64,000 nt of DNA from Christiangramia sp. OXR-203 (GTDB taxonomy: Bacteria; Bacteroidota; Bacteroidia; Flavobacteriales; Flavobacteriaceae), in contig NZ_CP139698.1 in the NCBI RefSeq assembly GCF_034372165.1, forward strand, positions 1,054,001 through 1,118,000, in the 5' to 3' direction. Position numbers and translations under genes: made by a program. Position 1 is the stretch's first letter, and every line of letters begins with the position of its first letter. Shown here piece by piece: positions 1 through 64,000 of this stretch. The notes beneath the pieces are model-generated. The model made no database searches. It was not told the origin of the DNA and saw only the letters and a list, made by a program, of their open reading frames with translations.

Positions 1-644
1 AGCACAGGTGTTGCTGAAGAATTCAATACACCGGTTAGTCCTTCGGAACGTACGCTGAAATCCAGCATATATTCTCCAGGTCTCATTGCGTATCGGTATT
101 CCAGGTACTCATCTTCTGAAACCTTTAGTTTCATAGATAAGATCTGGTTTCCATTGTTTTCAGTTAACTCAGGTTCAAAATATAGATCTTCCGTATTAAG
201 AGTTCTTCCATCAGTAGTATTTAAACTCATGTTCATGGAAGCATTCCCATCCTTAATAAGGTATACTGGAATCGAATCGAAGGTCTTGAAATTCTTCAGT
301 CTTGCTTCTTCGATGTAACCACCTTTATTAGAAACTCTTAGTTCCAGCAGGTCATTTTCTATCGTCGTAGAACCTCCTTTTGCTGAAGACAGTGTTTCAG
401 AATATCCAAAAGCACCCAAACGTTTTTGAGCATTTACAAGAGCGGTCGAGTCGCTTGCTGGTGTGGCTGTGTTTTCTTCGAACTCAGGAGTTGTTTCTTG
501 ATCTCTATTGATGTTTTCTTCCGTAGTAACTTCATCTACGCTCTCCGTTTCGTCTGGAGTGTTGTTGTAAAGCATCCAGAGAAGGATACCACCAATTAAA
601 ATAAATCCAATGATGGATTGGACGTCAATTTTCTTTTCTTCCAT
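1..644 (-). CDS. yidC: YidC membrane protein insertase, N-terminal part
   Basis: This is the first ~214 codons of the inner-membrane insertase that works with or without SecYEG; the gene runs off the left edge. The start (ATG at 642-644) is followed by a short acidic/lysine stretch and one hydrophobic helix (about residues 10-27, IIGFILIGGILLWML), then a long acid-rich linker and the beginning of the periplasmic beta-sandwich domain. That order is the usual Bacteroidota YidC layout. The conserved five-helix insertase core lies outside the window. It sits 45 bp downstream of pyrG on the same strand, a pairing common in this phylum, so the two are probably co-transcribed. Confidence 0.9.
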   Translation of the reverse strand, partial: MEEKKIDVQSIIGFILIGGILLWMLYNNTPDETESVDEVTTEENINRDQETTPEFEENTATPASDSTALVNAQKRLGAFGYSETLSSAKGGSTTIENDLLELRVSNKGGYIEEARLKNFKTFDSIPVYLIKDGNASMNMSLNTTDGRTLNTEDLYFEPELTENNGNQILSMKLKVSEDEYLEYRYAMRPGEYMLDFSVRSEGLTGVLNSSATPV

Positions 645-689
645 TACTTAGTATTGCTTAATCTACCCAGTCAAATAAACGACCAGTTT

Positions 690-2357
<1,668 letters not shown>

Positions 2358-2441
2358 TCAGGGCGCTAAATTACAAAGAAGAATAGAAAAACCGCTTACT
2401 TTGAAGTTCTAATCTTAAGAGGTTTTTAACAGGAGAAGATC

Positions 2442-2678
2442 CTATTTTCTAAGCCGGGGATAGCGCATTCGAATTTGTCTCAAGAGACCCTCGAGACTAT
2501 TAACTTTCAGTTCATAAACCTGTTGCATCTGGTCTCCAAGTTTTCCCTGTGGAAATCCTTTTTGTCTAAACCATACATAATATGGTTCGGGGATATCTGA
2601 AAGATAGACACCTTTATATTTGCCAAAATGCATCTGGGCATAGGCTAATTCCAATAATTTTTGAGGATCTGGTTGCAA
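2442..2678 (-). CDS. DUF3820 family small protein
   Basis: A 78-residue protein with the MHFGKYKG and YYVWFRQKGFPQGKLG motifs that mark DUF3820, a family of small cytosolic proteins without an established role. The start is a TTG that follows directly on the TGA of the response regulator upstream, so translation is probably coupled to it. Its position as third gene of a signalling operon is notable, but I cannot assign a job to it. Confidence 0.8.
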   Translation of the reverse strand: MQPDPQKLLELAYAQMHFGKYKGVYLSDIPEPYYVWFRQKGFPQGKLGDQMQQVYELKVNSLEGLLRQIRMRYPRLRK

Positions 2679-3047
2679 TCAGGAAGCTTTTAAAAGTCCC
2701 GAAAGTTCGGAAAACTTCTGCTTATTCATGGGCTTCACCATATATTTAATTACTGCCGGATAATCCTTAGCCTTATCTACATCGATCTTACTGGTGCTTG
2801 AAGTAAGAATGATGATACGGTGCCTGCAATTCCTGCTTTGTAACATTTCCAGAAACTCCCAGCCGTTCATTTCTGGCATATTGAGATCAAGAAAAATTAT
2901 TGCATCACTGTCTTCAGATACAAACTCGATAGCTTCACACGGGTTCGTAAAATCTTTTACAGTACCTTGATATCCCTCGATTTCAAGAAGTTTCTTGGTA
3001 ATAAAATTCGAAATTGGCTGGTCATCTACCAGGTAGATCTTACTCAT
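2679..3047 (-). CDS. Single-domain response regulator (CheY-like)
   Basis: A stand-alone receiver domain of 122 residues. It has the acidic pair D8-D9, the phospho-acceptor D54 in FLDLNMPEMNGW, T82 and the conserved K105 in VKP, so it should be phosphorylatable. No output domain is attached; it would act by protein contact. Its ATG overlaps the TGA of the kinase-like gene upstream by 4 nt (ATGA), and the DUF3820 gene follows with no gap. The partner would be the upstream protein, although that protein lacks an ATPase domain (see its entry). Confidence 0.9.
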   Translation of the reverse strand: MSKIYLVDDQPISNFITKKLLEIEGYQGTVKDFTNPCEAIEFVSEDSDAIIFLDLNMPEMNGWEFLEMLQSRNCRHRIIILTSSTSKIDVDKAKDYPAVIKYMVKPMNKQKFSELSGLLKAS

Positions 3048-3913
3048 AATTCTTCAGCTTTTAAAGCCACTATTTCTTTAGATGCCATATCTACCACTTC
3101 TTTTAAAACCACATCCAGTTCGTTCACGGTCGATTCAAGTTTTGGCATCATTTCAATTTTAAATGTTTCGGTATCCACTAGTTCTGCCAGCTGCACTATG
3201 CCTTGTATTCTTGATAAAGGCTCACGAACGTTGTGGGCGTTAAGTGCAGAAATATGAAGTAGCTTCTTATTTTTTGTAGCAATAGATTCGGTTCGTTTAT
3301 TAATGGTCTGCTGTTGATTTTTTACGATCGTTTCGATTTGCTCATTCTTAAGCTTAATGGTCTCATAAGCTTCGGTTAGATTTTTATTCTGAATAGCGAG
3401 CTGCTTCTTAAGATAGATCTCGTTGAACTTGGATTGTATGCAATCAACTACGAGCTTCAGAATATCAATATCTCCTACCGAAAAGGTCATATGTTGATCG
3501 GCTAACAGTGATACGATCACCTTTGAGTCAGTCTTATCAAATGCCCATCCCCAGAGTACCGGATCAAATAGATCTGATCTTTCTATCTTATTCTTCAGGA
3601 GTTTTTCTGGAATACTTCCGGTAAGTAACGGAATGCCCGTTTCTTTAAGATCTCTCTCGTAAGGAAATATCTCGGTTTCCGATTCAAAATCATACCAGAT
3701 GTTACCAGAGAACTGTTCAACGATGAAATTATCTTTTTCCCGAATAATACACATCCTTAAGATCCTGAAATTAATAAGATACTTCAGGTTTGTCTTACAA
3801 ACATTGGCGATCTCTTCCAGGTTCGAACAACGATTTATGCCGTTGGCGAACTTAGAGTATGCTTCATAAGTGATCCTGTAAAGCTGGGAAGTATTACTGC
3901 TAATGTCCTGCAT
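3044..3913 (-). CDS. GAF-type sensor with HisKA-like dimerisation domain, no ATPase domain
   Basis: A 289-residue cytosolic protein with no membrane segment. Residues about 1-165 look like a GAF-type sensory domain, about 165-220 form a charged coiled coil, and the C-terminal part is a HisKA-like helical hairpin with an H-box at H227 (HNVREPLSRIQG). The protein ends about 60 residues later, so the HATPase_c domain needed for autophosphorylation is missing. It resembles phosphotransfer or decoy histidine-kinase proteins. It overlaps the response regulator by 4 nt. Whether H227 is phosphorylated by another kinase is not visible from sequence. Confidence 0.75.
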   Translation of the reverse strand: MQDISSNTSQLYRITYEAYSKFANGINRCSNLEEIANVCKTNLKYLINFRILRMCIIREKDNFIVEQFSGNIWYDFESETEIFPYERDLKETGIPLLTGSIPEKLLKNKIERSDLFDPVLWGWAFDKTDSKVIVSLLADQHMTFSVGDIDILKLVVDCIQSKFNEIYLKKQLAIQNKNLTEAYETIKLKNEQIETIVKNQQQTINKRTESIATKNKKLLHISALNAHNVREPLSRIQGIVQLAELVDTETFKIEMMPKLESTVNELDVVLKEVVDMASKEIVALKAEEL

Positions 3914-3928
3914 CGTAAAAGGAAACCC

Positions 3929-4516
3929 TTATTCCGGAGTTTCTAAAAGTTCGTTATCGATCTTTATTCCAGATACATCTGCAATCGTATTCAGCATGTT
4001 TACCAGGTCTGCCTGAGCCATAAGCTCCTGGATTTCTCTCTTTGTAAAACCTGCTTTTTCCAGACTATTAAAATCTTCATCAGAAATATCTGAATGATTT
4101 AAAGCTGCTTTGGTAACGATCTGTACAGCGGTTCGGTAACTTACCGGCATCGACGGACTATTGATATGTTGTGTAGCTTTAAAACCTTCATCTTCTGAGA
4201 TCATACTACTCATACTATCTGCAAAGATGCCGTGTGCATGAGAACAATAATTGCAACCTCTTTCTTTCGAAACGTTGTAAATGATCAATTGCTTTAATAC
4301 GTTAGGAACTTCACCTTCCATAAGCGTATTCTTTAATTTGCTCCAGTTCCCTTTAAGTAGAGTCGCATTATCGCCCTGGCATTTAAACCAGTTTAAAACG
4401 AAGGGAAGTTGTAAGGTTTTTTTAGTATCGTCGTAAATTGTTTGAACTTCCGGAGAAGCTTCATCGTAGGAAACCATTCTATAACGAGACTGGTTCTGGG
4501 GTAAAGTTTGATTCAT
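3929..4516 (-). CDS. Carboxymuconolactone decarboxylase / AhpD-like protein
   Basis: A 195-residue helical protein of the CMD/AhpD superfamily. The redox motif GCNYCSHAHGIFAD provides the CxxC plus downstream histidine typical of AhpD-like peroxidase or disulfide-exchange proteins, at about residues 90-105. Many relatives reduce peroxides with a thioredoxin-like partner. It lies 15 bp upstream of the kinase-like gene in the same direction and may head that operon. The specific substrate is unknown. Confidence 0.8.
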   Translation of the reverse strand: MNQTLPQNQSRYRMVSYDEASPEVQTIYDDTKKTLQLPFVLNWFKCQGDNATLLKGNWSKLKNTLMEGEVPNVLKQLIIYNVSKERGCNYCSHAHGIFADSMSSMISEDEGFKATQHINSPSMPVSYRTAVQIVTKAALNHSDISDEDFNSLEKAGFTKREIQELMAQADLVNMLNTIADVSGIKIDNELLETPE

Positions 4517-4703
4517 GTAGTTGTAATGGCTATAATTATACTTCGGACTGTAAATATTACAGTTATTTTTTGCATTTCATCGATGTTCGAATGCATTTAA
4601 CTTTTTCCTCTAAAAATACTTACTAATATAAAAAAATAAGTAAGATAAAGCCTACAATATTACTGAGTTAAATATTTTGTAATCTTTAGCCTGTGAGCTA
4701 TTG

Positions 4704-4711
4704 TATTTTTA
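4704..4711 (+). promoter_or_regulatory. Candidate -7 box for the GH3-family gene
   Basis: TATTTTTA matches the Bacteroidota TAnnTTTG box at 7 of 8 positions, with a TTTTG at 4676-4680 in the -33 region. It predicts a short leader before the ATG at 4744. Confidence 0.45.
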
Positions 4712-4743
4712 GTTTTGATCAGATTAAAAACTACTTACAGAAA

Positions 4744-6279
4744 ATGGCAATATTCGGTTCTATAATCAAGAGTTTAATTGATATAAAAGATTCTTTTACT
4801 ACAGAAGGTGATGCTAATACCGAGCAACTGGATGTTTTAAAAAGTCTGTTGGATAAGGCAAAAGATACGGCCTTTGGAAAACATTATAAATTTGCAGAAA
4901 TCCTTAAGGCAGAAGATGTGGAAAAGAAATTTGCACAGAGAGTACCTTATTTTGATTATAACAAGATCGATAAAGAATGGTGGCATTTATACCACGAAGG
5001 CGAAACAGATGTTACCTGGCCTGGTACACCACCATATTTTGCTTTAAGTTCTGGAACTACTGGTAAAACCAGCAAAAGAATCCCGGTGACTGAGGATATG
5101 GTTGATTCCATTCGGAATGCCGGAATACAACAGGTGAGTGCTCTTAGCCATTTTGATCTTCCAGCAGATTTCTTCGAAAAAGAAATCATGATGTTGGGAA
5201 GCTCAACAGACCTGCAAAAAGAAGGAGATCACGAGGAAGGGGAGATTAGTGGTATTAGTGCCAGTAATATTCCATTCTGGTTCAGAGGTTATTATAAGCC
5301 AGGCGTAGAGATCGCTAAGATCGACGAGTGGGACGAACGTGTGAAGAAGATAGCAGAAACCGCAAAGGAGTGGGATATAGGAGCATTAAGCGGGATTCCA
5401 TCATGGATGGAACTCATGCTAAAAGAAGTTATTAAATATCATAATGTTGACAATATCCACGAGATCTGGCCTAATCTACAGGTCTATACTTCAGGTGGAG
5501 TTGCATTTGAACCATACGAAAAAAGTTTTAATGCGTTACTTGGGAAACCGGTACAGGTTATTGATACTTATCTGGCTTCCGAAGGATTTTTGGCGTTTCA
5601 GCAAAGACCGAATACGCATTCAATGAAGTTGATCACCAATAATGGGATTTATTTTGAGTTCGTACCGTTCAAGCCAGATTATATTAATCAGGATGGTTCA
5701 CTAACCGATGATGCGCCGGTAATTTCTATAGACGATGTAGAAGAGGAAGTTGATTACGTATTATTGATCTCGACCGTGAGTGGAGCCTGGAGATACATTA
5801 TTGGTGATACTATCAAGTTTACAGATAAGGAAAAGCATGAGATCAGGATTACCGGGAGAACGAAATTTTTCCTGAATGTGGTAGGATCTCAACTTTCAGT
5901 AAATAAAATGAACGATGCTGTTCAGGAACTTGAAGAAGAGTATGATATCAGGATCCCGGAGTATGTAGTTTCAGCTAAGCGAGGAGAAGACAACGAATAT
6001 TATCATTACTGGTATTTAGGAACAGAGGATCCTGCAGATGCAGATAAATTATCTAAGAGTCTGGATAACGCCTTGAAAAATGCCAATAAGAATTACAAGG
6101 TAGCACGTGGAAAAGCCCTGAAAGGTGTTCGTGTTCAAACTATAGATCCTAATACTTTCCATGAATGGAACGCGGCTAATAAGAAAAAAGGTGGTCAGGT
6201 TAAAATGGAAAAAGTAATGAATGAAGAGAAGTTCGCTGAATGGGAAAAATTCCTTGAAGATCTCAAATCGAAGAACTAG
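4744..6279 (+). CDS. GH3 auxin-responsive promoter family protein (acyl-adenylating enzyme)
   Basis: A 511-residue member of the GH3/jasmonate-amido-synthetase branch of the ANL adenylating superfamily. The ATP loop SSGTTGKTSKRIPVT is at about residue 100, and a C-terminal cap domain follows. Plant GH3 proteins join amino acids to acyl hormones; the bacterial substrate is unknown. I start the gene at the ATG at 4744 and not at the in-frame GTG at 4693, because a -7-like box (TATTTTTA, 4704-4711) lies between them. It is a single gene whose stop overlaps the convergent zincin gene by 4 bp. Confidence 0.85.
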   Translation: MAIFGSIIKSLIDIKDSFTTEGDANTEQLDVLKSLLDKAKDTAFGKHYKFAEILKAEDVEKKFAQRVPYFDYNKIDKEWWHLYHEGETDVTWPGTPPYFALSSGTTGKTSKRIPVTEDMVDSIRNAGIQQVSALSHFDLPADFFEKEIMMLGSSTDLQKEGDHEEGEISGISASNIPFWFRGYYKPGVEIAKIDEWDERVKKIAETAKEWDIGALSGIPSWMELMLKEVIKYHNVDNIHEIWPNLQVYTSGGVAFEPYEKSFNALLGKPVQVIDTYLASEGFLAFQQRPNTHSMKLITNNGIYFEFVPFKPDYINQDGSLTDDAPVISIDDVEEEVDYVLLISTVSGAWRYIIGDTIKFTDKEKHEIRITGRTKFFLNVVGSQLSVNKMNDAVQELEEEYDIRIPEYVVSAKRGEDNEYYHYWYLGTEDPADADKLSKSLDNALKNANKNYKVARGKALKGVRVQTIDPNTFHEWNAANKKKGGQVKMEKVMNEEKFAEWEKFLEDLKSKN

Positions 6280-6941
6280 TCGATAACTTCTTCGTGAATT
6301 TCATCAATTAGTACCATGATCTCTTCCTGAGATAGATATAAATCCTGGATCCTGCTCTTATAGCTTTCACTAAGCTTAGAGTGATTCAGGATAAAATCTT
6401 TAGTAGCAATAATATTCTGTCCTAAACCGTGATTCACGGCATACGTATCTGCGGCTCTTTCAGCTTCACGAATGTAGTTATTAGAGGTCACGTAGCGAAT
6501 TCCAAACCATAACATGTCTATGGCAGATCGATCGCGATAGTCCATCACATGACCAAGTTCATGACCAAGCCAACCTATTAAAACTTCAGAAGGGACGTCC
6601 TTTACGCTAAAGGTCTCATCTTCGATCTTGAATTTTTCATTTATATAAATAACATAGCTTCTATTCTTCCTGTTTTTGAAGAATCCGCTCAACTTTGGCT
6701 GAGCCTGCATAAATGACTTTTTTATGTTCTTTTTGAACTTAAATTCAATTGGGGTGTCTTTAAGTTCCGGGTAATGAGAGAGCGCTACGTAGGTTTCACG
6801 CCATATATTATCTGGTACAATCTTATTGCTATACTCTAAACTGTCCTTTTGATGCATGTTCGATTTCTGCTGGGCATTGCACCACGTAAACATCATCATG
6901 ATTATGATAATACTGAATCTGCTTTTTTGTAGGCTTGCCAT
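6276..6941 (-). CDS. Secreted gluzincin-like metallopeptidase
   Basis: A 221-residue protein with an N-terminal signal peptide (hydrophobic IIIIMMMFTWCNA, cleavage near AQQ). Mid-protein it has LGHELGHVMDY, an HExxH zinc site, and downstream EAERAADTYAV, where the glutamate is a likely third zinc ligand as in M48-like gluzincins. It would act in the periplasm or outside. No close family name is recognised. The gene converges on, and overlaps by 4 bp, the GH3-family gene. Confidence 0.7.
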   Translation of the reverse strand: MASLQKSRFSIIIIMMMFTWCNAQQKSNMHQKDSLEYSNKIVPDNIWRETYVALSHYPELKDTPIEFKFKKNIKKSFMQAQPKLSGFFKNRKNRSYVIYINEKFKIEDETFSVKDVPSEVLIGWLGHELGHVMDYRDRSAIDMLWFGIRYVTSNNYIREAERAADTYAVNHGLGQNIIATKDFILNHSKLSESYKSRIQDLYLSQEEIMVLIDEIHEEVID

Positions 6942-7035
6942 AGTTATTTAATATTTTTAAAATTACAACAAAATTGATGCCTCTGGAACATTCGAATTTT
7001 AAAATAGCCTTAAATGTTTCGATCACAGGCAAAAA

Positions 7036-7058
7036 AAAAGTGGGCACAGCCCACTTTT
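7036..7058 (-). terminator. Intrinsic terminator after the DUF4168 gene
   Basis: A 10-bp perfect stem (AAAAGTGGGC / GCCCACTTTT) with a 3-nt loop. On the minus strand it is followed by a run of nine T (7027-7040 region), 20 bp beyond the stop at 7079. Confidence 0.85.
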
Positions 7059-7078
7059 CTATTTTCAGAAACTATAAA

Positions 7079-7537
7079 TTAGCCCTGTAGTGCCTTCTGT
7101 AATCTTTGTTGAAGTTCAGGATCTTTTTGTAGTGCCATCACCAATTGTTGGTAACGTTCCTTACTAAGATCACTTTCACCGATTAATTTCTCCATTCTCT
7201 GCTGAAACTGTGGTTGGATCTCTTCCAGTTCTGCAACTACGATCTTGTACTGTTTTGATTCAGCTTCAGTTGTTTCAACCTCTTTATTTGGATCCATATT
7301 CGCCTGATGGATTTCATTGAATCGTTGAAGATCCAGTTCCTGTTCCTGGACAACCTGTATCATCTCTTGTTGAGCTTCCTGATTTACCATTCTCATTTTT
7401 TGAAAAACTTCAGCAAATTCAGTTAATTCAGAATCGGTTACCTCTATTTGTTGTTGTGGTAGTGGTGCATTTTGAGCATTCACCGTTGCTGTTCCCAATG
7501 CGAAGATCATCGCAATTCCACCTAATATCTTTTTCAT
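7079..7537 (-). CDS. DUF4168 family secreted protein
   Basis: A 152-residue protein with a signal peptide (MKKILGGIAMIFALGTATVNAQ) and a mature part that is nearly all charged or glutamine-rich helix. The pattern DSELTEFAEVFQKM near residue 37 is the DUF4168 start. The family is widespread in envelope-associated proteins with no defined reaction. It is a single gene with its own terminator. Confidence 0.8.
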   Translation of the reverse strand: MKKILGGIAMIFALGTATVNAQNAPLPQQQIEVTDSELTEFAEVFQKMRMVNQEAQQEMIQVVQEQELDLQRFNEIHQANMDPNKEVETTEAESKQYKIVVAELEEIQPQFQQRMEKLIGESDLSKERYQQLVMALQKDPELQQRLQKALQG

Positions 7538-7672
7538 AAATCTTTTATTTTATATTTAAGCTCGTGAACTTACAGTATTCAGTAAAGCTCACCAATTCTT
7601 TAAGAAAGATGATGAAATACTTAAGACAGGTTTAACTGCAGTGACTCAAATCTGTTAAACCTTATACGTCTT

Positions 7673-8122
7673 TCAACGATTTTGATAGAGTGTGATCCAT
7701 TCTTCAACAGAGATTCTGGTCATAAGCTCACCGATAAGATGATAAGGAATTTGCTTAATATTCTTAAAACGAACACAACTTTTTCCCATATCAGGTTTTT
7801 TTCCAGTAATACTTTTATAGCTCTCTATAAACCAATTTCTCAACTCAGCATCTGCATAAATACCTGAATGATATAGCACAAGGTAATTTTTTTGATTAGC
7901 AAGATGGGCAAAGGGGAGTGGTAGCTTAGGATCACAATGATATCCTTCCGGAAATATAGAATGAGGTACCACGTAACCTATCATTTTATAATTCATAGTT
8001 TCCTCAAAGCCTTTTGGTAGATTCTCCAAAATTGTCTTTCTCAAATTTTGAAGTGCTTCTCTTCTTTCTGCTGGGACTTCGGAAATATACTGCTCTGGAG
8101 TATTGGCTTCAATTTGCATCAT
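7673..8122 (-). CDS. DUF1801 / YdhG-like protein
   Basis: A 149-residue cytosolic protein. It begins with TPEQYISEVPAERREALQNLR, typical of the DUF1801 (YdhG/YjbR-like) fold, and contains FEETMNYKMIGY and CVRFKNIKQIP. Members are small alpha/beta proteins; some are iron-chaperone-like (frataxin-like fold), but the role is not established. It is a monocistronic gene. Confidence 0.75.
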   Translation of the reverse strand: MMQIEANTPEQYISEVPAERREALQNLRKTILENLPKGFEETMNYKMIGYVVPHSIFPEGYHCDPKLPLPFAHLANQKNYLVLYHSGIYADAELRNWFIESYKSITGKKPDMGKSCVRFKNIKQIPYHLIGELMTRISVEEWITLYQNR

Positions 8123-8160
8123 CTTATTTTCTTAAATATAAGAAATGCCGTTGATTCCTT

Positions 8161-9345
8161 TTATAAACTTTTGCTGCTGAAGTTTTTAATATAAAGAACT
8201 CCCAGAATAGGACCTGCAGCGAGTATCAGGAAGATATATTGCTGCTGAAAAAAGTCCTGACTAAAATCAACAATTTGAATACTTACAATAGTGATCGCAT
8301 ATCCTATAGAGTTGACTAATGTAAGTGCAGTTCCCCGACCTTCAGCAGGAGCAGATCTAGCGATAAGTGTTGAAAACAAGGGAGAATCGGCAATTACCAT
8401 CACACCCCAGAATATCAGAAAAATAATAAAGAACACTTCCGAAGCAAATAATATTAGCAACGGAGAAATGAAGCAACATATCCCTGAAAAGGTCAATGCT
8501 GTTCTGGCAACTCGGGCCACCCCGAATCTCTCAGATAAAATACCACTAATAGCACAGGCCACCGCTCCAGAACCAATTATGAGAAAACTATAAAGAGGAA
8601 TATTCGAGATACTATCAGGATGAAAATGATTGTAAATTTTCAACATAAGAGGGATAAAAGCCCAAAAGGCGTAGAGTTCCCACATATGACCAAAATATCC
8701 AAATGCAGAGCTTCGAAAATTTGAATTTCTGAAAAGGTTTAGAATATCTGGTGAATTTTTTACCTGATGAGGTTTTCGAAATGGTCCATCGGGCACCAAA
8801 ATCTTGAGGAGAAGTCCGCCCAGAAGCGCCAATGTGCTAGTGCTAATAATAACCATATTCCAGCTTAACTCAACAATTTCGTTGGTAGCTTTTAATAAAT
8901 GCGGAAAACCAGTACCCAGAACCAGCGCACCCACCAGAAAGCCCAGAGATCTGCCCAATCCTTTCTCGAAGTGATCTGAAGCTATTTTCATCCCAACCGG
9001 ATAGATACCCGCCAGGGAGAATCCTACCAGAAACCTAAGAATCATAAGACTATACAGGTTGTTCTCTTCCAGGATCGTGGAGAGATTGAAAATTGAGCCG
9101 AAAATGGCACAGAGAAAAAATACCTGGGTAGGAGAGAACTTATCTGAAATGCTTAAAAAAGCAAATAATAAGGTCCCGAGAATAAATCCAGATTGTACTG
9201 CAGAGGTAAGTAAGCTTAGAGCATTGGAAGATAACTTAAAAACTAAAATTAGTTCTGGCATTACCGCATTACCCGCGAACCATAATGAGGTACAGCAAAA
9301 TTGAGCAAATACAATAACAGGTAATATCCGGGAAGGTACTTTCAA
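8161..9345 (-). CDS. MFS transporter
   Basis: A 394-residue major facilitator with about 12 hydrophobic helices in two halves, split by a basic loop near residue 195 (GPFRKPHQVKN). The substrate cannot be read from sequence. Its compactness and the FAGNAVMPELI opening resemble the CynX/NimT or YfcJ-type carriers of Bacteroidota. There is no regulator or enzyme next to it to suggest a substrate. Confidence 0.8.
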   Translation of the reverse strand: MKVPSRILPVIVFAQFCCTSLWFAGNAVMPELILVFKLSSNALSLLTSAVQSGFILGTLLFAFLSISDKFSPTQVFFLCAIFGSIFNLSTILEENNLYSLMILRFLVGFSLAGIYPVGMKIASDHFEKGLGRSLGFLVGALVLGTGFPHLLKATNEIVELSWNMVIISTSTLALLGGLLLKILVPDGPFRKPHQVKNSPDILNLFRNSNFRSSAFGYFGHMWELYAFWAFIPLMLKIYNHFHPDSISNIPLYSFLIIGSGAVACAISGILSERFGVARVARTALTFSGICCFISPLLILFASEVFFIIFLIFWGVMVIADSPLFSTLIARSAPAEGRGTALTLVNSIGYAITIVSIQIVDFSQDFFQQQYIFLILAAGPILGVLYIKNFSSKSL

Positions 9346-9405
9346 AAATGTGTTGTTTTCTTACTGGATATAACCTGTTTCATTGCATTTAGCTAAGTAG
9401 CTAAA

Positions 9406-11310
9406 TTAATCTTTTAATACATTATCGGGCGTCGTTACATCCTCGTCTTTTAAATACTTGTCTAAAAAAGCAAGAATTTGCCGGTAGCCTTTGATCTCAT
9501 TTTCTTTTTTAATGAAGCCGTGACCTTCATCTGGGAAGACCATATATTCCACAGGAACATCGTTCGCTTTTACTGCCTCCACGATTTCATCAGATTCAAC
9601 CTGCAGTACTCTTGGGTCATTGGCGCCCTGTAAAACCATAATCGGGTTCTTTATATTTTCAGCATGGAACAGAGGAGAGATCTTTTTAAGTCTTATGGAA
9701 TCTTTTGTAGTAGGATCGCCTAATTCATCATACAGTGCTTTCCTAAAAGATTCCCAATACGGCGGAATAGATTTTAATGTTCTCAGCCAGTTGGTGACCC
9801 CAAAAATATTCACACCTACTTCAAATTCATCTGGCTCGAAGGTCATTGCAGCCATTGTCATATAACCTCCATAACTCCCGCCAATGATTCCAATCTGGTC
9901 TTCATTGATATAATCCTGGGATGCCAGCCATTTCTTTCCATAGATCACATCCTGAAGATCTTTTTCTCCATGATTTTTGTCATCCATTTTATAAAAGCTA
10001 GCTCCATAACCACTACTGCCCCGGTTGTTTACGGCGAGCACAGCGTACCCATGATTCACTAAATATTGTAAAAGAGCAAAATACCCTACACGGGATTGTC
10101 CACCTGGTCCACCATGTACCCATACCAGGGCCGGTTTTTTATTATCTGCAGTAGCATTGAGAGGTTTGTAATAGATCGCTGGTATTTCTAAACCATCAAA
10201 GGACTTATACCTTACCACCTCAGCCGAAACCAGGTCGACTGGATCTATTTCCGGATTTAAAGTGCTGGTTAATTTTTTAATTTCCTTAGTCTGAATATTG
10301 TAAACGTAAATATTATTTGGGGTTTTAGAAGTTCCAACCGTAAGTCTTAATAGCTTTTCACTATCAGAAAAATTTGCAGCCACTATATTGCCATCCTCAA
10401 TCTCTGGTAATTCCAGTGGAGTCTGGCTGGCATTTTCCCATAATAGTAATTTATTTGTCCCGTCTTCGTTAATAGCGATCACTCTATAAGTGTCATTTTC
10501 ACTCAAACTGCTGTACATTACATCCCAGTTCGTTTCGTAAATTACATCAGACTTCTGGGTATCCAGATCATATGCCATTAATCGGCTAAATTCACCGCCG
10601 TGATTGGTTGTATAGTAGAGCTCTGTCTCGTCTTTGTTAAAACCCGTACCACTATAATAAAATCCCGGTTTGGATATTTCAGTTAGTTCCTCCGTCTCTG
10701 TATTTAGTAAGAATAATTGATTTTCGCTGGTTGTGATCTCATTGGATAATACAAGGTATTTTCCTGAAGCTGATATATCAGAAACCATATAACCTTTCTC
10801 ATTCTTATAGAGCATTTTTGGTTCCCAACTGCCAATTTCCATGGTATATACGTCAAAATATTGCGCGTCTCGCTTGTTTGAAAGATAATACAGGGCAGAA
10901 TCAGTATCGTTCCAGCCACCGAACTCGGCTTTTTCATTTTCTCCCGGAGTCAGTTCCTTAGAGGTTCCATCGGATTTTAATAAGTATAAATGGTTAATTT
11001 CATTCCCTCCTTTATCTGCGGAATATAATATGTCTCCTGAGCCTGGTACATAATCCACCGCAAATAAAGATTCGTTTTCAGAATTAGTGACAGCGGTCTT
11101 GCTTCCATCTGAAATATCTATTTCATATAGATTAAATATTCCCGACTCATCACTGCTTATCAGGATTTTGGATTCATCTGGAGAGAAACTACCACCCGTA
11201 ACACGAGTGTTTTCATAGAATTGCTCAATACTGTATTCTGTAGGTTCTTGCTGAGCATGTACACTTAGTATGGCAGCAATAAAAATAATAAGGAAACTGG
11301 TCGATTTCAT
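9406..11310 (-). CDS. S9 family serine peptidase (acylaminoacyl/prolyl oligopeptidase type)
   Basis: A 634-residue exported peptidase. It has a signal peptide (LIIFIAAILSVHAQQ), a WD40-like beta-propeller (about residues 30-360) and a C-terminal alpha/beta-hydrolase domain. Catalytic residues are visible: Ser in GGSYGGYMT, Asp in GANDPRV, His in DEGHGF. The GGPGGQ oxyanion strand is also present. It probably trims oligopeptides in the periplasm. It is a single gene; a 7-of-8 promoter-like TATATTAG lies about 50 bp upstream. Confidence 0.92.
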   Translation of the reverse strand: MKSTSFLIIFIAAILSVHAQQEPTEYSIEQFYENTRVTGGSFSPDESKILISSDESGIFNLYEIDISDGSKTAVTNSENESLFAVDYVPGSGDILYSADKGGNEINHLYLLKSDGTSKELTPGENEKAEFGGWNDTDSALYYLSNKRDAQYFDVYTMEIGSWEPKMLYKNEKGYMVSDISASGKYLVLSNEITTSENQLFLLNTETEELTEISKPGFYYSGTGFNKDETELYYTTNHGGEFSRLMAYDLDTQKSDVIYETNWDVMYSSLSENDTYRVIAINEDGTNKLLLWENASQTPLELPEIEDGNIVAANFSDSEKLLRLTVGTSKTPNNIYVYNIQTKEIKKLTSTLNPEIDPVDLVSAEVVRYKSFDGLEIPAIYYKPLNATADNKKPALVWVHGGPGGQSRVGYFALLQYLVNHGYAVLAVNNRGSSGYGASFYKMDDKNHGEKDLQDVIYGKKWLASQDYINEDQIGIIGGSYGGYMTMAAMTFEPDEFEVGVNIFGVTNWLRTLKSIPPYWESFRKALYDELGDPTTKDSIRLKKISPLFHAENIKNPIMVLQGANDPRVLQVESDEIVEAVKANDVPVEYMVFPDEGHGFIKKENEIKGYRQILAFLDKYLKDEDVTTPDNVLKD

Positions 11311-11393
11311 TTTTTTGCGAATTAGTTAGACATTGTGTTGGTTATCAGACTAATATACGAAAATTGGAACTTCAAATACGAGGTTGTTCAGAA

Positions 11394-11762
11394 CTATAAA
11401 TGTTTCTGATTGTTATTGGTGAGTTCGTGTTCTTCATTCCCGGTATGTTTGGTCGCTGCCGGTTCAAATAGCATTACCTGAACTTCATTTTCAGCGATGG
11501 GCTTATGCTCAACGCCCTTTGGAACAATGATGAACTCACCAGGATTGAGGGTGACAGAGCTATCCCGAAATTCGATCTTTAGCACTCCTGAAATGACCCA
11601 GAATAATTCGTCCTCTTCATCATGGGTATGCCAGATAAACTCACCTTTGAGCTTAGCTAGTTTAACCTGCTGACCATTTAATTCCCCAACGATTCTGGGA
11701 TTCCAGTGATCCTGGAACTGGTCTAATTTTTCCTGAATATTGACTTTTTTCATTTTATTCAA
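11394..11762 (-). CDS. Cupin domain protein
   Basis: A 122-residue single cupin. The two motifs are WHTHDEEDELFWVISG and LNPGEFIIVPKGVEHKP, carrying the His, His, Glu and His metal ligands. The reaction is unknown. Its ATG lies inside the 3' end of the esterase gene upstream (8-bp overlap), so the two are translationally coupled. Confidence 0.85.
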   Translation of the reverse strand: MNKMKKVNIQEKLDQFQDHWNPRIVGELNGQQVKLAKLKGEFIWHTHDEEDELFWVISGVLKIEFRDSSVTLNPGEFIIVPKGVEHKPIAENEVQVMLFEPAATKHTGNEEHELTNNNQKHL

Positions 11763-12567
11763 TTGGTTCTATCAGCCATTGGTAGGCTTCGCTGAAATTC
11801 TCTCTCCACAACTTCTCATTATGTTCTCCGTCTTCGACTAATTTTACAATTAAGTTTTGGGGTTCAAAACCTTTTGAAATTAGAAGGTCTTGCATAGTAT
11901 TCACTTCCTCGACCATGGAATCTGACTCTCTTTTCCCTGCAAGTATATAAAACTTCTGATCGTTTGTAATTTCTGAATTTTTTACTTTTTCATAGATCTG
12001 TTCACTAAACCAGAAACTGGGCGAGAAGACACCTATTTTACTGAAGACTTCAGGATATTCAAATGCGGCATAGAAGCTAATTAGTCCACCGAGCGATGAA
12101 CCAAAAATTCCTGTATTTGCTTGATCTGCCAGGGTACGATAGCTTGCATCTATATGCGGTTTAAGAGTATATCTTATAAAATCAACATAATTCTTCCCAT
12201 TCCCACCGCCGTATTTTTCGTTTGGATAAGGAGTAAGTTCTGAAATTCTTTTGTCCCCACCATGTTCAATGGCTACAATGATCGCTTTTTCCGAATGAGT
12301 TTCGTCCAGGAATTCATCAACATTCCATTCACCAGCATAAGCGGTAGAATCGTCAAAAACATTCTGTGCATCGTGCATATAAATGACTGGATATTTCTGC
12401 TCATCCAAATCATAATTTGCAGGAAGATAGATCCATATCTTTTTATAGCTATTTAATTGGGGTGCCTCTATCTCAAATGTTTTTACATTTTTAGAAAGTG
12501 TACTCTGGGCCATTAGTAGCGTAGGGCAGAAGAAGCTTAATAAAATGATGGAAAAGAGATTTCTCAA
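11755..12567 (-). CDS. Esterase, Fes/enterochelin-esterase-like alpha/beta hydrolase
   Basis: A 270-residue exported hydrolase with signal peptide (LFSIILLSFFCPTLLMAQ). The nucleophile lies in GIFGSSLGGLISFYAA (GxSxG), an Asp follows in the LVEDGEH region, and the His is in the same motif. The family (COG2819-like esterase D/IroE) cleaves siderophore or carboxylic esters. It is followed by a cupin gene overlapping by 8 bp. The substrate is not determined. Confidence 0.85.
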   Translation of the reverse strand: MRNLFSIILLSFFCPTLLMAQSTLSKNVKTFEIEAPQLNSYKKIWIYLPANYDLDEQKYPVIYMHDAQNVFDDSTAYAGEWNVDEFLDETHSEKAIIVAIEHGGDKRISELTPYPNEKYGGGNGKNYVDFIRYTLKPHIDASYRTLADQANTGIFGSSLGGLISFYAAFEYPEVFSKIGVFSPSFWFSEQIYEKVKNSEITNDQKFYILAGKRESDSMVEEVNTMQDLLISKGFEPQNLIVKLVEDGEHNEKLWRENFSEAYQWLIEPIE

Positions 12568-12608
12568 TGAATGATGTATTAATAAATATCAAAAATACAT
12601 TTTAAGAT

Positions 12609-13889
12609 CTAATTCTCAAGATCGCAGTCAAAGCAGGCAAGTTGGGAAGAACTTAGTTCGAGATCTTCAGATCCTTTTAAAGCTTCACTCAGTTTCCCCT
12701 GTTCTTTTATTTGCTGAAAGAATTGCATAGCATATTCCTGAAGCTTATTCCTGCGGCTTTTTAGTTTTTCGGTGATTTCTTTTTCGTTGAGCTTTCTGAT
12801 TTGTTCTGGCCAGGCTTCAAACGCATTAGCTATTATTTCATCGCTCAAACTTTTCTGAAGTTCATTCGCTTGCTTTATGAACATATCTTCCGAAGTATTG
12901 GAGAGGAAATAGCGGTCGAAGGGATAAACCAGGCCGGGCATATGATCGATCTCTTTCTCAAATGGTCGAACCAGTGGCTCAACATTTTTATTTGTAATTA
13001 TGGAAGGTAGCAAACCAGAAATGTTAAAAAATGCATTGTCTCTATCGCCGGCAACTGGTGTTGCGATATTTCCCCGATCAGATTTCTGGATTACCCAGCC
13101 CCACTGCTCAGCGTGACGATCCCAGTCACCTATGAGTAAATCGAATAATCTTACTTTTATCAAAGCATCTTGATCAACTAAGATCTTTGCTTTTGATTCA
13201 AATTTTAATTTCTGAAGGTCTTTGGTTTCAATAATTTCTGAAACATTTTTCAGTGAAGTCCAATTGCCTTTGCTTTCGGTTTCATATTCAAGAAGGAACA
13301 GTCGGTTGCCAAATTTCTTATTAAAATCACCCAGTACTCCTTGCTTAGGGATAAAGACCATTCTGGGATGTGTATGTAGAATGTCAAGTTTCTGAGCTAA
13401 CTCTGCTACGAGGATCGCCGCGTAGGGATGTTGTGCAGATATGCCATCTACAATAATATTCTCAAGGCCAAGATCTTCTGCGATTTCAGGAATAATTTTC
13501 TCAGGATCTTTGGTGACACTACGCAAGGTATAAATGATATCATTCTTCGAGCGTAATTTTAAGGAATGCGTTTGTTTACCTCCGCCTTCTTTGATGATTT
13601 CAATGCCACCGTAGAGGGTATCCAGAAAAACAATTGGAAATTTCACTTTTTCAGACCAGGCATCGCGATAGTTACTTCCCTGCACTAAATCCTTTAGAAG
13701 ATTAGCTTCATATAAAGTGCTTGGAGCGATTAAAACCGAATCATGGTTTCTGAAATTTGTTCTTTGAAGCTCTTCCAGATTAGAAATAGTGCAGGTCTCA
13801 AAAGTTTTCTGGCTGCTGGAAACAGATAGGTAGATCAAACCAATGAGGATGATGACTACTCCCAAAAAAATAATTAAAACCTTCTTCAT
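12609..13889 (-). CDS. Unrecognised membrane-anchored protein with kinase-like motifs
   Basis: A 426-residue protein with an N-terminal transmembrane anchor (about residues 4-22). Three conserved-looking blocks resemble an atypical kinase: a glycine-rich loop EGGGKQTHSLKLR (about 101-113) followed by YTLRSV, a catalytic-loop-like GDWDRHAEQWGW (254-265) and a metal-loop-like AGDRDNAFF (280-288). Similar GDWDRH blocks occur, from memory, in large Bacteroidota surface-antigen/phosphoesterase proteins. No reaction can be assigned. The C-terminus ends CFDCDLEN. It is a single gene. Confidence 0.6.
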   Translation of the reverse strand: MKKVLIIFLGVVIILIGLIYLSVSSSQKTFETCTISNLEELQRTNFRNHDSVLIAPSTLYEANLLKDLVQGSNYRDAWSEKVKFPIVFLDTLYGGIEIIKEGGGKQTHSLKLRSKNDIIYTLRSVTKDPEKIIPEIAEDLGLENIIVDGISAQHPYAAILVAELAQKLDILHTHPRMVFIPKQGVLGDFNKKFGNRLFLLEYETESKGNWTSLKNVSEIIETKDLQKLKFESKAKILVDQDALIKVRLFDLLIGDWDRHAEQWGWVIQKSDRGNIATPVAGDRDNAFFNISGLLPSIITNKNVEPLVRPFEKEIDHMPGLVYPFDRYFLSNTSEDMFIKQANELQKSLSDEIIANAFEAWPEQIRKLNEKEITEKLKSRRNKLQEYAMQFFQQIKEQGKLSEALKGSEDLELSSSQLACFDCDLEN

Positions 13890-14025
13890 ACTGCTTTCAG
13901 CTTAATAAAATAAAACTAAGGTTTTCAACCCGTAATATTTCAGCTAAAAGCGTTATAAAATTGGTAAATTCTATCAATTTGCTATGTTATTTCCACAGAG
14001 CTAAACTCATCAGCCCTTAAGATCT

Positions 14026-15078
14026 TCAGGCATGCTTAACTGCGGTATCCCTGTAAAATCTCTTCTTCAACCAGAAAGAAACCTGAACCAGTAAAATTAG
14101 GGCTGGCACTTCTACAAGCGGACCAATGACTCCTGCAAATGCCTGACCGCTATTTAAACCAAATACTGCAATGGCAACCGCGATCGCCAGTTCGAAATTA
14201 TTTCCAGCTGCCGTAAAAGCAACAGAAGCATTCCTTTCGTAGCTGGCTCCAAGCAATTTACTTGCGAAAAAGCTGATCAAAAACATAAGGCAGAAATAAA
14301 TAAGTAGCGGAACCGAGATGAGTAAGACATCAAATGGAATTTCAACAATTAAACTACCCTTCAGCGAAAACATCAAAACGATGGTGAAAAGTAAGGCAAT
14401 TAAGGTTATAGGTGAAATTGCTGGGATAAAACTGTTTTCATACCAGGATTCCCCTTTTAGACGCACCAGAATAATTCGGCTTAAGATACCTAACACGAAG
14501 GGTATTCCAAGGTAAATTAAAACACTTTCTGCAACGCTTTCAATAGAAATATCTACAATGGCAGAATCGAATCCGAAGAAAGGGGGAAGCCAGGTAATAA
14601 ACACCCATGCATAAAAACTGTACGCGAAAACCTGGAAAATACTATTCAGCGCTACCAGGGCTGCTCCGTATTCACTACTACCTTCAGCGAGGTCATTCCA
14701 TACCAACACCATTGCGATACACCTGGCAAGTCCTATTAATATAAGTCCGATCATATATTCCGGATGATCGTGCAAAAAGGTAATGGCAAGGAAAAACATC
14801 AAAAAGGGCCCGATGATCCAGTTAAGTACCAGAGACAGCGTCAAAATTTTTACATTTTTAAATACTTTGGGCAGGAGCCTGTACTTCACTTTCGCTAGTG
14901 GAGGGTACATCATAAGGATGAGTCCAACGGCCAGTAACCAGTTTGTAGACCCGGAACTCATTGCATTAATTTGCTCTGGAATCGCAGGGATTATATTGCC
15001 CAGGATCACACCAATAGCCATAGCAAGAAAGATCCACAGCGTTAGGTTTTTATCAAGAAAGTTTAGTTTTTTAGCCAT
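14026..15078 (-). CDS. acr3: Arsenite efflux permease Acr3
   Basis: A ten-helix arsenite antiporter of the ACR3 type (350 residues). It shows [18 protein letters not shown], the conserved motif with the essential cysteine, and [16 protein letters not shown] in the second half. It exports As(III) using the proton gradient. I start at the ATG at 15076-15078, inside the last codons of the arsC-like gene; an in-frame ATG 24 bp further upstream is less likely. It is the last gene of the ars operon. Confidence 0.93.
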
Positions 15079-15685
15079 TGGAGTTCGCTTTTTTAAAGGC
15101 ATATAACATTTCAGAACCTATCTGGTCACTTCGTTCCATATATTTCTCTGCCATTTCAACTGTATCATCAAAGCTCTTGGGATCTTCGTAGTTCAAGGGT
15201 ATTCTGGATTCTGCACCAACTATGAACGGGCAATTCTCATCTGCATGGCTGCAGGTCATTACCGCAGCAAAGTTCTTCGTCGGGTTCTTTTCATCGTCAA
15301 ATACCTTTGAATAAAAAGTATTCGAACTCACACCAGTATCCACCGTGATCTTTGGATTGTTGCCAGATTTCTCATCAATTCTAAAACCAGATGTACTCAA
15401 AGTTGAAATGGCCTGCGGGAAGAAAGCAGTAGCTTCTGTTCCGCCGGAATAGCACCTGGCTGGCACTTCATAATAATCTGATGCCGCCATAGCCCATGCT
15501 TGCGCCAGCTGACTTCTTCGGGAATTATGTGTACAGATGAAATTGAGTTTTAATGCCTCTTTTGAATTGATTTTATTAGAAATAAATTCAACTAAAGGTT
15601 GAAGCACCTTCATTCTCTCTTCGGAAATTGATAATTTTTCAAGTTCCTTGATCTTTGAAGTAAGTTCTGGAAATATATTGTTCAT
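15071..15685 (-). CDS. arsC: Arsenate reductase-like low-molecular-weight phosphatase
   Basis: A 204-residue protein of the LMW protein-tyrosine-phosphatase fold. The P-loop [17 protein letters not shown] gives Cys, Asn and Arg-Ser in the arsenate-binding arrangement, and later cysteines (about residues 140-150, [11 protein letters not shown]) could provide the disulfide relay of thioredoxin-dependent ArsC. It is longer than the ~130-residue family norm, with an N-terminal helical extension. It would reduce As(V) to As(III) for Acr3, whose gene overlaps its stop. Confidence 0.88.
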
Positions 15686-15694
15686 AACGATTAA

Positions 15695-16159
15695 TTAACA
15701 GCAACCTGAATTTGGAGAGCATTGTTGCTCCGATACGTTTGCTAATTTTACTTTTGGTTTGGATTCTGGAATTCCACAATTATCTTTTGCCAGGCAGTCG
15801 GTTTGCGTATTTAAGAGAAGGAATTTTTCTCCGTCAAAATCAAGGTGATATTTATTAATGCTTTCGCCCTGATATTCCACTTCGATTTCAACATCCTGAA
15901 GGTTAAGTTTGTCCTCAGCAATAGAAATGATTTGCATTAATTTATCAGGATGCAATTGGTGATCGTAATCATCTGCTTCCCAAAGCTGAAATGATATTTT
16001 ACGCTCATTTCTCATTACGCCACCACAATCGATAAAATTCTTACGAATACTTCCAACTTCAGTCACGTGGAAGTGAGAAGGTACAAGCTCACCTCCTGGT
16101 AGTTTAAAATAAAGTCGGCTTAAGTTCTTAAGTTCTTTTTTAAATTCTGATAAAAGCAT
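15695..16159 (-). CDS. DUF6428 family arsenic-operon protein
   Basis: A 154-residue protein known mainly from ars operons of Bacteroidota. It has PSHFHVTEVG (two histidines near residue 29) and a cysteine-rich tail: C122, C128, C147 and the terminal C153-C154. The vicinal cysteines suggest As(III) or metal binding, which is inference. It sits between arsR and arsC-like and is preceded by its own palindrome (16172-16187). Confidence 0.75.
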   Translation of the reverse strand: MLLSEFKKELKNLSRLYFKLPGGELVPSHFHVTEVGSIRKNFIDCGGVMRNERKISFQLWEADDYDHQLHPDKLMQIISIAEDKLNLQDVEIEVEYQGESINKYHLDFDGEKFLLLNTQTDCLAKDNCGIPESKPKVKLANVSEQQCSPNSGCC

Positions 16160-16171
16160 AGTCTTCAGTTT

Positions 16172-16187
16172 ATCGTAATATTACGAT
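16172..16187. promoter_or_regulatory. ArsR operator, site 2
   Basis: ATCGTAATATTACGAT is a perfect 16-bp palindrome in the 46-bp gap between arsR and the DUF6428 gene. It matches the site upstream of arsR at 14 of 16 positions. It lies 13 bp before the DUF6428 start, so it would give the downstream genes their own ArsR-controlled transcription start. Confidence 0.7.
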
Positions 16188-16205
16188 GTTAATATTTAAA
16201 TTTTT

Positions 16206-16541
16206 TTAGCAGCAATCCTTCGGTTCGGGAGTCTTTAAACCATCAAATAATACATTCAGTAATTGCTGAATTTTGTACCAGTTGGCCGTATCTATACAAT
16301 AACTAACAGACACTCCTTCAATGGATCCCTGAATAATTCCGGCATTTTTCAGCTCACGTAAGTGCTGACTTATTGTAGCCTGGGCGAGACCAAGTTCGTT
16401 CACCAGATCTCCGTTAATACACCTATCAGATTTCAGAAGAAATTGAAGAATAGCAATTCTTGCAGGATGAGCCAGTACTTTGGCATAGCATGCAAGTTCA
16501 TTCTGTTCTTTAGAAAATAGATCGGTCTTCGTAACTCCCAT
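16206..16541 (-). CDS. arsR: ArsR/SmtB family repressor
   Basis: A 111-residue winged-helix metalloregulator. The recognition helix region is QATISQHLRELKNAGII. The classical ELCVCDL sensor is absent: only C41 is present near that place. Other cysteines are C18, C82 and the terminal pair C110-C111 (PKDCC). This resembles ArsR proteins that bind As(III) through C-terminal cysteines. It should repress its own operon and be released by arsenite. Confidence 0.92.
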   Translation of the reverse strand: MGVTKTDLFSKEQNELACYAKVLAHPARIAILQFLLKSDRCINGDLVNELGLAQATISQHLRELKNAGIIQGSIEGVSVSYCIDTANWYKIQQLLNVLFDGLKTPEPKDCC

Positions 16542-16554
16542 TCGATATAATTAT

Positions 16555-16570
16555 ATTGCAATATTACGAT
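16555..16570. promoter_or_regulatory. ArsR operator, site 1, overlapping the arsR promoter
   Basis: ATTGCAATATTACGAT, 14 bp upstream of the arsR start, shares 14 of 16 bases with the perfect palindrome at 16172-16187. It also contains the palindrome ATATTGCAATAT (16553-16564). A 7-of-8 -7 box on the minus strand (TAATATTG, 16559-16566) lies inside it, so binding would block the promoter. Confidence 0.65.
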
Positions 16571-16772
16571 GAATAAATAACTACACCAACATTAATTGAA
16601 ATCTTTCCAGACATTTTGAAATATGCTCTAAATCTTAAAATATTAGGAATACTTATATAGAAATGCTCTTAAAATTGGTTAATTATCATAAAGCCAACAA
16701 AGCCTTAACTCAGGATTAGCAGTAGATACGCGTGTTCAAATGTATTTTCGTTTAAAACTAACTACAATTACA

Positions 16773-17711
16773 ATGAACAGTTCAATCACACCTTTTCGTT
16801 ATTTAAGTCTACTAGCCGGAATTTTGTTGTTCTCCTGTAATTCCAATTCACAAATTCAGGAACCAGTAAAGGAAGAGCAATCTCAGGAATTGAGTATGAA
16901 AAATCCCGTTATCAAAAGGGAAGCGAAAATTTTCCGAAAGGAAGTGAAATACATCGTGGATTCATTAAAATCTCGTGAGACTATAGATAGTTTGCTTAGT
17001 AATTATAACGACGACGAACTGAAAACAGTTCTTGCCATAAATCGTATCGAAAAAAATAAACTACGTCCTAACCGCCCACTCGTAATTCCAGAATGTGCTG
17101 CGGAAGAATTCAACAATTATAGTCCGTTTCCTGAAGATCTTCAAGAATTGCATTGTATTCCAAAGACAGTTTTGATTAACAAAAGAGTCCAGGCATTTGC
17201 GCTTTACGAAAATGGCGAATTAGTTAAATGGGGACCGGTAAGTACCGGGAAGGGTTCAACTCAAACTCCGGCAGGACTTAACTACGGGAATTATAAGGCG
17301 AAAAGAAAAGTAAGTACAGTAGATGCTTCATGGATACTTCCATATTATTTCAATTTTATGAATTTTGAGGGTGTTGGTGTGCACCAGTATGCACTTCCAG
17401 GATATCCAGCAAGTCATGGATGTGTAAGATTATACATGGATGACGCCAAGTATATTTTTGATTGGGCTAGCATGTGGGAGCTGGAAAATTCAGACATAGA
17501 ATACAACGGAACGCCTTTTATGGTATTTGGAGAATATGACCATTCCGCCAACAAACCATGGTTAGACCTCAAACAAAATATGAAAGCGAATGATCTTACT
17601 CAGGATGAACTGAATACGATCAGGGAATATGTAATTGATTACCAGGAAGATCCAAAGAACTATCACAATATTGTTTCGAAAACGAAGGATGCTGAATTAG
17701 CCGATGCATAA
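16773..17711 (+). CDS. L,D-transpeptidase (YkuD) lipoprotein
   Basis: A 312-residue envelope protein. The start at 16773 gives a lipoprotein signal with lipobox LFSC; an in-frame ATG 33 bp upstream is less likely because a promoter-like TATTTTCG (16743-16750) falls after it. The YkuD domain carries HQYALPGYPASHGCVRLYMDD with the catalytic Ser-His-Gly-Cys. It would make 3-3 peptidoglycan cross-links or attach proteins. The C-terminal 60 residues are extra. Confidence 0.87.
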   Translation: MNSSITPFRYLSLLAGILLFSCNSNSQIQEPVKEEQSQELSMKNPVIKREAKIFRKEVKYIVDSLKSRETIDSLLSNYNDDELKTVLAINRIEKNKLRPNRPLVIPECAAEEFNNYSPFPEDLQELHCIPKTVLINKRVQAFALYENGELVKWGPVSTGKGSTQTPAGLNYGNYKAKRKVSTVDASWILPYYFNFMNFEGVGVHQYALPGYPASHGCVRLYMDDAKYIFDWASMWELENSDIEYNGTPFMVFGEYDHSANKPWLDLKQNMKANDLTQDELNTIREYVIDYQEDPKNYHNIVSKTKDAELADA

Positions 17712-17732
17712 AACTTAGTTTTCTTAAATTAG

Positions 17733-17780
17733 CCGGTAAAGATCATTACTATGTATAGCAATAATTTTTACCGGTTTTTT
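17733..17780 (+). terminator. Hairpin with T-tract spanning the start of the next gene
   Basis: CCGGTAAA (17733-17740) pairs with TTTACCGG (17767-17774), followed by seven T. The 26-nt loop contains the ATG of the gene starting at 17751, and the T-tract encodes Phe codons of its signal peptide. It may terminate L,D-transpeptidase transcripts or occlude the start codon. Confidence 0.5.
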
Positions 17781-18509
17781 TGGGCGCTTATATTTTCTGT
17801 TTCTGCTATTAGTTCTGCCCAGGAGGTAGAAATTATGGTAAGAGCACAGGCTGGCGATGCAAAATTTATAGGTTCTTCTATTGGTGGAGCTAAAATTCTA
17901 ATCATGGATGCTCTAACCAATGAAATTCTTGCGGAAGGCATAACAAAAGGAAGCACCGGTAATACTGCAAAGATCATGAAGCAGGCTCAAATAAGAAGGA
18001 AGCGAATTACCGATGATCAAACTGCAGGTTTTAACGCTAAGGTTCAGATAGCAGAACCAAGATTTGTAACTATAGAAGCTTACGCACCCTGGAACAAGAA
18101 GCAGGCTCGTGTAAAATCAAGTACGCAATTATGGCTGCTTCCTGGTAAAGATATCACCGGGGAAGGTATCATCCTGAAAATACCAGGATTCGTAGTGGAT
18201 ATTGTTACGCCTCAAACACACCAATCCTATTCCAGTTCAGAAATTAAATTTCAGGCAAATATTGTAATGATGTGTGGTTGTCCCATTACCAAAGGAGGTC
18301 TATGGGACGCGAACCAGTATGAAGTGAACGCAATCTTAAAAAGTGAGAACATGGATACCAAAACCGTAAAAATGGAACAGGAGGGAGGTTCCAGTAATTT
18401 CTTGGGAAAAGCTAATTTAGAAAAAGGTTCGTACGAATTAATCATCCAGGCATTTGATCCTGTTACAGGAAATACCGGGGTAGATCGTACTAATTTTATG
18501 GTTAACTAA
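17751..18509 (+). CDS. Secreted beta-rich protein of unknown function
   Basis: A 252-residue exported protein with signal peptide (FFWALIFSVSAISSAQ). The mature part reads as two beta-sandwich-like halves: residues about 23-140 with a DALTNEIL/STQLWLLPGKD pattern, and about 150-250 with a FQANIVMMCGCPITKGG motif holding two cysteines two apart. I do not recognise the family. It starts inside the hairpin following the L,D-transpeptidase gene and converges with an 8-bp overlap on the HAD gene. Confidence 0.6.
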   Translation: MYSNNFYRFFWALIFSVSAISSAQEVEIMVRAQAGDAKFIGSSIGGAKILIMDALTNEILAEGITKGSTGNTAKIMKQAQIRRKRITDDQTAGFNAKVQIAEPRFVTIEAYAPWNKKQARVKSSTQLWLLPGKDITGEGIILKIPGFVVDIVTPQTHQSYSSSEIKFQANIVMMCGCPITKGGLWDANQYEVNAILKSENMDTKTVKMEQEGGSSNFLGKANLEKGSYELIIQAFDPVTGNTGVDRTNFMVN

Positions 18510-19299
18510 AACTTGCGAGTCCCAGATCTGAGATCGTTCTAAGCACGCCATGCTCATTATTGTCATGACTGGTAATGAACTTACTGGCCTCTTTAACTTC
18601 AGGATGAGCATTTTTCATAGCGTAACTATGAGCTGAAACTTTCATCATTTCGAGGTCATTCAGATAATCTCCAAATACCAAAGTTTCTTCTTCAGTAAAA
18701 TTCATTTCCTTTTGAATTCCTTTGATAGCATTTCCTTTATTTGCATTTAGCGCTGTGATATCTATGAATATCTTTGCGGCGATCGCAACCTTGAAACGGT
18801 CTGTATAATCGACAAAATGTGGATAGGTATTATCTTCAACTCCATTGAAATTGCAGTACGTAACTTTCAGATAGGTATCATCCACTTCCGTAAGATCTTC
18901 CACAACTTTCAAACGTTCATAAAACTGAGAAATATGATCAATGAATTTCTTGTCACTCGTTTCTATATAAGCTGAATCTTTTCCGCAGAGCACAACGTAG
19001 GTATCTTCCAGTTTTCGGCCCATCTCTATAAAATTAATGGCAGCGTTCTTTTCTATGGGATTCACATAGAGTTCTTTACCCTTAAATGATACATAAGTTC
19101 CATTCTCTGCGAAGAACATGGTGCGATGCTTAATCCTTTCAAATTTGCTTTCCAGATTATAAAACTGTCGGCCGCTGGCAATGGAAAATTGTATTCCCTT
19201 AGCACTCAATTCTTCCTCCATTCTCCAGAAGTCAGGATGAATCTCGTGCTGGTCATTTAGGAGGGTGCCATCAACGTCGGTTACTATAAACTTAATCAT
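18502..19299 (-). CDS. HAD-superfamily Cof-type sugar phosphatase
   Basis: A 265-residue HAD hydrolase of the Cof/IIB class. The start at 19297-19299 places the nucleophile motif IVTDVDGTLL at the N-terminus; 29 in-frame upstream codons are not typical of the family. Later motifs are FSIASGRQFYN, the conserved lysine in NANKGNAIKGI and VFGDYLNDLEMM. It probably dephosphorylates sugar phosphates or flavin-type substrates. Confidence 0.88.
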   Translation of the reverse strand: MIKFIVTDVDGTLLNDQHEIHPDFWRMEEELSAKGIQFSIASGRQFYNLESKFERIKHRTMFFAENGTYVSFKGKELYVNPIEKNAAINFIEMGRKLEDTYVVLCGKDSAYIETSDKKFIDHISQFYERLKVVEDLTEVDDTYLKVTYCNFNGVEDNTYPHFVDYTDRFKVAIAAKIFIDITALNANKGNAIKGIQKEMNFTEEETLVFGDYLNDLEMMKVSAHSYAMKNAHPEVKEASKFITSHDNNEHGVLRTISDLGLASFS

Positions 19300-19387
19300 A
19301 TCTGCAAATTTAGAAGCTGCGAAAATACTATAATCAATTTGGGCGGACTTTAATATTATATTAATTCTGAAGACTTTCAGAATCAAA

Positions 19388-19422
19388 TATTTAGAATATT
19401 TTATTTAAAATTGTTCTAAATA
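19388..19422. promoter_or_regulatory. Inverted repeat upstream of the TonB receptor promoter
   Basis: TATTTAGAA (19388-19396) and TTCTAAATA (19414-19422) form a perfect 9-bp inverted repeat with a 17-bp AT-rich spacer. It ends 26 bp before the -7 box of the receptor gene, over the -33 region. A regulator site is likely, but the sequence is not the classical Fur box. Confidence 0.45.
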
Positions 19423-19448
19423 AGGTTTTTAAATTCGGAATGACGTAG

Positions 19449-19456
19449 TATGTTTG
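19449..19456 (+). promoter_or_regulatory. -7 promoter box of the TonB receptor gene
   Basis: TATGTTTG is a perfect TAnnTTTG box. It predicts transcription from about 19463 and rules out the in-frame ATG at 19450 as the start codon. Confidence 0.7.
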
Positions 19457-19494
19457 TGTCACTATTTATATCAAGTCTAAATAAAATTAAACAG

Positions 19495-21933
19495 ATGAAT
19501 CATAAATTACTACTACTAGTTATCTTTTTCGGTTACACCGCATTAGCTCAGAATTCTGGAAATATCAAGGGAAAGGTTACTAATTTAAAAGGGGAGGCGA
19601 TTTCTCCAGCGAATGTAGATGTTCAGGGTACAGGAATGGGAACAGAAACAAATCGAGAAGGTGCTTATATAATCGAAGGCGTTCCTGATGGTAATTATCT
19701 TCTAAGAGTGTCTTATGTTGGATATGAGCCAAAAGAAATCGCAATTACAATTCAGCCGGGCAAAACGACCAGTCTTCCCAATATTGTATTGAGATCTAGT
19801 GAAGAACAGCTGGAGGAAGTAATAATCCAGGGAAATGGGAACTCAAATAAATATGATCGTGCTAAAAGCGCATACGTTTCAAAATTACCATTAAAGAATA
19901 TTGAGAATCCCCAGGTTTATGACAATATAACTGCAGAATTACTTGAGGAGCAAATCGTTACAAATTTTGATGATGCTTTAAAAAATAGTTCGGGAATAAC
20001 CAAATTATGGGAATCTACAGGTAGAGGTGGAGATGGCGCAGGGTATTATTCACTTCGAGGTTTTCCTGTACAGCCAACTATGGTTAATGGCTTGCCAGCT
20101 CTTACCAATGGCAGTCCGGATCCCGCAAATATTGAAAACATCGAAGTGATAAAAGGGCCTTCCGGGACTTTGTATGGGAGCAGTCTTATTTCCTACGGAG
20201 GCTTGATCAATATCACCACAAAAAAGCCATATGATTATTTCGGCGGAAATATTAATTATACGCTAGGTAGCTATGGACTCAACCGGGTGGCAGCAGATGT
20301 AAATACACCATTAGATGAAGATGGAGATGTAGCTCTACGAATTAACACTGCATATCATACTCAAAATTCTTTTCAGGATGCCGGGTTTTCAAAATCTTTT
20401 TTCTTCGCGCCATCTTTATGTTACCAAGTAAACGACAGACTATCTTTTTTAATCAATACTGAATTTTATAGTGGCGAGTCAACTAATCCTACCATGCTTT
20501 TTGTAGATAGGGGAGCACCTTTGACAGTAACTAATATTGAAGAATTAGGTTATAACTCGAATAGGTCTTACACCAGTAACGATCTAACTTTAAAAAATCC
20601 TACTTATAGCCTACAGGGTCAGATGAATTATATATTGTCAGAGAACTGGACTTCTCAAACTGCTGTTTCTCGTGGAAGTTCAAAGTCTGAAGGCTATTAT
20701 TCATATCTCTACGAAACCACCAGATTTTACGAAGGTTTGGATGAAGGAGTAGTGTTTACGCGGTATATGAATAATCAGAATTCCACAACTCTGACTACAG
20801 ACTTTCAGCAGAATTTTATTGGTGATTTTGAGATCTTCGGAATGAGAAACAGAATGGTAGCGGGCTTGGACTATTTTCAACGCGAAACCATAGATAATGG
20901 AACCGGTTATGTGGGCAACGGAAATATTTATATTGGAAATGCGAGTCTTCAAAATGTGAACGAGAGCGTTTTTGGTATTACTGAGCAAGCGAATTATATC
21001 ACAATTGGAGATAGTGGTATCCTTTCCACAGCGGCAGTTGACGGTCTATTGGTCAATACAAATCGAAATAATAATATTGTAAAGGAGGATATCTATAGTG
21101 CTTATGTGTCGAATGTAATAAATATTACTCCGGCTTTATCTGCCATGGCTAGTTTACGAATAGACCAGTTTGAAAACGACAGTAATAGCCAAACGGCGCT
21201 TTCACCAAAATTCGGAGTGGTTTATCAGCCAATTATAGACCGGGTTTCCATATTTGCCAATTATATGGATGGTTTTAGTAACGTAGCACCTTCAGAAGTT
21301 ATTAATCAGGATACAGGTGAAACAAACAGAATAGCTTTTGATCCTGAACATGCCACTCAATTCGAAATTGGAACCAAGCTGAACCTTTTCAACGATAAAC
21401 TTTTTGCAACCCTGAGTTACTATGATATTCAGGTTGAAAACATTGTATTAGGAAATGGTATTAATGTGAATCAGGATGGAACTCAATATAGTCGTGGTTT
21501 TGAAGCCAGAATAACTGCAAGTCCAGTAGATGGGCTAAATGTTATAGCAGGCTTTAGTCATAACGATAGTGAAGTCACTGAAGCTTCAGAAAATGATGAT
21601 TTCCTCGGAAGAAGACCGGAATCTGCCGGACCTGAGACTCTGGCTAACCTTTGGGCAAGTTATAGATTTACTTCCGGTATAACTGAAGGATTTGGTTTTG
21701 GATTAGGAGGTAACTACGCCAGTTATAACATGATTTTTAATCGTAATACTGCGGGAATATTTACGCTTCCATCTTATACAGTAATAAATGCAGCTGTTTT
21801 CTACGACGTGGATAAATTTTTAATTAACCTGAAATTAAATAATCTAACGAATGATGATTATTTTAATGGGTGGTCTACTATAAATCCGCAGGCACCTAGA
21901 AATTTCGCCGCAGCACTTACTTACAGATTTTAG
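19495..21933 (+). CDS. TonB-dependent siderophore receptor
   Basis: An 812-residue outer-membrane receptor. It has a signal peptide (LLLLVIFFGYTALAQ), a carboxypeptidase-regulatory-like domain (about 22-110, ending in an LEEVIIQG TonB-box-like stretch), a plug domain (about 130-260, with VIKGPSGTLYGS) and a 22-strand barrel ending in aromatic F. The plug type is the siderophore (FhuA/FecA) class. The PepSY protein downstream fits an iron-uptake and reduction unit. An inverted repeat precedes its promoter. Confidence 0.9.
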   Translation: MNHKLLLLVIFFGYTALAQNSGNIKGKVTNLKGEAISPANVDVQGTGMGTETNREGAYIIEGVPDGNYLLRVSYVGYEPKEIAITIQPGKTTSLPNIVLRSSEEQLEEVIIQGNGNSNKYDRAKSAYVSKLPLKNIENPQVYDNITAELLEEQIVTNFDDALKNSSGITKLWESTGRGGDGAGYYSLRGFPVQPTMVNGLPALTNGSPDPANIENIEVIKGPSGTLYGSSLISYGGLINITTKKPYDYFGGNINYTLGSYGLNRVAADVNTPLDEDGDVALRINTAYHTQNSFQDAGFSKSFFFAPSLCYQVNDRLSFLINTEFYSGESTNPTMLFVDRGAPLTVTNIEELGYNSNRSYTSNDLTLKNPTYSLQGQMNYILSENWTSQTAVSRGSSKSEGYYSYLYETTRFYEGLDEGVVFTRYMNNQNSTTLTTDFQQNFIGDFEIFGMRNRMVAGLDYFQRETIDNGTGYVGNGNIYIGNASLQNVNESVFGITEQANYITIGDSGILSTAAVDGLLVNTNRNNNIVKEDIYSAYVSNVINITPALSAMASLRIDQFENDSNSQTALSPKFGVVYQPIIDRVSIFANYMDGFSNVAPSEVINQDTGETNRIAFDPEHATQFEIGTKLNLFNDKLFATLSYYDIQVENIVLGNGINVNQDGTQYSRGFEARITASPVDGLNVIAGFSHNDSEVTEASENDDFLGRRPESAGPETLANLWASYRFTSGITEGFGFGLGGNYASYNMIFNRNTAGIFTLPSYTVINAAVFYDVDKFLINLKLNNLTNDDYFNGWSTINPQAPRNFAAALTYRF

Positions 21934-21947
21934 AATTGATTTAGCCT

Positions 21948-21976
21948 GAGATCGCCAATGTGGCGATCTCCTTTTT
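21948..21976 (+). terminator. Terminator-like hairpin between receptor and PepSY genes
   Basis: A 10-bp perfect stem (GAGATCGCCA / TGGCGATCTC) with a 3-nt loop and CTTTTTT afterwards. It ends about 10 nt before the PepSY ATG. It could uncouple or attenuate expression of the second gene. Confidence 0.75.
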
Positions 21977-21985
21977 TGGAACATT

Positions 21986-23107
21986 ATGAAGAAAAAACAA
22001 AGAAAAAATACACTTAGGAAATGGGCTGGCAGGATTCATCTCTGGTTAGGTCTGTTAACAGGCATCATTGTATTTATAGTCGCGATTACCGGATGTATCT
22101 ATGTATTTCATGACGAAATTAAAGATACTATCTACGACTACCGCTTTGTAGAACAGCAGCAGAGTGGATATTTGCCACCTTCAGAAATTAAAGAGATCGT
22201 ACAGTCGAAATATCCCGGAACTACAGATGATTTTGTGCTCTATGCCGGGCAGGACAGGCCAGTTGCGGTGTACGGAGTATATGAAGAAACCCCATATTAC
22301 TATTACTTAAATCCATATACTGGTGAATGGTTATATTCTCAGGATTTTACGAAGGATTTTTTCGAGATCGTAAAGGCATTGCACATGTATCTTTTGTTAC
22401 CTGAAGAAATTGGCCGACAGGTGGTAGGTATTTCAACTTTGATATTTATTCTGATGATGATCACGGGAGTTATACTTTGGTGGCCAAAGAAGCTTAAGAA
22501 TTTAAGAAAGAGTCTGAAAATAAAATGGAATGCTCGTTGGAGAAGAGTGAATTATGACCTGCATAATATCAGCGGATTCTATCTTCATATTCTTGCTATT
22601 GTGGTAGCGATTACTGGTTTATACTTTTCCTATGATTGGGTAAAAGATGGACTTTATTTTGTGGGAAATCTCGGGGAAGATGTAGAAAGCGATCATCATA
22701 TCGAAAATATCGTTCAGAAACCCCGAATTTTAGAGGAGCCTATAGATATAGCTTTTGTTGAAACTCAAGAGAAAGCGCCTGGACATGAAATGTATTTTGT
22801 GTGGACAGAGGGTGATCATCATCCCGTAGTTACCGGTGCCTATACCGAGTCCCTGGACTACGACCATCAATCTAACTATTATTTCCATCCACAAACTGCT
22901 GAATTACTTCAGGAACAGCCATATGAATCTAAAAGTACTGGTTTAAAGCTACAGGAAATGAGTTATGGTATTCATACAGGTCAGTATTTTGGAATAACCG
23001 GGAAGATCATCGCCTTTATCCTGAGCATTTTTGTCGCAAGCTTACCTGTTACAGGATTTATAGTGTGGTGGGGAAGAAAAAACCGGGTGAAGCATCTCAC
23101 CCGGTGA
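21986..23107 (+). CDS. PepSY-associated TM protein (PiuB-like)
   Basis: A 373-residue inner-membrane protein with four hydrophobic segments at about residues 25-45, 145-165, 200-220 and 345-365. The PepSY_TM pattern is seen in RIHLWLGLLTGIIVFI near the start and in the conserved HMYLLLPEEIGRQVVG block. Such proteins often sit with TonB siderophore receptors, and some act as ferric-siderophore reductases or stabilising partners. The location just after the receptor supports that role. Confidence 0.87.
   Translation: MKKKQRKNTLRKWAGRIHLWLGLLTGIIVFIVAITGCIYVFHDEIKDTIYDYRFVEQQQSGYLPPSEIKEIVQSKYPGTTDDFVLYAGQDRPVAVYGVYEETPYYYYLNPYTGEWLYSQDFTKDFFEIVKALHMYLLLPEEIGRQVVGISTLIFILMMITGVILWWPKKLKNLRKSLKIKWNARWRRVNYDLHNISGFYLHILAIVVAITGLYFSYDWVKDGLYFVGNLGEDVESDHHIENIVQKPRILEEPIDIAFVETQEKAPGHEMYFVWTEGDHHPVVTGAYTESLDYDHQSNYYFHPQTAELLQEQPYESKSTGLKLQEMSYGIHTGQYFGITGKIIAFILSIFVASLPVTGFIVWWGRKNRVKHLTR
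23082..23105. terminator. Bidirectional terminator at the PepSY gene end
   Basis: A 9-bp perfect stem (ACCGGGTGA / TCACCCGGT) overlaps the last codons of the PepSY gene. On the minus strand it is followed by TTTTTT, giving a strong terminator for the small membrane-protein gene; on the plus strand the tail is ATATTTTT. Confidence 0.75.
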
Positions 23108-23112
23108 TATTT

Positions 23113-23469
23113 TTAAAATAAGAGTGCATCTACAATCGCTCCTACAATTGCGATAAGGATCGCTAACCATAAGCTTGGTAGAAAACCTTCAGTTTTGAAA
23201 TCTGAAGTTAATTTGTCTGCTATTTCTATTACGATTGCATAGGCGACCACACGGGTTATAAAGCCCAGTCCAAGGAAGTAGAAAATTCCGAGAGTAGCAA
23301 TATTCAATACGGCGGTAAGTAACCAGCTCAATAGGAAGCTTAATACTCCAATGATCAATGCAACAATTAGTGCAGATTTAAAGCCATTAAGATGAACCTT
23401 ACTCAGGAATTTCGCAGCGATGAGCAGGACAACTGCATCCAGCACGATATGGATGATCCATTGTAACAT
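23113..23469 (-). CDS. Small four-helix membrane protein, phage-holin-like superfamily
   Basis: A 118-residue protein that is almost all hydrophobic, with four predicted membrane helices and only short charged loops. It resembles the phage_holin_4_2 or YvlD-type small membrane family found in many non-phage genomes. No phage genes surround it, so a lytic role is not suggested. The function is unknown; it ends at a strong terminator. Confidence 0.65.
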   Translation of the reverse strand: MLQWIIHIVLDAVVLLIAAKFLSKVHLNGFKSALIVALIIGVLSFLLSWLLTAVLNIATLGIFYFLGLGFITRVVAYAIVIEIADKLTSDFKTEGFLPSLWLAILIAIVGAIVDALLF

Positions 23470-23520
23470 AGTTTTGGTTTTATAGTTAGTTACTACGAAT
23501 ATACTTAAAAAAGCTTCAGA

Positions 23521-24165
23521 TCAATCTACAGAAGAATCGAGCCTGTATTCCATCGTACTTGGTTCTTTATTGGTCAAGACCTCCCAGAGAGCCTTGACAT
23601 TTGCAAGTTTTTCTCTTTGCTTCAGCCTGTATTCGGTTTGGTAAGCACGTTGATCTGCCGTAAAACCAAAGTAATTGAATCCCAACTGACCTGAAATGAA
23701 AAGAGCCCTGGGTAAATGGAATTTCTGGGTAACCACAGTAGCATTCTCTATATTAAAAAGTTTTCCCGCCCTGTACATGCTGTCATAAGTATCCAATCCT
23801 GCGTGATCTGAAGTGATCTGGTTTTGAGGAATACCTCTTTCTCTGAGGTAAGCGACCATGGCAGCGATCTCATTATAATCTTCGGTTCGATGGTCACCGG
23901 TGACGTGGAAATTTTTGACCTTATTACTGCGATATAATTTAATAGCAGTATCTACGCGGTCCTGTAAGATTGGAGATAGTTTACCATCAGAATGAACACT
24001 TGCACCCAGGATAATTACTGTCTCTCGAGGTGGTATTTTGGAAATATCAGAATAAATGTCTTCCGAAGTGTGTCTCAAGAAAATGGCTTCAATACCAAGG
24101 ATGGTAAAAATGATAAGCACAATTCCAATGACAGAGAATAAGATGAATTTTTTAAGTTTTTTCAT
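23521..24165 (-). CDS. SanA/YdcF-type DUF218 envelope protein
   Basis: A 214-residue protein with an N-terminal membrane anchor (about residues 8-28) and a DUF218 domain with IILGASVHSDGKLSPILQDRVDTAI, SDHAGLDTYDSMYRA and VTQKFHLPRALF. The Escherichia SanA homologue affects vancomycin sensitivity at high temperature through envelope effects. The exact reaction is undefined. It is divergent from the nitroreductase gene. Confidence 0.88.
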   Translation of the reverse strand: MKKLKKFILFSVIGIVLIIFTILGIEAIFLRHTSEDIYSDISKIPPRETVIILGASVHSDGKLSPILQDRVDTAIKLYRSNKVKNFHVTGDHRTEDYNEIAAMVAYLRERGIPQNQITSDHAGLDTYDSMYRAGKLFNIENATVVTQKFHLPRALFISGQLGFNYFGFTADQRAYQTEYRLKQREKLANVKALWEVLTNKEPSTMEYRLDSSVD

Positions 24166-24259
24166 TTCTCTGGATGAATATAGGGTCGAAGATAGCCATA
24201 AATAATTGGATGTATCAGATTAATCGATAGCTAACGTAAATGTTCTTTTCATCATTGTG

Positions 24260-24267
24260 TACCTTTG
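24260..24267 (+). promoter_or_regulatory. -7 promoter box of the nitroreductase gene
   Basis: TACCTTTG is a perfect TAnnTTTG box about 18 bp upstream of the ATG at 24286. It excludes the in-frame ATG at 24265, which would lie within the promoter. Confidence 0.75.
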
Positions 24268-24285
24268 TATTTCAAGATCATAATT

Positions 24286-24918
24286 ATGAGTAATCTAAAA
24301 GCGCTGAACTGGCGTTATGCCACTAAAAAGTTTGATGATTCCAGAATTCTTTCCGAAGAAAAACTGGAGATCTTAAAACATGCATTTAATCTCACTGCCA
24401 CTTCATATGGATTACAACCATTAAAAATGCTTGTAATTAGCAATAAAGAGACTCAACAGCAGCTTACAGAATTCTCCATGAATCAGCAGCAGGTAAGTAC
24501 CGCTTCTCATGTACTGGTGATTTGTACTGAAAAGAATGTGGATGAAAAGTTTATATCGGGATACTTCCAACGTGTCAAGAATTTGAGAGACACACCAGAT
24601 GAGGTTTTACAGCCTTTTCATAATTTTCTGGTAGATGACTTTAAGAATAAAGCGATCGAAGAAATTGAAGCCTGGGCGCGTAATCAGGCATACCTGGCTT
24701 TAGGAACACTATTAACCGTATGCGCTACTGAAGAAATAGACGCCTGTCCCATGGAAGGTTTTGAGCCTGCAAAATATGACGATTTCCTAAAACTTGGCGA
24801 TAGAAACCTGCAGTCGGTACTTGTGCTTCCTGTTGGATATCGTGCTAAGGATGATTTCTTTTCAGAATTAAAAAAGGTGCGTCGCCCATTGGACGAAGTG
24901 ATCATCGAAATGGATTAA
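24286..24918 (+). CDS. NAD(P)H-dependent nitroreductase family protein
   Basis: A 210-residue FMN oxidoreductase. It shows the opening WRYATKKFDD common to the NfsB-like clade and later ALGTLLTVCATEEIDACPMEGF, the FMN-binding region. It reduces nitro compounds, quinones or similar acceptors with NAD(P)H; the natural substrate is unknown. A clear promoter box precedes it. Its stop overlaps the convergent ribB gene end by 4 bp. Confidence 0.88.
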   Translation: MSNLKALNWRYATKKFDDSRILSEEKLEILKHAFNLTATSYGLQPLKMLVISNKETQQQLTEFSMNQQQVSTASHVLVICTEKNVDEKFISGYFQRVKNLRDTPDEVLQPFHNFLVDDFKNKAIEEIEAWARNQAYLALGTLLTVCATEEIDACPMEGFEPAKYDDFLKLGDRNLQSVLVLPVGYRAKDDFFSELKKVRRPLDEVIIEMD

Positions 24919-26063
24919 TACTCTACGTATTCTTTGATCTCCAGACCGTAACCAATCATTCCAACTCTTTTAGTCTGCTGGGAATTGGACAACAATCTGA
25001 TCTTATGAATCTCAAGGTCATGTAGGATCTGAGCTCCAATTCCAAAATCCTTATTGTCCATTTTCACTGGAGGCGCTTTAATTTCTCCTTGTTTCTGACT
25101 TTCTTTTAATTCTGTTATACGAAATAAAAGGTTTGGAGATGGGTTAGCCGGATTGATAAAAACGATGGCTCCACGTCCTTCATCATTGATCGCCTTAAAC
25201 ATTCCATCCAGTTTTTTATCTGCATTATTGGTCAGAGTTCCAAGGATATCATTGTTTACCATGGTAGAATTCACTCGCACAAGAATGTCTTCATCGGTTT
25301 TCCATGAACCCTTGGTCAATGCTATATGAACCTGTGAATTGGTAGTTTGCTTGTAAGCGCGAAGCCTGAATTTACCAAATCTTGTATCAAGTTCAAAATC
25401 TTCCTTTTTCTCAATTAGACTGTCATGCTGCATTCTATAAGCGACAAGATCTTCAATAGAAACGATCTTTAAATCAAACTTTTTAGCGACTTCCAGCAGC
25501 TGAGGTAACCGCGCCATGGTTCCATCTTCATTCATGATTTCCACGATGACTCCGGCAGGTTCGAAACCAGCAAGTCTTGCAAAGTCGATCGCTGCTTCTG
25601 TATGACCTGTTCTACGTAAAACTCCACCTTCTTTGGCTTTCAGCGGAAAAATATGTCCTGGTCTATTAAGATCCTGAGGTTTTGTTTCGGGATCTATCAG
25701 GCTTTTGATGGTTTGAGCTCTGTCTGAAGCTGAAATACCCGTAGTAACACCTTTTCCTCTCAGGTCAACCGAAATTGTAAAAGCGGTTTCCATAGGATCG
25801 GTATTGTTACCAACCATCATTTCCAGTTTAAGATCATTACATTTTGGCTCGGTCAAAGGAGCGCAAATGAGTCCGCGGCCATGAGTAGCCATGAAATTGA
25901 TCATTTCTGGAGTAACCATTTCTGCAGCGGCAAGAAAATCACCTTCATTTTCTCGGTCAATATCATCTACTACAATGATCACCTTTCCGGCGCGAATATC
26001 ATCAATAGCTTCCTGAATGGTATCTAGTTTGACCTGATACTGGTTATTTCCTACCTCTGCCAT
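24915..26063 (-). CDS. ribB: 3,4-dihydroxy-2-butanone-4-phosphate synthase with degenerate GTP cyclohydrolase II half
   Basis: A 382-residue riboflavin-pathway enzyme. The N-terminal ~210 residues are a full DHBP synthase, with VIVVDDIDRENEGDFL and GRGLICAPL. The C-terminal half is related to GTP cyclohydrolase II, but in the position of the three zinc cysteines (GECLTGDVFGSLRCDC-like) it reads NSTMVNNDILGTLTNN, and the RQEGRGIGL block is replaced by FINPANPSPNL. So only RibB activity is expected here. It follows lptF in the ftsK-lolA-lptF-ribB order. Confidence 0.93.
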   Translation of the reverse strand: MAEVGNNQYQVKLDTIQEAIDDIRAGKVIIVVDDIDRENEGDFLAAAEMVTPEMINFMATHGRGLICAPLTEPKCNDLKLEMMVGNNTDPMETAFTISVDLRGKGVTTGISASDRAQTIKSLIDPETKPQDLNRPGHIFPLKAKEGGVLRRTGHTEAAIDFARLAGFEPAGVIVEIMNEDGTMARLPQLLEVAKKFDLKIVSIEDLVAYRMQHDSLIEKKEDFELDTRFGKFRLRAYKQTTNSQVHIALTKGSWKTDEDILVRVNSTMVNNDILGTLTNNADKKLDGMFKAINDEGRGAIVFINPANPSPNLLFRITELKESQKQGEIKAPPVKMDNKDFGIGAQILHDLEIHKIRLLSNSQQTKRVGMIGYGLEIKEYVEY

Positions 26064-26094
26064 AGTTCCAATTTTATGGCTGCAAAGATATTTA

Positions 26095-27540
26095 TTATGA
26101 TTTACTTTTGTTCCGAATCGCTCCGGCTTTTTTGAAGAGTTTTTTTATGGGATCTGTAAGACTGTCAAAGACAAGTAATCCTTGATCTGTCGTTGCTCTG
26201 TAAGTGAGAAAAACACCAAGTGGAAGCATGATCCAGGTAGGCAGCCATGTAGCCACAAACGCAGGAACACTTCCATTTTCTGCTGAATTCTTCGTGAATA
26301 TCCCAATAAAGTGATAGGTAAGAAACAGTAGGATCGCAACCACGATAGGTAAACCAATTCCGCCTTTCCTGATAATAGCCCCAAGTGGAGCGCCTACAAA
26401 GAACAGTACGATACAGGCAATTCCAAGAGCATATTTTTCATGTAAAGCGATTTCGAATTTATTGATCTGTTTTATATTATTTTTAAACTCTTGCTTCTGC
26501 ATTCCAAGATGGGCAATAGCGCTGTTCACAGTTCCCAAAGCCAGGTTAGAAATTTGTGCTGCGTCGTAAGTATTGTAATGGGTTAGAATACTTTCATCTG
26601 TAGAAACGATGGTATCTTTTGGTTTTAAATTATTCTGAACATTCACGATCCCGGAGCGGTCGTACATATTAGATTTAAGACTAGCCAATTTGGTGTTGTA
26701 GTTCACTGAAAATGAATCTATACTTTCGCTCAATTCTGAAATCTTCAACATTCCGTGGGTGGAATTATAGTTTTGATCCTCCAGATCCACATTATTAAAA
26801 TTCGAGAGATCAATATTGATGATATATTCATCAAAATACGTCTTTGTAAATGGTTTTCTTTTCCTCTTTTGATAGTCTGAAGGTGTTACTTCATCATAGT
26901 AGTTCCCTTCCTTCAGAATAAGTGAGAGTACATCAGAATTAGTACTTCCAACCAGTTCGCCTTCCCTCGCTTTGATCACCGTAGTATTGCCACCATTTTT
27001 CTCCTTCTGATGAATAATCACATCGGTAAGAAACTGATCATTCTCACCACTTTTTTCTTCTACCTTAATATTAAAGGTTCCAATGTCATTAAAGATTCCT
27101 TCAGAAATAGCCATGGCCGGCTTTAACTGGGCAATATTCTTCCGAAGATTGATAGATTTAAACTCTGCTGCGGGAATGACATTATTGGCGAAAAAGAAAG
27201 CTGTAAGACTTACCAAAACTATAAAAACAGTAAGGCTACGCATTGCACGACCCAGGGAAATACCTGAAGACTTCATGGCAGCAAATTCATAATTTTCAGC
27301 AAAAGAACCGAAAGTCATGATGGAAGTAAGCAGGATTGTAAGTGGTAATACTAAAGGCACCAGCTTGGGGGAGAAGTAAAGTAAAAATTTCAGGATTACT
27401 TCTGTATCCAAATCTTTACCAGCAAGTTCACCTATGTACAGCCATATCGTTTGGAGTACAAAGATGAACATCAGTATTATAAAGACCGAGAAAAATGTTT
27501 TTAAAAAGCTGGTAAGTATGTACCGGTCGAGTATCTTCAA
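26095..27540 (-). CDS. LptF/LptG family permease
   Basis: A 481-residue inner-membrane subunit of the lipopolysaccharide export complex (YjgP/YjgQ family). Three helices occur in the N-terminal ~130 residues, then a large periplasmic beta-jellyroll, then three helices near the C-terminus (about 370-450). The opening LDRYILTSFLKTFFSVF is typical. The partner is unknown within this window; the ATPase LptB is elsewhere. It follows lolA by 1 bp, so the two are co-transcribed. Confidence 0.9.
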   Translation of the reverse strand: MKILDRYILTSFLKTFFSVFIILMFIFVLQTIWLYIGELAGKDLDTEVILKFLLYFSPKLVPLVLPLTILLTSIMTFGSFAENYEFAAMKSSGISLGRAMRSLTVFIVLVSLTAFFFANNVIPAAEFKSINLRKNIAQLKPAMAISEGIFNDIGTFNIKVEEKSGENDQFLTDVIIHQKEKNGGNTTVIKAREGELVGSTNSDVLSLILKEGNYYDEVTPSDYQKRKRKPFTKTYFDEYIINIDLSNFNNVDLEDQNYNSTHGMLKISELSESIDSFSVNYNTKLASLKSNMYDRSGIVNVQNNLKPKDTIVSTDESILTHYNTYDAAQISNLALGTVNSAIAHLGMQKQEFKNNIKQINKFEIALHEKYALGIACIVLFFVGAPLGAIIRKGGIGLPIVVAILLFLTYHFIGIFTKNSAENGSVPAFVATWLPTWIMLPLGVFLTYRATTDQGLLVFDSLTDPIKKLFKKAGAIRNKSKS

Positions 27541-27541
27541 T

Positions 27542-28183
27542 TTAGTCTAATCTATTGATATAAAAGTCGCTGTATCTAGCTTCGTTAAAGGTAAATAGAT
27601 TTTTTGCAAGTGGTTGATCTGTCTTGAAACTTTTCACTGTGATCGTCACTTTAGTCCCATTCTCCTGGGTCTGGATCATATTGTAAATATGCTTGGTTTG
27701 AGTATCGATCCCAAGGAGAATGTTTTTGATCTCAGCTTTGCTATCCTTTGGTGTAAGTTTTACATACTGGATCTCTCTGCCTTTTACATTCTGGGTGATA
27801 TCCATTTTGTAGTTATACCCATTTTGATAAAATGTGAACATTTTCGAAGGTGTGATACTGTTGCTATCTTCCTCAACATAATTGGAAATGTTAATCTCCT
27901 CGTCTTCTGGAATGATGGTATAGATCTTTTTCCCGTCAAACATCTGCGTGGTCCCCATTAAATTCAACAGGTATTTATCCCCGTCAATACTAACATCTCC
28001 GCGAGTTTCCTGGCTTACATTCTCAGCTTCGTTTTCAAGTGAATACTTGAATTCTATGACCATATTGTCATAATTCTTCACCTTTGCTGAAACTTCATTT
28101 AGTAATTTCTGAGCTTTTGATGCTTCCTGCGCCTGTACTCCAAAACTGAGTATAGCTGCCAAAATAAATACTAATCTTTTCAT
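27542..28183 (-). CDS. LolA-like outer-membrane lipoprotein carrier protein
   Basis: A 213-residue periplasmic chaperone. Starting at 28183 gives a signal peptide (RLVFILAAILSFGVQAQ). The fold markers are VIEFKYSLENEAENVSQETRG and QMFDGKKIYTIIPEDEEINI, typical of LolA/DUF4292-type lipoprotein carriers. An ATG 27 bp upstream would overlap the end of ftsK and is less likely. It would ferry lipoproteins to the outer membrane. Confidence 0.85.
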   Translation of the reverse strand: MKRLVFILAAILSFGVQAQEASKAQKLLNEVSAKVKNYDNMVIEFKYSLENEAENVSQETRGDVSIDGDKYLLNLMGTTQMFDGKKIYTIIPEDEEINISNYVEEDSNSITPSKMFTFYQNGYNYKMDITQNVKGREIQYVKLTPKDSKAEIKNILLGIDTQTKHIYNMIQTQENGTKVTITVKSFKTDQPLAKNLFTFNEARYSDFYINRLD

Positions 28184-28193
28184 TCTAATTTTT

Positions 28194-30575
28194 TTAGTCT
28201 GGTTTTTCATTTAATAGTTGATCGAGCGCTACCATATCTGTAATTAAAACCTGTCTTGCCTTACTTCCTTCAAATGGACCAACGATGCCAGCGGCTTCCA
28301 GTTGATCTATTATTCTACCTGCACGGTTATAACCAAGTTTTAATTTACGCTGAAGCAAAGAAGCCGAGCCCTGCTGGGCAGTTACGATCACTTCGGCAGC
28401 CTCACGAAACAGCTTGTCTCGCTCGCTCACATCTATATCAAGTCCTGTGCCACTTTCCTCGCTTTCATATGCAGGAAGTTGGTGTGCTTCAGGGTAAGCT
28501 TTTTGCGATCCAATGAACTCGGTGATCTTGTCTACCTCCGGAGTGTCCACAAATGCACACTGCAGTCTTTTCAACTCATTTCCCTGTGTAAATAACATAT
28601 CTCCACGACCAATTAGTTGGTCTGCTCCCTGGCTGTCCAGAATAGTTCGGGAATCGATCTTGGACGTTACTCTAAAAGCGACTCTGGCCGGGAAGTTTGC
28701 CTTAATGATACCGGTAATAACGTTTACCGAAGGTCTTTGTGTTGCGATGATCAAATGAATTCCAATGGCACGTGCAAGCTGAGCCAGTCTGGCGATAGGA
28801 GTTTCAACTTCCTTCCCGGCCGTCATGATCAAATCTGCAAATTCATCTACTACTAAAACGATATACGGCAGGAATTTATGTCCGTCATTTGGATTTAACT
28901 TTCTTGCCTTAAACTTCGTATTGTATTCTTTTAAGTTACGGCACATGGCATCCTTTAAAAGATTGTATCGATCATCCATTTCGATACACAAAGAATTCAG
29001 GGTGTTGATCACCTTTGTATTATCGGTGATGATCGCTTCACCATCATCCGGTAATTTTGCCAGGTAGTGGCGCTCTATTTTGTTGAATAAGGTAAGCTCC
29101 ACTTTTTTAGGATCCACGAGTACAAATTTTACTTCTGCCGGATGCTTTGAATAAAGTAGGGAAGTAAGAATTGCATTTAAACCAACAGATTTACCCTGTC
29201 CGGTAGCACCAGCCATTAGCATATGCGGCATTTTCGCCAGGTCAACTACAAAAGTCTCATTACTTATAGTTTTTCCCAAAGCAAGCGGTAACTCCATTTC
29301 TGCCTTCTGAAATTTAGGCGAAGCGATCACCGAGCGCATGGATACTATGCTGGCATTTTTATTTGGTACCTCAATACCAATGGTTCCTTTACCTGGAATT
29401 GGAGCAATGATCCTGATGCCAAGTGCAGAAAGCGAAAGAGCAATATCATCCTCAAGATTCTTGATTTTGGAAATACGAATCCCGGCTTCAGGGACGATCT
29501 CATATAAAGTTACTGTTGGACCAACGGTTGCTTTGATCTGCGCAATTTCGATTTTATAGTTCTTTAGCGTATCGACAATACGATTCTTGTTTTCCTCCAG
29601 TTCTTCCTGGTTGATCGTGATAGTGCCGCCATAATCCTTAAGTAATTCGATCGTTGGGAATTTATAATTCTTCAGCTCAAGGGTTGGGTCAAATTCACCA
29701 AAATCCTTTACCAGTTTTTGACTCAGGTTATCTTCTTCTTCCTCTTCAGGAGCAGCTTCAACTTCCATAGCCACATTATCCTCTTCTACCGGAGCTTTGA
29801 CTTCCATCTTCGGAATAGCTTCCGGGCTGGTCTTTTTCTCAGGTTTCTTTTCTGGTTTACTGCTTAGGTCAACTTCTGCAGGTTTTTCTTCATCTTTTGG
29901 TGTGACTACTTCTTTTTTCCATTCGAGTTCTTCATCAGTTTCTGAAACATTTGCCTGATGCTTTTGCATCGCAGTCTGAAGTTCCTGTTTTCCTGTATTA
30001 AGGTAAGATCCAACCAATTCAGGAGTAATCTTTAGTCGAATTGCGAGGTAAGCAATTAGAAGAAATAGCATTAATAGAATGCTTCCGAAGAAACCCAGAT
30101 AATCCTGTAAAAAATCATTGGTTTCATATCCGATTCTACCTCCCAGAAGTGCATTCTTTTCAGCAAAATAACCAAGAACTATGGAGATCCAGACCATCAC
30201 GAGTATTCCCCAGAACCAGTATTTTCTCAAATTGGAGATTTTAAATCCTAAGAATAAATAGATGCCACTTAGCAGTATTAAAAATGCGATGGAGAAAGAG
30301 GCTAGTCCGAAGCCTTTGTAGACAAAAAAGTCACTTACAGATGCACCAAATTTACTCAACCAGTTCCTGGCTTCCACGTCACGATTCCCCAGTTCCTGAA
30401 GTACACTCTGATCTGCCTGCCAGTTAAAAAGAAAGGAAATAAAGGCAACTATAAGTCCCAGACCAAATAGCATAAGAAAACTTCCAAGCACTACTTTTTG
30501 CTGCCTGTTGAGGCTCAAAGATAGTTTACTGGTTTTTTTAGTGGTTTTCCTGGTCTTAGGTTTCTTTTTGGCCAT
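28194..30575 (-). CDS. ftsK: DNA translocase FtsK/SpoIIIE
   Basis: A 793-residue septal DNA pump. Four or five N-terminal membrane helices (to about residue 180), a charged Glu/Lys-rich linker (about 205-290), then the motor with GATGQGKSVGLN (Walker A) and VVDEFADL (Walker B), and a C-terminal gamma winged-helix domain with GYNRAGRIIDQLE for binding KOPS-like sites. The start at 30575 gives MAKKKPKTRK. It heads the ftsK-lolA-lptF-ribB operon. Confidence 0.96.
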   Translation of the reverse strand: MAKKKPKTRKTTKKTSKLSLSLNRQQKVVLGSFLMLFGLGLIVAFISFLFNWQADQSVLQELGNRDVEARNWLSKFGASVSDFFVYKGFGLASFSIAFLILLSGIYLFLGFKISNLRKYWFWGILVMVWISIVLGYFAEKNALLGGRIGYETNDFLQDYLGFFGSILLMLFLLIAYLAIRLKITPELVGSYLNTGKQELQTAMQKHQANVSETDEELEWKKEVVTPKDEEKPAEVDLSSKPEKKPEKKTSPEAIPKMEVKAPVEEDNVAMEVEAAPEEEEEDNLSQKLVKDFGEFDPTLELKNYKFPTIELLKDYGGTITINQEELEENKNRIVDTLKNYKIEIAQIKATVGPTVTLYEIVPEAGIRISKIKNLEDDIALSLSALGIRIIAPIPGKGTIGIEVPNKNASIVSMRSVIASPKFQKAEMELPLALGKTISNETFVVDLAKMPHMLMAGATGQGKSVGLNAILTSLLYSKHPAEVKFVLVDPKKVELTLFNKIERHYLAKLPDDGEAIITDNTKVINTLNSLCIEMDDRYNLLKDAMCRNLKEYNTKFKARKLNPNDGHKFLPYIVLVVDEFADLIMTAGKEVETPIARLAQLARAIGIHLIIATQRPSVNVITGIIKANFPARVAFRVTSKIDSRTILDSQGADQLIGRGDMLFTQGNELKRLQCAFVDTPEVDKITEFIGSQKAYPEAHQLPAYESEESGTGLDIDVSERDKLFREAAEVIVTAQQGSASLLQRKLKLGYNRAGRIIDQLEAAGIVGPFEGSKARQVLITDMVALDQLLNEKPD

Positions 30576-30687
30576 AGGTAGGTTGACGATTTTCGGCAAA
30601 AATACAAATTAGCCTTATCCAAATTAAGGAAAAAAAACTTCATTTTTCAAAGTTGCCTCGATTACTAGTCGTAAACGACTGGTTTTA

Positions 30688-31255
30688 CTATTTATTCTTT
30701 AAGTAGGGTAGGAGTGCTGCTATAAATTTATCGAAAGCTTCTATACGTGGTAAGTGTCCGGTATCTGGAATTTCCACCAATTTCGCTTTCGGGATTTTTT
30801 GCGGTTATTTCCCCGAGCTGATATTATAATTCCATACTTGCTTCCCAGGTTTTTATCTAAGGCTGTTCGATCTTCGGTTCATATGATTAATAATGTTGGC
30901 ATTTGTAGATCCTTAAATTCATATACCACAGGTTGGGTAAGAATCATTTCATAGGCTTTCCGAATCCTGTCTGGTCTGGAACCAGCACATTAAATCCTGA
31001 TTTTTGAAGAGTATCTATGGTAGTCAGCCAGTATGCGCCGTTGAAATTCTTGCTATGTAATAAGGTCGCAGTTTCACCAATATGATTCTCCGTCTCTATC
31101 TACATATTGGCGATTGTAAAGGTGCTTTTCTGAATATGAAGCTTAAGAAAATCTACGTCACAAGAATATTCGTAATTCTCCAAATCCATGTCCAGTTCCT
31201 ATAATTCCTGAGTTGTAAAAATCAAAATGGTACACAGGCAGAGACTATATAACAG
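30688..31255 (-). pseudogene. Decayed alpha/beta-hydrolase gene
   Basis: Conserved peptides of an alpha/beta hydrolase survive in order but in different frames. Near 31090-30980 is TLLHSKNFNGAYWLTTIDT and FNVLVPDQTGFGKP; near 30965-30860 is MILTQPVVYEFKDLQMPTLL interrupted by TGA; near 30800-30688 is IPKAKLVEIPDTGHLPRIE ending at a TAG. The part holding the nucleophile serine is deleted, and a frameshift lies in the A6 run at 30795-30800. It fills the gap between dgkA and ftsK and is not translatable. Confidence 0.85.
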
Positions 31256-31277
31256 ACACTGCTTCCTTAGTAAGAAA

Positions 31278-31643
31278 TTAAGTGGTTATATATGGAATAT
31301 AAATAAATCCGGCGATGACGATTGCAATGATTGCAGCGATAAAAACAGCACCTGCAGCAATGTCTTTAATATGTCCAATCTTATTATGAAAGTCGGGATG
31401 TACAAAGTCTGCCATTGCTTCTATGGCTGAATTCAATCCTTCTGCAGACATGACCATTCCGATTGCTACAAATTGAAACATCCATTCTGTTCTGGTAATA
31501 TCAAAATACCATCCCGCGATGCAGACCAGAATTGAAATGACAAACTGCACCTGAATGCTGGCTTCGTAGCGAAGCAGCAGTAGTGCACCTTTTAAGGCGT
31601 ATCCTCCTCCTCTGATTCTCTTTCCGAGGAAAGTGTTTTTCAT
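31278..31643 (-). CDS. dgkA: Diacylglycerol kinase family protein
   Basis: A 121-residue membrane protein with three helices. The family signature EGLNSAIEAMADFV is at about residues 65-80. It phosphorylates diacylglycerol or undecaprenol. Its ATG overlaps the stop of the peroxidase gene (TAATG), so the two are coupled. The ATG lies at 31641-31643, just after tpx. Confidence 0.9.
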   Translation of the reverse strand: MKNTFLGKRIRGGGYALKGALLLLRYEASIQVQFVISILVCIAGWYFDITRTEWMFQFVAIGMVMSAEGLNSAIEAMADFVHPDFHNKIGHIKDIAAGAVFIAAIIAIVIAGFIYIPYITT

Positions 31644-32143
31644 TATAACAGGGTTTTCAGCGCAGCAAGATAGTCTGGTTCATCCTCAATTTTAGGTACT
31701 TGCTGGGAATGTATCACTTTAGCATCTTCATCAAGAACAACCACTGCACGAGATAGCAAACCTTCAAAAGGTCCATCAAGAATTTCAACACCATAATCTT
31801 TACCGAAGTTTCTATCACGAAAATCTGATAAGTTTACTACCTGGTTCAATTCTTCATCACTTACAAATCTTTGTTGAGCAAAAGGTAAATCCCTGGAAAT
31901 ACAAAGTATCACCGTATCCTTTAATTCTGATGCTCTTTTATTAAAATTACGAACAGAAGTCGCACAAACTCCTGTATCTATACTTGGGAAGATATTAAGA
32001 ATAACTCTCTTTCCTTTATAATCATCGAGGGTTCCAATCGAAAGATCAGATTTAATTAACTCAAAATGAGGAGCTTTCTCGCCAAGTGCTGGAAGCGAGC
32101 CGTACGTAGTTACCGATTCTCCACCAAGTTCAATCTTTGCCAT
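31643..32143 (-). CDS. tpx: Thiol peroxidase
   Basis: A 166-residue atypical 2-Cys peroxiredoxin. The peroxidatic cysteine lies in SIDTGVCATSVRNFNKRA; the resolving cysteine follows in TVILCISRDLPFA. It reduces H2O2 and alkyl peroxides with thioredoxin. A -7-like box (TAAATTTA, 32166-32173) lies upstream. It is the first gene of a pair with dgkA. Confidence 0.95.
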   Translation of the reverse strand: MAKIELGGESVTTYGSLPALGEKAPHFELIKSDLSIGTLDDYKGKRVILNIFPSIDTGVCATSVRNFNKRASELKDTVILCISRDLPFAQQRFVSDEELNQVVNLSDFRDRNFGKDYGVEILDGPFEGLLSRAVVVLDEDAKVIHSQQVPKIEDEPDYLAALKTLL

Positions 32144-32213
32144 TTCTATACATATATTAGATTGCTAAATTTATAGGATTGTCTTTCGGTTATTACTAAA
32201 ATTATCATAAAAC

Positions 32214-32248
32214 AACAAAGGCCATTCCACAATGAAACAGCCTTTGTT
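32214..32248 (-). terminator. Terminator of the peroxiredoxin-thioredoxin operon
   Basis: A 9-bp perfect stem (AACAAAGGC / GCCTTTGTT) with a 17-nt loop, followed on the minus strand by GTTTTATG. It lies 21 bp beyond the stop of the last gene at 32269. Confidence 0.55.
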
Positions 32249-32268
32249 ATTTGAATTGTCAGAAAAGA

Positions 32269-32517
32269 TTATTTGTCTATAGACCCTAACACTTTTTTGA
32301 CGAAATTATTAGCAGCATCTCTTTCAGGAGTACCGTCTTCTATCATTTTATGCACTTCTACAGCCCCACAAAGATTGGTAAGTAATTCTCCAATCACGTC
32401 CATTTCTTCTTCAGAAACTGAACGGTGCTCAGTAAAACTTTCAAGAACATCAATAGTACTTTCAAGTTTGTTAACTTCGTTGTTTCGCTGTAAATGCTTA
32501 ATTACTGGTAACTTCAT
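32269..32517 (-). CDS. Small conserved protein of the peroxiredoxin operon (DUF6952-like)
   Basis: An 82-residue, soluble, acidic helical protein. I recall this type, next to thioredoxin and peroxiredoxin genes in flavobacteria, as DUF6952, but the name is from memory. It overlaps the thioredoxin gene by 20 bp. No cysteine pair is present; a single C sits in LTNLCGAVE. A partner role in peroxide stress is inferred from context only. Confidence 0.65.
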   Translation of the reverse strand: MKLPVIKHLQRNNEVNKLESTIDVLESFTEHRSVSEEEMDVIGELLTNLCGAVEVHKMIEDGTPERDAANNFVKKVLGSIDK

Positions 32518-32812
32518 CTACTAAGCTTTTTAATTGGTCAAACTTGTTAGTTTGAACCTGATTCTTAAAACTTCCATTTTTAAAAGTTGCAAACGTTGGA
32601 AGGTTATCAACTTTCGCCAGTTTTCTTGATTCCGGATACTTTTCAGCATCTACAAGAATAAACTGTGCATTTTCATGCTCTGCAGATAACTTTTTGAATT
32701 TTGGCTTCATTAGACGACAGTTTCCACACCATCCCGCCATGTACTGTACAACAACAGTATCATTATCGTTTACAATCTCGCTTAAATTATCCTGATCTAA
32801 TTCCTTAATCAT
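32498..32812 (-). CDS. Thioredoxin family protein
   Basis: A 104-residue thioredoxin-fold protein with active site WCGNCRLM, so CGNC replaces the usual CGPC. It lies between peroxiredoxin and the DUF6952-like gene and is likely the peroxiredoxin's reductant. The start at 32812 has no alternative upstream. Confidence 0.88.
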   Translation of the reverse strand: MIKELDQDNLSEIVNDNDTVVVQYMAGWCGNCRLMKPKFKKLSAEHENAQFILVDAEKYPESRKLAKVDNLPTFATFKNGSFKNQVQTNKFDQLKSLVDEVTSN

Positions 32813-32849
32813 AGCAATTTTTTTAATGTTATTAATTCAGGGGTACTTC

Positions 32850-33488
32850 TTAGTTAAGGCTTAAGTATGAAGCAACACCTTCGCGGTCTGCATTCATTCC
32901 TTCTTTACCTTCTTCCCAGTTCGCTGGACAAACCTCACCTTTTTCCTGTACGTGCGTATAAGCATCGATCAATCTTAGGAATTCGTTTACGTTTCTTCCA
33001 AGTGGCATATGGTTCACACCTTCATGGAAAATTGTTCCTTCCTCATCAATAAGGTAAGTTGCTCTATAAGTCACATTATCACCTTCAAGAGTTACAGCAC
33101 CTGTTTCATCATCATAAGTTTCGCTCATGATATCAAGAATATCAAGTCTTGAACTTAGGTTACGGTTGCTGTCTGCAAGAATTGGGTACGTTACACCTTC
33201 AATTCCACCATTATCCTTAGGAGTGTTCAACCAGGCAAAGTGAACTTCAGGAGTATCACAAGATGCTCCAACTACCATTACATTTCTCTTTTCGAACTCA
33301 GCCATTGCATTTTGAAATGCATGTAGCTCTGTAGGACATACGAAAGTAAAGTCTTTTGGGTACCAGAATAAAAGAACTTTCTTGTTGTTCTTCTGAGCTT
33401 CTTCCAAAATATTCAGTTTGAAAGTATCACCCATTTCGTTCATCGCGTCTACACTAAGATTTGGAAATTTTTTTCCTACTAAAGCCAT
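32850..33488 (-). CDS. Typical 2-Cys peroxiredoxin (AhpC/Prx1 type)
   Basis: A 212-residue peroxidase. The peroxidatic cysteine is in FTFVCPTELHAF and the resolving cysteine in GEVCPANW, so it should dimerise and reduce H2O2 or organic peroxides. It is followed by a dedicated thioredoxin. A perfect -7 box and an OxyR-like tetrad lie upstream, suggesting peroxide induction. Confidence 0.93.
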   Translation of the reverse strand: MALVGKKFPNLSVDAMNEMGDTFKLNILEEAQKNNKKVLLFWYPKDFTFVCPTELHAFQNAMAEFEKRNVMVVGASCDTPEVHFAWLNTPKDNGGIEGVTYPILADSNRNLSSRLDILDIMSETYDDETGAVTLEGDNVTYRATYLIDEEGTIFHEGVNHMPLGRNVNEFLRLIDAYTHVQEKGEVCPANWEEGKEGMNADREGVASYLSLN

Positions 33489-33532
33489 AATATTATATCT
33501 TTTAAAATTAAAAATGTTCTTTTTCTACGGTG

Positions 33533-33540
33533 CAAAAGTA
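33533..33540 (-). promoter_or_regulatory. -7 promoter box of the peroxiredoxin operon
   Basis: TACTTTTG on the minus strand is a perfect TAnnTTTG box, 45 bp upstream of the peroxiredoxin ATG. Confidence 0.75.
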
Positions 33541-33592
33541 TCATCTTCACTGCGTTTTCAGGACATTTCAAATTTTATGATTTTATCACACA

Positions 33593-33639
33593 ATAGAGTA
33601 TGTCTATGCACTATAAAATCAACGATAGCGGTACTCTAT
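33593..33639. promoter_or_regulatory. OxyR-like binding element (ATAG-N7-CTAT twice)
   Basis: ATAG (33593) and CTAT (33604) are 7 bp apart, and ATAG (33625) and CTAT (33636) again 7 bp apart. The two halves are separated by 17 bp instead of the canonical 7, one helical turn more. It lies 53-106 bp upstream of the peroxiredoxin -7 box. The flanks also form ATAGAGTA/TACTCTAT. Confidence 0.6.
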
Positions 33640-33690
33640 AATCATCAAATGCTCAGAAATTTAGCATTTAAGTTAAGATTTTGTCAATGA

Positions 33691-35163
33691 TTACTTGGTA
33701 GAAATTTTTCTGATTTTAAGTCCGATGGCAGCGAAAAGAAGGGTCATAAACGGACTCAGATAATTAAAGAATGCGTAACCGGCATAGGAAAGCACAGGAA
33801 CACCCAAAACTCCACTATGATAAGCTCCACAAGTATTCCATGGAATAAGTACAGAAGTTACTGTTCCAGAATCTTCAAGGCTACGGCTAAGATTTTCCGG
33901 TGCAAGACCTTTATCCTTATAAGCTTTTGCAAACATTTTTCCCGGTACTACAATAGCCAGGTATTGGTCTGAAGCGGTAACGTTCAAAGCAAGACAACTA
34001 AATACGGTACTTGCAAACAACCCAAAGGTGGTATGGAAAAGATTTAGAAGAGCTTTGCTAATTCTGGATAGGGCCCCAATTGCTTCCATAATTCCACCAA
34101 ATACCATGGCGCAAATGATTAGCCAGATAGTTCCTAGCATTCCCTGCATTCCGCTGGAAGCAAACAGGTCATTAAGAGTTTCAGAATCGGTTTCTACAGC
34201 AGTGTCTACCGTAATGGCATTCATGAGCCCTTTATATCCACTTATAAAATTGAGTTCATTCATTCCACTTACTGCCAGTACAATGTCTGGTTGTACAATA
34301 AGAGCGGCAACCGCTCCGGCAAGAGTTCCAACCAGCAAGGCTATAAGCGGGGATGTTTTTTTAACGATCAGAAATATTACAATCACCGGTACAATGAATA
34401 ACCATGGCGTAATGGTAAAGCTTTTTTCAATGGACGCCAGTATTGCTGAAGTATCTGTAGTTCCACTTGTATCCAGATTAAGTCCAATAATTATAAAAGC
34501 GATAAGGGTAATTGTGATCGTAGGCACTGTGGTTAATGCCATGTATTTTATGTGCGTAAAAAGATCTGTTCCCGCCATGGCCGGAGCAAGATTCGTAGTA
34601 TCACTTAAAGGAGACATTTTGTCCCCAAAATAGGCTCCGGAAAGAATTGCACCCGCCGTCATGCCCAATCCAATTCCTAGCGCATCAGCGATCCCGATCA
34701 GGGCAATACCAACGGTAGCTGAAGTTGTCCAGCTACTCCCCGTAGCTACGGAGATCACAGAACATATAACCACACAGGCAGCCAGAAAAATCGTAGGATT
34801 TAGAATTAATAGTCCGTAATAGATCATGGTAGGAATAATTCCGCTTATAAGCCAGGTTCCTGCGAGAGCTCCGACCATTAAAAGTATAAGGATCGCTCCG
34901 GAAGTGCTTTGAATATTGCCTGCAACTTCATCGACCATGGTATCAAACTTTACCTTATTGAAGTAACCAACGATCGCAGCAACAGCTCCTCCAAGTAATA
35001 GAATGAACTGGTTAGAACCTCCAAGAGCATCATCGCCAAAAACGAAAACATTGAATGCTAGCATAGCAACAAGAATAAGTACCGGAATTAACGCTTCCCA
35101 GATACTTAATTCCTTATTCTCAATTACAGGTTCATTTTGAGGATTTGCAGCAGAGTTTTCCAT
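33691..35163 (-). CDS. NhaC-type Na+/H+ antiporter
   Basis: A 490-residue membrane protein with about 12 helices and the motifs SGAYFGDKMSPLSDTTNL and IPWNTCGAYHSGVLG of the NhaC family. It exchanges sodium for protons, as expected for a marine bacterium. A hairpin (35194-35238) precedes it. It is the only ion carrier in the region. Confidence 0.93.
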   Translation of the reverse strand: MENSAANPQNEPVIENKELSIWEALIPVLILVAMLAFNVFVFGDDALGGSNQFILLLGGAVAAIVGYFNKVKFDTMVDEVAGNIQSTSGAILILLMVGALAGTWLISGIIPTMIYYGLLILNPTIFLAACVVICSVISVATGSSWTTSATVGIALIGIADALGIGLGMTAGAILSGAYFGDKMSPLSDTTNLAPAMAGTDLFTHIKYMALTTVPTITITLIAFIIIGLNLDTSGTTDTSAILASIEKSFTITPWLFIVPVIVIFLIVKKTSPLIALLVGTLAGAVAALIVQPDIVLAVSGMNELNFISGYKGLMNAITVDTAVETDSETLNDLFASSGMQGMLGTIWLIICAMVFGGIMEAIGALSRISKALLNLFHTTFGLFASTVFSCLALNVTASDQYLAIVVPGKMFAKAYKDKGLAPENLSRSLEDSGTVTSVLIPWNTCGAYHSGVLGVPVLSYAGYAFFNYLSPFMTLLFAAIGLKIRKISTK

Positions 35164-35193
35164 TCAGGAGATTCTATTTTTATGGCATAAATA

Positions 35194-35238
35194 AAGCCTT
35201 AGGGTATTCTGAAAATCGTCAGATTTACCTTAAGGCTT
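35194..35238 (-). terminator. Long hairpin between the gamma-lyase gene and nhaC
   Basis: AAGCCTTAGGGTA (35194-35206) pairs with TACCTTAAGGCTT (35226-35238) with a single G.T wobble; the loop holds TCTGA/TCAGA. On the minus strand it is followed by TTTATTTATG. It may terminate the gamma-lyase transcript. Confidence 0.45.
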
Positions 35239-35319
35239 GAAAATTTATAACCGGTCGTTAATATTGTTCATTTTTTTATGAACGTAATTTTACGACATTC
35301 GGCTTAATCCTGCAAAATT

Positions 35320-36534
35320 TTAGACCATTTCAGCACACAGGATGCCGACTTCTTCCATACAGGCTTTCATCATTTGGTAAGTTCTTGCGATATCATTATC
35401 CAACCCTATGGAAAATCGAATTAAACCATCACTTAATCCCATTTCTTTCTGCTCTTCTTCAGGAATTTCCGAAGAGGTTGAAGTTCCAGGTGCGCTGAAC
35501 AGGGTTTTGTAAAATCCTAAACTTACAGCAAGATAGCCAAGGTTTCTTTCCTGCATAAGTTCCATTAATTCATTGGCTTTGTCCAGTGAACCAACATCTA
35601 GGGTCAACATTCCACCAAAACCATAAGATTCGTTCATCATGTTTTTAAAAGTTTCATGTCCTGGATGGGATTCCAACCCCGGGTACACGGTTTTCAATCC
35701 ATCTTCCTGAAATTTAAGAGCCAGGAACATCGCATTGTGACTATGTTGCTTCATGCGAATGTGCAGGGTTCGTAAATTCTTCAGAATAGAGGCAGCACGC
35801 AGACTATCCATAGTAGGTCCTAGTAGCATAGCAGCGCCATCATTCACATTTCTAAGGTCATTTATAAATTCCGTAGTGCCACAAACGACTCCGCCAACAG
35901 TATCACTGCTACCGTTGATAAATTTGGTTAAACTATGAATTACCACATCTGCACCTAGTTTAATCGGACTAACAGAAAGTGGTGAGAATGTATTGTCAAC
36001 TACCAGTTTGGAATTAGAACCTTTTGAAATTTTAGCCAGTGCTTCAAGATCTGCGATCTCCAACAAAGGATTGCTAACACTCTCGCAGTAGATCACTTTT
36101 GTATTCTTCTGAAGCGTATTCTGCACCAATTCAGGTTTCGTGATATCTACAAATGTGGTTTCAATTCCAAACTTGGGAGCGAAATTCTTCAGAAATGCAT
36201 AAGTACCGCCATAAACGGTTCTGCTACAAACAATATGGTCACCGGCATTGCAAAGCTGCATGAGCACCGATGTGATCGCGCCCATCCCGGAAGCAGAAAC
36301 GTTAGCAGATTCTGTTCCTTCCATTGCCGCAAGTGCTTCCCCCAGATAAAGATTGGATGGAGAGGAATGCCGGGAATATAAGTAACATCCTTCAGCATTA
36401 CCTTCAAAGGTATCAAACATGGTTTTAGCAGTAAGGAAAGTGTAAGTTGAAGAATCGGATATAGAAGGGTTAACACCTCCAAATTCTCCAAAATATTGTA
36501 ATTCCTGAATGCGATCTGCTGGTTTGTATTTCAT
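35320..36534 (-). CDS. PLP-dependent methionine gamma-lyase / Cys-Met metabolism enzyme
   Basis: A 404-residue PLP enzyme of the cystathionine gamma-synthase class. The Schiff-base lysine lies in VIHSLTKFINGSSDTVGG; SRHSSPSNLYLGEALAAMEG and ISDSSTYTF are typical. I start at the ATG at 36532-36534; an ATG 30 bp upstream is possible. Methionine gamma-lyase or a related C-S lyase is the best guess. It is divergent from an Lrp regulator likely to control it. Confidence 0.83.
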   Translation of the reverse strand: MKYKPADRIQELQYFGEFGGVNPSISDSSTYTFLTAKTMFDTFEGNAEGCYLYSRHSSPSNLYLGEALAAMEGTESANVSASGMGAITSVLMQLCNAGDHIVCSRTVYGGTYAFLKNFAPKFGIETTFVDITKPELVQNTLQKNTKVIYCESVSNPLLEIADLEALAKISKGSNSKLVVDNTFSPLSVSPIKLGADVVIHSLTKFINGSSDTVGGVVCGTTEFINDLRNVNDGAAMLLGPTMDSLRAASILKNLRTLHIRMKQHSHNAMFLALKFQEDGLKTVYPGLESHPGHETFKNMMNESYGFGGMLTLDVGSLDKANELMELMQERNLGYLAVSLGFYKTLFSAPGTSTSSEIPEEEQKEMGLSDGLIRFSIGLDNDIARTYQMMKACMEEVGILCAEMV

Positions 36535-36603
36535 AATTTCTGAATTTATATATCCAAATTTCATTCAAAACCGCTCAAGAACAAGCAACATGTCTTTCAA
36601 TAG

Positions 36604-36645
36604 AATATAAAACTATATATTATTTATATTTCAGATTATATATCT
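36604..36645. promoter_or_regulatory. AT-rich inverted repeats in the gamma-lyase/Lrp divergent region
   Basis: AATATAAA (36604-36611) and TTTATATT (36623-36630) form a perfect 8-bp inverted repeat with an 11-bp spacer; AGATTATATATCT (36633-36645) is a second, imperfect palindrome. Lrp-type proteins prefer such AT-rich palindromes. Confidence 0.4.
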
Positions 36646-36711
36646 AATTTAGAGCCACAATAATATTTTTTACCGTAAAATTATAAGTTCAGAATTCCTT
36701 AAAACAAGCGT

Positions 36712-37170
36712 ATGAAAATTGATGAGCTGGATAAAAGAATATTGAAGCATCTTCAGGAGGATAGCAAAAAGACGAATAAGGAGATCGCGAATGACCTGAA
36801 ACTTTCAGTTACTGCAATTTACGAACGTATTAAAAAGCTGGAACGTGATGGAGTCATATCGAAATATGTTGCATTAGTAAATCCGGAAAGTGTCGGCAAG
36901 GGTTTTATGGTTCTTTGTCAGATCAAACTGATTCAGCATAAAAAAGACATACTTACAAAATTCGAAAAGGATATCACCAGTCTGCCCGAAGTTATTGAAT
37001 GTTTACATGTGAGCGGAGACTATGATTATATTTTAAAAGTGTTGGTAAAAGACATGCACGAATATCGTGAATTTATGGTCGCTAAGCTTACCAGCCTGGA
37101 TCATATTGGGAGTACAAAAAGCGTCTTTACGATCAATAAAGTGAAGCAAAGCACGATCATTAATCTGTAA
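36712..37170 (+). CDS. Lrp/AsnC family transcriptional regulator
   Basis: A 152-residue regulator. The N-terminal winged helix has LDKRILKHLQEDSKKTNKEIA and LSVTAIYERIKKLERDGVI; the C-terminal RAM domain (about 65-150) has HVSGDYDYILKV, an amino-acid-binding edge. It is divergently transcribed from the methionine gamma-lyase gene and probably controls it in response to an amino acid. Confidence 0.92.
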   Translation: MKIDELDKRILKHLQEDSKKTNKEIANDLKLSVTAIYERIKKLERDGVISKYVALVNPESVGKGFMVLCQIKLIQHKKDILTKFEKDITSLPEVIECLHVSGDYDYILKVLVKDMHEYREFMVAKLTSLDHIGSTKSVFTINKVKQSTIINL

Positions 37171-37225
37171 ATCTTAAAATTTTATTAGGACTCTCAGGTG
37201 CATTGGTCATTGTAGAGAATAGTCG

Positions 37226-37233
37226 TACTTTTG
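37226..37233 (+). promoter_or_regulatory. -7 promoter box of lpd
   Basis: TACTTTTG is a perfect TAnnTTTG box 38 bp upstream of the lpd ATG, with TTG at 37203-37205 at a 20-bp spacing. Confidence 0.75.
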
Positions 37234-37271
37234 TATTCAATTTGTTCAAAAATTAGTAAAAACATACAATT

Positions 37272-38675
37272 ATGAGTACATATGATGTTGCAGTTATAGG
37301 ATCGGGACCAGGTGGATACGTTGCTGCGATTCGCTGCGCACAACTTGGGATGAAAACTGCGATCATAGAGAAATATTCCACACTCGGTGGGACCTGTTTA
37401 AACGTAGGTTGTATTCCAAGTAAGGCTCTACTTGATTCCTCTCATCACTTTGAGGATGCGATCAAACATTTTGAAGACCATGGTATCGAAATTCCGGGAG
37501 AGGTAAAACTTAACCTGGAAAAAATGATGGATAGAAAATCATCTGTTGTTCAGCAAACCTGCGACGGAGTGAAATTTTTGATGGACAAGAACAAGATCGA
37601 TGTTTATGAAGGTGTAGGTTCTTTTGAGGATAAGACTCACATCAAGATCGAAGGTGAAGGAGATGCCAAAACTATAGAAGCTAAGAAAATCATCATTGCT
37701 ACAGGTTCTAAGCCGGCAAGTCTTCCTTTTATTAAACTGGATAAGGAAAGGGTGATCACTTCTACGGAAGCGCTTAAACTTAAAGAAGTTCCTAAGCATA
37801 TGATCGTAATTGGTGGTGGTGTGATCGGGCTTGAACTTGGGCAGGTTTATCGCCGTCTGGGAGCTGAAGTAACTGTTGTTGAATATTTAGATCGCATCAT
37901 TCCTACTATGGATAGTGCGCTTTCCAAAGAGCTTCAAAAAGTTCTAAAGAAGCAGGGAATCAAATTCCATGTAAGTACCAAAGTGAAGTCTGTGGAGAGA
38001 AACGGTGACGAGATCACCATAAAGGCAGATGACAAAAAGGATAAAGAAATCGAGATAAAAGGAGATTACTGCCTTGTTTCTGTAGGTAGAAAACCTTTTA
38101 CAAATGGTTTGAACGCAGATGCTGCAGGAGTTGATCTTGATGATAAAGGTAGAGTGAAGGTAAACGAGCATTTACAAACCAATGTAGATAATATCTATGC
38201 AATTGGAGATGTGGTGCGCGGTGCTATGCTTGCTCATAAAGCTGAAGAAGAAGGAACTATGGTTGCCGAATTGATCGCGGGTCAAAAACCTCATATAGAT
38301 TATAACCTGATTCCGGGAGTAGTTTACACATGGCCTGAAGTTGCTTCAGTTGGCAAAACTGAAGAGCAATTGAAGGAAATGGGAGTGAAGTATAAGGAAG
38401 GTAAATTTCCAATGCGAGCACTAGGACGATCAAGAGCCAGTGGAGATATTGACGGACTTATTAAGATCCTTGCTGATGAAAAGACCGATGAGGTTCTTGG
38501 AGTGCACATGATTGGCGCAAGAACTGCAGATCTTATTGCTGAAGCGGTTACAGCTATGGAATTCAGAGCTTCTGCTGAAGATATCGCGCGAATGAGTCAT
38601 GCTCACCCGACTTATGCCGAAGCTGTTAAGGAAGCTGCTCTTGCCGCTACTGAAAACAGAGCTTTGCATATCTAG
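37272..38675 (+). CDS. lpdA: Dihydrolipoyl dehydrogenase
   Basis: A 467-residue FAD disulfide oxidoreductase, the E3 component of 2-oxoacid dehydrogenase and glycine cleavage complexes. It shows the FAD loop IGSGPGGYVAAIRCAQLG, the redox cysteines in GGTCLNVGCIPSK, the NAD loop VIGGGVIGLELG, and the C-terminal His-Glu in HAHPTYAE. It stands alone with a promoter and terminator; the other complex subunits are not in the window. Confidence 0.97.
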   Translation: MSTYDVAVIGSGPGGYVAAIRCAQLGMKTAIIEKYSTLGGTCLNVGCIPSKALLDSSHHFEDAIKHFEDHGIEIPGEVKLNLEKMMDRKSSVVQQTCDGVKFLMDKNKIDVYEGVGSFEDKTHIKIEGEGDAKTIEAKKIIIATGSKPASLPFIKLDKERVITSTEALKLKEVPKHMIVIGGGVIGLELGQVYRRLGAEVTVVEYLDRIIPTMDSALSKELQKVLKKQGIKFHVSTKVKSVERNGDEITIKADDKKDKEIEIKGDYCLVSVGRKPFTNGLNADAAGVDLDDKGRVKVNEHLQTNVDNIYAIGDVVRGAMLAHKAEEEGTMVAELIAGQKPHIDYNLIPGVVYTWPEVASVGKTEEQLKEMGVKYKEGKFPMRALGRSRASGDIDGLIKILADEKTDEVLGVHMIGARTADLIAEAVTAMEFRASAEDIARMSHAHPTYAEAVKEAALAATENRALHI

Positions 38676-38702
38676 AAGAAGATAAATTACAATATATTTT
38701 TA

Positions 38703-38735
38703 AGCCCGGACGTTATGATGTCCGGGCTTTTTTTA
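38703..38735 (+). terminator. Intrinsic terminator after lpdA
   Basis: A 9-bp perfect stem (AGCCCGGAC / GTCCGGGCT) with an 8-nt loop and eight T. It ends just before the ATG of the next gene at 38746. Confidence 0.9.
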
Positions 38736-38745
38736 TATTGGTCAA

Positions 38746-39741
38746 ATGAAGTTCCAATTATTTTATCTTCTATTAGTATCCCAGTTCATAAGCTTCGGTC
38801 AGTTTTCGGCGAAAGAGATAGAAAAAGGCTATAAATTCTATAATTCTCATAATGGAATTTTTCAAAATAACACGAAATTTACCATAAACCCCAATCAAAT
38901 TGAGAATGTTTGCTATTACATAAATCTAGACTCGATCTTAGCTAACTTTAAATCATTTAGTCCCGATAACTTCGATAAATTAGATATTGTTTTTTCCGAA
39001 GATCAGGTAAACACTTTGAATAGAAAACTTCAACAAATAGTCAAAGTAGAACTTGATCCTGAAAAACTTGATTCGCGGTATATCATAGGAGAATTTGCTG
39101 TAACAAATGAATCATTTCCAGTTTTTCAAAAATCTATTGATGGTGTGGAATATGCCTTTATATATCAAAGTAATCTAACGGTGCCTGAATATTCCAGATT
39201 GTTGATATACGAAGAGAGAGATGAAGATTGGGTTGTTTTAGGCTTTGGTCAGTTACCTTTATTTGACAAGGAGGGAATGAGGGAAAGAATTCAAAAATTT
39301 CCAGAGGAGTACCAGGTGATCAACAGTATTTTATTAGGAACAAGGGATCTAATTCAGCTTGAGTTCGTTGAAATTGACAGGATTAGTAATGGGTATTCTG
39401 CAGAATCTTTTCAAATACCAGACAATATCAAAAATAAACTGGATAAGGATGATCTTAGAAAGATGATGAATTTTCTTAATAATGCCGAAACTGGTAAGAT
39501 GGATATTGCCCACTTATTTGATGGTCTGAAAGTATTTCCAGAATCCGAAATTGATAATTGCGGGAAAACTATAATTCGATTAAGTAGACCTTATTTATTT
39601 GAAGTGGAGGGTGAGAAATATGCTTTAATATATTCTTCTATTATATCTTCACCGCTAAACTCGGGAGCTAGTATTAAGCTACTTAAAAAAAGTAATGGAC
39701 TTTACGAATTGATTGCATCACCTATGCTTTGGGTAAGTTAG
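38746..39741 (+). CDS. Secreted protein of unknown function
   Basis: A 331-residue protein with signal peptide (FQLFYLLLVSQFISFGQ) and no motif I recognise. The mature part looks like two similar alpha/beta halves: each has a region with VEYAFIYQSNL or EKYALIYSSII followed by hydrophobic turns, so an internal duplication is possible. It starts only ~10 bp after the terminator of lpdA and precedes a truncated gene. It may be a recent insertion. Confidence 0.5.
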   Translation: MKFQLFYLLLVSQFISFGQFSAKEIEKGYKFYNSHNGIFQNNTKFTINPNQIENVCYYINLDSILANFKSFSPDNFDKLDIVFSEDQVNTLNRKLQQIVKVELDPEKLDSRYIIGEFAVTNESFPVFQKSIDGVEYAFIYQSNLTVPEYSRLLIYEERDEDWVVLGFGQLPLFDKEGMRERIQKFPEEYQVINSILLGTRDLIQLEFVEIDRISNGYSAESFQIPDNIKNKLDKDDLRKMMNFLNNAETGKMDIAHLFDGLKVFPESEIDNCGKTIIRLSRPYLFEVEGEKYALIYSSIISSPLNSGASIKLLKKSNGLYELIASPMLWVS

Positions 39742-40066
39742 TCTATTCAATGTCCTCATTCGAGCAGCAATTAATCTAACTAAAGCCGGGCACAAATTCC
39801 GAAAGAACATTTCACTTATTAATCAATTGGCATTGATCGCATTAGTGATTGGACTCTTTACGCAATTTGTTGGCCTGATACAGATCTTTGATGCTTTTGA
39901 GTCTCTTGATAACGTGAACCCGGCAATATTTGCAGCAGGACTTAAAGTGAGTTTACTTGCTCCATTATTCGGTGGATTTACCTTTTTGTTTGGTAGGATC
40001 TCCAGTTTTATTCTCAACTGGATCCGAAAGTCTGATCTCGATGCCAACACGACCCAAACTTACTAG
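39737..40066 (+). pseudogene. 5'-truncated MotA/TolQ/ExbB-type proton-channel protein
   Basis: An open stretch ending at 40066 encodes KAGHKFRKNISLINQLALIA and two membrane helices that match the middle and end of small MotA/TolQ-family proteins of flavobacteria. The N-terminal helix and any in-frame ATG are missing; only a TTG at 39827 offers a start inside a helix. The conserved part begins near 39782, right after the orphan secreted gene. I judge it a remnant, though translation from TTG cannot be excluded. Confidence 0.6.
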
Positions 40067-40173
40067 CTCTTATCAATTATCATTATGCGAACAGCCATAA
40101 CCCTGAAGGATAACAACGTGCAGCAAATTTTATGGCGCTTTATTATTTTTCATTTTCGTAGAGAAACATTCAC

Positions 40174-40181
40174 TACATTTA
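40174..40181 (+). promoter_or_regulatory. Candidate -7 box for the Lys-rich small protein
   Basis: TACATTTA matches TAnnTTTG at 7 of 8 positions and lies 25 bp upstream of the ATG at 40207. Confidence 0.4.
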
Positions 40182-40206
40182 ACCGTTAATTCTAATTTTA
40201 GAAATC

Positions 40207-40314
40207 ATGGCAAAAGAAAAATCACCTTCAAAGAATTCAGCTAAGAAAGAACCTGTACTGAGTTTAAAAGAAAAGAGAGCAGCGAAGGCAGCAAAGAAGA
40301 AAAACAGATCATAA
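40207..40314 (+). CDS. Very small Lys/Ala-rich basic protein
   Basis: A 35-residue ORF with 15 basic residues, mostly lysine, mixed with alanine and serine. It resembles histone-tail-like or ribosome-associated small proteins, but I cannot name a family. It has a candidate promoter box and ends directly before a bidirectional terminator, so it looks like a real transcription unit. Confidence 0.6.
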   Translation: MAKEKSPSKNSAKKEPVLSLKEKRAAKAAKKKNRS

Positions 40315-40320
40315 ACATAA

Positions 40321-40340
40321 AGGAGCGCAAATGCGCTCCT
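40321..40340. terminator. Bidirectional terminator between the small basic gene and the helicase
   Basis: AGGAGCGCA / TGCGCTCCT is a 9-bp perfect stem. The plus side is followed by TTTTTATTTTTT; the minus side by TTTATG. It separates two convergent genes. Confidence 0.85.
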
Positions 40341-40343
40341 TTT

Positions 40344-41687
40344 TTATTTTTTCCATCTCCGGTTGGCGTTCTTGTCACCACGGGTTTTTGGTTTCTTATA
40401 TTTCTTGGCAATTTCCCGGCGATAACTACCTCCAAGATTTACCTTTTTGTTCTTGTCCTTTTTCTCGTGAAAGGCAGGTCCTGCTTCCTGATCATCTGAA
40501 TGCGGATTATAAATCTCTATGGATCTTGGCTTTTCTTCCTCGATCAATTCTGTAGAAATTTCAACAGCCTCCGGGATCGAATGTTCCGGAATTTGCATAT
40601 CCATCAGGGTTTCGATCTTTTCGTAATTTTCGGCTTCAGCTTCGGTCTTGAAAATGATCGCAACACCTTTCTTTTCTGCCCGACCGGTACGACCAATACG
40701 GTGCATATAGTTTTCAGGATAATGCGGAGTGTCAAGGTTGATCACGTGTGATACATTCTCGATATCCAGACCACGAGCCATGACATCTGTAGAGATCATG
40801 ATACGCGTACGACCTTCAGCAAATTCCTGCAGACTGTTAAGTCGGTAATTCTGACTTTTCCCTGTATGAACCATACTTACCTGATGCCTGAATTCGGCAT
40901 TAAGAATATCGTATAGTTTATCAGCAAAACGCTTGTCGGTCGTGAAAATAAGCACTTTTTTATATTCATCCTCATCGGTGAACAGCTCTTTAAAAAGATT
41001 TGCCTTTGTGTTGAAGTTAGGAACTTTATAAGCTCGCTGCTCTATATTTTCAAGAGGTGTACCACTTACGGCAACAGATATTTTCTCGGGAGTTTTGAAG
41101 TTTGCGTCGATCATCGCTTCAACGGTTTCGGTCATAGTTGCCGAAAACATGATGCTCTGCCTGTTCTGCGGAAGCAATTCGAGGATATTATTCACCTGGA
41201 ACTTAAAACCAAGATCCAGCATCACATCTACTTCATCGATCACGAATTTCTGAATGGATTTTAACTGAACAGCTCTGCGCAGCACAAGATCATACAATCG
41301 TCGTGGAGTTGCTACCAGGATGTCCTGTCCCTGCATTAAATCCTGGTGTTGCGTATTAATGTTCACGCCACCATAGATTCCTGAAATTCGAACATTAATA
41401 TACTTTGCGATCTTTTCTATCTCTTCAACAACCTGAACAACAAGTTCACGTGTTGGCACAAGAATTAAGATCCTGGGGTTTTTTTGTTCCGAATATTTGA
41501 GCATTCTCAACATTGGAAGCAAATAGGCAAAGGTCTTACCAGTACCCGTTTGTGCGATCCCAACAACATCCCTTCCAGACATGATCGATGAAAACGCCTG
41601 TTCCTGGATTGGAGTAGGTGTCTGGAAATTAAGATCTTCCAGTGCATTACGCAATGGAGTGTTAAGGTTTAGATCCTGAAAGCTCAA
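40344..41687 (-). CDS. DEAD-box RNA helicase (DEVD variant)
   Basis: A 447-residue RNA helicase: Q-motif FQDLNLNTPLRNALEDL, Walker A AQTGTGKTFAY, PTREL, motif II VIDEVDVML (DEVD instead of DEAD), SAT in FSATMTETV, and HRIGRTGRAEKKG. A lysine-rich C-terminal tail follows. I start at TTG 41685-41687 and not at the ATG at 41738, because a perfect promoter box lies between them. The role is RNA unwinding, perhaps ribosome assembly or cold adaptation. Confidence 0.88.
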   Translation of the reverse strand: MSFQDLNLNTPLRNALEDLNFQTPTPIQEQAFSSIMSGRDVVGIAQTGTGKTFAYLLPMLRMLKYSEQKNPRILILVPTRELVVQVVEEIEKIAKYINVRISGIYGGVNINTQHQDLMQGQDILVATPRRLYDLVLRRAVQLKSIQKFVIDEVDVMLDLGFKFQVNNILELLPQNRQSIMFSATMTETVEAMIDANFKTPEKISVAVSGTPLENIEQRAYKVPNFNTKANLFKELFTDEDEYKKVLIFTTDKRFADKLYDILNAEFRHQVSMVHTGKSQNYRLNSLQEFAEGRTRIMISTDVMARGLDIENVSHVINLDTPHYPENYMHRIGRTGRAEKKGVAIIFKTEAEAENYEKIETLMDMQIPEHSIPEAVEISTELIEEEKPRSIEIYNPHSDDQEAGPAFHEKKDKNKKVNLGGSYRREIAKKYKKPKTRGDKNANRRWKK

Positions 41688-41707
41688 AGTATAAGTTTTT
41701 ATTTTTG

Positions 41708-41715
41708 CAAAGGTA
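41708..41715 (-). promoter_or_regulatory. -7 promoter box of the helicase gene
   Basis: TACCTTTG on the minus strand is a perfect TAnnTTTG box. It lies inside the longest reading frame, so transcription would begin after the ATG at 41738. Confidence 0.7.
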
Positions 41716-41747
41716 CTGCTTAACGTGCTAACCTGCACATTTATATA

Positions 41748-42632
41748 CTAGTAAATGCGAATCTGGTAACTAGCCTTAAAATCATCATTCACATTCAGCA
41801 CCTCATTCCCGGCTTTTTCTTTGAAATTTTTACTGGCATCTGCAAGATCTGTATAGCCAAGCCATGGTTCTATGCAAACATAAGCTGCGTTTGGCTTAGC
41901 CCAGATCCCAAGGTCCTTAAAATCTTCAAATTCAACTCCCAAAATAGCACCTTCAGTTTTGCTATGTAGATCAACTTTTTTTGATTTGATACTTCGGAAG
42001 ATCAAAGCGTCTTTATCAAAGAGATCTGGTCTAAGCTGAAGGTTCTGCTCATTTTCAAGTATCACTTCCGAATTCTCACCAAGTAAACCGTTTTCATCAA
42101 GGATCTCTGTCGTAAGGTTTAGTTTCTGGTCAAACTGAAGAGAAAAATCCTCAATTTTTTCATCTTCAGAATAGAGAATATTGAAGGCAGGATGACCTCC
42201 AAGTGAAAAATATAAAGGCTTTTCATCAAGATTAACAATATGATGCTTTACTTCCAATTGCTTATCCTTCAGAATAAAGTAGATCCTGAAGGTAAATTTA
42301 AATGGATACATCTTCAAAGTTTCTTCAGAATAAAGAAGCTCGAAAACAAGCTGATCTTCAGTTTTCTCTTTTAGTCCTATCTGGTCGTTATGCCGAATAA
42401 TCCCATGTTTGGGTAAACTATAAGTTGCGCCTTCAAATTGATATTCCCCATCTTTCAGCATTCCAATAATTGGAAAAAGATTAGGCGCATGACTTCCCCA
42501 AACATCTGGATTTGCCTGCCAGATATGTTCTCTTCCAGATTTTTTATTCAGAATACTGCAAAGCTCGGCGCCAGTTTCCAGAACTCCGATCTTTAGATGT
42601 TCATTCTCTATATAATGAGTGGTTTTGTCCAT
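41748..42632 (-). CDS. Aldose 1-epimerase family protein (LacX/YeaD-like)
   Basis: A 294-residue mutarotase-fold protein. It has SLPKHGIIRHND (a His near residue 77), HIVNLDEKPLYFSLGGHPAF and the Glu in CIEPWLGYTD, matching the family with an active-site His/Glu arrangement. The members include LacX and glucose-6-phosphate 1-epimerase-like proteins. Not GalM, which has its own gene at 49683. Confidence 0.83.
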   Translation of the reverse strand: MDKTTHYIENEHLKIGVLETGAELCSILNKKSGREHIWQANPDVWGSHAPNLFPIIGMLKDGEYQFEGATYSLPKHGIIRHNDQIGLKEKTEDQLVFELLYSEETLKMYPFKFTFRIYFILKDKQLEVKHHIVNLDEKPLYFSLGGHPAFNILYSEDEKIEDFSLQFDQKLNLTTEILDENGLLGENSEVILENEQNLQLRPDLFDKDALIFRSIKSKKVDLHSKTEGAILGVEFEDFKDLGIWAKPNAAYVCIEPWLGYTDLADASKNFKEKAGNEVLNVNDDFKASYQIRIY

Positions 42633-42715
42633 AAATTTTATCTCAGTTGCTCTCTTACCAGATTTTTAAACGAAAAGCTAAGATAAATTTTCAGTAATTT
42701 TAGAGAAAATCAAAC

Positions 42716-43252
42716 ATGAAAAAGATTCTCGCATTCGCCGGTTCTAACAGTAGTACTTCCATAAATCAAAGACTTCTGAATCATATCACAGGACGTATCC
42801 AGGGGCATGAAATTAAAATACTTCAATTAACCGGTTTTCCTTTACCAGTTTATGATGAAGATATCGAAAAGGAATCGGGAATTCCAATGAACGCAAAGAT
42901 CATTCACAATCATATTCTTGATCACGATGCCCTGATCATTGCCGTGAATGAGCATAATGGGACTGCTTCTGCATTTTTTAAGAATATCATTGACTGGTTA
43001 TCCCGGAATCAAAAAAACTTTCTTGAAGGGAAAAAGATCCTTTTGGTAAGTACTTCTCCAGGTAAACGCGGAGCCAAAGGTTCTCTGGATTATTGGAGTG
43101 ATATCTTCGGAAGATTTGGCGGCGATGTGATCGAAAGCTTTAGTTTTCCATCTTTCCAGGATAATTTTGAAGATGCTAAGGTGACAAACGAAGTGCTGGA
43201 TATGGGAATTGAAGATGTGCTTACTACCTTTGCGCATCAAATCGAAGCTTAA
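42716..43252 (+). CDS. NADPH-dependent FMN reductase family protein
   Basis: A 178-residue flavodoxin-fold oxidoreductase. AFAGSNSSTSINQRLLNHI forms the FMN-phosphate loop and VNEHNGTASAFFKNIIDWLS the second FMN contact. The exact substrate, quinone, chromate or flavin, is open. A promoter-like TAATTTTA lies at 42695-42702. Its stop adjoins the TTG start of pabB, so they form an operon. Confidence 0.85.
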   Translation: MKKILAFAGSNSSTSINQRLLNHITGRIQGHEIKILQLTGFPLPVYDEDIEKESGIPMNAKIIHNHILDHDALIIAVNEHNGTASAFFKNIIDWLSRNQKNFLEGKKILLVSTSPGKRGAKGSLDYWSDIFGRFGGDVIESFSFPSFQDNFEDAKVTNEVLDMGIEDVLTTFAHQIEA

Positions 43253-44545
43253 TTGAGAACAAAAAGATCTTTTGCCGTACAGGATATGGCAGATTTCAAG
43301 GAGAAATTACTCACCTGGGGAAACAGTTTTCCGGATATCGTATGGCTGGATAGTAATCTGGATTCTTCGGAAAATACCGAATTTGAAGCAGTACTTGCTG
43401 TAGAAGCATTTACCGCTATCAAAACCGATTATCAAAATGCCTTCGATAAACTGAAGGAATACCAGCAAACTACTAAGGACTGGATTTTTGGTTATTTAAG
43501 CTATGACCTAAAAAATGACGTAGAGCGACTAAAATCTTCTAATTACGACGGACTTCAATTTCCGGATCTTTACTTTTTTCAGCCTCAAAAACTAGTATTT
43601 TTAAAAGATAATATAGCCGATTTTATATACCTGAGAATGGTAGATGACGAAATTGAAACTGATTTTGAAGAGCTTCAGAAGCTTAAGCTCAAAACTGAAA
43701 AATCTGAAGGAAAAATAGTAATACAATCCAGAATTACTAAGGAGGAGTACCTTGAAAAGGTGGGAGGAATGCTGGAGCATATTCATCGCGGAGATATTTA
43801 TGAAGCGAATTTATGCCAGGAATTCTTCAGTGAAAATGTGGATCTGGATGCATTTTCTATTTACCAAAGTCTTAATGAGATCTCAACACCTCCTTTCGCT
43901 GCATTCCTGAGACTTGAAAATATCAATTTGGTTTCGGCTTCTCCGGAGCGATATCTGCGGAAAAAAGGTGATCAATTGCTTACTCAGCCAATTAAAGGAA
44001 CTGCGAGAAGATCTGCTGATCCTGAGGAGGATAAGGAAATAGCTCTTAATCTGGCGCGGGATCCAAAGGAAATGTCAGAAAACGTTATGATCGTGGATCT
44101 TGTTAGAAATGATCTTTCCAGGATCGCTGAAAAAGGTTCAGTAAAAGTGGATGAACTATGTAAAGTTTATTCTTTTAAACAGGTGCATCAAATGATTTCT
44201 TCAGTCACCGCTACGATCGCCAAAGGCATTGAACCGGTTGAGTCTTTACGAACCAGTTTCCCCATGGGAAGCATGACCGGAGCACCCAAAATTTCAGCAA
44301 TGAAAATCATAGAGAAGCTGGAAAGTACTAAACGGGGACTCTATAGCGGCGCCGTGGGTTATTTCTCTCCAGAAGGTGATTTTGATTTCAACGTGGTGAT
44401 TCGCAGTATTCTTTATAATTCTACAAATAAGTATCTGTCATTTTCAGTAGGAGGAGCAATTACTGCAAAATCGAATCCTGAAAAAGAATATGAAGAATGT
44501 CTGTTGAAATCCAGGGCATTACGTGAAGTTCTGGAGAACCTTTAA
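43253..44545 (+). CDS. pabB: Aminodeoxychorismate synthase component I
   Basis: A 430-residue chorismate-utilising enzyme. The motif PIKGTARRSADPEED has lysine in the place where anthranilate synthases have alanine, which favours PabB over TrpE; also SENVMIVDLVRNDLSRIA and FPMGSMTGAPKISAM. With a PabA-type amidotransferase it makes the folate precursor aminodeoxychorismate. The start is TTG directly after the stop of the FMN reductase gene, suggesting translational coupling; no ATG gives a full-length protein. Confidence 0.85.
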   Translation: MRTKRSFAVQDMADFKEKLLTWGNSFPDIVWLDSNLDSSENTEFEAVLAVEAFTAIKTDYQNAFDKLKEYQQTTKDWIFGYLSYDLKNDVERLKSSNYDGLQFPDLYFFQPQKLVFLKDNIADFIYLRMVDDEIETDFEELQKLKLKTEKSEGKIVIQSRITKEEYLEKVGGMLEHIHRGDIYEANLCQEFFSENVDLDAFSIYQSLNEISTPPFAAFLRLENINLVSASPERYLRKKGDQLLTQPIKGTARRSADPEEDKEIALNLARDPKEMSENVMIVDLVRNDLSRIAEKGSVKVDELCKVYSFKQVHQMISSVTATIAKGIEPVESLRTSFPMGSMTGAPKISAMKIIEKLESTKRGLYSGAVGYFSPEGDFDFNVVIRSILYNSTNKYLSFSVGGAITAKSNPEKEYEECLLKSRALREVLENL

Positions 44546-44572
44546 GCAGCTTTTCATTAAATTCAGGCTTTG

Positions 44573-44580
44573 TATATTTG
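44573..44580 (+). promoter_or_regulatory. -7 promoter box of tilS
   Basis: TATATTTG is a perfect TAnnTTTG box 7 bp upstream of the tilS ATG, giving a very short leader or leaderless transcript. Confidence 0.65.
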
Positions 44581-44587
44581 AGTAGAT

Positions 44588-45901
44588 ATGGAAAAAGCCT
44601 TCAAAAAGATCATCAAAGAAGAATACCCTTTTCTTTGCACCAATAAGTTGTTGATCGCCGTAAGCGGTGGTGTGGATAGTATTGTTCTGGCACATCTATG
44701 TAAGATGTCAAAAATGGAGTTTTCCATCGCACATTGTAATTTCAATCTTAGAGGAGAAGAAAGTGATGCAGATGAAGCATTTGTGAAAGAACTTGCAGAA
44801 AAAATGGAAGTCCCATTTTTCACTCAAAGTTTCAATACGCTGAAGTTTGCTGAAAATGCTGGTATCTCTATTCAAATGGCTGCCCGGGAATTGCGTTACA
44901 ACTGGTTTGAGGAACTTTCAAATTCCATGGAGTTTGATTACACCTTAACTGCACATCATGCGAATGATAATCTTGAGACTTTTTTGATCAATCTAATTCG
45001 TGGTACCGGCCCGGAAGGTTTGCAGGGTATAAAAGATAAACATCATCAACTTATAAGACCACTAATCAATTTTTCCAGGTCTGAGATCGAGGAATTTGCC
45101 AATACTGAAAGCTTGAAATGGCGGGAGGATTCCAGCAATGCTTCAGATAAATATATGAGAAACCGTATAAGACATCACATGGTGCCACTTATGCAGGAAC
45201 TTAATCCGCAATTGCTCGAAAGTTTTGCGAAAACTCAGCAACACTTGAACGAAAGCATGGAGCTGGTAGAGGACTATATGAGTCTGCTTTATCCAAAGAT
45301 CATCAGCCGGGACGTATTTGGATATGCCCTGGATATTGCCTTTTTAAAGAAAGTGCCTAATTCGAAGCAGGTACTTTATCAGCTGCTCAAATCATTTGGA
45401 TTTACCGAGTGGAACGATGTTCATGATCTTATGGATGCACAGACAGGTAAAATGGTGCTTTCAGATACTCACAGGCTTATTAAGGATAGGAATAGATTAT
45501 TGCTGACTGAAATTCAGGATGAGTCGATCAACATGGAATATCAACTTGAAAAAGGGGAGGAGTTCGTAATGATCCCTGAATTTGGAACTCTGCATTTGAC
45601 CGAAGTTGAAAAATTTGACAAGTCCGCAACCTACAGTATTTTTGTTCCTATTCGAAAACTTAAATTTCCTTTGCTGATCAGGAAATGGAAAGAGGGTGAT
45701 TTCTTTGTTCCCTTCGGAATGAAAGGTAAAAAGAAGCTGAGTGATTATTTTAAAGATGAAAAATTCAGTTTACCACAAAAGGAGCAAACCTGGCTACTGT
45801 TTTCCGGAGAAGATCTTGTCTGGATTATCAACCAACGTGCAGATAATCGCTTTTCCGTAGAAAAAGGAGATCGGGAAATCCTTAAAATCAGCTTCAGCTA
45901 A
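44588..45901 (+). CDS. tilS: tRNA(Ile)-lysidine synthase
   Basis: A 437-residue tRNA modification enzyme that converts C34 of the CAU-anticodon isoleucine tRNA to lysidine. The ATP-pyrophosphatase loop is AVSGGVDSIVLAH; the conserved HCNFNLRGEESDADE and RHHMVPLMQELNP follow. The C-terminal TilS domain has IRKWKEGDFFVPFGMKG. A perfect promoter box precedes it. Confidence 0.94.
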   Translation: MEKAFKKIIKEEYPFLCTNKLLIAVSGGVDSIVLAHLCKMSKMEFSIAHCNFNLRGEESDADEAFVKELAEKMEVPFFTQSFNTLKFAENAGISIQMAARELRYNWFEELSNSMEFDYTLTAHHANDNLETFLINLIRGTGPEGLQGIKDKHHQLIRPLINFSRSEIEEFANTESLKWREDSSNASDKYMRNRIRHHMVPLMQELNPQLLESFAKTQQHLNESMELVEDYMSLLYPKIISRDVFGYALDIAFLKKVPNSKQVLYQLLKSFGFTEWNDVHDLMDAQTGKMVLSDTHRLIKDRNRLLLTEIQDESINMEYQLEKGEEFVMIPEFGTLHLTEVEKFDKSATYSIFVPIRKLKFPLLIRKWKEGDFFVPFGMKGKKKLSDYFKDEKFSLPQKEQTWLLFSGEDLVWIINQRADNRFSVEKGDREILKISFS

Positions 45902-46003
45902 GAGAATTGACATATTTAATACGTACAAGCTCTTGTTTTTCCTGAATTCCTTCAGGAATACTTACCTAATTTCTATCTTTAGACGCTTTATAAAAATATT
46001 CGA

Positions 46004-47857
46004 ATGAAAATATTCAATACTTCCCTGTTTTCAGTATTACTTCTATTTATACTGAATCCCTTAAGTGCTCAAAATGAGACAGATTACGATGTCAAAGCCC
46101 ATTATGATAAAATGGAAGTGGACATTCCCATGCGAGACGGTGTCAAACTCCACACTACGATCTACACTCCAAAAGATACGTCATCTGAATATCCAATGTT
46201 GATGCAGCGAACTCCCTATAGTTCCCGGCCTTATGGTGAAGATCAGTTCAGATCCAAAATCGGTCCTAATGAAATTATGATGAAAGAAGGGAATATCATT
46301 GTTTACCAGGATGTACGCGGTAGATGGATGAGTGAAGGGAAATATGATAATATGCGTGCATTTATTCCGAATAAAAAAGGGAAAGAGGTAGATGAAGCCA
46401 GCGATACTTACGATACGATAGAATGGCTGATCAATAATGTGGAAAATAACAATGGAAAAGTTGGAACCTGGGGAATTTCTTATCCAGGATTTTATAGTAC
46501 GTATTCACTTTTGAGTGGGCATCCAGCTCTTAAGGCAGCATCTCCTCAAGCAAGCATCGGTGATTTCTTCTTTGATGATTTTCACCATAACGGTGCTTAC
46601 TTGCTGAGCTACTGGAGAGCTACGGCGGTTTTTGGATATCAGAAAGATACTCCTGTAGATACCAGCTGGTATGACTTTCCAGAATTGAAAACTCAGGATC
46701 AATACCAGTTTTTTATGGATGCGGGTCCTTTGAGCAATCTCGATGAATATTATAAAGAAGATAACGAGTTCTGGCAACAATTAAAAGAACATCCAAATTA
46801 TGATGAGTTCTGGCAAAAACGAGGGATCGTACAGCATATGAAAGATATAAAGCCGGCGGTTATGATCGTGGGCGGACTATTTGATGCGGAAGATCTGTAC
46901 GGACCTTTCAATATTTACAAAAGCATAGAAGAAAATAGTGATAATCATAATATGATTGTTTTTGGTCCCTGGAGTCATGGTGACTGGGCTAGGGAATCTG
47001 GAAGACAATCTGTTGGGAACGTCTATTTTGGTGATAGTATATCCACTCACTTTCAAAGAGATTATGAAACCGAATTTTTTAATCATTTTCTGAAGAAAAA
47101 AACTAAGGATGCTTTGAGGTTGCCTGAAGCACATATTTATGATACAGGAGCTCGCGAATGGAACGATTACGCTGAATGGCCGCCGAAGAATACTATGGAA
47201 AAAACCTGGTATCTGGGAGCTAAAGAGAAATTATCAGAGACTACTTCAGATCACGAAGAAACATTTGTGAGTGATCCGGCGAAACCAGTTTCTTATAATA
47301 ATGAGATCAAAATGGTCTTTACTCCAAGGGAATATATGTCTGGAGATCAGCGTTTCGCAGCTAGGAGACCAGACGTTCTGGTATTTGAAACTGAAGTCCT
47401 GGAAGAAGACATGAAAATGACCGGACCCATTGAAGCGATGCTGAAAGTGGCGACAACGGGAACTTCAGCAGACTGGGTTGTGAAATTGGTGGATGTTTAT
47501 CCTGAAGATGCAGAGAACTACGAAGAAACCATGCCTCATCTTAAAATGAGCAATTATCATATGATGGTTCGTAGTGAGGTGATGCGCGGCAGATTCAGAA
47601 ATAGTTTTGAGAACCCGGAAGCATTTGAGCCTAATAAAAAAACCGATGTAAGTCTTACGTTGCAGGGCGTGAATCATACCTTCAAAAAAGGACATAAAGT
47701 ACAAATCCAGATTCAGAGTACATGGTTTCCACTCATCGATCGAAATCCACAGACCTATGTTGATAATATCTTTGAAGCTGAAGAGGAAGATTTTCAGAAA
47801 CAAACACATACGATCTATGGAGATTCAGCCATTAAATTTTCAGTTTTAGAAGAATAA
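46004..47857 (+). CDS. CocE/NonD family hydrolase (X-Pro dipeptidyl-peptidase type)
   Basis: A 617-residue exported hydrolase with signal peptide (FSVLLLFILNPLSAQ). The catalytic residues are visible: Ser in GTWGISYPGFYS, Asp in GLFDAEDLYGP and His in GPWSHGDWA. A C-terminal galactose-binding-like beta-sandwich is present. It cleaves acyl or X-Pro bonds. It is followed by DUF885 and galM genes, a nearly gapless operon. Confidence 0.88.
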   Translation: MKIFNTSLFSVLLLFILNPLSAQNETDYDVKAHYDKMEVDIPMRDGVKLHTTIYTPKDTSSEYPMLMQRTPYSSRPYGEDQFRSKIGPNEIMMKEGNIIVYQDVRGRWMSEGKYDNMRAFIPNKKGKEVDEASDTYDTIEWLINNVENNNGKVGTWGISYPGFYSTYSLLSGHPALKAASPQASIGDFFFDDFHHNGAYLLSYWRATAVFGYQKDTPVDTSWYDFPELKTQDQYQFFMDAGPLSNLDEYYKEDNEFWQQLKEHPNYDEFWQKRGIVQHMKDIKPAVMIVGGLFDAEDLYGPFNIYKSIEENSDNHNMIVFGPWSHGDWARESGRQSVGNVYFGDSISTHFQRDYETEFFNHFLKKKTKDALRLPEAHIYDTGAREWNDYAEWPPKNTMEKTWYLGAKEKLSETTSDHEETFVSDPAKPVSYNNEIKMVFTPREYMSGDQRFAARRPDVLVFETEVLEEDMKMTGPIEAMLKVATTGTSADWVVKLVDVYPEDAENYEETMPHLKMSNYHMMVRSEVMRGRFRNSFENPEAFEPNKKTDVSLTLQGVNHTFKKGHKVQIQIQSTWFPLIDRNPQTYVDNIFEAEEEDFQKQTHTIYGDSAIKFSVLEE

Positions 47858-47865
47858 ATCTTAGA

Positions 47866-49680
47866 ATGAAAAAATCAGTTTACCTATTACTATTCGGAAT
47901 TTTGCTAAGCTCATGTGGTAATGAAAAGCAAAATTCAGATTACTCTGAAGAGGAGCAGCAAAACGCTTCCGAAGAAATGAACGCTTACTTTGCGCGTGAG
48001 TTTGAAAAAGAAGTTCAGGAATCTCCAGAGACCCAGACCCGAAGAGGGTTGAAGACAAATTATGATCAATGGGATGATTATTCCAATCTCAAATATGCGG
48101 AAGATCTTGAGCAGGCGCGCGAACGTATGGATTATCTGGATCAGGTAGATGTAGCGGCTCTGGATGAAGATACCAGGTTGAGCTACGATCTGTATCGCAG
48201 GCAGGTTCAAAATGAGATCGATGATTATGATTTCAGGTTCTACAATTATCCTATTGAACAAATGCACGGACTTCATGCAGAACTTCCTGCTTTTTTAATC
48301 AATATGCATCGCATAGATTCCATTGGAGACGCCAGGGCTTATATTGCCAGACTGGAAGGACTTGAGAAAGTGATGAAAGATGTGATCGAACAGTTACAGC
48401 TTAGAGAGCAGAACGGAATTATTCCGCCTAAATTCGTTTTCGACAGAACACTTGACGCTTCAAGGAATATTATCAAAGGAAAGCCATTTTCGAAGTCGGC
48501 TAATGCAAGTGCCTTATTGGAAGACTTCACCACGAAGATCGATCAATTAAATCTGGAAGATGCAGAGCGAACAAAACTGGTCAATGCTGCGGAAGAGGCA
48601 CTGGTAGATCATGTTCAGCCGGCTTACCAGAGTTTGATAGATCATTTGGAGAATCAGCAGTTGCGCGCTACTGAAGAAGCGGGTGTATGGAAATTCCCAA
48701 AAGGGGAGGAGTTTTATGAACTTGCTTTAAAAAGAGTAACTACCACAAATCTTTCCGCAGAAGAAATTCACCAGATAGGATTAAGTGAAGTAGCTCGAAT
48801 TCATTCAGAAATGGAGAAGATCATGGAACAAACAGGTTTTGAAGGTAGTCTTCAGGATTTCTTTGATTTCATGAAAAACGATGAGCAATTTTATTTTGCA
48901 GATACGGAAGAAGGTAAAGAACAATATCTTGCAGAGGCTAAACAGGTCATTAGTACTATGAAAACAAGGCTTCCGGAGTTGTTTAATACCATGCCTGAAG
49001 CAGATATCGTTGTAAAAGCGGTAGAACCTTTTAGAGAAAAGAGTGCTGGTAAAGCTTTCTACCAACAACCCGCTTTGGACGGCTCCCGCCCCGGAACTTA
49101 TTATGCGAATCTTTATGATATGAAAGCGATGCCCAAATACGAAATGGAAGCACTTGCTTACCACGAAGGAATTCCAGGCCATCATATGCAGATCGCTATT
49201 GCCCAGGAACTTGATTCTATACCAGATTTTAGAAAATTCAGCTTTTACACTGCTTACGTGGAAGGTTGGGGATTATACAGTGAATATATTCCGAAGGAAA
49301 TTGGATTCTATAAAGATCCGTATTCAGATTTTGGCCGGCTTGCAATGGAACTATGGAGATCCTGCAGGCTGGTAGTAGATACCGGGATTCATGCAAAAAA
49401 ATGGACAAGGCAGGAAGGTATAGATTATTATCGTGAAAATACACCAGCCGCTGAGAGTGCCTGCGTTAAAATGGTAGAACGACATATCGTAATGCCAGGG
49501 CAGGCGACGGCTTATAAAATTGGGATGAATAAGATCCTGGAACTTAGAGAAAAGGCAAAAACTGAACTGGGAGAAGAGTTTGATATCCGTGAATTTCACG
49601 ATGTTGTATTAACAGATGGTGCTTTACCGCTTACGATTCTGGAGACTAAAGTGAACAACTGGGTACAGAGCAAAAAATAA
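47866..49680 (+). CDS. DUF885 family lipoprotein, putative metallopeptidase
   Basis: A 604-residue lipoprotein (lipobox LLSSC). The DUF885 hallmark YHEGIPGHHMQ (HExxxGHH-like) sits near residue 430 with GWGLYSEYI downstream, typical of a zinc peptidase active site. A helix-rich architecture fits the family. It starts 8 bp after the CocE gene and ends 2 bp before galM. Confidence 0.82.
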   Translation: MKKSVYLLLFGILLSSCGNEKQNSDYSEEEQQNASEEMNAYFAREFEKEVQESPETQTRRGLKTNYDQWDDYSNLKYAEDLEQARERMDYLDQVDVAALDEDTRLSYDLYRRQVQNEIDDYDFRFYNYPIEQMHGLHAELPAFLINMHRIDSIGDARAYIARLEGLEKVMKDVIEQLQLREQNGIIPPKFVFDRTLDASRNIIKGKPFSKSANASALLEDFTTKIDQLNLEDAERTKLVNAAEEALVDHVQPAYQSLIDHLENQQLRATEEAGVWKFPKGEEFYELALKRVTTTNLSAEEIHQIGLSEVARIHSEMEKIMEQTGFEGSLQDFFDFMKNDEQFYFADTEEGKEQYLAEAKQVISTMKTRLPELFNTMPEADIVVKAVEPFREKSAGKAFYQQPALDGSRPGTYYANLYDMKAMPKYEMEALAYHEGIPGHHMQIAIAQELDSIPDFRKFSFYTAYVEGWGLYSEYIPKEIGFYKDPYSDFGRLAMELWRSCRLVVDTGIHAKKWTRQEGIDYYRENTPAAESACVKMVERHIVMPGQATAYKIGMNKILELREKAKTELGEEFDIREFHDVVLTDGALPLTILETKVNNWVQSKK

Positions 49681-49682
49681 GT

Positions 49683-50684
49683 ATGTTGAAAACAGTACAG
49701 GAAGAAGATCTAAAGATCATCGAGTTAGAAAATGGGCAGCAGAGCAAGCTAAAGATTTTGAACCTTGGAGCGACATTGTTTAGCTTTAGTATAAAAGACA
49801 AGAGTGACAAGCCGGTAGAAGTTGTTGCAGGTCCTGCTAAGATCGCAGATTATATTAGTGAAACTTACTGGGAGCACAATAAATGTTTTGGAGCCAGTAT
49901 TGGTCGTTTTGCGGGAAGAATTGCTGAAGGGGAATTCAGCATTGGAGAGGAAGATTTTAAGCTGGAGGAGAATTTAGACAATGCGCATTTACATGGAGGA
50001 GCAAATGGTTTTCAAACGAAAATCTGGGAAATCAAAAAGATCACAGAAGCACCGAATCCTTCGGTAAAAATGACTTACGTAAGTAAGCATATGGAAGAAG
50101 GTTACCCTGGCGAAGTCAAAGTTGAGGCGACTTACACTCTGACTGAGGATAATCATGTGAAGCTTTCCTACCGCGCCAAAACAGATAGAAATACGATCAT
50201 TAACCTTACCAATCATACCTACTTCAATTTGAATGGTGGAGGAAGTATTAGTGATCATTTTATGCAGGTTAATGCTTCCAAGATCCTGGAACTGGATGAA
50301 AATAACCTACCGACTGGAAATTTGACAAAACTCAGGGATCATCCTAAGGACTATCGCGAGAATAAATTGCTTGGCAACAGGGAACTCGATGATGTTTATG
50401 TACTGGATGTGATGGAAAATGAAGTGCAGGCACAATTATTCGCTCCGCTCACCGGGATCAAGCTAAAAGTGATGAGCAATCAGCCCGTTGTAGTCATCTA
50501 CTCTCCGGAAAGTCTTCCGGCAGATATGGTGTATCTTAATAAGCTGGATGAAAATTTTCCAGCGGTCGCGATCGAAGCACAAAATTATCCTGATGCTCCC
50601 AATTTCAGAAACTTCCCTAGCAGTCTGCTAAAACCGGGTGAAGTCTATGAAAACAACATCGTTTTTGCTTTTTCTGTGAAATAA
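49683..50684 (+). CDS. galM: Galactose mutarotase (aldose 1-epimerase)
   Basis: A 333-residue aldose epimerase. ASIGRFAGRIAEGEF, AHLHGGANGFQTKIWE (catalytic His) and TNHTYFNLNGGG, plus the C-terminal VAIEAQNYPDAPN with the Glu, are all present. It interconverts alpha and beta hexoses for galactokinase, which lies 4 kb away. It is the last gene of the CocE operon; the symporter follows. Confidence 0.92.
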   Translation: MLKTVQEEDLKIIELENGQQSKLKILNLGATLFSFSIKDKSDKPVEVVAGPAKIADYISETYWEHNKCFGASIGRFAGRIAEGEFSIGEEDFKLEENLDNAHLHGGANGFQTKIWEIKKITEAPNPSVKMTYVSKHMEEGYPGEVKVEATYTLTEDNHVKLSYRAKTDRNTIINLTNHTYFNLNGGGSISDHFMQVNASKILELDENNLPTGNLTKLRDHPKDYRENKLLGNRELDDVYVLDVMENEVQAQLFAPLTGIKLKVMSNQPVVVIYSPESLPADMVYLNKLDENFPAVAIEAQNYPDAPNFRNFPSSLLKPGEVYENNIVFAFSVK

Positions 50685-50690
50685 TAATTC

Positions 50691-50698
50691 TATATTTA
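50691..50698 (+). promoter_or_regulatory. Candidate -7 box for the sodium symporter
   Basis: TATATTTA matches TAnnTTTG at 7 of 8 positions, 24 bp upstream of the symporter ATG. Confidence 0.45.
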
Positions 50699-50721
50699 TC
50701 CGAAGATTTTAAGAAAAGATT

Positions 50722-52371
50722 ATGATAGGAATTTTATCCTTCGTTGGATTTACAGCACTCGTAGCTATTATCGCATATTTCGCAACCAGAAGAACTGATG
50801 AGTCCACCAGTGATGGTTATTTCTTAGGTGGTAGGAGTCTGACTGCCGGCGTAATAGCAGGTTCGTTATTACTAACAAATCTCTCTACCGAACAGATCGT
50901 AGGATTGAATGGAAGTTCATATGCCAATGGTTTATCGGTGATGGCCTGGGAAACTCTTGCCGCTATCGCGATCGTTGTTACCGCGATTTTTTTACTACCA
51001 AGATATTTAAAAGGAGGTCTCACAACGGTTCCGCAGTTTCTGGCTGAACGATATGATGTTACCACTAAAACACTTACTTCAGCCCTATTTCTTACAGGTT
51101 ATGTAGTTGTCTTACTACCAATTATTCTCTATTCTGGATCTGTAGCGATTAGCGGGATGTTTGACGTTCCTACTCTTTTAGGAGTTTCAGATGATGCAGC
51201 TATAAAGATCTGCGTTTGGGGAATTGGAATTATTGGTTCTATTTATGCTGTTTTTGGCGGATTGAAAGCAGTCGCCGTCTCTGATAGTATAAACGCAATC
51301 GGACTATTAATTGGAGGGATTCTGGTACCTATCTTTGGACTTGTGATCATTGGAGATGGTAGTTTTCTTGAAGGTATCACAACGCTAACAGAAACTAATC
51401 CTGAGAAATTCCAGTCCATGGGAGATGAGACCAGCCCGGTTCCTTTCCATACTCTTTTTACAGGAATGATGCTGGTACAACTATTTTATTGGGGGACTAA
51501 TCAACAGATCATTCAACGTGCTCTGGCTGCTAAAAACCTGAAGGAAGGACAGAAAGGTTTAATGCTGGCTTCTTTCATCAAAATCCTTGGGCCGCTAATT
51601 GTGGTTCTTCCCGGTATCATCGCTTTCCATATTTTTGGTGCAGATCTTGAAAATGGAGATGAAGCATATCCACTTTTGGTGAATAGAGTATTACCAGGTT
51701 ATTTGATTGGATTCTTTGCAGCTGTTATTTTTGGTGCTATTCTAAGTTCCTTTAATAGTGTACTGAATAGTTCGGTAACCCTCTTCGGAATCGATATTTA
51801 TAAGCAACATATAAATAAGGATGCTAATGAGAAAACCATAGTTCGTTATGGTAAAATCTTCGGAATAGTGCTTGCCGTTGCTGCAATGTTCATCGCTCCT
51901 TTAATAGCCAATGCAGGTAGTTTATTCGATTATCTTCAGGAGGTAAATGGAATATATAGTATTCCAATTTTAACGATCATTGTAGTTGGCTACTTAACCA
52001 AGTATGTTCCAGCTATTGCCGCAAAAATCGGACTTATATCAGGATCTCTATTATATATCTTAAGCCAGTTTGGACTGAAGCCGTACCTAGCTGAAAGTGC
52101 TTTAGAAGATGCCGCTGCCAGTGGAATTACAGATGCCGCAGAATTAGCAGCAATTGAAGCAAGTGCCTATCCTCACTATCTGGATGTCATGGCAATTCTT
52201 TTTGCTTTGAACGTTGTAATCATGCTGGTTATTGGAAAGTTGAGACCTCGAAAGACACCTTACTTACAGGAACATACAAAACAAGTGGATATCACGCCAT
52301 GGAAATTTGTGAAACCGGTTGGTTTTGCAATTATCGTTATAGTAGTTGGGGTATATGCATATTTCGCATAA
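50722..52371 (+). CDS. Sodium:solute symporter (SGLT-like sugar carrier)
   Basis: A 549-residue SSS-family membrane protein with about 14 helices. The pattern SDGYFLGGRSLTAGVIAGSLLLTNLSTEQIVGLNG is close to Vibrio vSGLT, including the galactose-site NLSTE region. Sodium-coupled galactose or glucose import is likely. It sits between galM and the galT/galK pair, which supports galactose. Confidence 0.88.
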   Translation: MIGILSFVGFTALVAIIAYFATRRTDESTSDGYFLGGRSLTAGVIAGSLLLTNLSTEQIVGLNGSSYANGLSVMAWETLAAIAIVVTAIFLLPRYLKGGLTTVPQFLAERYDVTTKTLTSALFLTGYVVVLLPIILYSGSVAISGMFDVPTLLGVSDDAAIKICVWGIGIIGSIYAVFGGLKAVAVSDSINAIGLLIGGILVPIFGLVIIGDGSFLEGITTLTETNPEKFQSMGDETSPVPFHTLFTGMMLVQLFYWGTNQQIIQRALAAKNLKEGQKGLMLASFIKILGPLIVVLPGIIAFHIFGADLENGDEAYPLLVNRVLPGYLIGFFAAVIFGAILSSFNSVLNSSVTLFGIDIYKQHINKDANEKTIVRYGKIFGIVLAVAAMFIAPLIANAGSLFDYLQEVNGIYSIPILTIIVVGYLTKYVPAIAAKIGLISGSLLYILSQFGLKPYLAESALEDAAASGITDAAELAAIEASAYPHYLDVMAILFALNVVIMLVIGKLRPRKTPYLQEHTKQVDITPWKFVKPVGFAIIVIVVGVYAYFA

Positions 52372-52399
52372 CACCAAACAAAGAACTATAAACAAAAAA

Positions 52400-52425
52400 C
52401 CCTCGAAAGATCGATCTTTCGAGGG
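52400..52425. terminator. Bidirectional terminator between symporter and galT
   Basis: A perfect 26-bp palindrome, CCCTCGAAAGATCGATCTTTCGAGGG, flanked by A6 and T6. It serves both convergent genes. Confidence 0.92.
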
Positions 52426-52451
52426 TTTTTTAAGTTACAACATGTTCTGAA

Positions 52452-53492
52452 TTAGCTCTTTTTATAATGTTTTTCAGATTGTGCATTCAGCATCTTCACG
52501 GCTTGTTCTGCGGTGATGTCTCGCTGAGGTCCTGCAAACATCTCATAACCAACCATAAACTTCTTAACCGTGGCAGATCGTAATAATGGTGGATAGAAGC
52601 TCATATGAAAGTGCCATTCAGGATGGTCCTTGCCATTGGTTGGGGCCTGGTGTATCCCGGAAGAATATGGAAATGACGTTTCAAACAGGTTATCATACTT
52701 AGTAGTTACCTTTTTTATAATATCTGCAAAAGCAATCTCTTCTTGTTCATTAAGATCTGTTATTTGCTGAAGATGCCTTTTAGGAATGATCATCGCTTCG
52801 AAAGGCCATACTGCCCAGAAAGGAATTAAGGATACGAAATGCTCATTCTCATCGAGAATTCGTTCTCCAAAGGCCAGCTCCTGATTTAAATAATCACCAA
52901 GAAGGCTGAAATTGTTCTTTTGCCAGTATGCTATAAATCTCTCAGATTTCTTTGAGATTTCGGTTGGGATGGACGATTGCGACCATATTTGCCCATGAGG
53001 ATGCGGATTGCTACAACCCATGATAGCACCCTTATTTTCAAAGATTTGGATGTAATTGATGTCTGGATTTTTCACTAGCTCAGCGAACTCGGTTTTCCAG
53101 ATCTGCACAACCTTCTTGATTTCTGAAACCTCCATCAATGGAAGAGTCAGCGAATGATCTGGAGAGAAACAAACAACTTTGCAAATTCCCCTTTCAGTTT
53201 CAGACTTTAATAAACCCTGCTCAAAATTTAATTCAGGAGTATCTGGCAACAGGGAGCTGTAATCGTTTATAAATGTATAAGGTTCAGAATAATTCGGATT
53301 CGTTTCTCCGCTTGCCCTGGTATTTCTTGGACATAGATAGCAACCCGGATCGTATGAGGCATTCTGGCTGGTTTTATTCTCTTCGGTTTTACCCTGCCAT
53401 GGTCTTTTTGTGCGATGCGGAGAAACCAGTATCCATTCACCGGTCAAAATATTATACCTGCGATGAGGTAGTTTGTTTATTTCATTATTCAT
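52452..53492 (-). CDS. galT: Galactose-1-phosphate uridylyltransferase
   Basis: A 346-residue Leloir enzyme that swaps UDP-glucose and galactose-1-phosphate. The nucleophile His is in SNPHPHGQIW (H166), and CYLCP (C51, C54) and HPEWHFHMSFYPP are the zinc/iron-site regions. It follows galK with an 8-bp overlap, a galKT operon. Confidence 0.95.
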   Translation of the reverse strand: MNNEINKLPHRRYNILTGEWILVSPHRTKRPWQGKTEENKTSQNASYDPGCYLCPRNTRASGETNPNYSEPYTFINDYSSLLPDTPELNFEQGLLKSETERGICKVVCFSPDHSLTLPLMEVSEIKKVVQIWKTEFAELVKNPDINYIQIFENKGAIMGCSNPHPHGQIWSQSSIPTEISKKSERFIAYWQKNNFSLLGDYLNQELAFGERILDENEHFVSLIPFWAVWPFEAMIIPKRHLQQITDLNEQEEIAFADIIKKVTTKYDNLFETSFPYSSGIHQAPTNGKDHPEWHFHMSFYPPLLRSATVKKFMVGYEMFAGPQRDITAEQAVKMLNAQSEKHYKKS

Positions 53493-54660
53493 GGGATACC
53501 AGTTTTATAATTTCTGTTCCGGCTGATGGTGCTACTTCAATTGCTTCCGGATAGATCTTGAATCTTTCAAAATACGCTTCGGCAACTTCAGTAATATAGC
53601 CTTCAACGTTTTCAGAATTGATAAGATTAATGGTGCAACCACCAAAGCCACCACCCATCATTCTGCTTCCATAGATAAATTCTTTTTCTTCAGCATAATT
53701 AACCAGAAAATCAAGTTCCTGGCAACTCACCTCATATTGATCCTGCAAGCCGCGATGAGAAGCATACATCAATTTCCCTAATGCCTGAAGATTATTATTT
53801 CGAAGTGCCTCTGCAGCTGCCTGCACACGCTCGTTCTCCTGTAGGACATATAAACAGCGTTGGTAAGTTTGCTCTGTAAGTTCTGATCGATAACTTTCTA
53901 GCAAGTCAAAATCCACATCTCGTAAGCTTTTTATTTGCGGATTCTTCAATTGAATTATCCTGATCGCTGCTTCACATTCCTCACGCCTGGAATTGTAATC
54001 ACTGTCGGCCAGATTATGAGAAACCCTTGTATCTAAAAGGAGCAGTCTAAAATTTCCAAGATCTGCAGGAATATATTCAGTAGCAAGACTTCGGCAATCC
54101 AGTTTGATAAAATGATCCTTTTTACTGAGAATGGAAGCAAATTGATCCATGATTCCGCAGTTGGAACCTACAAACCTATTTTCGGCACGTTGAGCCATCT
54201 TTGCGATCTCAATTTTGCTCAAATTCAGATCAAATAATGCATTAAGGCCTGCACAGAATCCACATTCCAGTGCTGCGGAAGAACTTATCCCGGCACCGGT
54301 AGGAAGATCGCTGGAAATTATACAATCAAAACCTTCCAGCAATTTATTCTCCTGCAGAAGTTCGTGAATGATCCCGAGTAAATAATCTCTCCAGTCGCTT
54401 TGCTTTGTTAAGGGCTGGTCGATGTGAAATTCAAATCCATTGCTAAAAGTGTCACTATATATTCTGCAGAAGTTTTCCGTATCATTTGTTCTGAATTTGA
54501 AACTTATATGCTTATCGATCGCTGTGGGCATTACGAAACCTTCATTATAATCTGTATGTTCTCCAATCAGGTTGATTCGACCAGGAGAATTAACGAGTAA
54601 TTTCGGTTGGAAATCATCAAAAACCGAAGGCTTCGTAGAAAAAGATCTGATATTTGTCAA
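53485..54660 (-). CDS. galK: Galactokinase
   Basis: A 391-residue GHMP kinase. SPGRINLIGEHTDYNEG is the galactokinase signature, SDLPTGAGISSSAALE the ATP loop, and GGGFGGCTINLI the third motif. The longest frame starts at 54702, but a perfect promoter box at 54684-54691 would put the mRNA start after that ATG; the TTG at 54658-54660 is my choice. The operator 54691-54715 overlaps the promoter. Confidence 0.93.
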   Translation of the reverse strand: MTNIRSFSTKPSVFDDFQPKLLVNSPGRINLIGEHTDYNEGFVMPTAIDKHISFKFRTNDTENFCRIYSDTFSNGFEFHIDQPLTKQSDWRDYLLGIIHELLQENKLLEGFDCIISSDLPTGAGISSSAALECGFCAGLNALFDLNLSKIEIAKMAQRAENRFVGSNCGIMDQFASILSKKDHFIKLDCRSLATEYIPADLGNFRLLLLDTRVSHNLADSDYNSRREECEAAIRIIQLKNPQIKSLRDVDFDLLESYRSELTEQTYQRCLYVLQENERVQAAAEALRNNNLQALGKLMYASHRGLQDQYEVSCQELDFLVNYAEEKEFIYGSRMMGGGFGGCTINLINSENVEGYITEVAEAYFERFKIYPEAIEVAPSAGTEIIKLVSHE

Positions 54661-54683
54661 GACTTGATTAATTTTGAGTAATT

Positions 54684-54691
54684 CAAATATA
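54684..54691 (-). promoter_or_regulatory. -7 promoter box of galKT
   Basis: TATATTTG on the minus strand is a perfect TAnnTTTG box. It abuts the palindromic operator at 54691-54715. Confidence 0.65.
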
Positions 54692-54715
54692 ATAAACGTC
54701 ATACTTACATTTATT
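54691..54715. promoter_or_regulatory. Candidate NUDIX-regulator operator, site A
   Basis: AATAAACGT (54691-54699) and ACATTTATT (54707-54715) form a palindrome with one mismatch and a 7-bp spacer. It lies between galK and the regulator gene. The same arrangement recurs at 55482-55506. Confidence 0.65.
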
Positions 54716-54731
54716 ATTTCAGAATATAATT

Positions 54732-55460
54732 ATGCACACTAAGAACTCACAACTGGAAGTTTTTGAACCAACAGATCTGTACCAGATCAGGGAGAAAATG
54801 TATGTCGCGACAGACTGTATCATTTTTGGCTTTCATGAAGGTAAGCTTAAGTTGCTGGTATTCGAGCGTCAGGTAGAGCCCTTAAAAGGTTCCTGGTCAC
54901 TTGTTGGTAGCTTTGTACGGCTTGATGAAGATCTCGAGCTGGCAGGGCAGAGGGTTTTGAGAGAGGCTACTGGATTGAACGAGGTTTTTATGCAACAATT
55001 AAAGACCTATGGTAAACAGGACCGTGACCCGGGCTACCGTTGTATTTCTGTAGCTCAATACGCTTTAATTAGAGTGGAGGATTATATAGACAAACTGGAA
55101 AAACATTATGGTGCCCGCTGGTTCGAAATTGATGATCTTCCCGAATTAGTTCTGGATCATGATCAAATGGTACAGGATGCATTGGAACAACTAAGACATA
55201 ACGCGCGTCACAGACCCATTGGTTTTGAGCTGTTGCCAGAGAAGTTTACCATTCCACAGTTACAGAACCTTTATGAAGCGATCTACCAGAAGCCACTGGA
55301 CGCGAGAAACTTCAGAAAAAAAGTATTATCTCTGAATGTTTTAGAAAAACTGGAGGAAAAAGATAAATCGGGTAGTAAACGCGGTGCTTTTTTGCATAAA
55401 TTCAATAAAGAGAATTACTTACAATTATTAAAAGCTGGATATAATTTCGAGATTTTTTAA
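54732..55460 (+). CDS. NUDIX-winged-helix transcriptional regulator (NrtR/AraR type)
   Basis: A 242-residue regulator. The N-terminal NUDIX fold (about 25-150) carries a Nudix box in which consensus residues are lost (GSFVRLDEDLELAGQRVLRE), so hydrolase activity is unlikely and ligand sensing more likely. The C-terminal winged helix (about 160-240) has FTIPQLQNLYEAIY and DARNFRKKVLSLNVLEKLEE. Bacteroides AraR is a known sugar-responsive member. It is divergent from galKT and next to operators at 54691 and 55482. Confidence 0.85.
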   Translation: MHTKNSQLEVFEPTDLYQIREKMYVATDCIIFGFHEGKLKLLVFERQVEPLKGSWSLVGSFVRLDEDLELAGQRVLREATGLNEVFMQQLKTYGKQDRDPGYRCISVAQYALIRVEDYIDKLEKHYGARWFEIDDLPELVLDHDQMVQDALEQLRHNARHRPIGFELLPEKFTIPQLQNLYEAIYQKPLDARNFRKKVLSLNVLEKLEEKDKSGSKRGAFLHKFNKENYLQLLKAGYNFEIF

Positions 55461-55481
55461 AATCTGAAAATAGTTTCTTTA

Positions 55482-55506
55482 AATAATTGTATGAATTACA
55501 TTTATT
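55482..55506. promoter_or_regulatory. Candidate NUDIX-regulator operator, site B
   Basis: AATAATTGT (55482-55490) and ACATTTATT (55498-55506) with a 7-bp spacer match site A in spacing and in one whole half-site, plus the flanking ATT. It is 3 bp before a -7-like box (TAATTTAG, 55509-55516), so binding would repress the downstream operon. Confidence 0.65.
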
Positions 55507-55530
55507 ATTAATTTAGAAAAACATTTCAGG

Positions 55531-56418
55531 ATGGCTAAAGATCAATCTCGTAGAAAATTATTAAAGAACCTGGGTATTGGAGCAGGTTTACTTGTTATTC
55601 CATCATTTTCCAATGCATCCGGTTTCGATGTTGCAATTAATAATTTACAAGACCCTACTTCAAAGATTAATCATTCTGTTTGTCGCTGGTGTTATGCCGA
55701 TATTCCCCTTAAGGAGTTTGCTAGAGCCTGTAAAGAATTGGGAATTAGTGCTATTGATCTTTTAAAACCTTCAGAATGGCAAATTGTACAGGAGGAAGGT
55801 CTAAAATGTTCCATGGCAACCGACGATTTTATCAGTTTGACCGATGGATTCAATGACCCTGAAAATCATCAGAAATTGCAATCTGCTTACATAGAACTCA
55901 TCGACAAAGCTGCAGATAAGAATATTCAGAATGTCATCTGTTTTTCTGGGAGTCGGCGTGGGATGGATAATGAAACTGGCTGGAACAACTGTGTAGACGG
56001 ATTAAAGCCTTTATTGGACCATGCTAAAACTCGTAATGTCACCCTCGTCATGGAATTGCTGAATAGCAAAGTAGACCATCCAGATTATATGGCAGATCAT
56101 ACGTCCTGGGGAGCCGAACTTGCCAAAAGACTGGACCGACCAAACTTTAAACTGCTCTACGATATCTACCATATGCAGATCATGGAGGGTGACATAATTC
56201 GAAACATTAGAGAATTTCATCCTTACATCAATCATTATCATACCGCGGGAAATCCCGGAAGAAACGAGATCAATAATTCTCAGGAATTAAACTATCCTGC
56301 AATCATCCAGGCGATTTATGATACCGGTTTTGATGGTTATATCGCTCAGGAATTTATTCCAACCTATGAGAATAAACTAAAAGCGCTTGAAGAAGCCATT
56401 GGAATTTGTACTATCTAA
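55531..56418 (+). CDS. Tat-exported TIM-barrel sugar isomerase-like protein
   Basis: A 295-residue protein of the hydroxypyruvate isomerase/AP-endonuclease-2 fold. The N-terminus has a Tat signal (SRRKLLK followed by a hydrophobic stretch). Family residues are LVMELLNSKVDHP, LLYDIYHMQIMEGD and GYIAQEFIPT, with Glu and His that could bind metal. It would act on a sugar in the periplasm. It is the first gene of the operon with the large glycosidase, behind operator B. Confidence 0.85.
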   Translation: MAKDQSRRKLLKNLGIGAGLLVIPSFSNASGFDVAINNLQDPTSKINHSVCRWCYADIPLKEFARACKELGISAIDLLKPSEWQIVQEEGLKCSMATDDFISLTDGFNDPENHQKLQSAYIELIDKAADKNIQNVICFSGSRRGMDNETGWNNCVDGLKPLLDHAKTRNVTLVMELLNSKVDHPDYMADHTSWGAELAKRLDRPNFKLLYDIYHMQIMEGDIIRNIREFHPYINHYHTAGNPGRNEINNSQELNYPAIIQAIYDTGFDGYIAQEFIPTYENKLKALEEAIGICTI

Positions 56419-56430
56419 ACATAAATTTTA

Positions 56431-58998
56431 ATGACTCAAAATATCAAATCGATCACAGTTCTTATATTACTGATTTTTAATATTAATACAGCTTTCTCTC
56501 AAGTAACTACAGTTGTAGACGAAAAGGGAATAATTCGATGGGAGCCTTCCGGAGAGGAAGTAAAAGGTTTTGGAGTCAATTATTCGGCACCATTCGCACA
56601 TGCTTACCGTTCTGCTGAAAAACTTGGGCTTGATATCAAGGCCGAAATTGATAAAGACCTCTACCATTTTTCCCGGCTTAATTTTGATCTGTATCGTCTT
56701 CACGTCTGGGATACAGAAATTAGCGATGCAGAAGGGAATTTACTGGAAAATGAACACCTGGATGCGTTCGATTATTTGCTGAGTGAACTTAAGAAACGCA
56801 AGATCAATTTTGTGATCACTCCAATCGCATACTGGGGAAATGGCTGGCCGGAACCAGATGAAGATACTCCGGGATTTTCGAATAAGTATGGCAAGGAAGG
56901 AAGCTTGACCAATCCCAAAGCGATCGCTGCCCAGCAAAACTATCTTACGCAATTTATGAGCCACGTGAATCCATATACAGGAATTGCGTATAAAAATGAT
57001 CCAAATCTCATCGCGGTTGAAATCAGTAATGAACCACATCATCGCGGCACTCCTAAGGAGGTAAAAGAATTCATTAATAAACTCACAAAGGCCATCCGGG
57101 ATTCCGGTTCTCAAAAACCTGTCTTTTATAATGTCACCCATAGCGTTCACCTTGCAGACACTTATTTTGAATCAGATATTCAGGGTGGTACTTTTCAATG
57201 GTATCCAACCGGACTTGGTTTTAAGAAGGAAATCCCGGGAAATTTACTTCCCAATGTCAACGATTATAATATTCCGTTCAGCAATGTCATCGAAAATAAT
57301 AACGCCGCTAAACTTGTGTATGAGTTTGATGCTGCCGATGTTAATAGATCATATATCTATCCCGCAATGGCACGCAGTTTTCGAGAAGCGGGAATTCAGA
57401 TCGGGACGCATTTTGCCTATGATCCATCTTTCCTGGCATATGCGAATACTGAATATAATACCCATTATATGAACCTCAATTATACTCCGCATAAGGCTTT
57501 AGGTCTTATGGTCGCCGGGGAGATCTTCCATCATACCAAACTGGCCGAAGATCAGGGAACCTATCCCGACAACTTAAAATTTGGAGATTTTCTTATTCAG
57601 TATGAGGATGATCTAGCGGTCTATAATTCTGCGGAAAAGTTTATTTACACGAATTCAAATGCTGAAAAGCCTAAGGCTATTTCAGAATTAAGAGAAATTG
57701 CGGGTCACGGTAGTTCTGAAGTGATCGAATATGGAGGGAAAGGAGCTTACTTTCTTGATAAACTTGAAGAAGGAGTCTGGCGTCTGGAAGTAATGCCCGA
57801 CCCATTTCTTATCCAGGATCCCTTCGGAAATAACAGCCTTGACAAAACGATATCTGTGATCAAGTATAATTTGAACGAAATGGAAATTAATCTTCCTGGA
57901 CTTGGTGAAAATTTCGATTTCAAACAGATAAATACTTCGGAATCTGAAGTTCAAAAAGCCAAAGGTGGTGCAATATCAGTTTTACCCGGCACTTATATTC
58001 TTTCTGCTGAAGGGAAGGATTTTGAATTTGAAAATTTTGAGGGAGAGTTCCGTTTGGAAGTCGATAATTTTGTGGCAGTAGAAGAGTCGGTTGACCGTAC
58101 ATATGTCCTACATAAAGCCACAAATGCCGCGGAAGCAAATCAGAGTTTTTGTATCGAAGCAGTGATTGTTTCGAATGAGGAGATTAAGAAAGCCGAAATA
58201 TGGTTTCAGAATGGGAATATTTATGAAGCAGTACAAATGAAAGCAAAAAATCAATACGATTATTCTGCTGAAGTACCGCAAAATTTACTTGTTCCAGGAA
58301 CACTTACTTACCACATCATTCTGGAAACTGAAAATGGAAAACTAACATTCCCTGGAAACGTTTCAGGTAGTCCGGAGAACTGGGACTTCTATTCTGAAGA
58401 TGCATATTCTACTCGTATCTACAATAAAGGTTCTGCCATCTCACTTTTCGATGCTTCTGTGGATGCACATATGGTAGTTCATTCATGGAAGCCCGGCAAT
58501 AAAGTTGTTCCCATAAATTCGGTTGAAGACGAATTTCAGGTAAGACTGGATCAATTATTTTCACTAGATATTGAGAACAAAAACGCAGCTCCAATTTACG
58601 ATTACTCTTTTCGGTATAATTTTCAGAAGAAAATAGGAGCAAGGCTTCCTGGAGATCAGAAGGAACTTATCATCAAGGCACGTAACCTTAAATTGGGTAC
58701 AGAGAAACTTCAGGTAGCTTTATTAATGAAAAACGGTTCAGCTTTTGGTAAAATAATCGAATTAGATCAAGATTTAAAAGAAATAAGGATCAGACTGGAT
58801 GAGCTTGAGCCAGTGAAAACGGTTACGTTGCCACGTCCTTACCCGGGTTTTTTATCCTATTATTTTGAGCATCAGAATCCGGAAGATTTTGATCTTCAAG
58901 AGGTGGAAGCACTTCAGTTTTCTATTGGTCCGGGGATCGAGCGTGAAAATCTTCAGAAATCACATGAAATTGGTATTGTAAAGGTCAATCTCCAGTAG
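56431..58998 (+). CDS. GH5-like glycosyl hydrolase with C-terminal beta-domains
   Basis: An 855-residue exported enzyme with signal peptide (VLILLIFNINTAFSQ). The TIM barrel (about 30-430) resembles clan GH-A: AVEISNEPHH gives acid/base E201, and LVYEFDAAD gives E298 as a candidate nucleophile. Beta-sandwich regions follow. The family number is an inference. The substrate may be a galactose- or mannose-containing glycan, given its place in the galactose regulon. It starts 12 bp after the isomerase gene. Confidence 0.78.
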   Translation: MTQNIKSITVLILLIFNINTAFSQVTTVVDEKGIIRWEPSGEEVKGFGVNYSAPFAHAYRSAEKLGLDIKAEIDKDLYHFSRLNFDLYRLHVWDTEISDAEGNLLENEHLDAFDYLLSELKKRKINFVITPIAYWGNGWPEPDEDTPGFSNKYGKEGSLTNPKAIAAQQNYLTQFMSHVNPYTGIAYKNDPNLIAVEISNEPHHRGTPKEVKEFINKLTKAIRDSGSQKPVFYNVTHSVHLADTYFESDIQGGTFQWYPTGLGFKKEIPGNLLPNVNDYNIPFSNVIENNNAAKLVYEFDAADVNRSYIYPAMARSFREAGIQIGTHFAYDPSFLAYANTEYNTHYMNLNYTPHKALGLMVAGEIFHHTKLAEDQGTYPDNLKFGDFLIQYEDDLAVYNSAEKFIYTNSNAEKPKAISELREIAGHGSSEVIEYGGKGAYFLDKLEEGVWRLEVMPDPFLIQDPFGNNSLDKTISVIKYNLNEMEINLPGLGENFDFKQINTSESEVQKAKGGAISVLPGTYILSAEGKDFEFENFEGEFRLEVDNFVAVEESVDRTYVLHKATNAAEANQSFCIEAVIVSNEEIKKAEIWFQNGNIYEAVQMKAKNQYDYSAEVPQNLLVPGTLTYHIILETENGKLTFPGNVSGSPENWDFYSEDAYSTRIYNKGSAISLFDASVDAHMVVHSWKPGNKVVPINSVEDEFQVRLDQLFSLDIENKNAAPIYDYSFRYNFQKKIGARLPGDQKELIIKARNLKLGTEKLQVALLMKNGSAFGKIIELDQDLKEIRIRLDELEPVKTVTLPRPYPGFLSYYFEHQNPEDFDLQEVEALQFSIGPGIERENLQKSHEIGIVKVNLQ

Positions 58999-59019
58999 TA
59001 GAAATATCTATACAAAAAA

Positions 59020-59041
59020 AGGTCTCGTTCTCACGAGACCT
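59020..59041. terminator. Bidirectional terminator between glycosidase and nrdJ
   Basis: An 8-bp perfect stem (AGGTCTCG / CGAGACCT) with a 6-nt loop flanked by A7 and T7. It serves both convergent genes. Confidence 0.9.
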
Positions 59042-59071
59042 TTTTTCAGTTTAACATTTACAACAATTAAA

Positions 59072-61627
59072 TTATCCACATTTAGAAGAGCCACAATCTT
59101 TACAGGTAAGGCAACCTTCCTGGTAAATAAGATTTGAGGAATTACAGTTATTACATTTTTCCTTCTTAGCGACCGTCCCATCTGCGATAAAACGTTTAAG
59201 AGCGCGAACCACCCCATTCTTCCATGTGTTAATAGATTCGCTGTCCAATTGCAGACTGTTAATAAGGTCCACAACCTTGTCGATAGACATTCCATGACGT
59301 AGTGTACTTGAGATCAATTTCGCGTAATTCCAGAATTCCGGATTGAATTTATGCGAAAGTCCTTCGATCGTGGTTTTGTAACCACGTTTATTCTCGTACT
59401 GGAAATCATAACGTGAAGATCCATCTTCATTTCTTGCTTTGATGATATAGCCTTCAGTTACCCAGCGAGGGATAAGGATACCTTCTTCATCATCTGCAAA
59501 ACCGGTAAATATCTCATATGGTCTGTCATCTACAAGTCCGATAAATGCGATCCATTTATCCTTATTGTTCTGGAAACGAACCACATCGGCTGTTAGAACT
59601 TCTGGTCTCTTGAGAGGGAAAGATCCGGAAGTCTGTTCCTCATCTTCCTCTTTTTTCTCATCGTTAGAGATTAAAACTCCAGATCTTGAACCATCACGAT
59701 AGACAGTAACACCTTTACAACCAGCTTCCCATGCTTCCAGGTATAGTTTTCCAACCAATTCCTCTGTCGCATCGTTTGGAAGGTTAATGGTCACACTAAT
59801 AGAGTGATCGATCCATTTTTGTACAGCTCCCTGCATTCTCACTTTGCTAAGCCAGTCTACATCATTAGATGTTGCCTGGTAGTAAGGAGAAAGTTTAACA
59901 AGTTTATCTAGTTCTTCGTTCGAGTAATTCTTATCGGTATCGTATCCTTTAGCCTTCATCCATTGCTTAAAACGATGGTGGAAAACTACATACTCTTCCC
60001 AAGAATCTCCCACTTCATCCACGAAATCTACGCGTGCTTCCTTGTCATTAGGATTTACTTTTCTTCTTCTTTTGTAAACTGGTAGGAAAACAGGCTCAAT
60101 TCCAGAAGTAGTTTGCGTCATTAGACTGGTCGTTCCGGTTGGAGCGATCGTTAAAAGCGCGATATTTCTACGACCATACTCTAGCATGTCGTAATACAAC
60201 TTTTCATCAGCTTCTTTTAATCGAAGAATGAATGGGTTGTTTTTCTCTCTTTCTGAATCAAATATCCCAAAAGCACCTCTTTCTTTCGCAGTTTCTACGG
60301 AAGCTCTATAAGCTTCAACAGCGATATTCTTATGAATGTCTACAGAGAAATCGATTCCTTCCTTACTACCATATTTAATACCTAAACCGGCAAGCATATC
60401 GCCTTCCGCAGTAATACCTATTCCGGTTCTTCTACCTTCATGTGCTTTTTTACGGATATTAAGCCAAAGATTTTTCTCAACAGCCTTTACTTCTTCATTT
60501 TCTGGATCTGCATCGATCTTACCAATGATATTGTCGATCTTTTCCAGTTCAAGATCAATGATATCATCCATAATTCTTTGTGCAGCAGAAATATGTTTTT
60601 TAAATAGTTCGTAGTTGAAATGCGCGTTGTCTGTAAATGGCTCTTCTACATAAGAAAACAGGTTGATCGCAAGCAAACGACAGGAATCGTAAGGGCAAAG
60701 TGGGATCTCTCCACAAGGATTGGTAGAAACCGTTTTATATCCAAGATCTGCATAGCAATCTGGCACAGATTCGTTGATCACCGTATCCCAGAATAGAATT
60801 CCAGGTTCAGCCGATTTCCATGCGTTATGTACGATCTTCTTCCAGAGTTTATCTGCCTCGATCTCTTTTGAAACCTTTGGCTCTGCGGAAAATATCGGAT
60901 ATTTCTGAGTATAATTGGTATTGTTCTTTACAGCTTTCATGAACTGGTCATCGATCCTAACCGAAACATTGGCACCTGTAACTTTGCCCTGCTCCATTTT
61001 AGCGTCGATAAAATCTTCTGAATCAGGATGATTTACAGAAACCGAAAGCATCAAAGCTCCACGACGTCCATCCTGTGCTACTTCTCTTGTAGAATTGGAG
61101 TAACGCTCCATAAATGGAACGATCCCGGTAGAGGTAAGCGCAGAGTTCTTTACGGCCGATCCCTTAGGACGTATGTGAGAAAGGTCATGACCTACACCAC
61201 CACGTCTTTTCATTAACTGTACCTGCTCCTGGTCGATCTTCATGATCCCACCATAAGAATCTGAATTTCCATCATTTCCTATAACGAAGCAGTTAGATAA
61301 CGAACCAACCTGGTAAGGATTCCCAATTCCAGCCATAGGACTTCCCTGCGGAACGATATATTTAAAATCCTTGATAAGATCGAAAACTTCGTCTTCGGTC
61401 ATAGGATTTGGATACTTTTTTTCAACTCTTGCGATCTCGCTGGCGATACGTCTGTGCATATCGTTTGGAGTGAGTTCATAAATATTCCCGTCAGAATCTT
61501 TAAGGGCGTATTTATTTACCCAAACTCTGGCGGCAAGATCGTCGCCTTTGAAGTATTTTAGTGAAGCTTCGAAGGCCTGTTCCTGAGTATAAGTCTTTGG
61601 AACAACTGGATTTTCCTGTACAGGCAT
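59072..61627 (-). CDS. nrdJ: Adenosylcobalamin-dependent ribonucleotide reductase (class II)
   Basis: An 851-residue class II RNR that reduces ribonucleotides with adenosylcobalamin. NPCGEIPLCPYDSCRL, APTGTTSLM and VTINLPND are the core motifs, and the C-terminus carries two CxxC pairs (CNNCNSS, CKDCGSSKCG) that form the redox tail. It needs vitamin B12; no cobalamin riboswitch is visible upstream. The start at 61627 follows a 360-bp gap. Confidence 0.94.
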   Translation of the reverse strand: MPVQENPVVPKTYTQEQAFEASLKYFKGDDLAARVWVNKYALKDSDGNIYELTPNDMHRRIASEIARVEKKYPNPMTEDEVFDLIKDFKYIVPQGSPMAGIGNPYQVGSLSNCFVIGNDGNSDSYGGIMKIDQEQVQLMKRRGGVGHDLSHIRPKGSAVKNSALTSTGIVPFMERYSNSTREVAQDGRRGALMLSVSVNHPDSEDFIDAKMEQGKVTGANVSVRIDDQFMKAVKNNTNYTQKYPIFSAEPKVSKEIEADKLWKKIVHNAWKSAEPGILFWDTVINESVPDCYADLGYKTVSTNPCGEIPLCPYDSCRLLAINLFSYVEEPFTDNAHFNYELFKKHISAAQRIMDDIIDLELEKIDNIIGKIDADPENEEVKAVEKNLWLNIRKKAHEGRRTGIGITAEGDMLAGLGIKYGSKEGIDFSVDIHKNIAVEAYRASVETAKERGAFGIFDSEREKNNPFILRLKEADEKLYYDMLEYGRRNIALLTIAPTGTTSLMTQTTSGIEPVFLPVYKRRRKVNPNDKEARVDFVDEVGDSWEEYVVFHHRFKQWMKAKGYDTDKNYSNEELDKLVKLSPYYQATSNDVDWLSKVRMQGAVQKWIDHSISVTINLPNDATEELVGKLYLEAWEAGCKGVTVYRDGSRSGVLISNDEKKEEDEEQTSGSFPLKRPEVLTADVVRFQNNKDKWIAFIGLVDDRPYEIFTGFADDEEGILIPRWVTEGYIIKARNEDGSSRYDFQYENKRGYKTTIEGLSHKFNPEFWNYAKLISSTLRHGMSIDKVVDLINSLQLDSESINTWKNGVVRALKRFIADGTVAKKEKCNNCNSSNLIYQEGCLTCKDCGSSKCG

Positions 61628-61993
61628 AAAAATGAGATTTTTAGGTTAGAAATGCTCTAATCGGCTGGTATAAAACTAGGCATTATTTCCGGACAATTAA
61701 CAAAGCGTTTAGAAAAAGTTTTCAAACAAAAACGGTTAATTAACTGATAATCAATTAACTAAATATTTACTAACAATAAAAAGTTGACAAATAATGAAAA
61801 CATTTAATTTAAGGTTTGGAGTTTCTATACTATTGAGATTCAGCAGTAGAAATAGGGGGTGAGCATCAAAATTAGGCTAAATTAAATGCTTTTTGTAGAG
61901 TATTCCAGAGAAAAAGTAACAAAAAAAAGAGGCCTCACAAATTTGTGAGGCCTTCTTTGAATTAACACCTATGAAAATTCAAAATAAAAATTT
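61628..61993. other. Intergenic stretch between amylase and nrdJ
   Basis: This 366-bp AT-rich region holds the amylase terminator (61930-61953) and the upstream region of nrdJ. I find an inverted repeat GTTAATT / AATTAAC (61735-61741 and 61753-61759) but no perfect -7 box, no ORF of note, and no B12 box. It probably carries the nrdJ promoter. Confidence 0.5.
61930..61953 (-). terminator. Terminator after the amylase gene
   Basis: A perfect 24-bp palindrome, AGGCCTCACAAATTTGTGAGGCCT, followed on the minus strand by CTTTTTTTTT. It lies about 40 bp beyond the amylase stop at 61994. Confidence 0.92.
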
Positions 61994-63448
61994 TTATTCT
62001 GTAATTGACCAGATCGAATATCCATTTGCAGGAGCCTCGATAGTCACCGCTCCATTTTCATCGGAGGTAGGGGAATATGCTGAATTCGAACTATAATCCT
62101 GTAAGGTAACATTACTCCAGTTCGAACTTACTGTTCTTCTTTTTGTACTATTATTGATGCTAATATAAAGAATTAATCCAGGATTAGTACCTGATCCATT
62201 TCTTTTCATAACATATTCATCCTGATCTGCATAAAGTAACTCGGTGTCACCAGTTGCAAGGCTATTATGAATCGAAATTAACGTCTTTAATTCATCTTTA
62301 AATTCTTCATTCTCATAATCTGAATAGAAGATCGTAGGATAACCAGGATGAGTTAAGATATAGGCATAAGCCTTCATTTTATTGGAACTCATGATATAAT
62401 TATCCTCGTTAGAGTCTTTTTCGGTATCATGATTTGCAGTAAAGGTTACCGCATCTTCAGGATTTGTTTTCCAAAGCATATCACTCTCGAGAATACTAAG
62501 ATTTTCAAATCTGTCCAGACTTTCTTCCAGTTTGTAAAACGTAGAAAAATCAAAAGCAGGTGATCCTGAAGCTTCGATCCAGTCACGAAGCACATCTGGA
62601 TTTCCATCGAAATTTTCTCCTACAGAGAATCCTCCAACGGCCTCATTCCACTCTTTTACTACCCATGGTTCGAAACCTTTAACGTAATCAAAACGCCAAC
62701 CATCAAATCCCATTACGTTCCTGTAATATTTCGCTACTGAATTCTCATCCTTCCAAAGCCAGTCCTGAACTCTTTCTCTATGGTGATCAAGATTGGTCTC
62801 TTCATAAAAAAGACTTCCCGGATCATACTGGCTTACACTATTTGGGTAAAAATCCTCGTAAGTTCTGTTGAACATCCCTGAAGCATTTCCATTCGCTTCA
62901 TCAAATAAAGTATAAGTATCGTAATCCCGGTAAGGATTGTATTGCAAACCTCCACCAGAATTGTGATTCAGGACAATATCTGCGATTACTTCAATATCAT
63001 TGCTATGGGCTGTGGCGATCAAATTCTCAAGTTCTGTTCTTGAACCGAATCTTGTTTCTACAGTTCCATGCTGGTCATAATTACCAAAATCGAAATAATC
63101 TGAAACATCATATCCCATGGAATAGCCACCAGATTGTCCTTTAGCGGGAGATGGTATCCAGATTCTGTCTACACCAGCTTCAGACCATTCCGGCACTTTT
63201 TCAGAAAGGTTGTCCCACCAGGCAAATCTTGGTTCTACATCCCAATAAAATGCCTGCATCATTACCCGGCTGCCATTGTCCAGAGATGCCAGGTCCAAAG
63301 CCTGAGGCTCTGATGGAGCAGGGATTTCTGGGGTACCGGTTATATCATCTGTCTCGTCCACGATGTCATCTGAATCATCACCGGAGCACGAACCTATAAA
63401 GAGTGCCCCACCAAGCAGGAGACTGCATAAAAATTTATTAGTATTCAT
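61994..63448 (-). CDS. GH13 alpha-amylase lipoprotein
   Basis: A 484-residue lipoprotein (C21 after LFIGS) with an Asp-rich linker, then a GH13 barrel. Motif I is DIVLNHNS, the nucleophile D254 is in GWRFDYVKGF, the acid/base E278 in VGENFDG, and D341 in TANHDTEKD. It would cut starch outside the cell or on the outer membrane. It follows the partial SusE/F gene in the same direction, with a hairpin between them. Confidence 0.93.
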   Translation of the reverse strand: MNTNKFLCSLLLGGALFIGSCSGDDSDDIVDETDDITGTPEIPAPSEPQALDLASLDNGSRVMMQAFYWDVEPRFAWWDNLSEKVPEWSEAGVDRIWIPSPAKGQSGGYSMGYDVSDYFDFGNYDQHGTVETRFGSRTELENLIATAHSNDIEVIADIVLNHNSGGGLQYNPYRDYDTYTLFDEANGNASGMFNRTYEDFYPNSVSQYDPGSLFYEETNLDHHRERVQDWLWKDENSVAKYYRNVMGFDGWRFDYVKGFEPWVVKEWNEAVGGFSVGENFDGNPDVLRDWIEASGSPAFDFSTFYKLEESLDRFENLSILESDMLWKTNPEDAVTFTANHDTEKDSNEDNYIMSSNKMKAYAYILTHPGYPTIFYSDYENEEFKDELKTLISIHNSLATGDTELLYADQDEYVMKRNGSGTNPGLILYISINNSTKRRTVSSNWSNVTLQDYSSNSAYSPTSDENGAVTIEAPANGYSIWSITE

Positions 63449-63474
63449 AATTAGTTCAGTTTAAAGAAAAAAAA

Positions 63475-63495
63475 GGGGCTAATTAAATTAGCCCC
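63475..63495 (-). terminator. Terminator-like hairpin between SusE/F and amylase genes
   Basis: GGGGCTAATT / AATTAGCCCC pair around the centre, followed on the minus strand by TTTTTTTTC. Its T-tract ends about 20 nt before the amylase ATG, so it may reduce, not stop, amylase transcription. Confidence 0.7.
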
Positions 63496-63512
63496 AGTAT
63501 AAAATAGGTTGA

Positions 63513-64000
63513 TTATTCTCCTGCAGGAATAAGAATATATCTTGCAGTTAGGTCATTGAACCAGATATCATAAACTCCTGCGGTTACAGGGATATTTGGA
63601 TCATTTGCATTGGCACCCTGACCGCTGATTGGTGTACTTGCACCCCAGCTAACATCCCATGCGTTGTTTGCTCTGAACTTAAGTTCACCGTCAAACAATT
63701 CCACGTCATTCATGTACCAGATGTGAGAATCAAAATCTGACTGGGTCATATCCATATCATCATTCCAACCTTCGTCTGTACCTGTAGTAGCAGTACCAAT
63801 AATACCTACCATATCGTACATTGTTGCTGCAGAAACATCCATAGCTTCGAAAGTATAGGTCATGTCTTCAGTGTTTAATGATAGCGTGTAGTATGCGTCA
63901 TCTTCTACTGAAAATGCAGCCGGATCATCACTATCACCTGTATTTACACCCAAAGTTCCGTCGGTACCACCCCATTGCGGTTGCCATGCTCCAGGAGTTT
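63513..64000 (-). CDS. SusE/SusF-like outer-membrane starch-binding protein, partial
   Basis: The C-terminal ~162 residues of a protein that runs off the right edge. The end YDIWFNDLTARYILIPAGE and the repeat-like block PGAWQPQWGGTDGTLG match SusE/SusF carbohydrate-binding modules. It would bind starch at the cell surface for the amylase encoded next. The rest of the Sus-type locus (SusC/SusD) is probably to the right, outside the window. Confidence 0.75.
   Translation of the reverse strand, partial: TPGAWQPQWGGTDGTLGVNTGDSDDPAAFSVEDDAYYTLSLNTEDMTYTFEAMDVSAATMYDMVGIIGTATTGTDEGWNDDMDMTQSDFDSHIWYMNDVELFDGELKFRANNAWDVSWGASTPISGQGANANDPNIPVTAGVYDIWFNDLTARYILIPAGE

Follow-up and report, generated by a model that had tools for sequence, protein, structure and literature searches.

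A putative galactose-responsive regulator of the NrtR/AraR type and its paired operators beside galKT in Christiangramia sp. OXR-203

In Christiangramia sp. OXR-203, the galactose genes galT and galK lie divergent from a gene for a Nudix-like protein, and a 25-bp palindrome stands in the intergenic region and again before the TIM-barrel gene that follows. These arrangements raise the question of which protein acts at the two sites, which genes it controls and which sugar it senses. We analysed a window of 64,000 nucleotides (the whole stretch of DNA under study), for which a sequence-only reading had proposed that the Nudix-like protein governs galK, galT, its own gene and a glycan-processing pair as one regulon. 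The features concerned are as follows.

52452..53492, minus strand: galT, galactose-1-phosphate uridylyltransferase (PF01087, PF02744; TIGR00209)
53485..54702, minus strand: galK, galactokinase, open reading frame as listed (PF00288, PF10509, PF08544; TIGR00131)
54684..54691, minus strand: -7 box TATATTTG of the putative galKT promoter, from sequence, one base shared with operator 1
54691..54715, no strand assigned: predicted operator 1, between galK and the regulator gene, from sequence and cross-genome conservation
54732..55460, plus strand: regulator of 242 aa, Nudix-like sensor and NrtR/AraR winged helix (PF00293, PF21906, PF19368)
55482..55506, no strand assigned: predicted operator 2, upstream of the TIM-barrel gene, from sequence and cross-genome conservation
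55531..56418, plus strand: TIM-barrel sugar isomerase/epimerase-like protein (PF01261; PDB 3ngf at 9.5e-18)
56431..58998, plus strand: GH5-like protein of 855 aa, weak matches

Both 25-bp sites were found exactly where the sequence-only reading had placed them. Operator 1 reads AATAAACGT-catactt-ACATTTATT and operator 2 reads AATAATTGT-atgaatt-ACATTTATT; as had been claimed, the right half-site is the same in both, the left half-sites differ at two of nine bases, the spacer is 7 bp in each and ATT follows directly. In the 64-kb window, the pattern AATAAATGT-N7-ACATTTATT with up to three mismatches gave two matches, each with one mismatch, compared to a mean of 0.20 in 100 dinucleotide shuffles of the window at the same threshold (two or more matches in three shuffles). 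In the 3.40-Mb genome, the pattern of the sequence-only reading (the original pattern below) retrieved only operators 1 and 2 at one mismatch or fewer. At up to three mismatches it gave 13 places versus 14 for a reversed control, so these loose matches are uninformative. A degenerate form yielded one extra one-mismatch place in the whole genome, at 2546154, which was rejected as an operator because it falls within a coding frame of 475 codons, presumably DnaA from the look of its start. Operators 1 and 2 are the sole non-coding places in the 3.4 Mb with at most one mismatch.

A full regulator ortholog was found in 23 of 24 genomes of Christiangramia (Gramella), its own genome counted, and the 24th, an assembly that is 67% complete, holds just one match, at 31% identity and interrupted by five stops. 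Among the best 80 loci kept from named genomes, the closest relative is Christiangramia echinicola; Gramella jeungdoensis is also represented. The gene order, with DUF885-galM-SSF and then galT-galK divergent from regulator-TIM-GH5-like, is mostly kept within the genus. In the majority of the genus loci, and in several from other genera, the original pattern matches at 15 to 18 of its 18 positions ahead of galK and at 14 to 17 ahead of the TIM-barrel gene. The consensus AATRAWYGTA-N5-TACRWTYATT, derived from the same genomes that were then scored with it, occurs with up to two mismatches upstream of galK in 22 of 23 genomes (the exception, L046, has a site with four) and upstream of the regulator gene in 19 of 23 (L043, L046, L056 and L057 have no good site), and at up to three mismatches it precedes 20 of 23 TIM-barrel genes; the original pattern used by itself leads to the same result. 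Absence of the motif from orthologous loci had been named in advance as the finding that would count against the regulon proposal, and the motif is present there. The TIM-barrel genes lacking a good upstream site are those of L049, L050 and L053. In L049 and L053 the gene starts about 27 bases or less from the regulator end and can therefore share the regulator's operator; in L050 no GH5-like gene was found in that stretch. Upstream of seven other cluster genes, the consensus with up to three mismatches was found in 0 of 125 cases (galT 0/23, galM 0/19, SSF 0/17, DUF885 0/17, GH5-like 0/20, RNR 0/20, amylase 0/9), and one DUF885 locus and one SSF locus have their nearest site at four mismatches.

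The sites also travel with their genes. In seven genomes in which galK was searched for, it lies beside the regulator in two and elsewhere in five, and all five relocated galKT genes have kept the site, 4 to 27 bases before the galK frame as listed; the relocated TIM-barrel genes of L192 and L194 have it as well (2/2). A site precedes galE by 131 bases in G010 (L179:4370-5572) and by 52 bases in G021 (L188:3153-4273). Over the 24 genomes, the consensus with up to two mismatches occurs at 88 places and its reversed control at 26, so a good many of the 88 are probably chance matches. When 12,636 three-base dyads were ranked, with no use of the original pattern, in 12 galK/galT-linked loci of which nine are outside Christiangramia, GTA-N5-TAC came first, in 7 of the 12 loci versus 0.3 expected (Poisson 3e-8 before correction). 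Both sites are conserved regulatory sites. As a separate observation, a look-alike, TATATTCGTAA-N4/5-TACATTTATT, was seen in three relatives (L181:4555-4579, L182:4601-4625 and L183:4434-4458), flanked in all three by the same gene pair, one member of which is an SSF symporter (Pfam, L182); it may owe its recurrence to common descent or be a weaker target.

The palindrome could instead work as RNA, in the form of a hairpin or terminator, or be a chance repeat, and we hold either to be extremely improbable. RNA of the galK strand over operator 1 does fold better than its shuffles (z -2.68), but two other stretches fold at chance level (z 0.45 and -0.26), and the position of the -7 box means that operator 1 would precede the galK transcript. 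Recurrence across loci far exceeds controls. Both possibilities were rejected on the dyad ranking, the cross-genome counts and the folding z-scores.

As sites on DNA, the two operators differ in their relation to promoter elements. The -7 box of Bacteroidetes promoters has the consensus TAnnTTTG. Read on the galK strand, operator 1 ends on the base that opens TATATTTG (54691-54684), and in 19 of 23 galK loci a TAnnTTTG box is placed likewise (absent in L046, L050, L196 and L197). At the TIM-barrel sites it was found at the same offset in 0 of 20, with a looser T-rich stretch instead; the earlier claim that a -7-like box abuts each site holds on the galK side but not on the TIM-barrel side. Since operator 1 covers the promoter upstream of the -7 box, a dimer bound there should obstruct RNA polymerase, and steric repression is likely at the galK operator. 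The listed ATG of galK (54702) is overlapped by operator 1 and the -7 box, so the true start is probably further inside the frame (54658-54702); a candidate is TTG at 54660-54658, ahead of a conserved TNIRSF stretch.

On the evidence of its sequence, the 242-aa protein is a member of the NrtR family. It matches BtAraR (5bs6) at 5.9e-68, with 105 of 214 residues identical (49%), and its scores for PF00293 (31.7 bits) and PF21906 (95 bits) are both past the cut-off; the AlphaFold2 model has a mean pLDDT of 81.7. The PF21906 and BtAraR matches bear out the NrtR/AraR-like winged helix of the initial proposal, and the degenerate Nudix box was confirmed as well, two glutamates of the signature being replaced by V75 and A79. 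An impaired Nudix signature is described in PMC4666351. The genome encodes one full-length NrtR-type protein, and a second match is a frame of 148 aa covering the Nudix part only. Against NCBIfam NF050029 (ADPR-responsive repressor) the regulator scored 121.3 bits, below the cut-off of 400.

How the protein would read its operators can be judged from BtAraR (BT0354), the NrtR-family L-arabinose repressor of Bacteroides thetaiotaomicron (PDB 5bs6, 5dd4, 5ddg and 5deq), which was crystallised with an operator GTGT-N7-ACAC whose first G is read by Lys179 (PMC4666351). The TGT-N7-ACA spacing equals that of the window operators, but the first base differs, the window having ACGT/TTGT and ACAT. Of the six contacts (K179, R180, N181, K184, K204 and R205), the last five are kept in the window regulator, and Lys179 is replaced by Ala191, the base it reads being A/T instead of G. 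This residue and base were surveyed over 114 loci (two genomes counted twice), 77 of which had a site by a fixed rule not naming that base, the other 37 being dropped. Proteins without Lys have no G in 44 of 45 cases (exception L096), and 30 of 32 proteins with Lys have a site with G in one or both halves (exceptions L092 and L130). Residue 191 changes three times on the tree (independent pairs: one on supported branches, three on all branches), and Lys191 and the base agree in about 0.6 of random pairings; the correlation is therefore suggestive, and it was rejected as statistical proof. Two loci combine the traits differently: L086 has a gal-type pocket and an adjoining galT, yet Lys and a GTGT/ACAC operator, at a poorly supported place on the tree, and L117 has an ara-type pocket with Pro replacing Lys and an ATGT/ACAT operator.

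A different protein, of the LacI family or Crp-like, might bind the sites. A LacI-family gene does stand by galKT in some relatives (L179, L191 and L193; cluster 17, 9 loci), and in L180 a LacI-family gene of this galKT-neighbour type is preceded, at about 100 bases, by an operator-like site (4407-4431), where cross-control between the two regulators is possible. The best LacI proteins of the window genome, however, are 40% identical to it, so that the sites are kept with no close ortholog present; the Crp-like motif of Bacteroides, TATGTTnTAnAACATA, has TGT and ACA six bases apart versus seven here, and the site spacing agrees with the AraR operator. Binding by such a protein is disfavoured by the spacing and the missing LacI ortholog, and we consider it very unlikely. 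That the 242-aa protein binds both sites we infer with high confidence.

As to the sugar sensed, D-galactose is L-arabinose with an added CH2OH at C5. The residues R34, R86 and H131 of BtAraR, which form hydrogen bonds to L-arabinose (PMC4666351), correspond to R46, R98 and H143 of the window regulator, and these are the same in all 112 rows (window counted, two duplicates dropped). Phe36, Gly48 and Phe129 of BtAraR are V, S and L in the window regulator, and mostly so across its branch: in the 50 rows where position 60 (BtAraR Gly48) is S, A or D, position 48 is V, I or L in 50 and position 141 is L in 47. Phe36 sits near C4/C5 of the sugar in BtAraR (PMC4666351), and its replacement by Val would make room for the CH2OH of galactose. 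This gal-type branch has galK or galT within 6.5 kb in 35 of 50 cases and araA, araB or araD in 0 of 50; outside the genus the figures are 17 of 26 and 0 of 26 (some loci are short contigs, and ara genes were named by NCBIfam). In the G60 group (n=62), 32 are by ara genes and 16 by galK. Because the branch amounts to little more than a single clade, few independent events lie behind this association; 15 of its 50 members have neither galK nor galT within 6.5 kb, and some of these (e.g., L082 and L083) have no site. The regulator belongs to the NrtR family, but the DNA-contact residue, operator and gene context set it apart from AraR orthologs.

Taken together, the pocket residues, the gal gene context and the sugar structure, which are the whole basis for the proposal, make D-galactose the probable effector. 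The same regulator and operators could respond to another compound, namely L-arabinose as retained from the ancestral protein, a Leloir intermediate or the sugar product of the TIM-barrel/GH5-like pair. The invariance of the three L-arabinose-bonding residues speaks for this, as does the fact that the pocket argument is drawn from sequence alone; the exchanged phenylalanines and glycine and the gal rather than ara neighbours speak against it, and we view a non-galactose effector as rather unlikely. In Flavobacterium, arabinose-type relatives with Lys191 and G60 also lie near galM, galK and galT (L132, L133, L138, L139, L142, L143, L146 and L148), where a single regulator may serve both sugars. 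A 792-aa frame of a Flavobacteriaceae assembly (L121:3738-6116) fuses ribulokinase (AraB) and L-ribulose-5-phosphate 4-epimerase (AraD).

The regulon supported by the sites is smaller than the gene cluster. Sites stand before galK, the regulator and the TIM-barrel gene, and that part of the one-regulon proposal is upheld; none precedes DUF885, galM or the SSF transporter, so these were rejected as members and the regulon is not the whole cluster. The galT and galK frames share 8 positions. The GH5-like gene begins 12 bases past the TIM-barrel gene and has no operator of its own at any of 20 loci, and the two presumably form one operon. The TIM-barrel protein has a twin-arginine-like start, SRRKLLK (by eye). 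The label "GH5-like" rests on weak matches, the Pfam match (E 1.4e-4, 21.9 bits) being below the cut-off of 23.5 and the best PDB match being to a mannanase at 6.8e-6 over 93 residues. Elsewhere, in the relative G014 (L056:8890-10425), a good operator and a sulfatase gene come after the gal-type regulator, and a second gal-type regulator in G021 (L059) lies among frames reading like sulfatases, which hints at control of sulfated-galactan use.

We propose the following mechanism. The sugar-free regulator dimer would bind the two operators and shut the galKT promoter and the TIM-barrel/GH5-like operon, and probably the regulator's own promoter too. An inducer, most likely D-galactose, would enter the Nudix-like pocket and, as happens in BtAraR, shift the winged helices away from the DNA. 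Release would turn on Leloir galactose catabolism together with the glycan-processing pair, which is presumably exported. By analogy with BtAraR, repression is highly probable as the effect of the regulator, and we have good confidence in the account as a whole, a galactose-responsive NrtR/AraR repressor acting via two operators. The overall interpretation first offered for this DNA is supported by site conservation, the relocated galKT genes and the protein domains, binding and effector being inferred.

This explanation, if right, assigns a regulator, operator and regulon to the galactose catabolism of marine Flavobacteriaceae. The motif allows targets to be read from genomes; examples are galE (two relatives), a sulfatase (one relative) and a glycosidase. 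At somewhat less than even odds, we suggest a galactose-sensing NrtR branch across Flavobacteriaceae and beyond, which would be set apart from an AraR-like relative by two separable steps: a roomier, re-lined pocket, with V, S and L in place of Phe36, Gly48 and Phe129, and the exchange of Lys179 for a small or other residue with the half-site G becoming A or T. L086 and L117 would then be natural cases where pocket and DNA-reading traits separate, and the locus would offer a testable case of one protein family altering both ligand and operator.

In the open-access papers searched, no NrtR-type galactose regulator was found; the sugar-sensing NrtR regulators met there are AraR and XylR (PMC4666351, PMC3878776). 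The NrtR of Shewanella oneidensis (PDB 3gz5, 3gz6; match 1.6e-23) shares the Nudix-like domain and winged helix but, unlike the window regulator, is an ADP-ribose-responsive NAD regulator that controls NAD genes. XylR (BT0791) of Bacteroides is an NrtR-family sugar regulator from the same phylum as the window organism; it is stated to be 33% identical to BtAraR and is tied to xylose genes (PMC3878776, PMC4666351). The window regulator is a relative of BtAraR and seems to have switched from arabinose to galactose.
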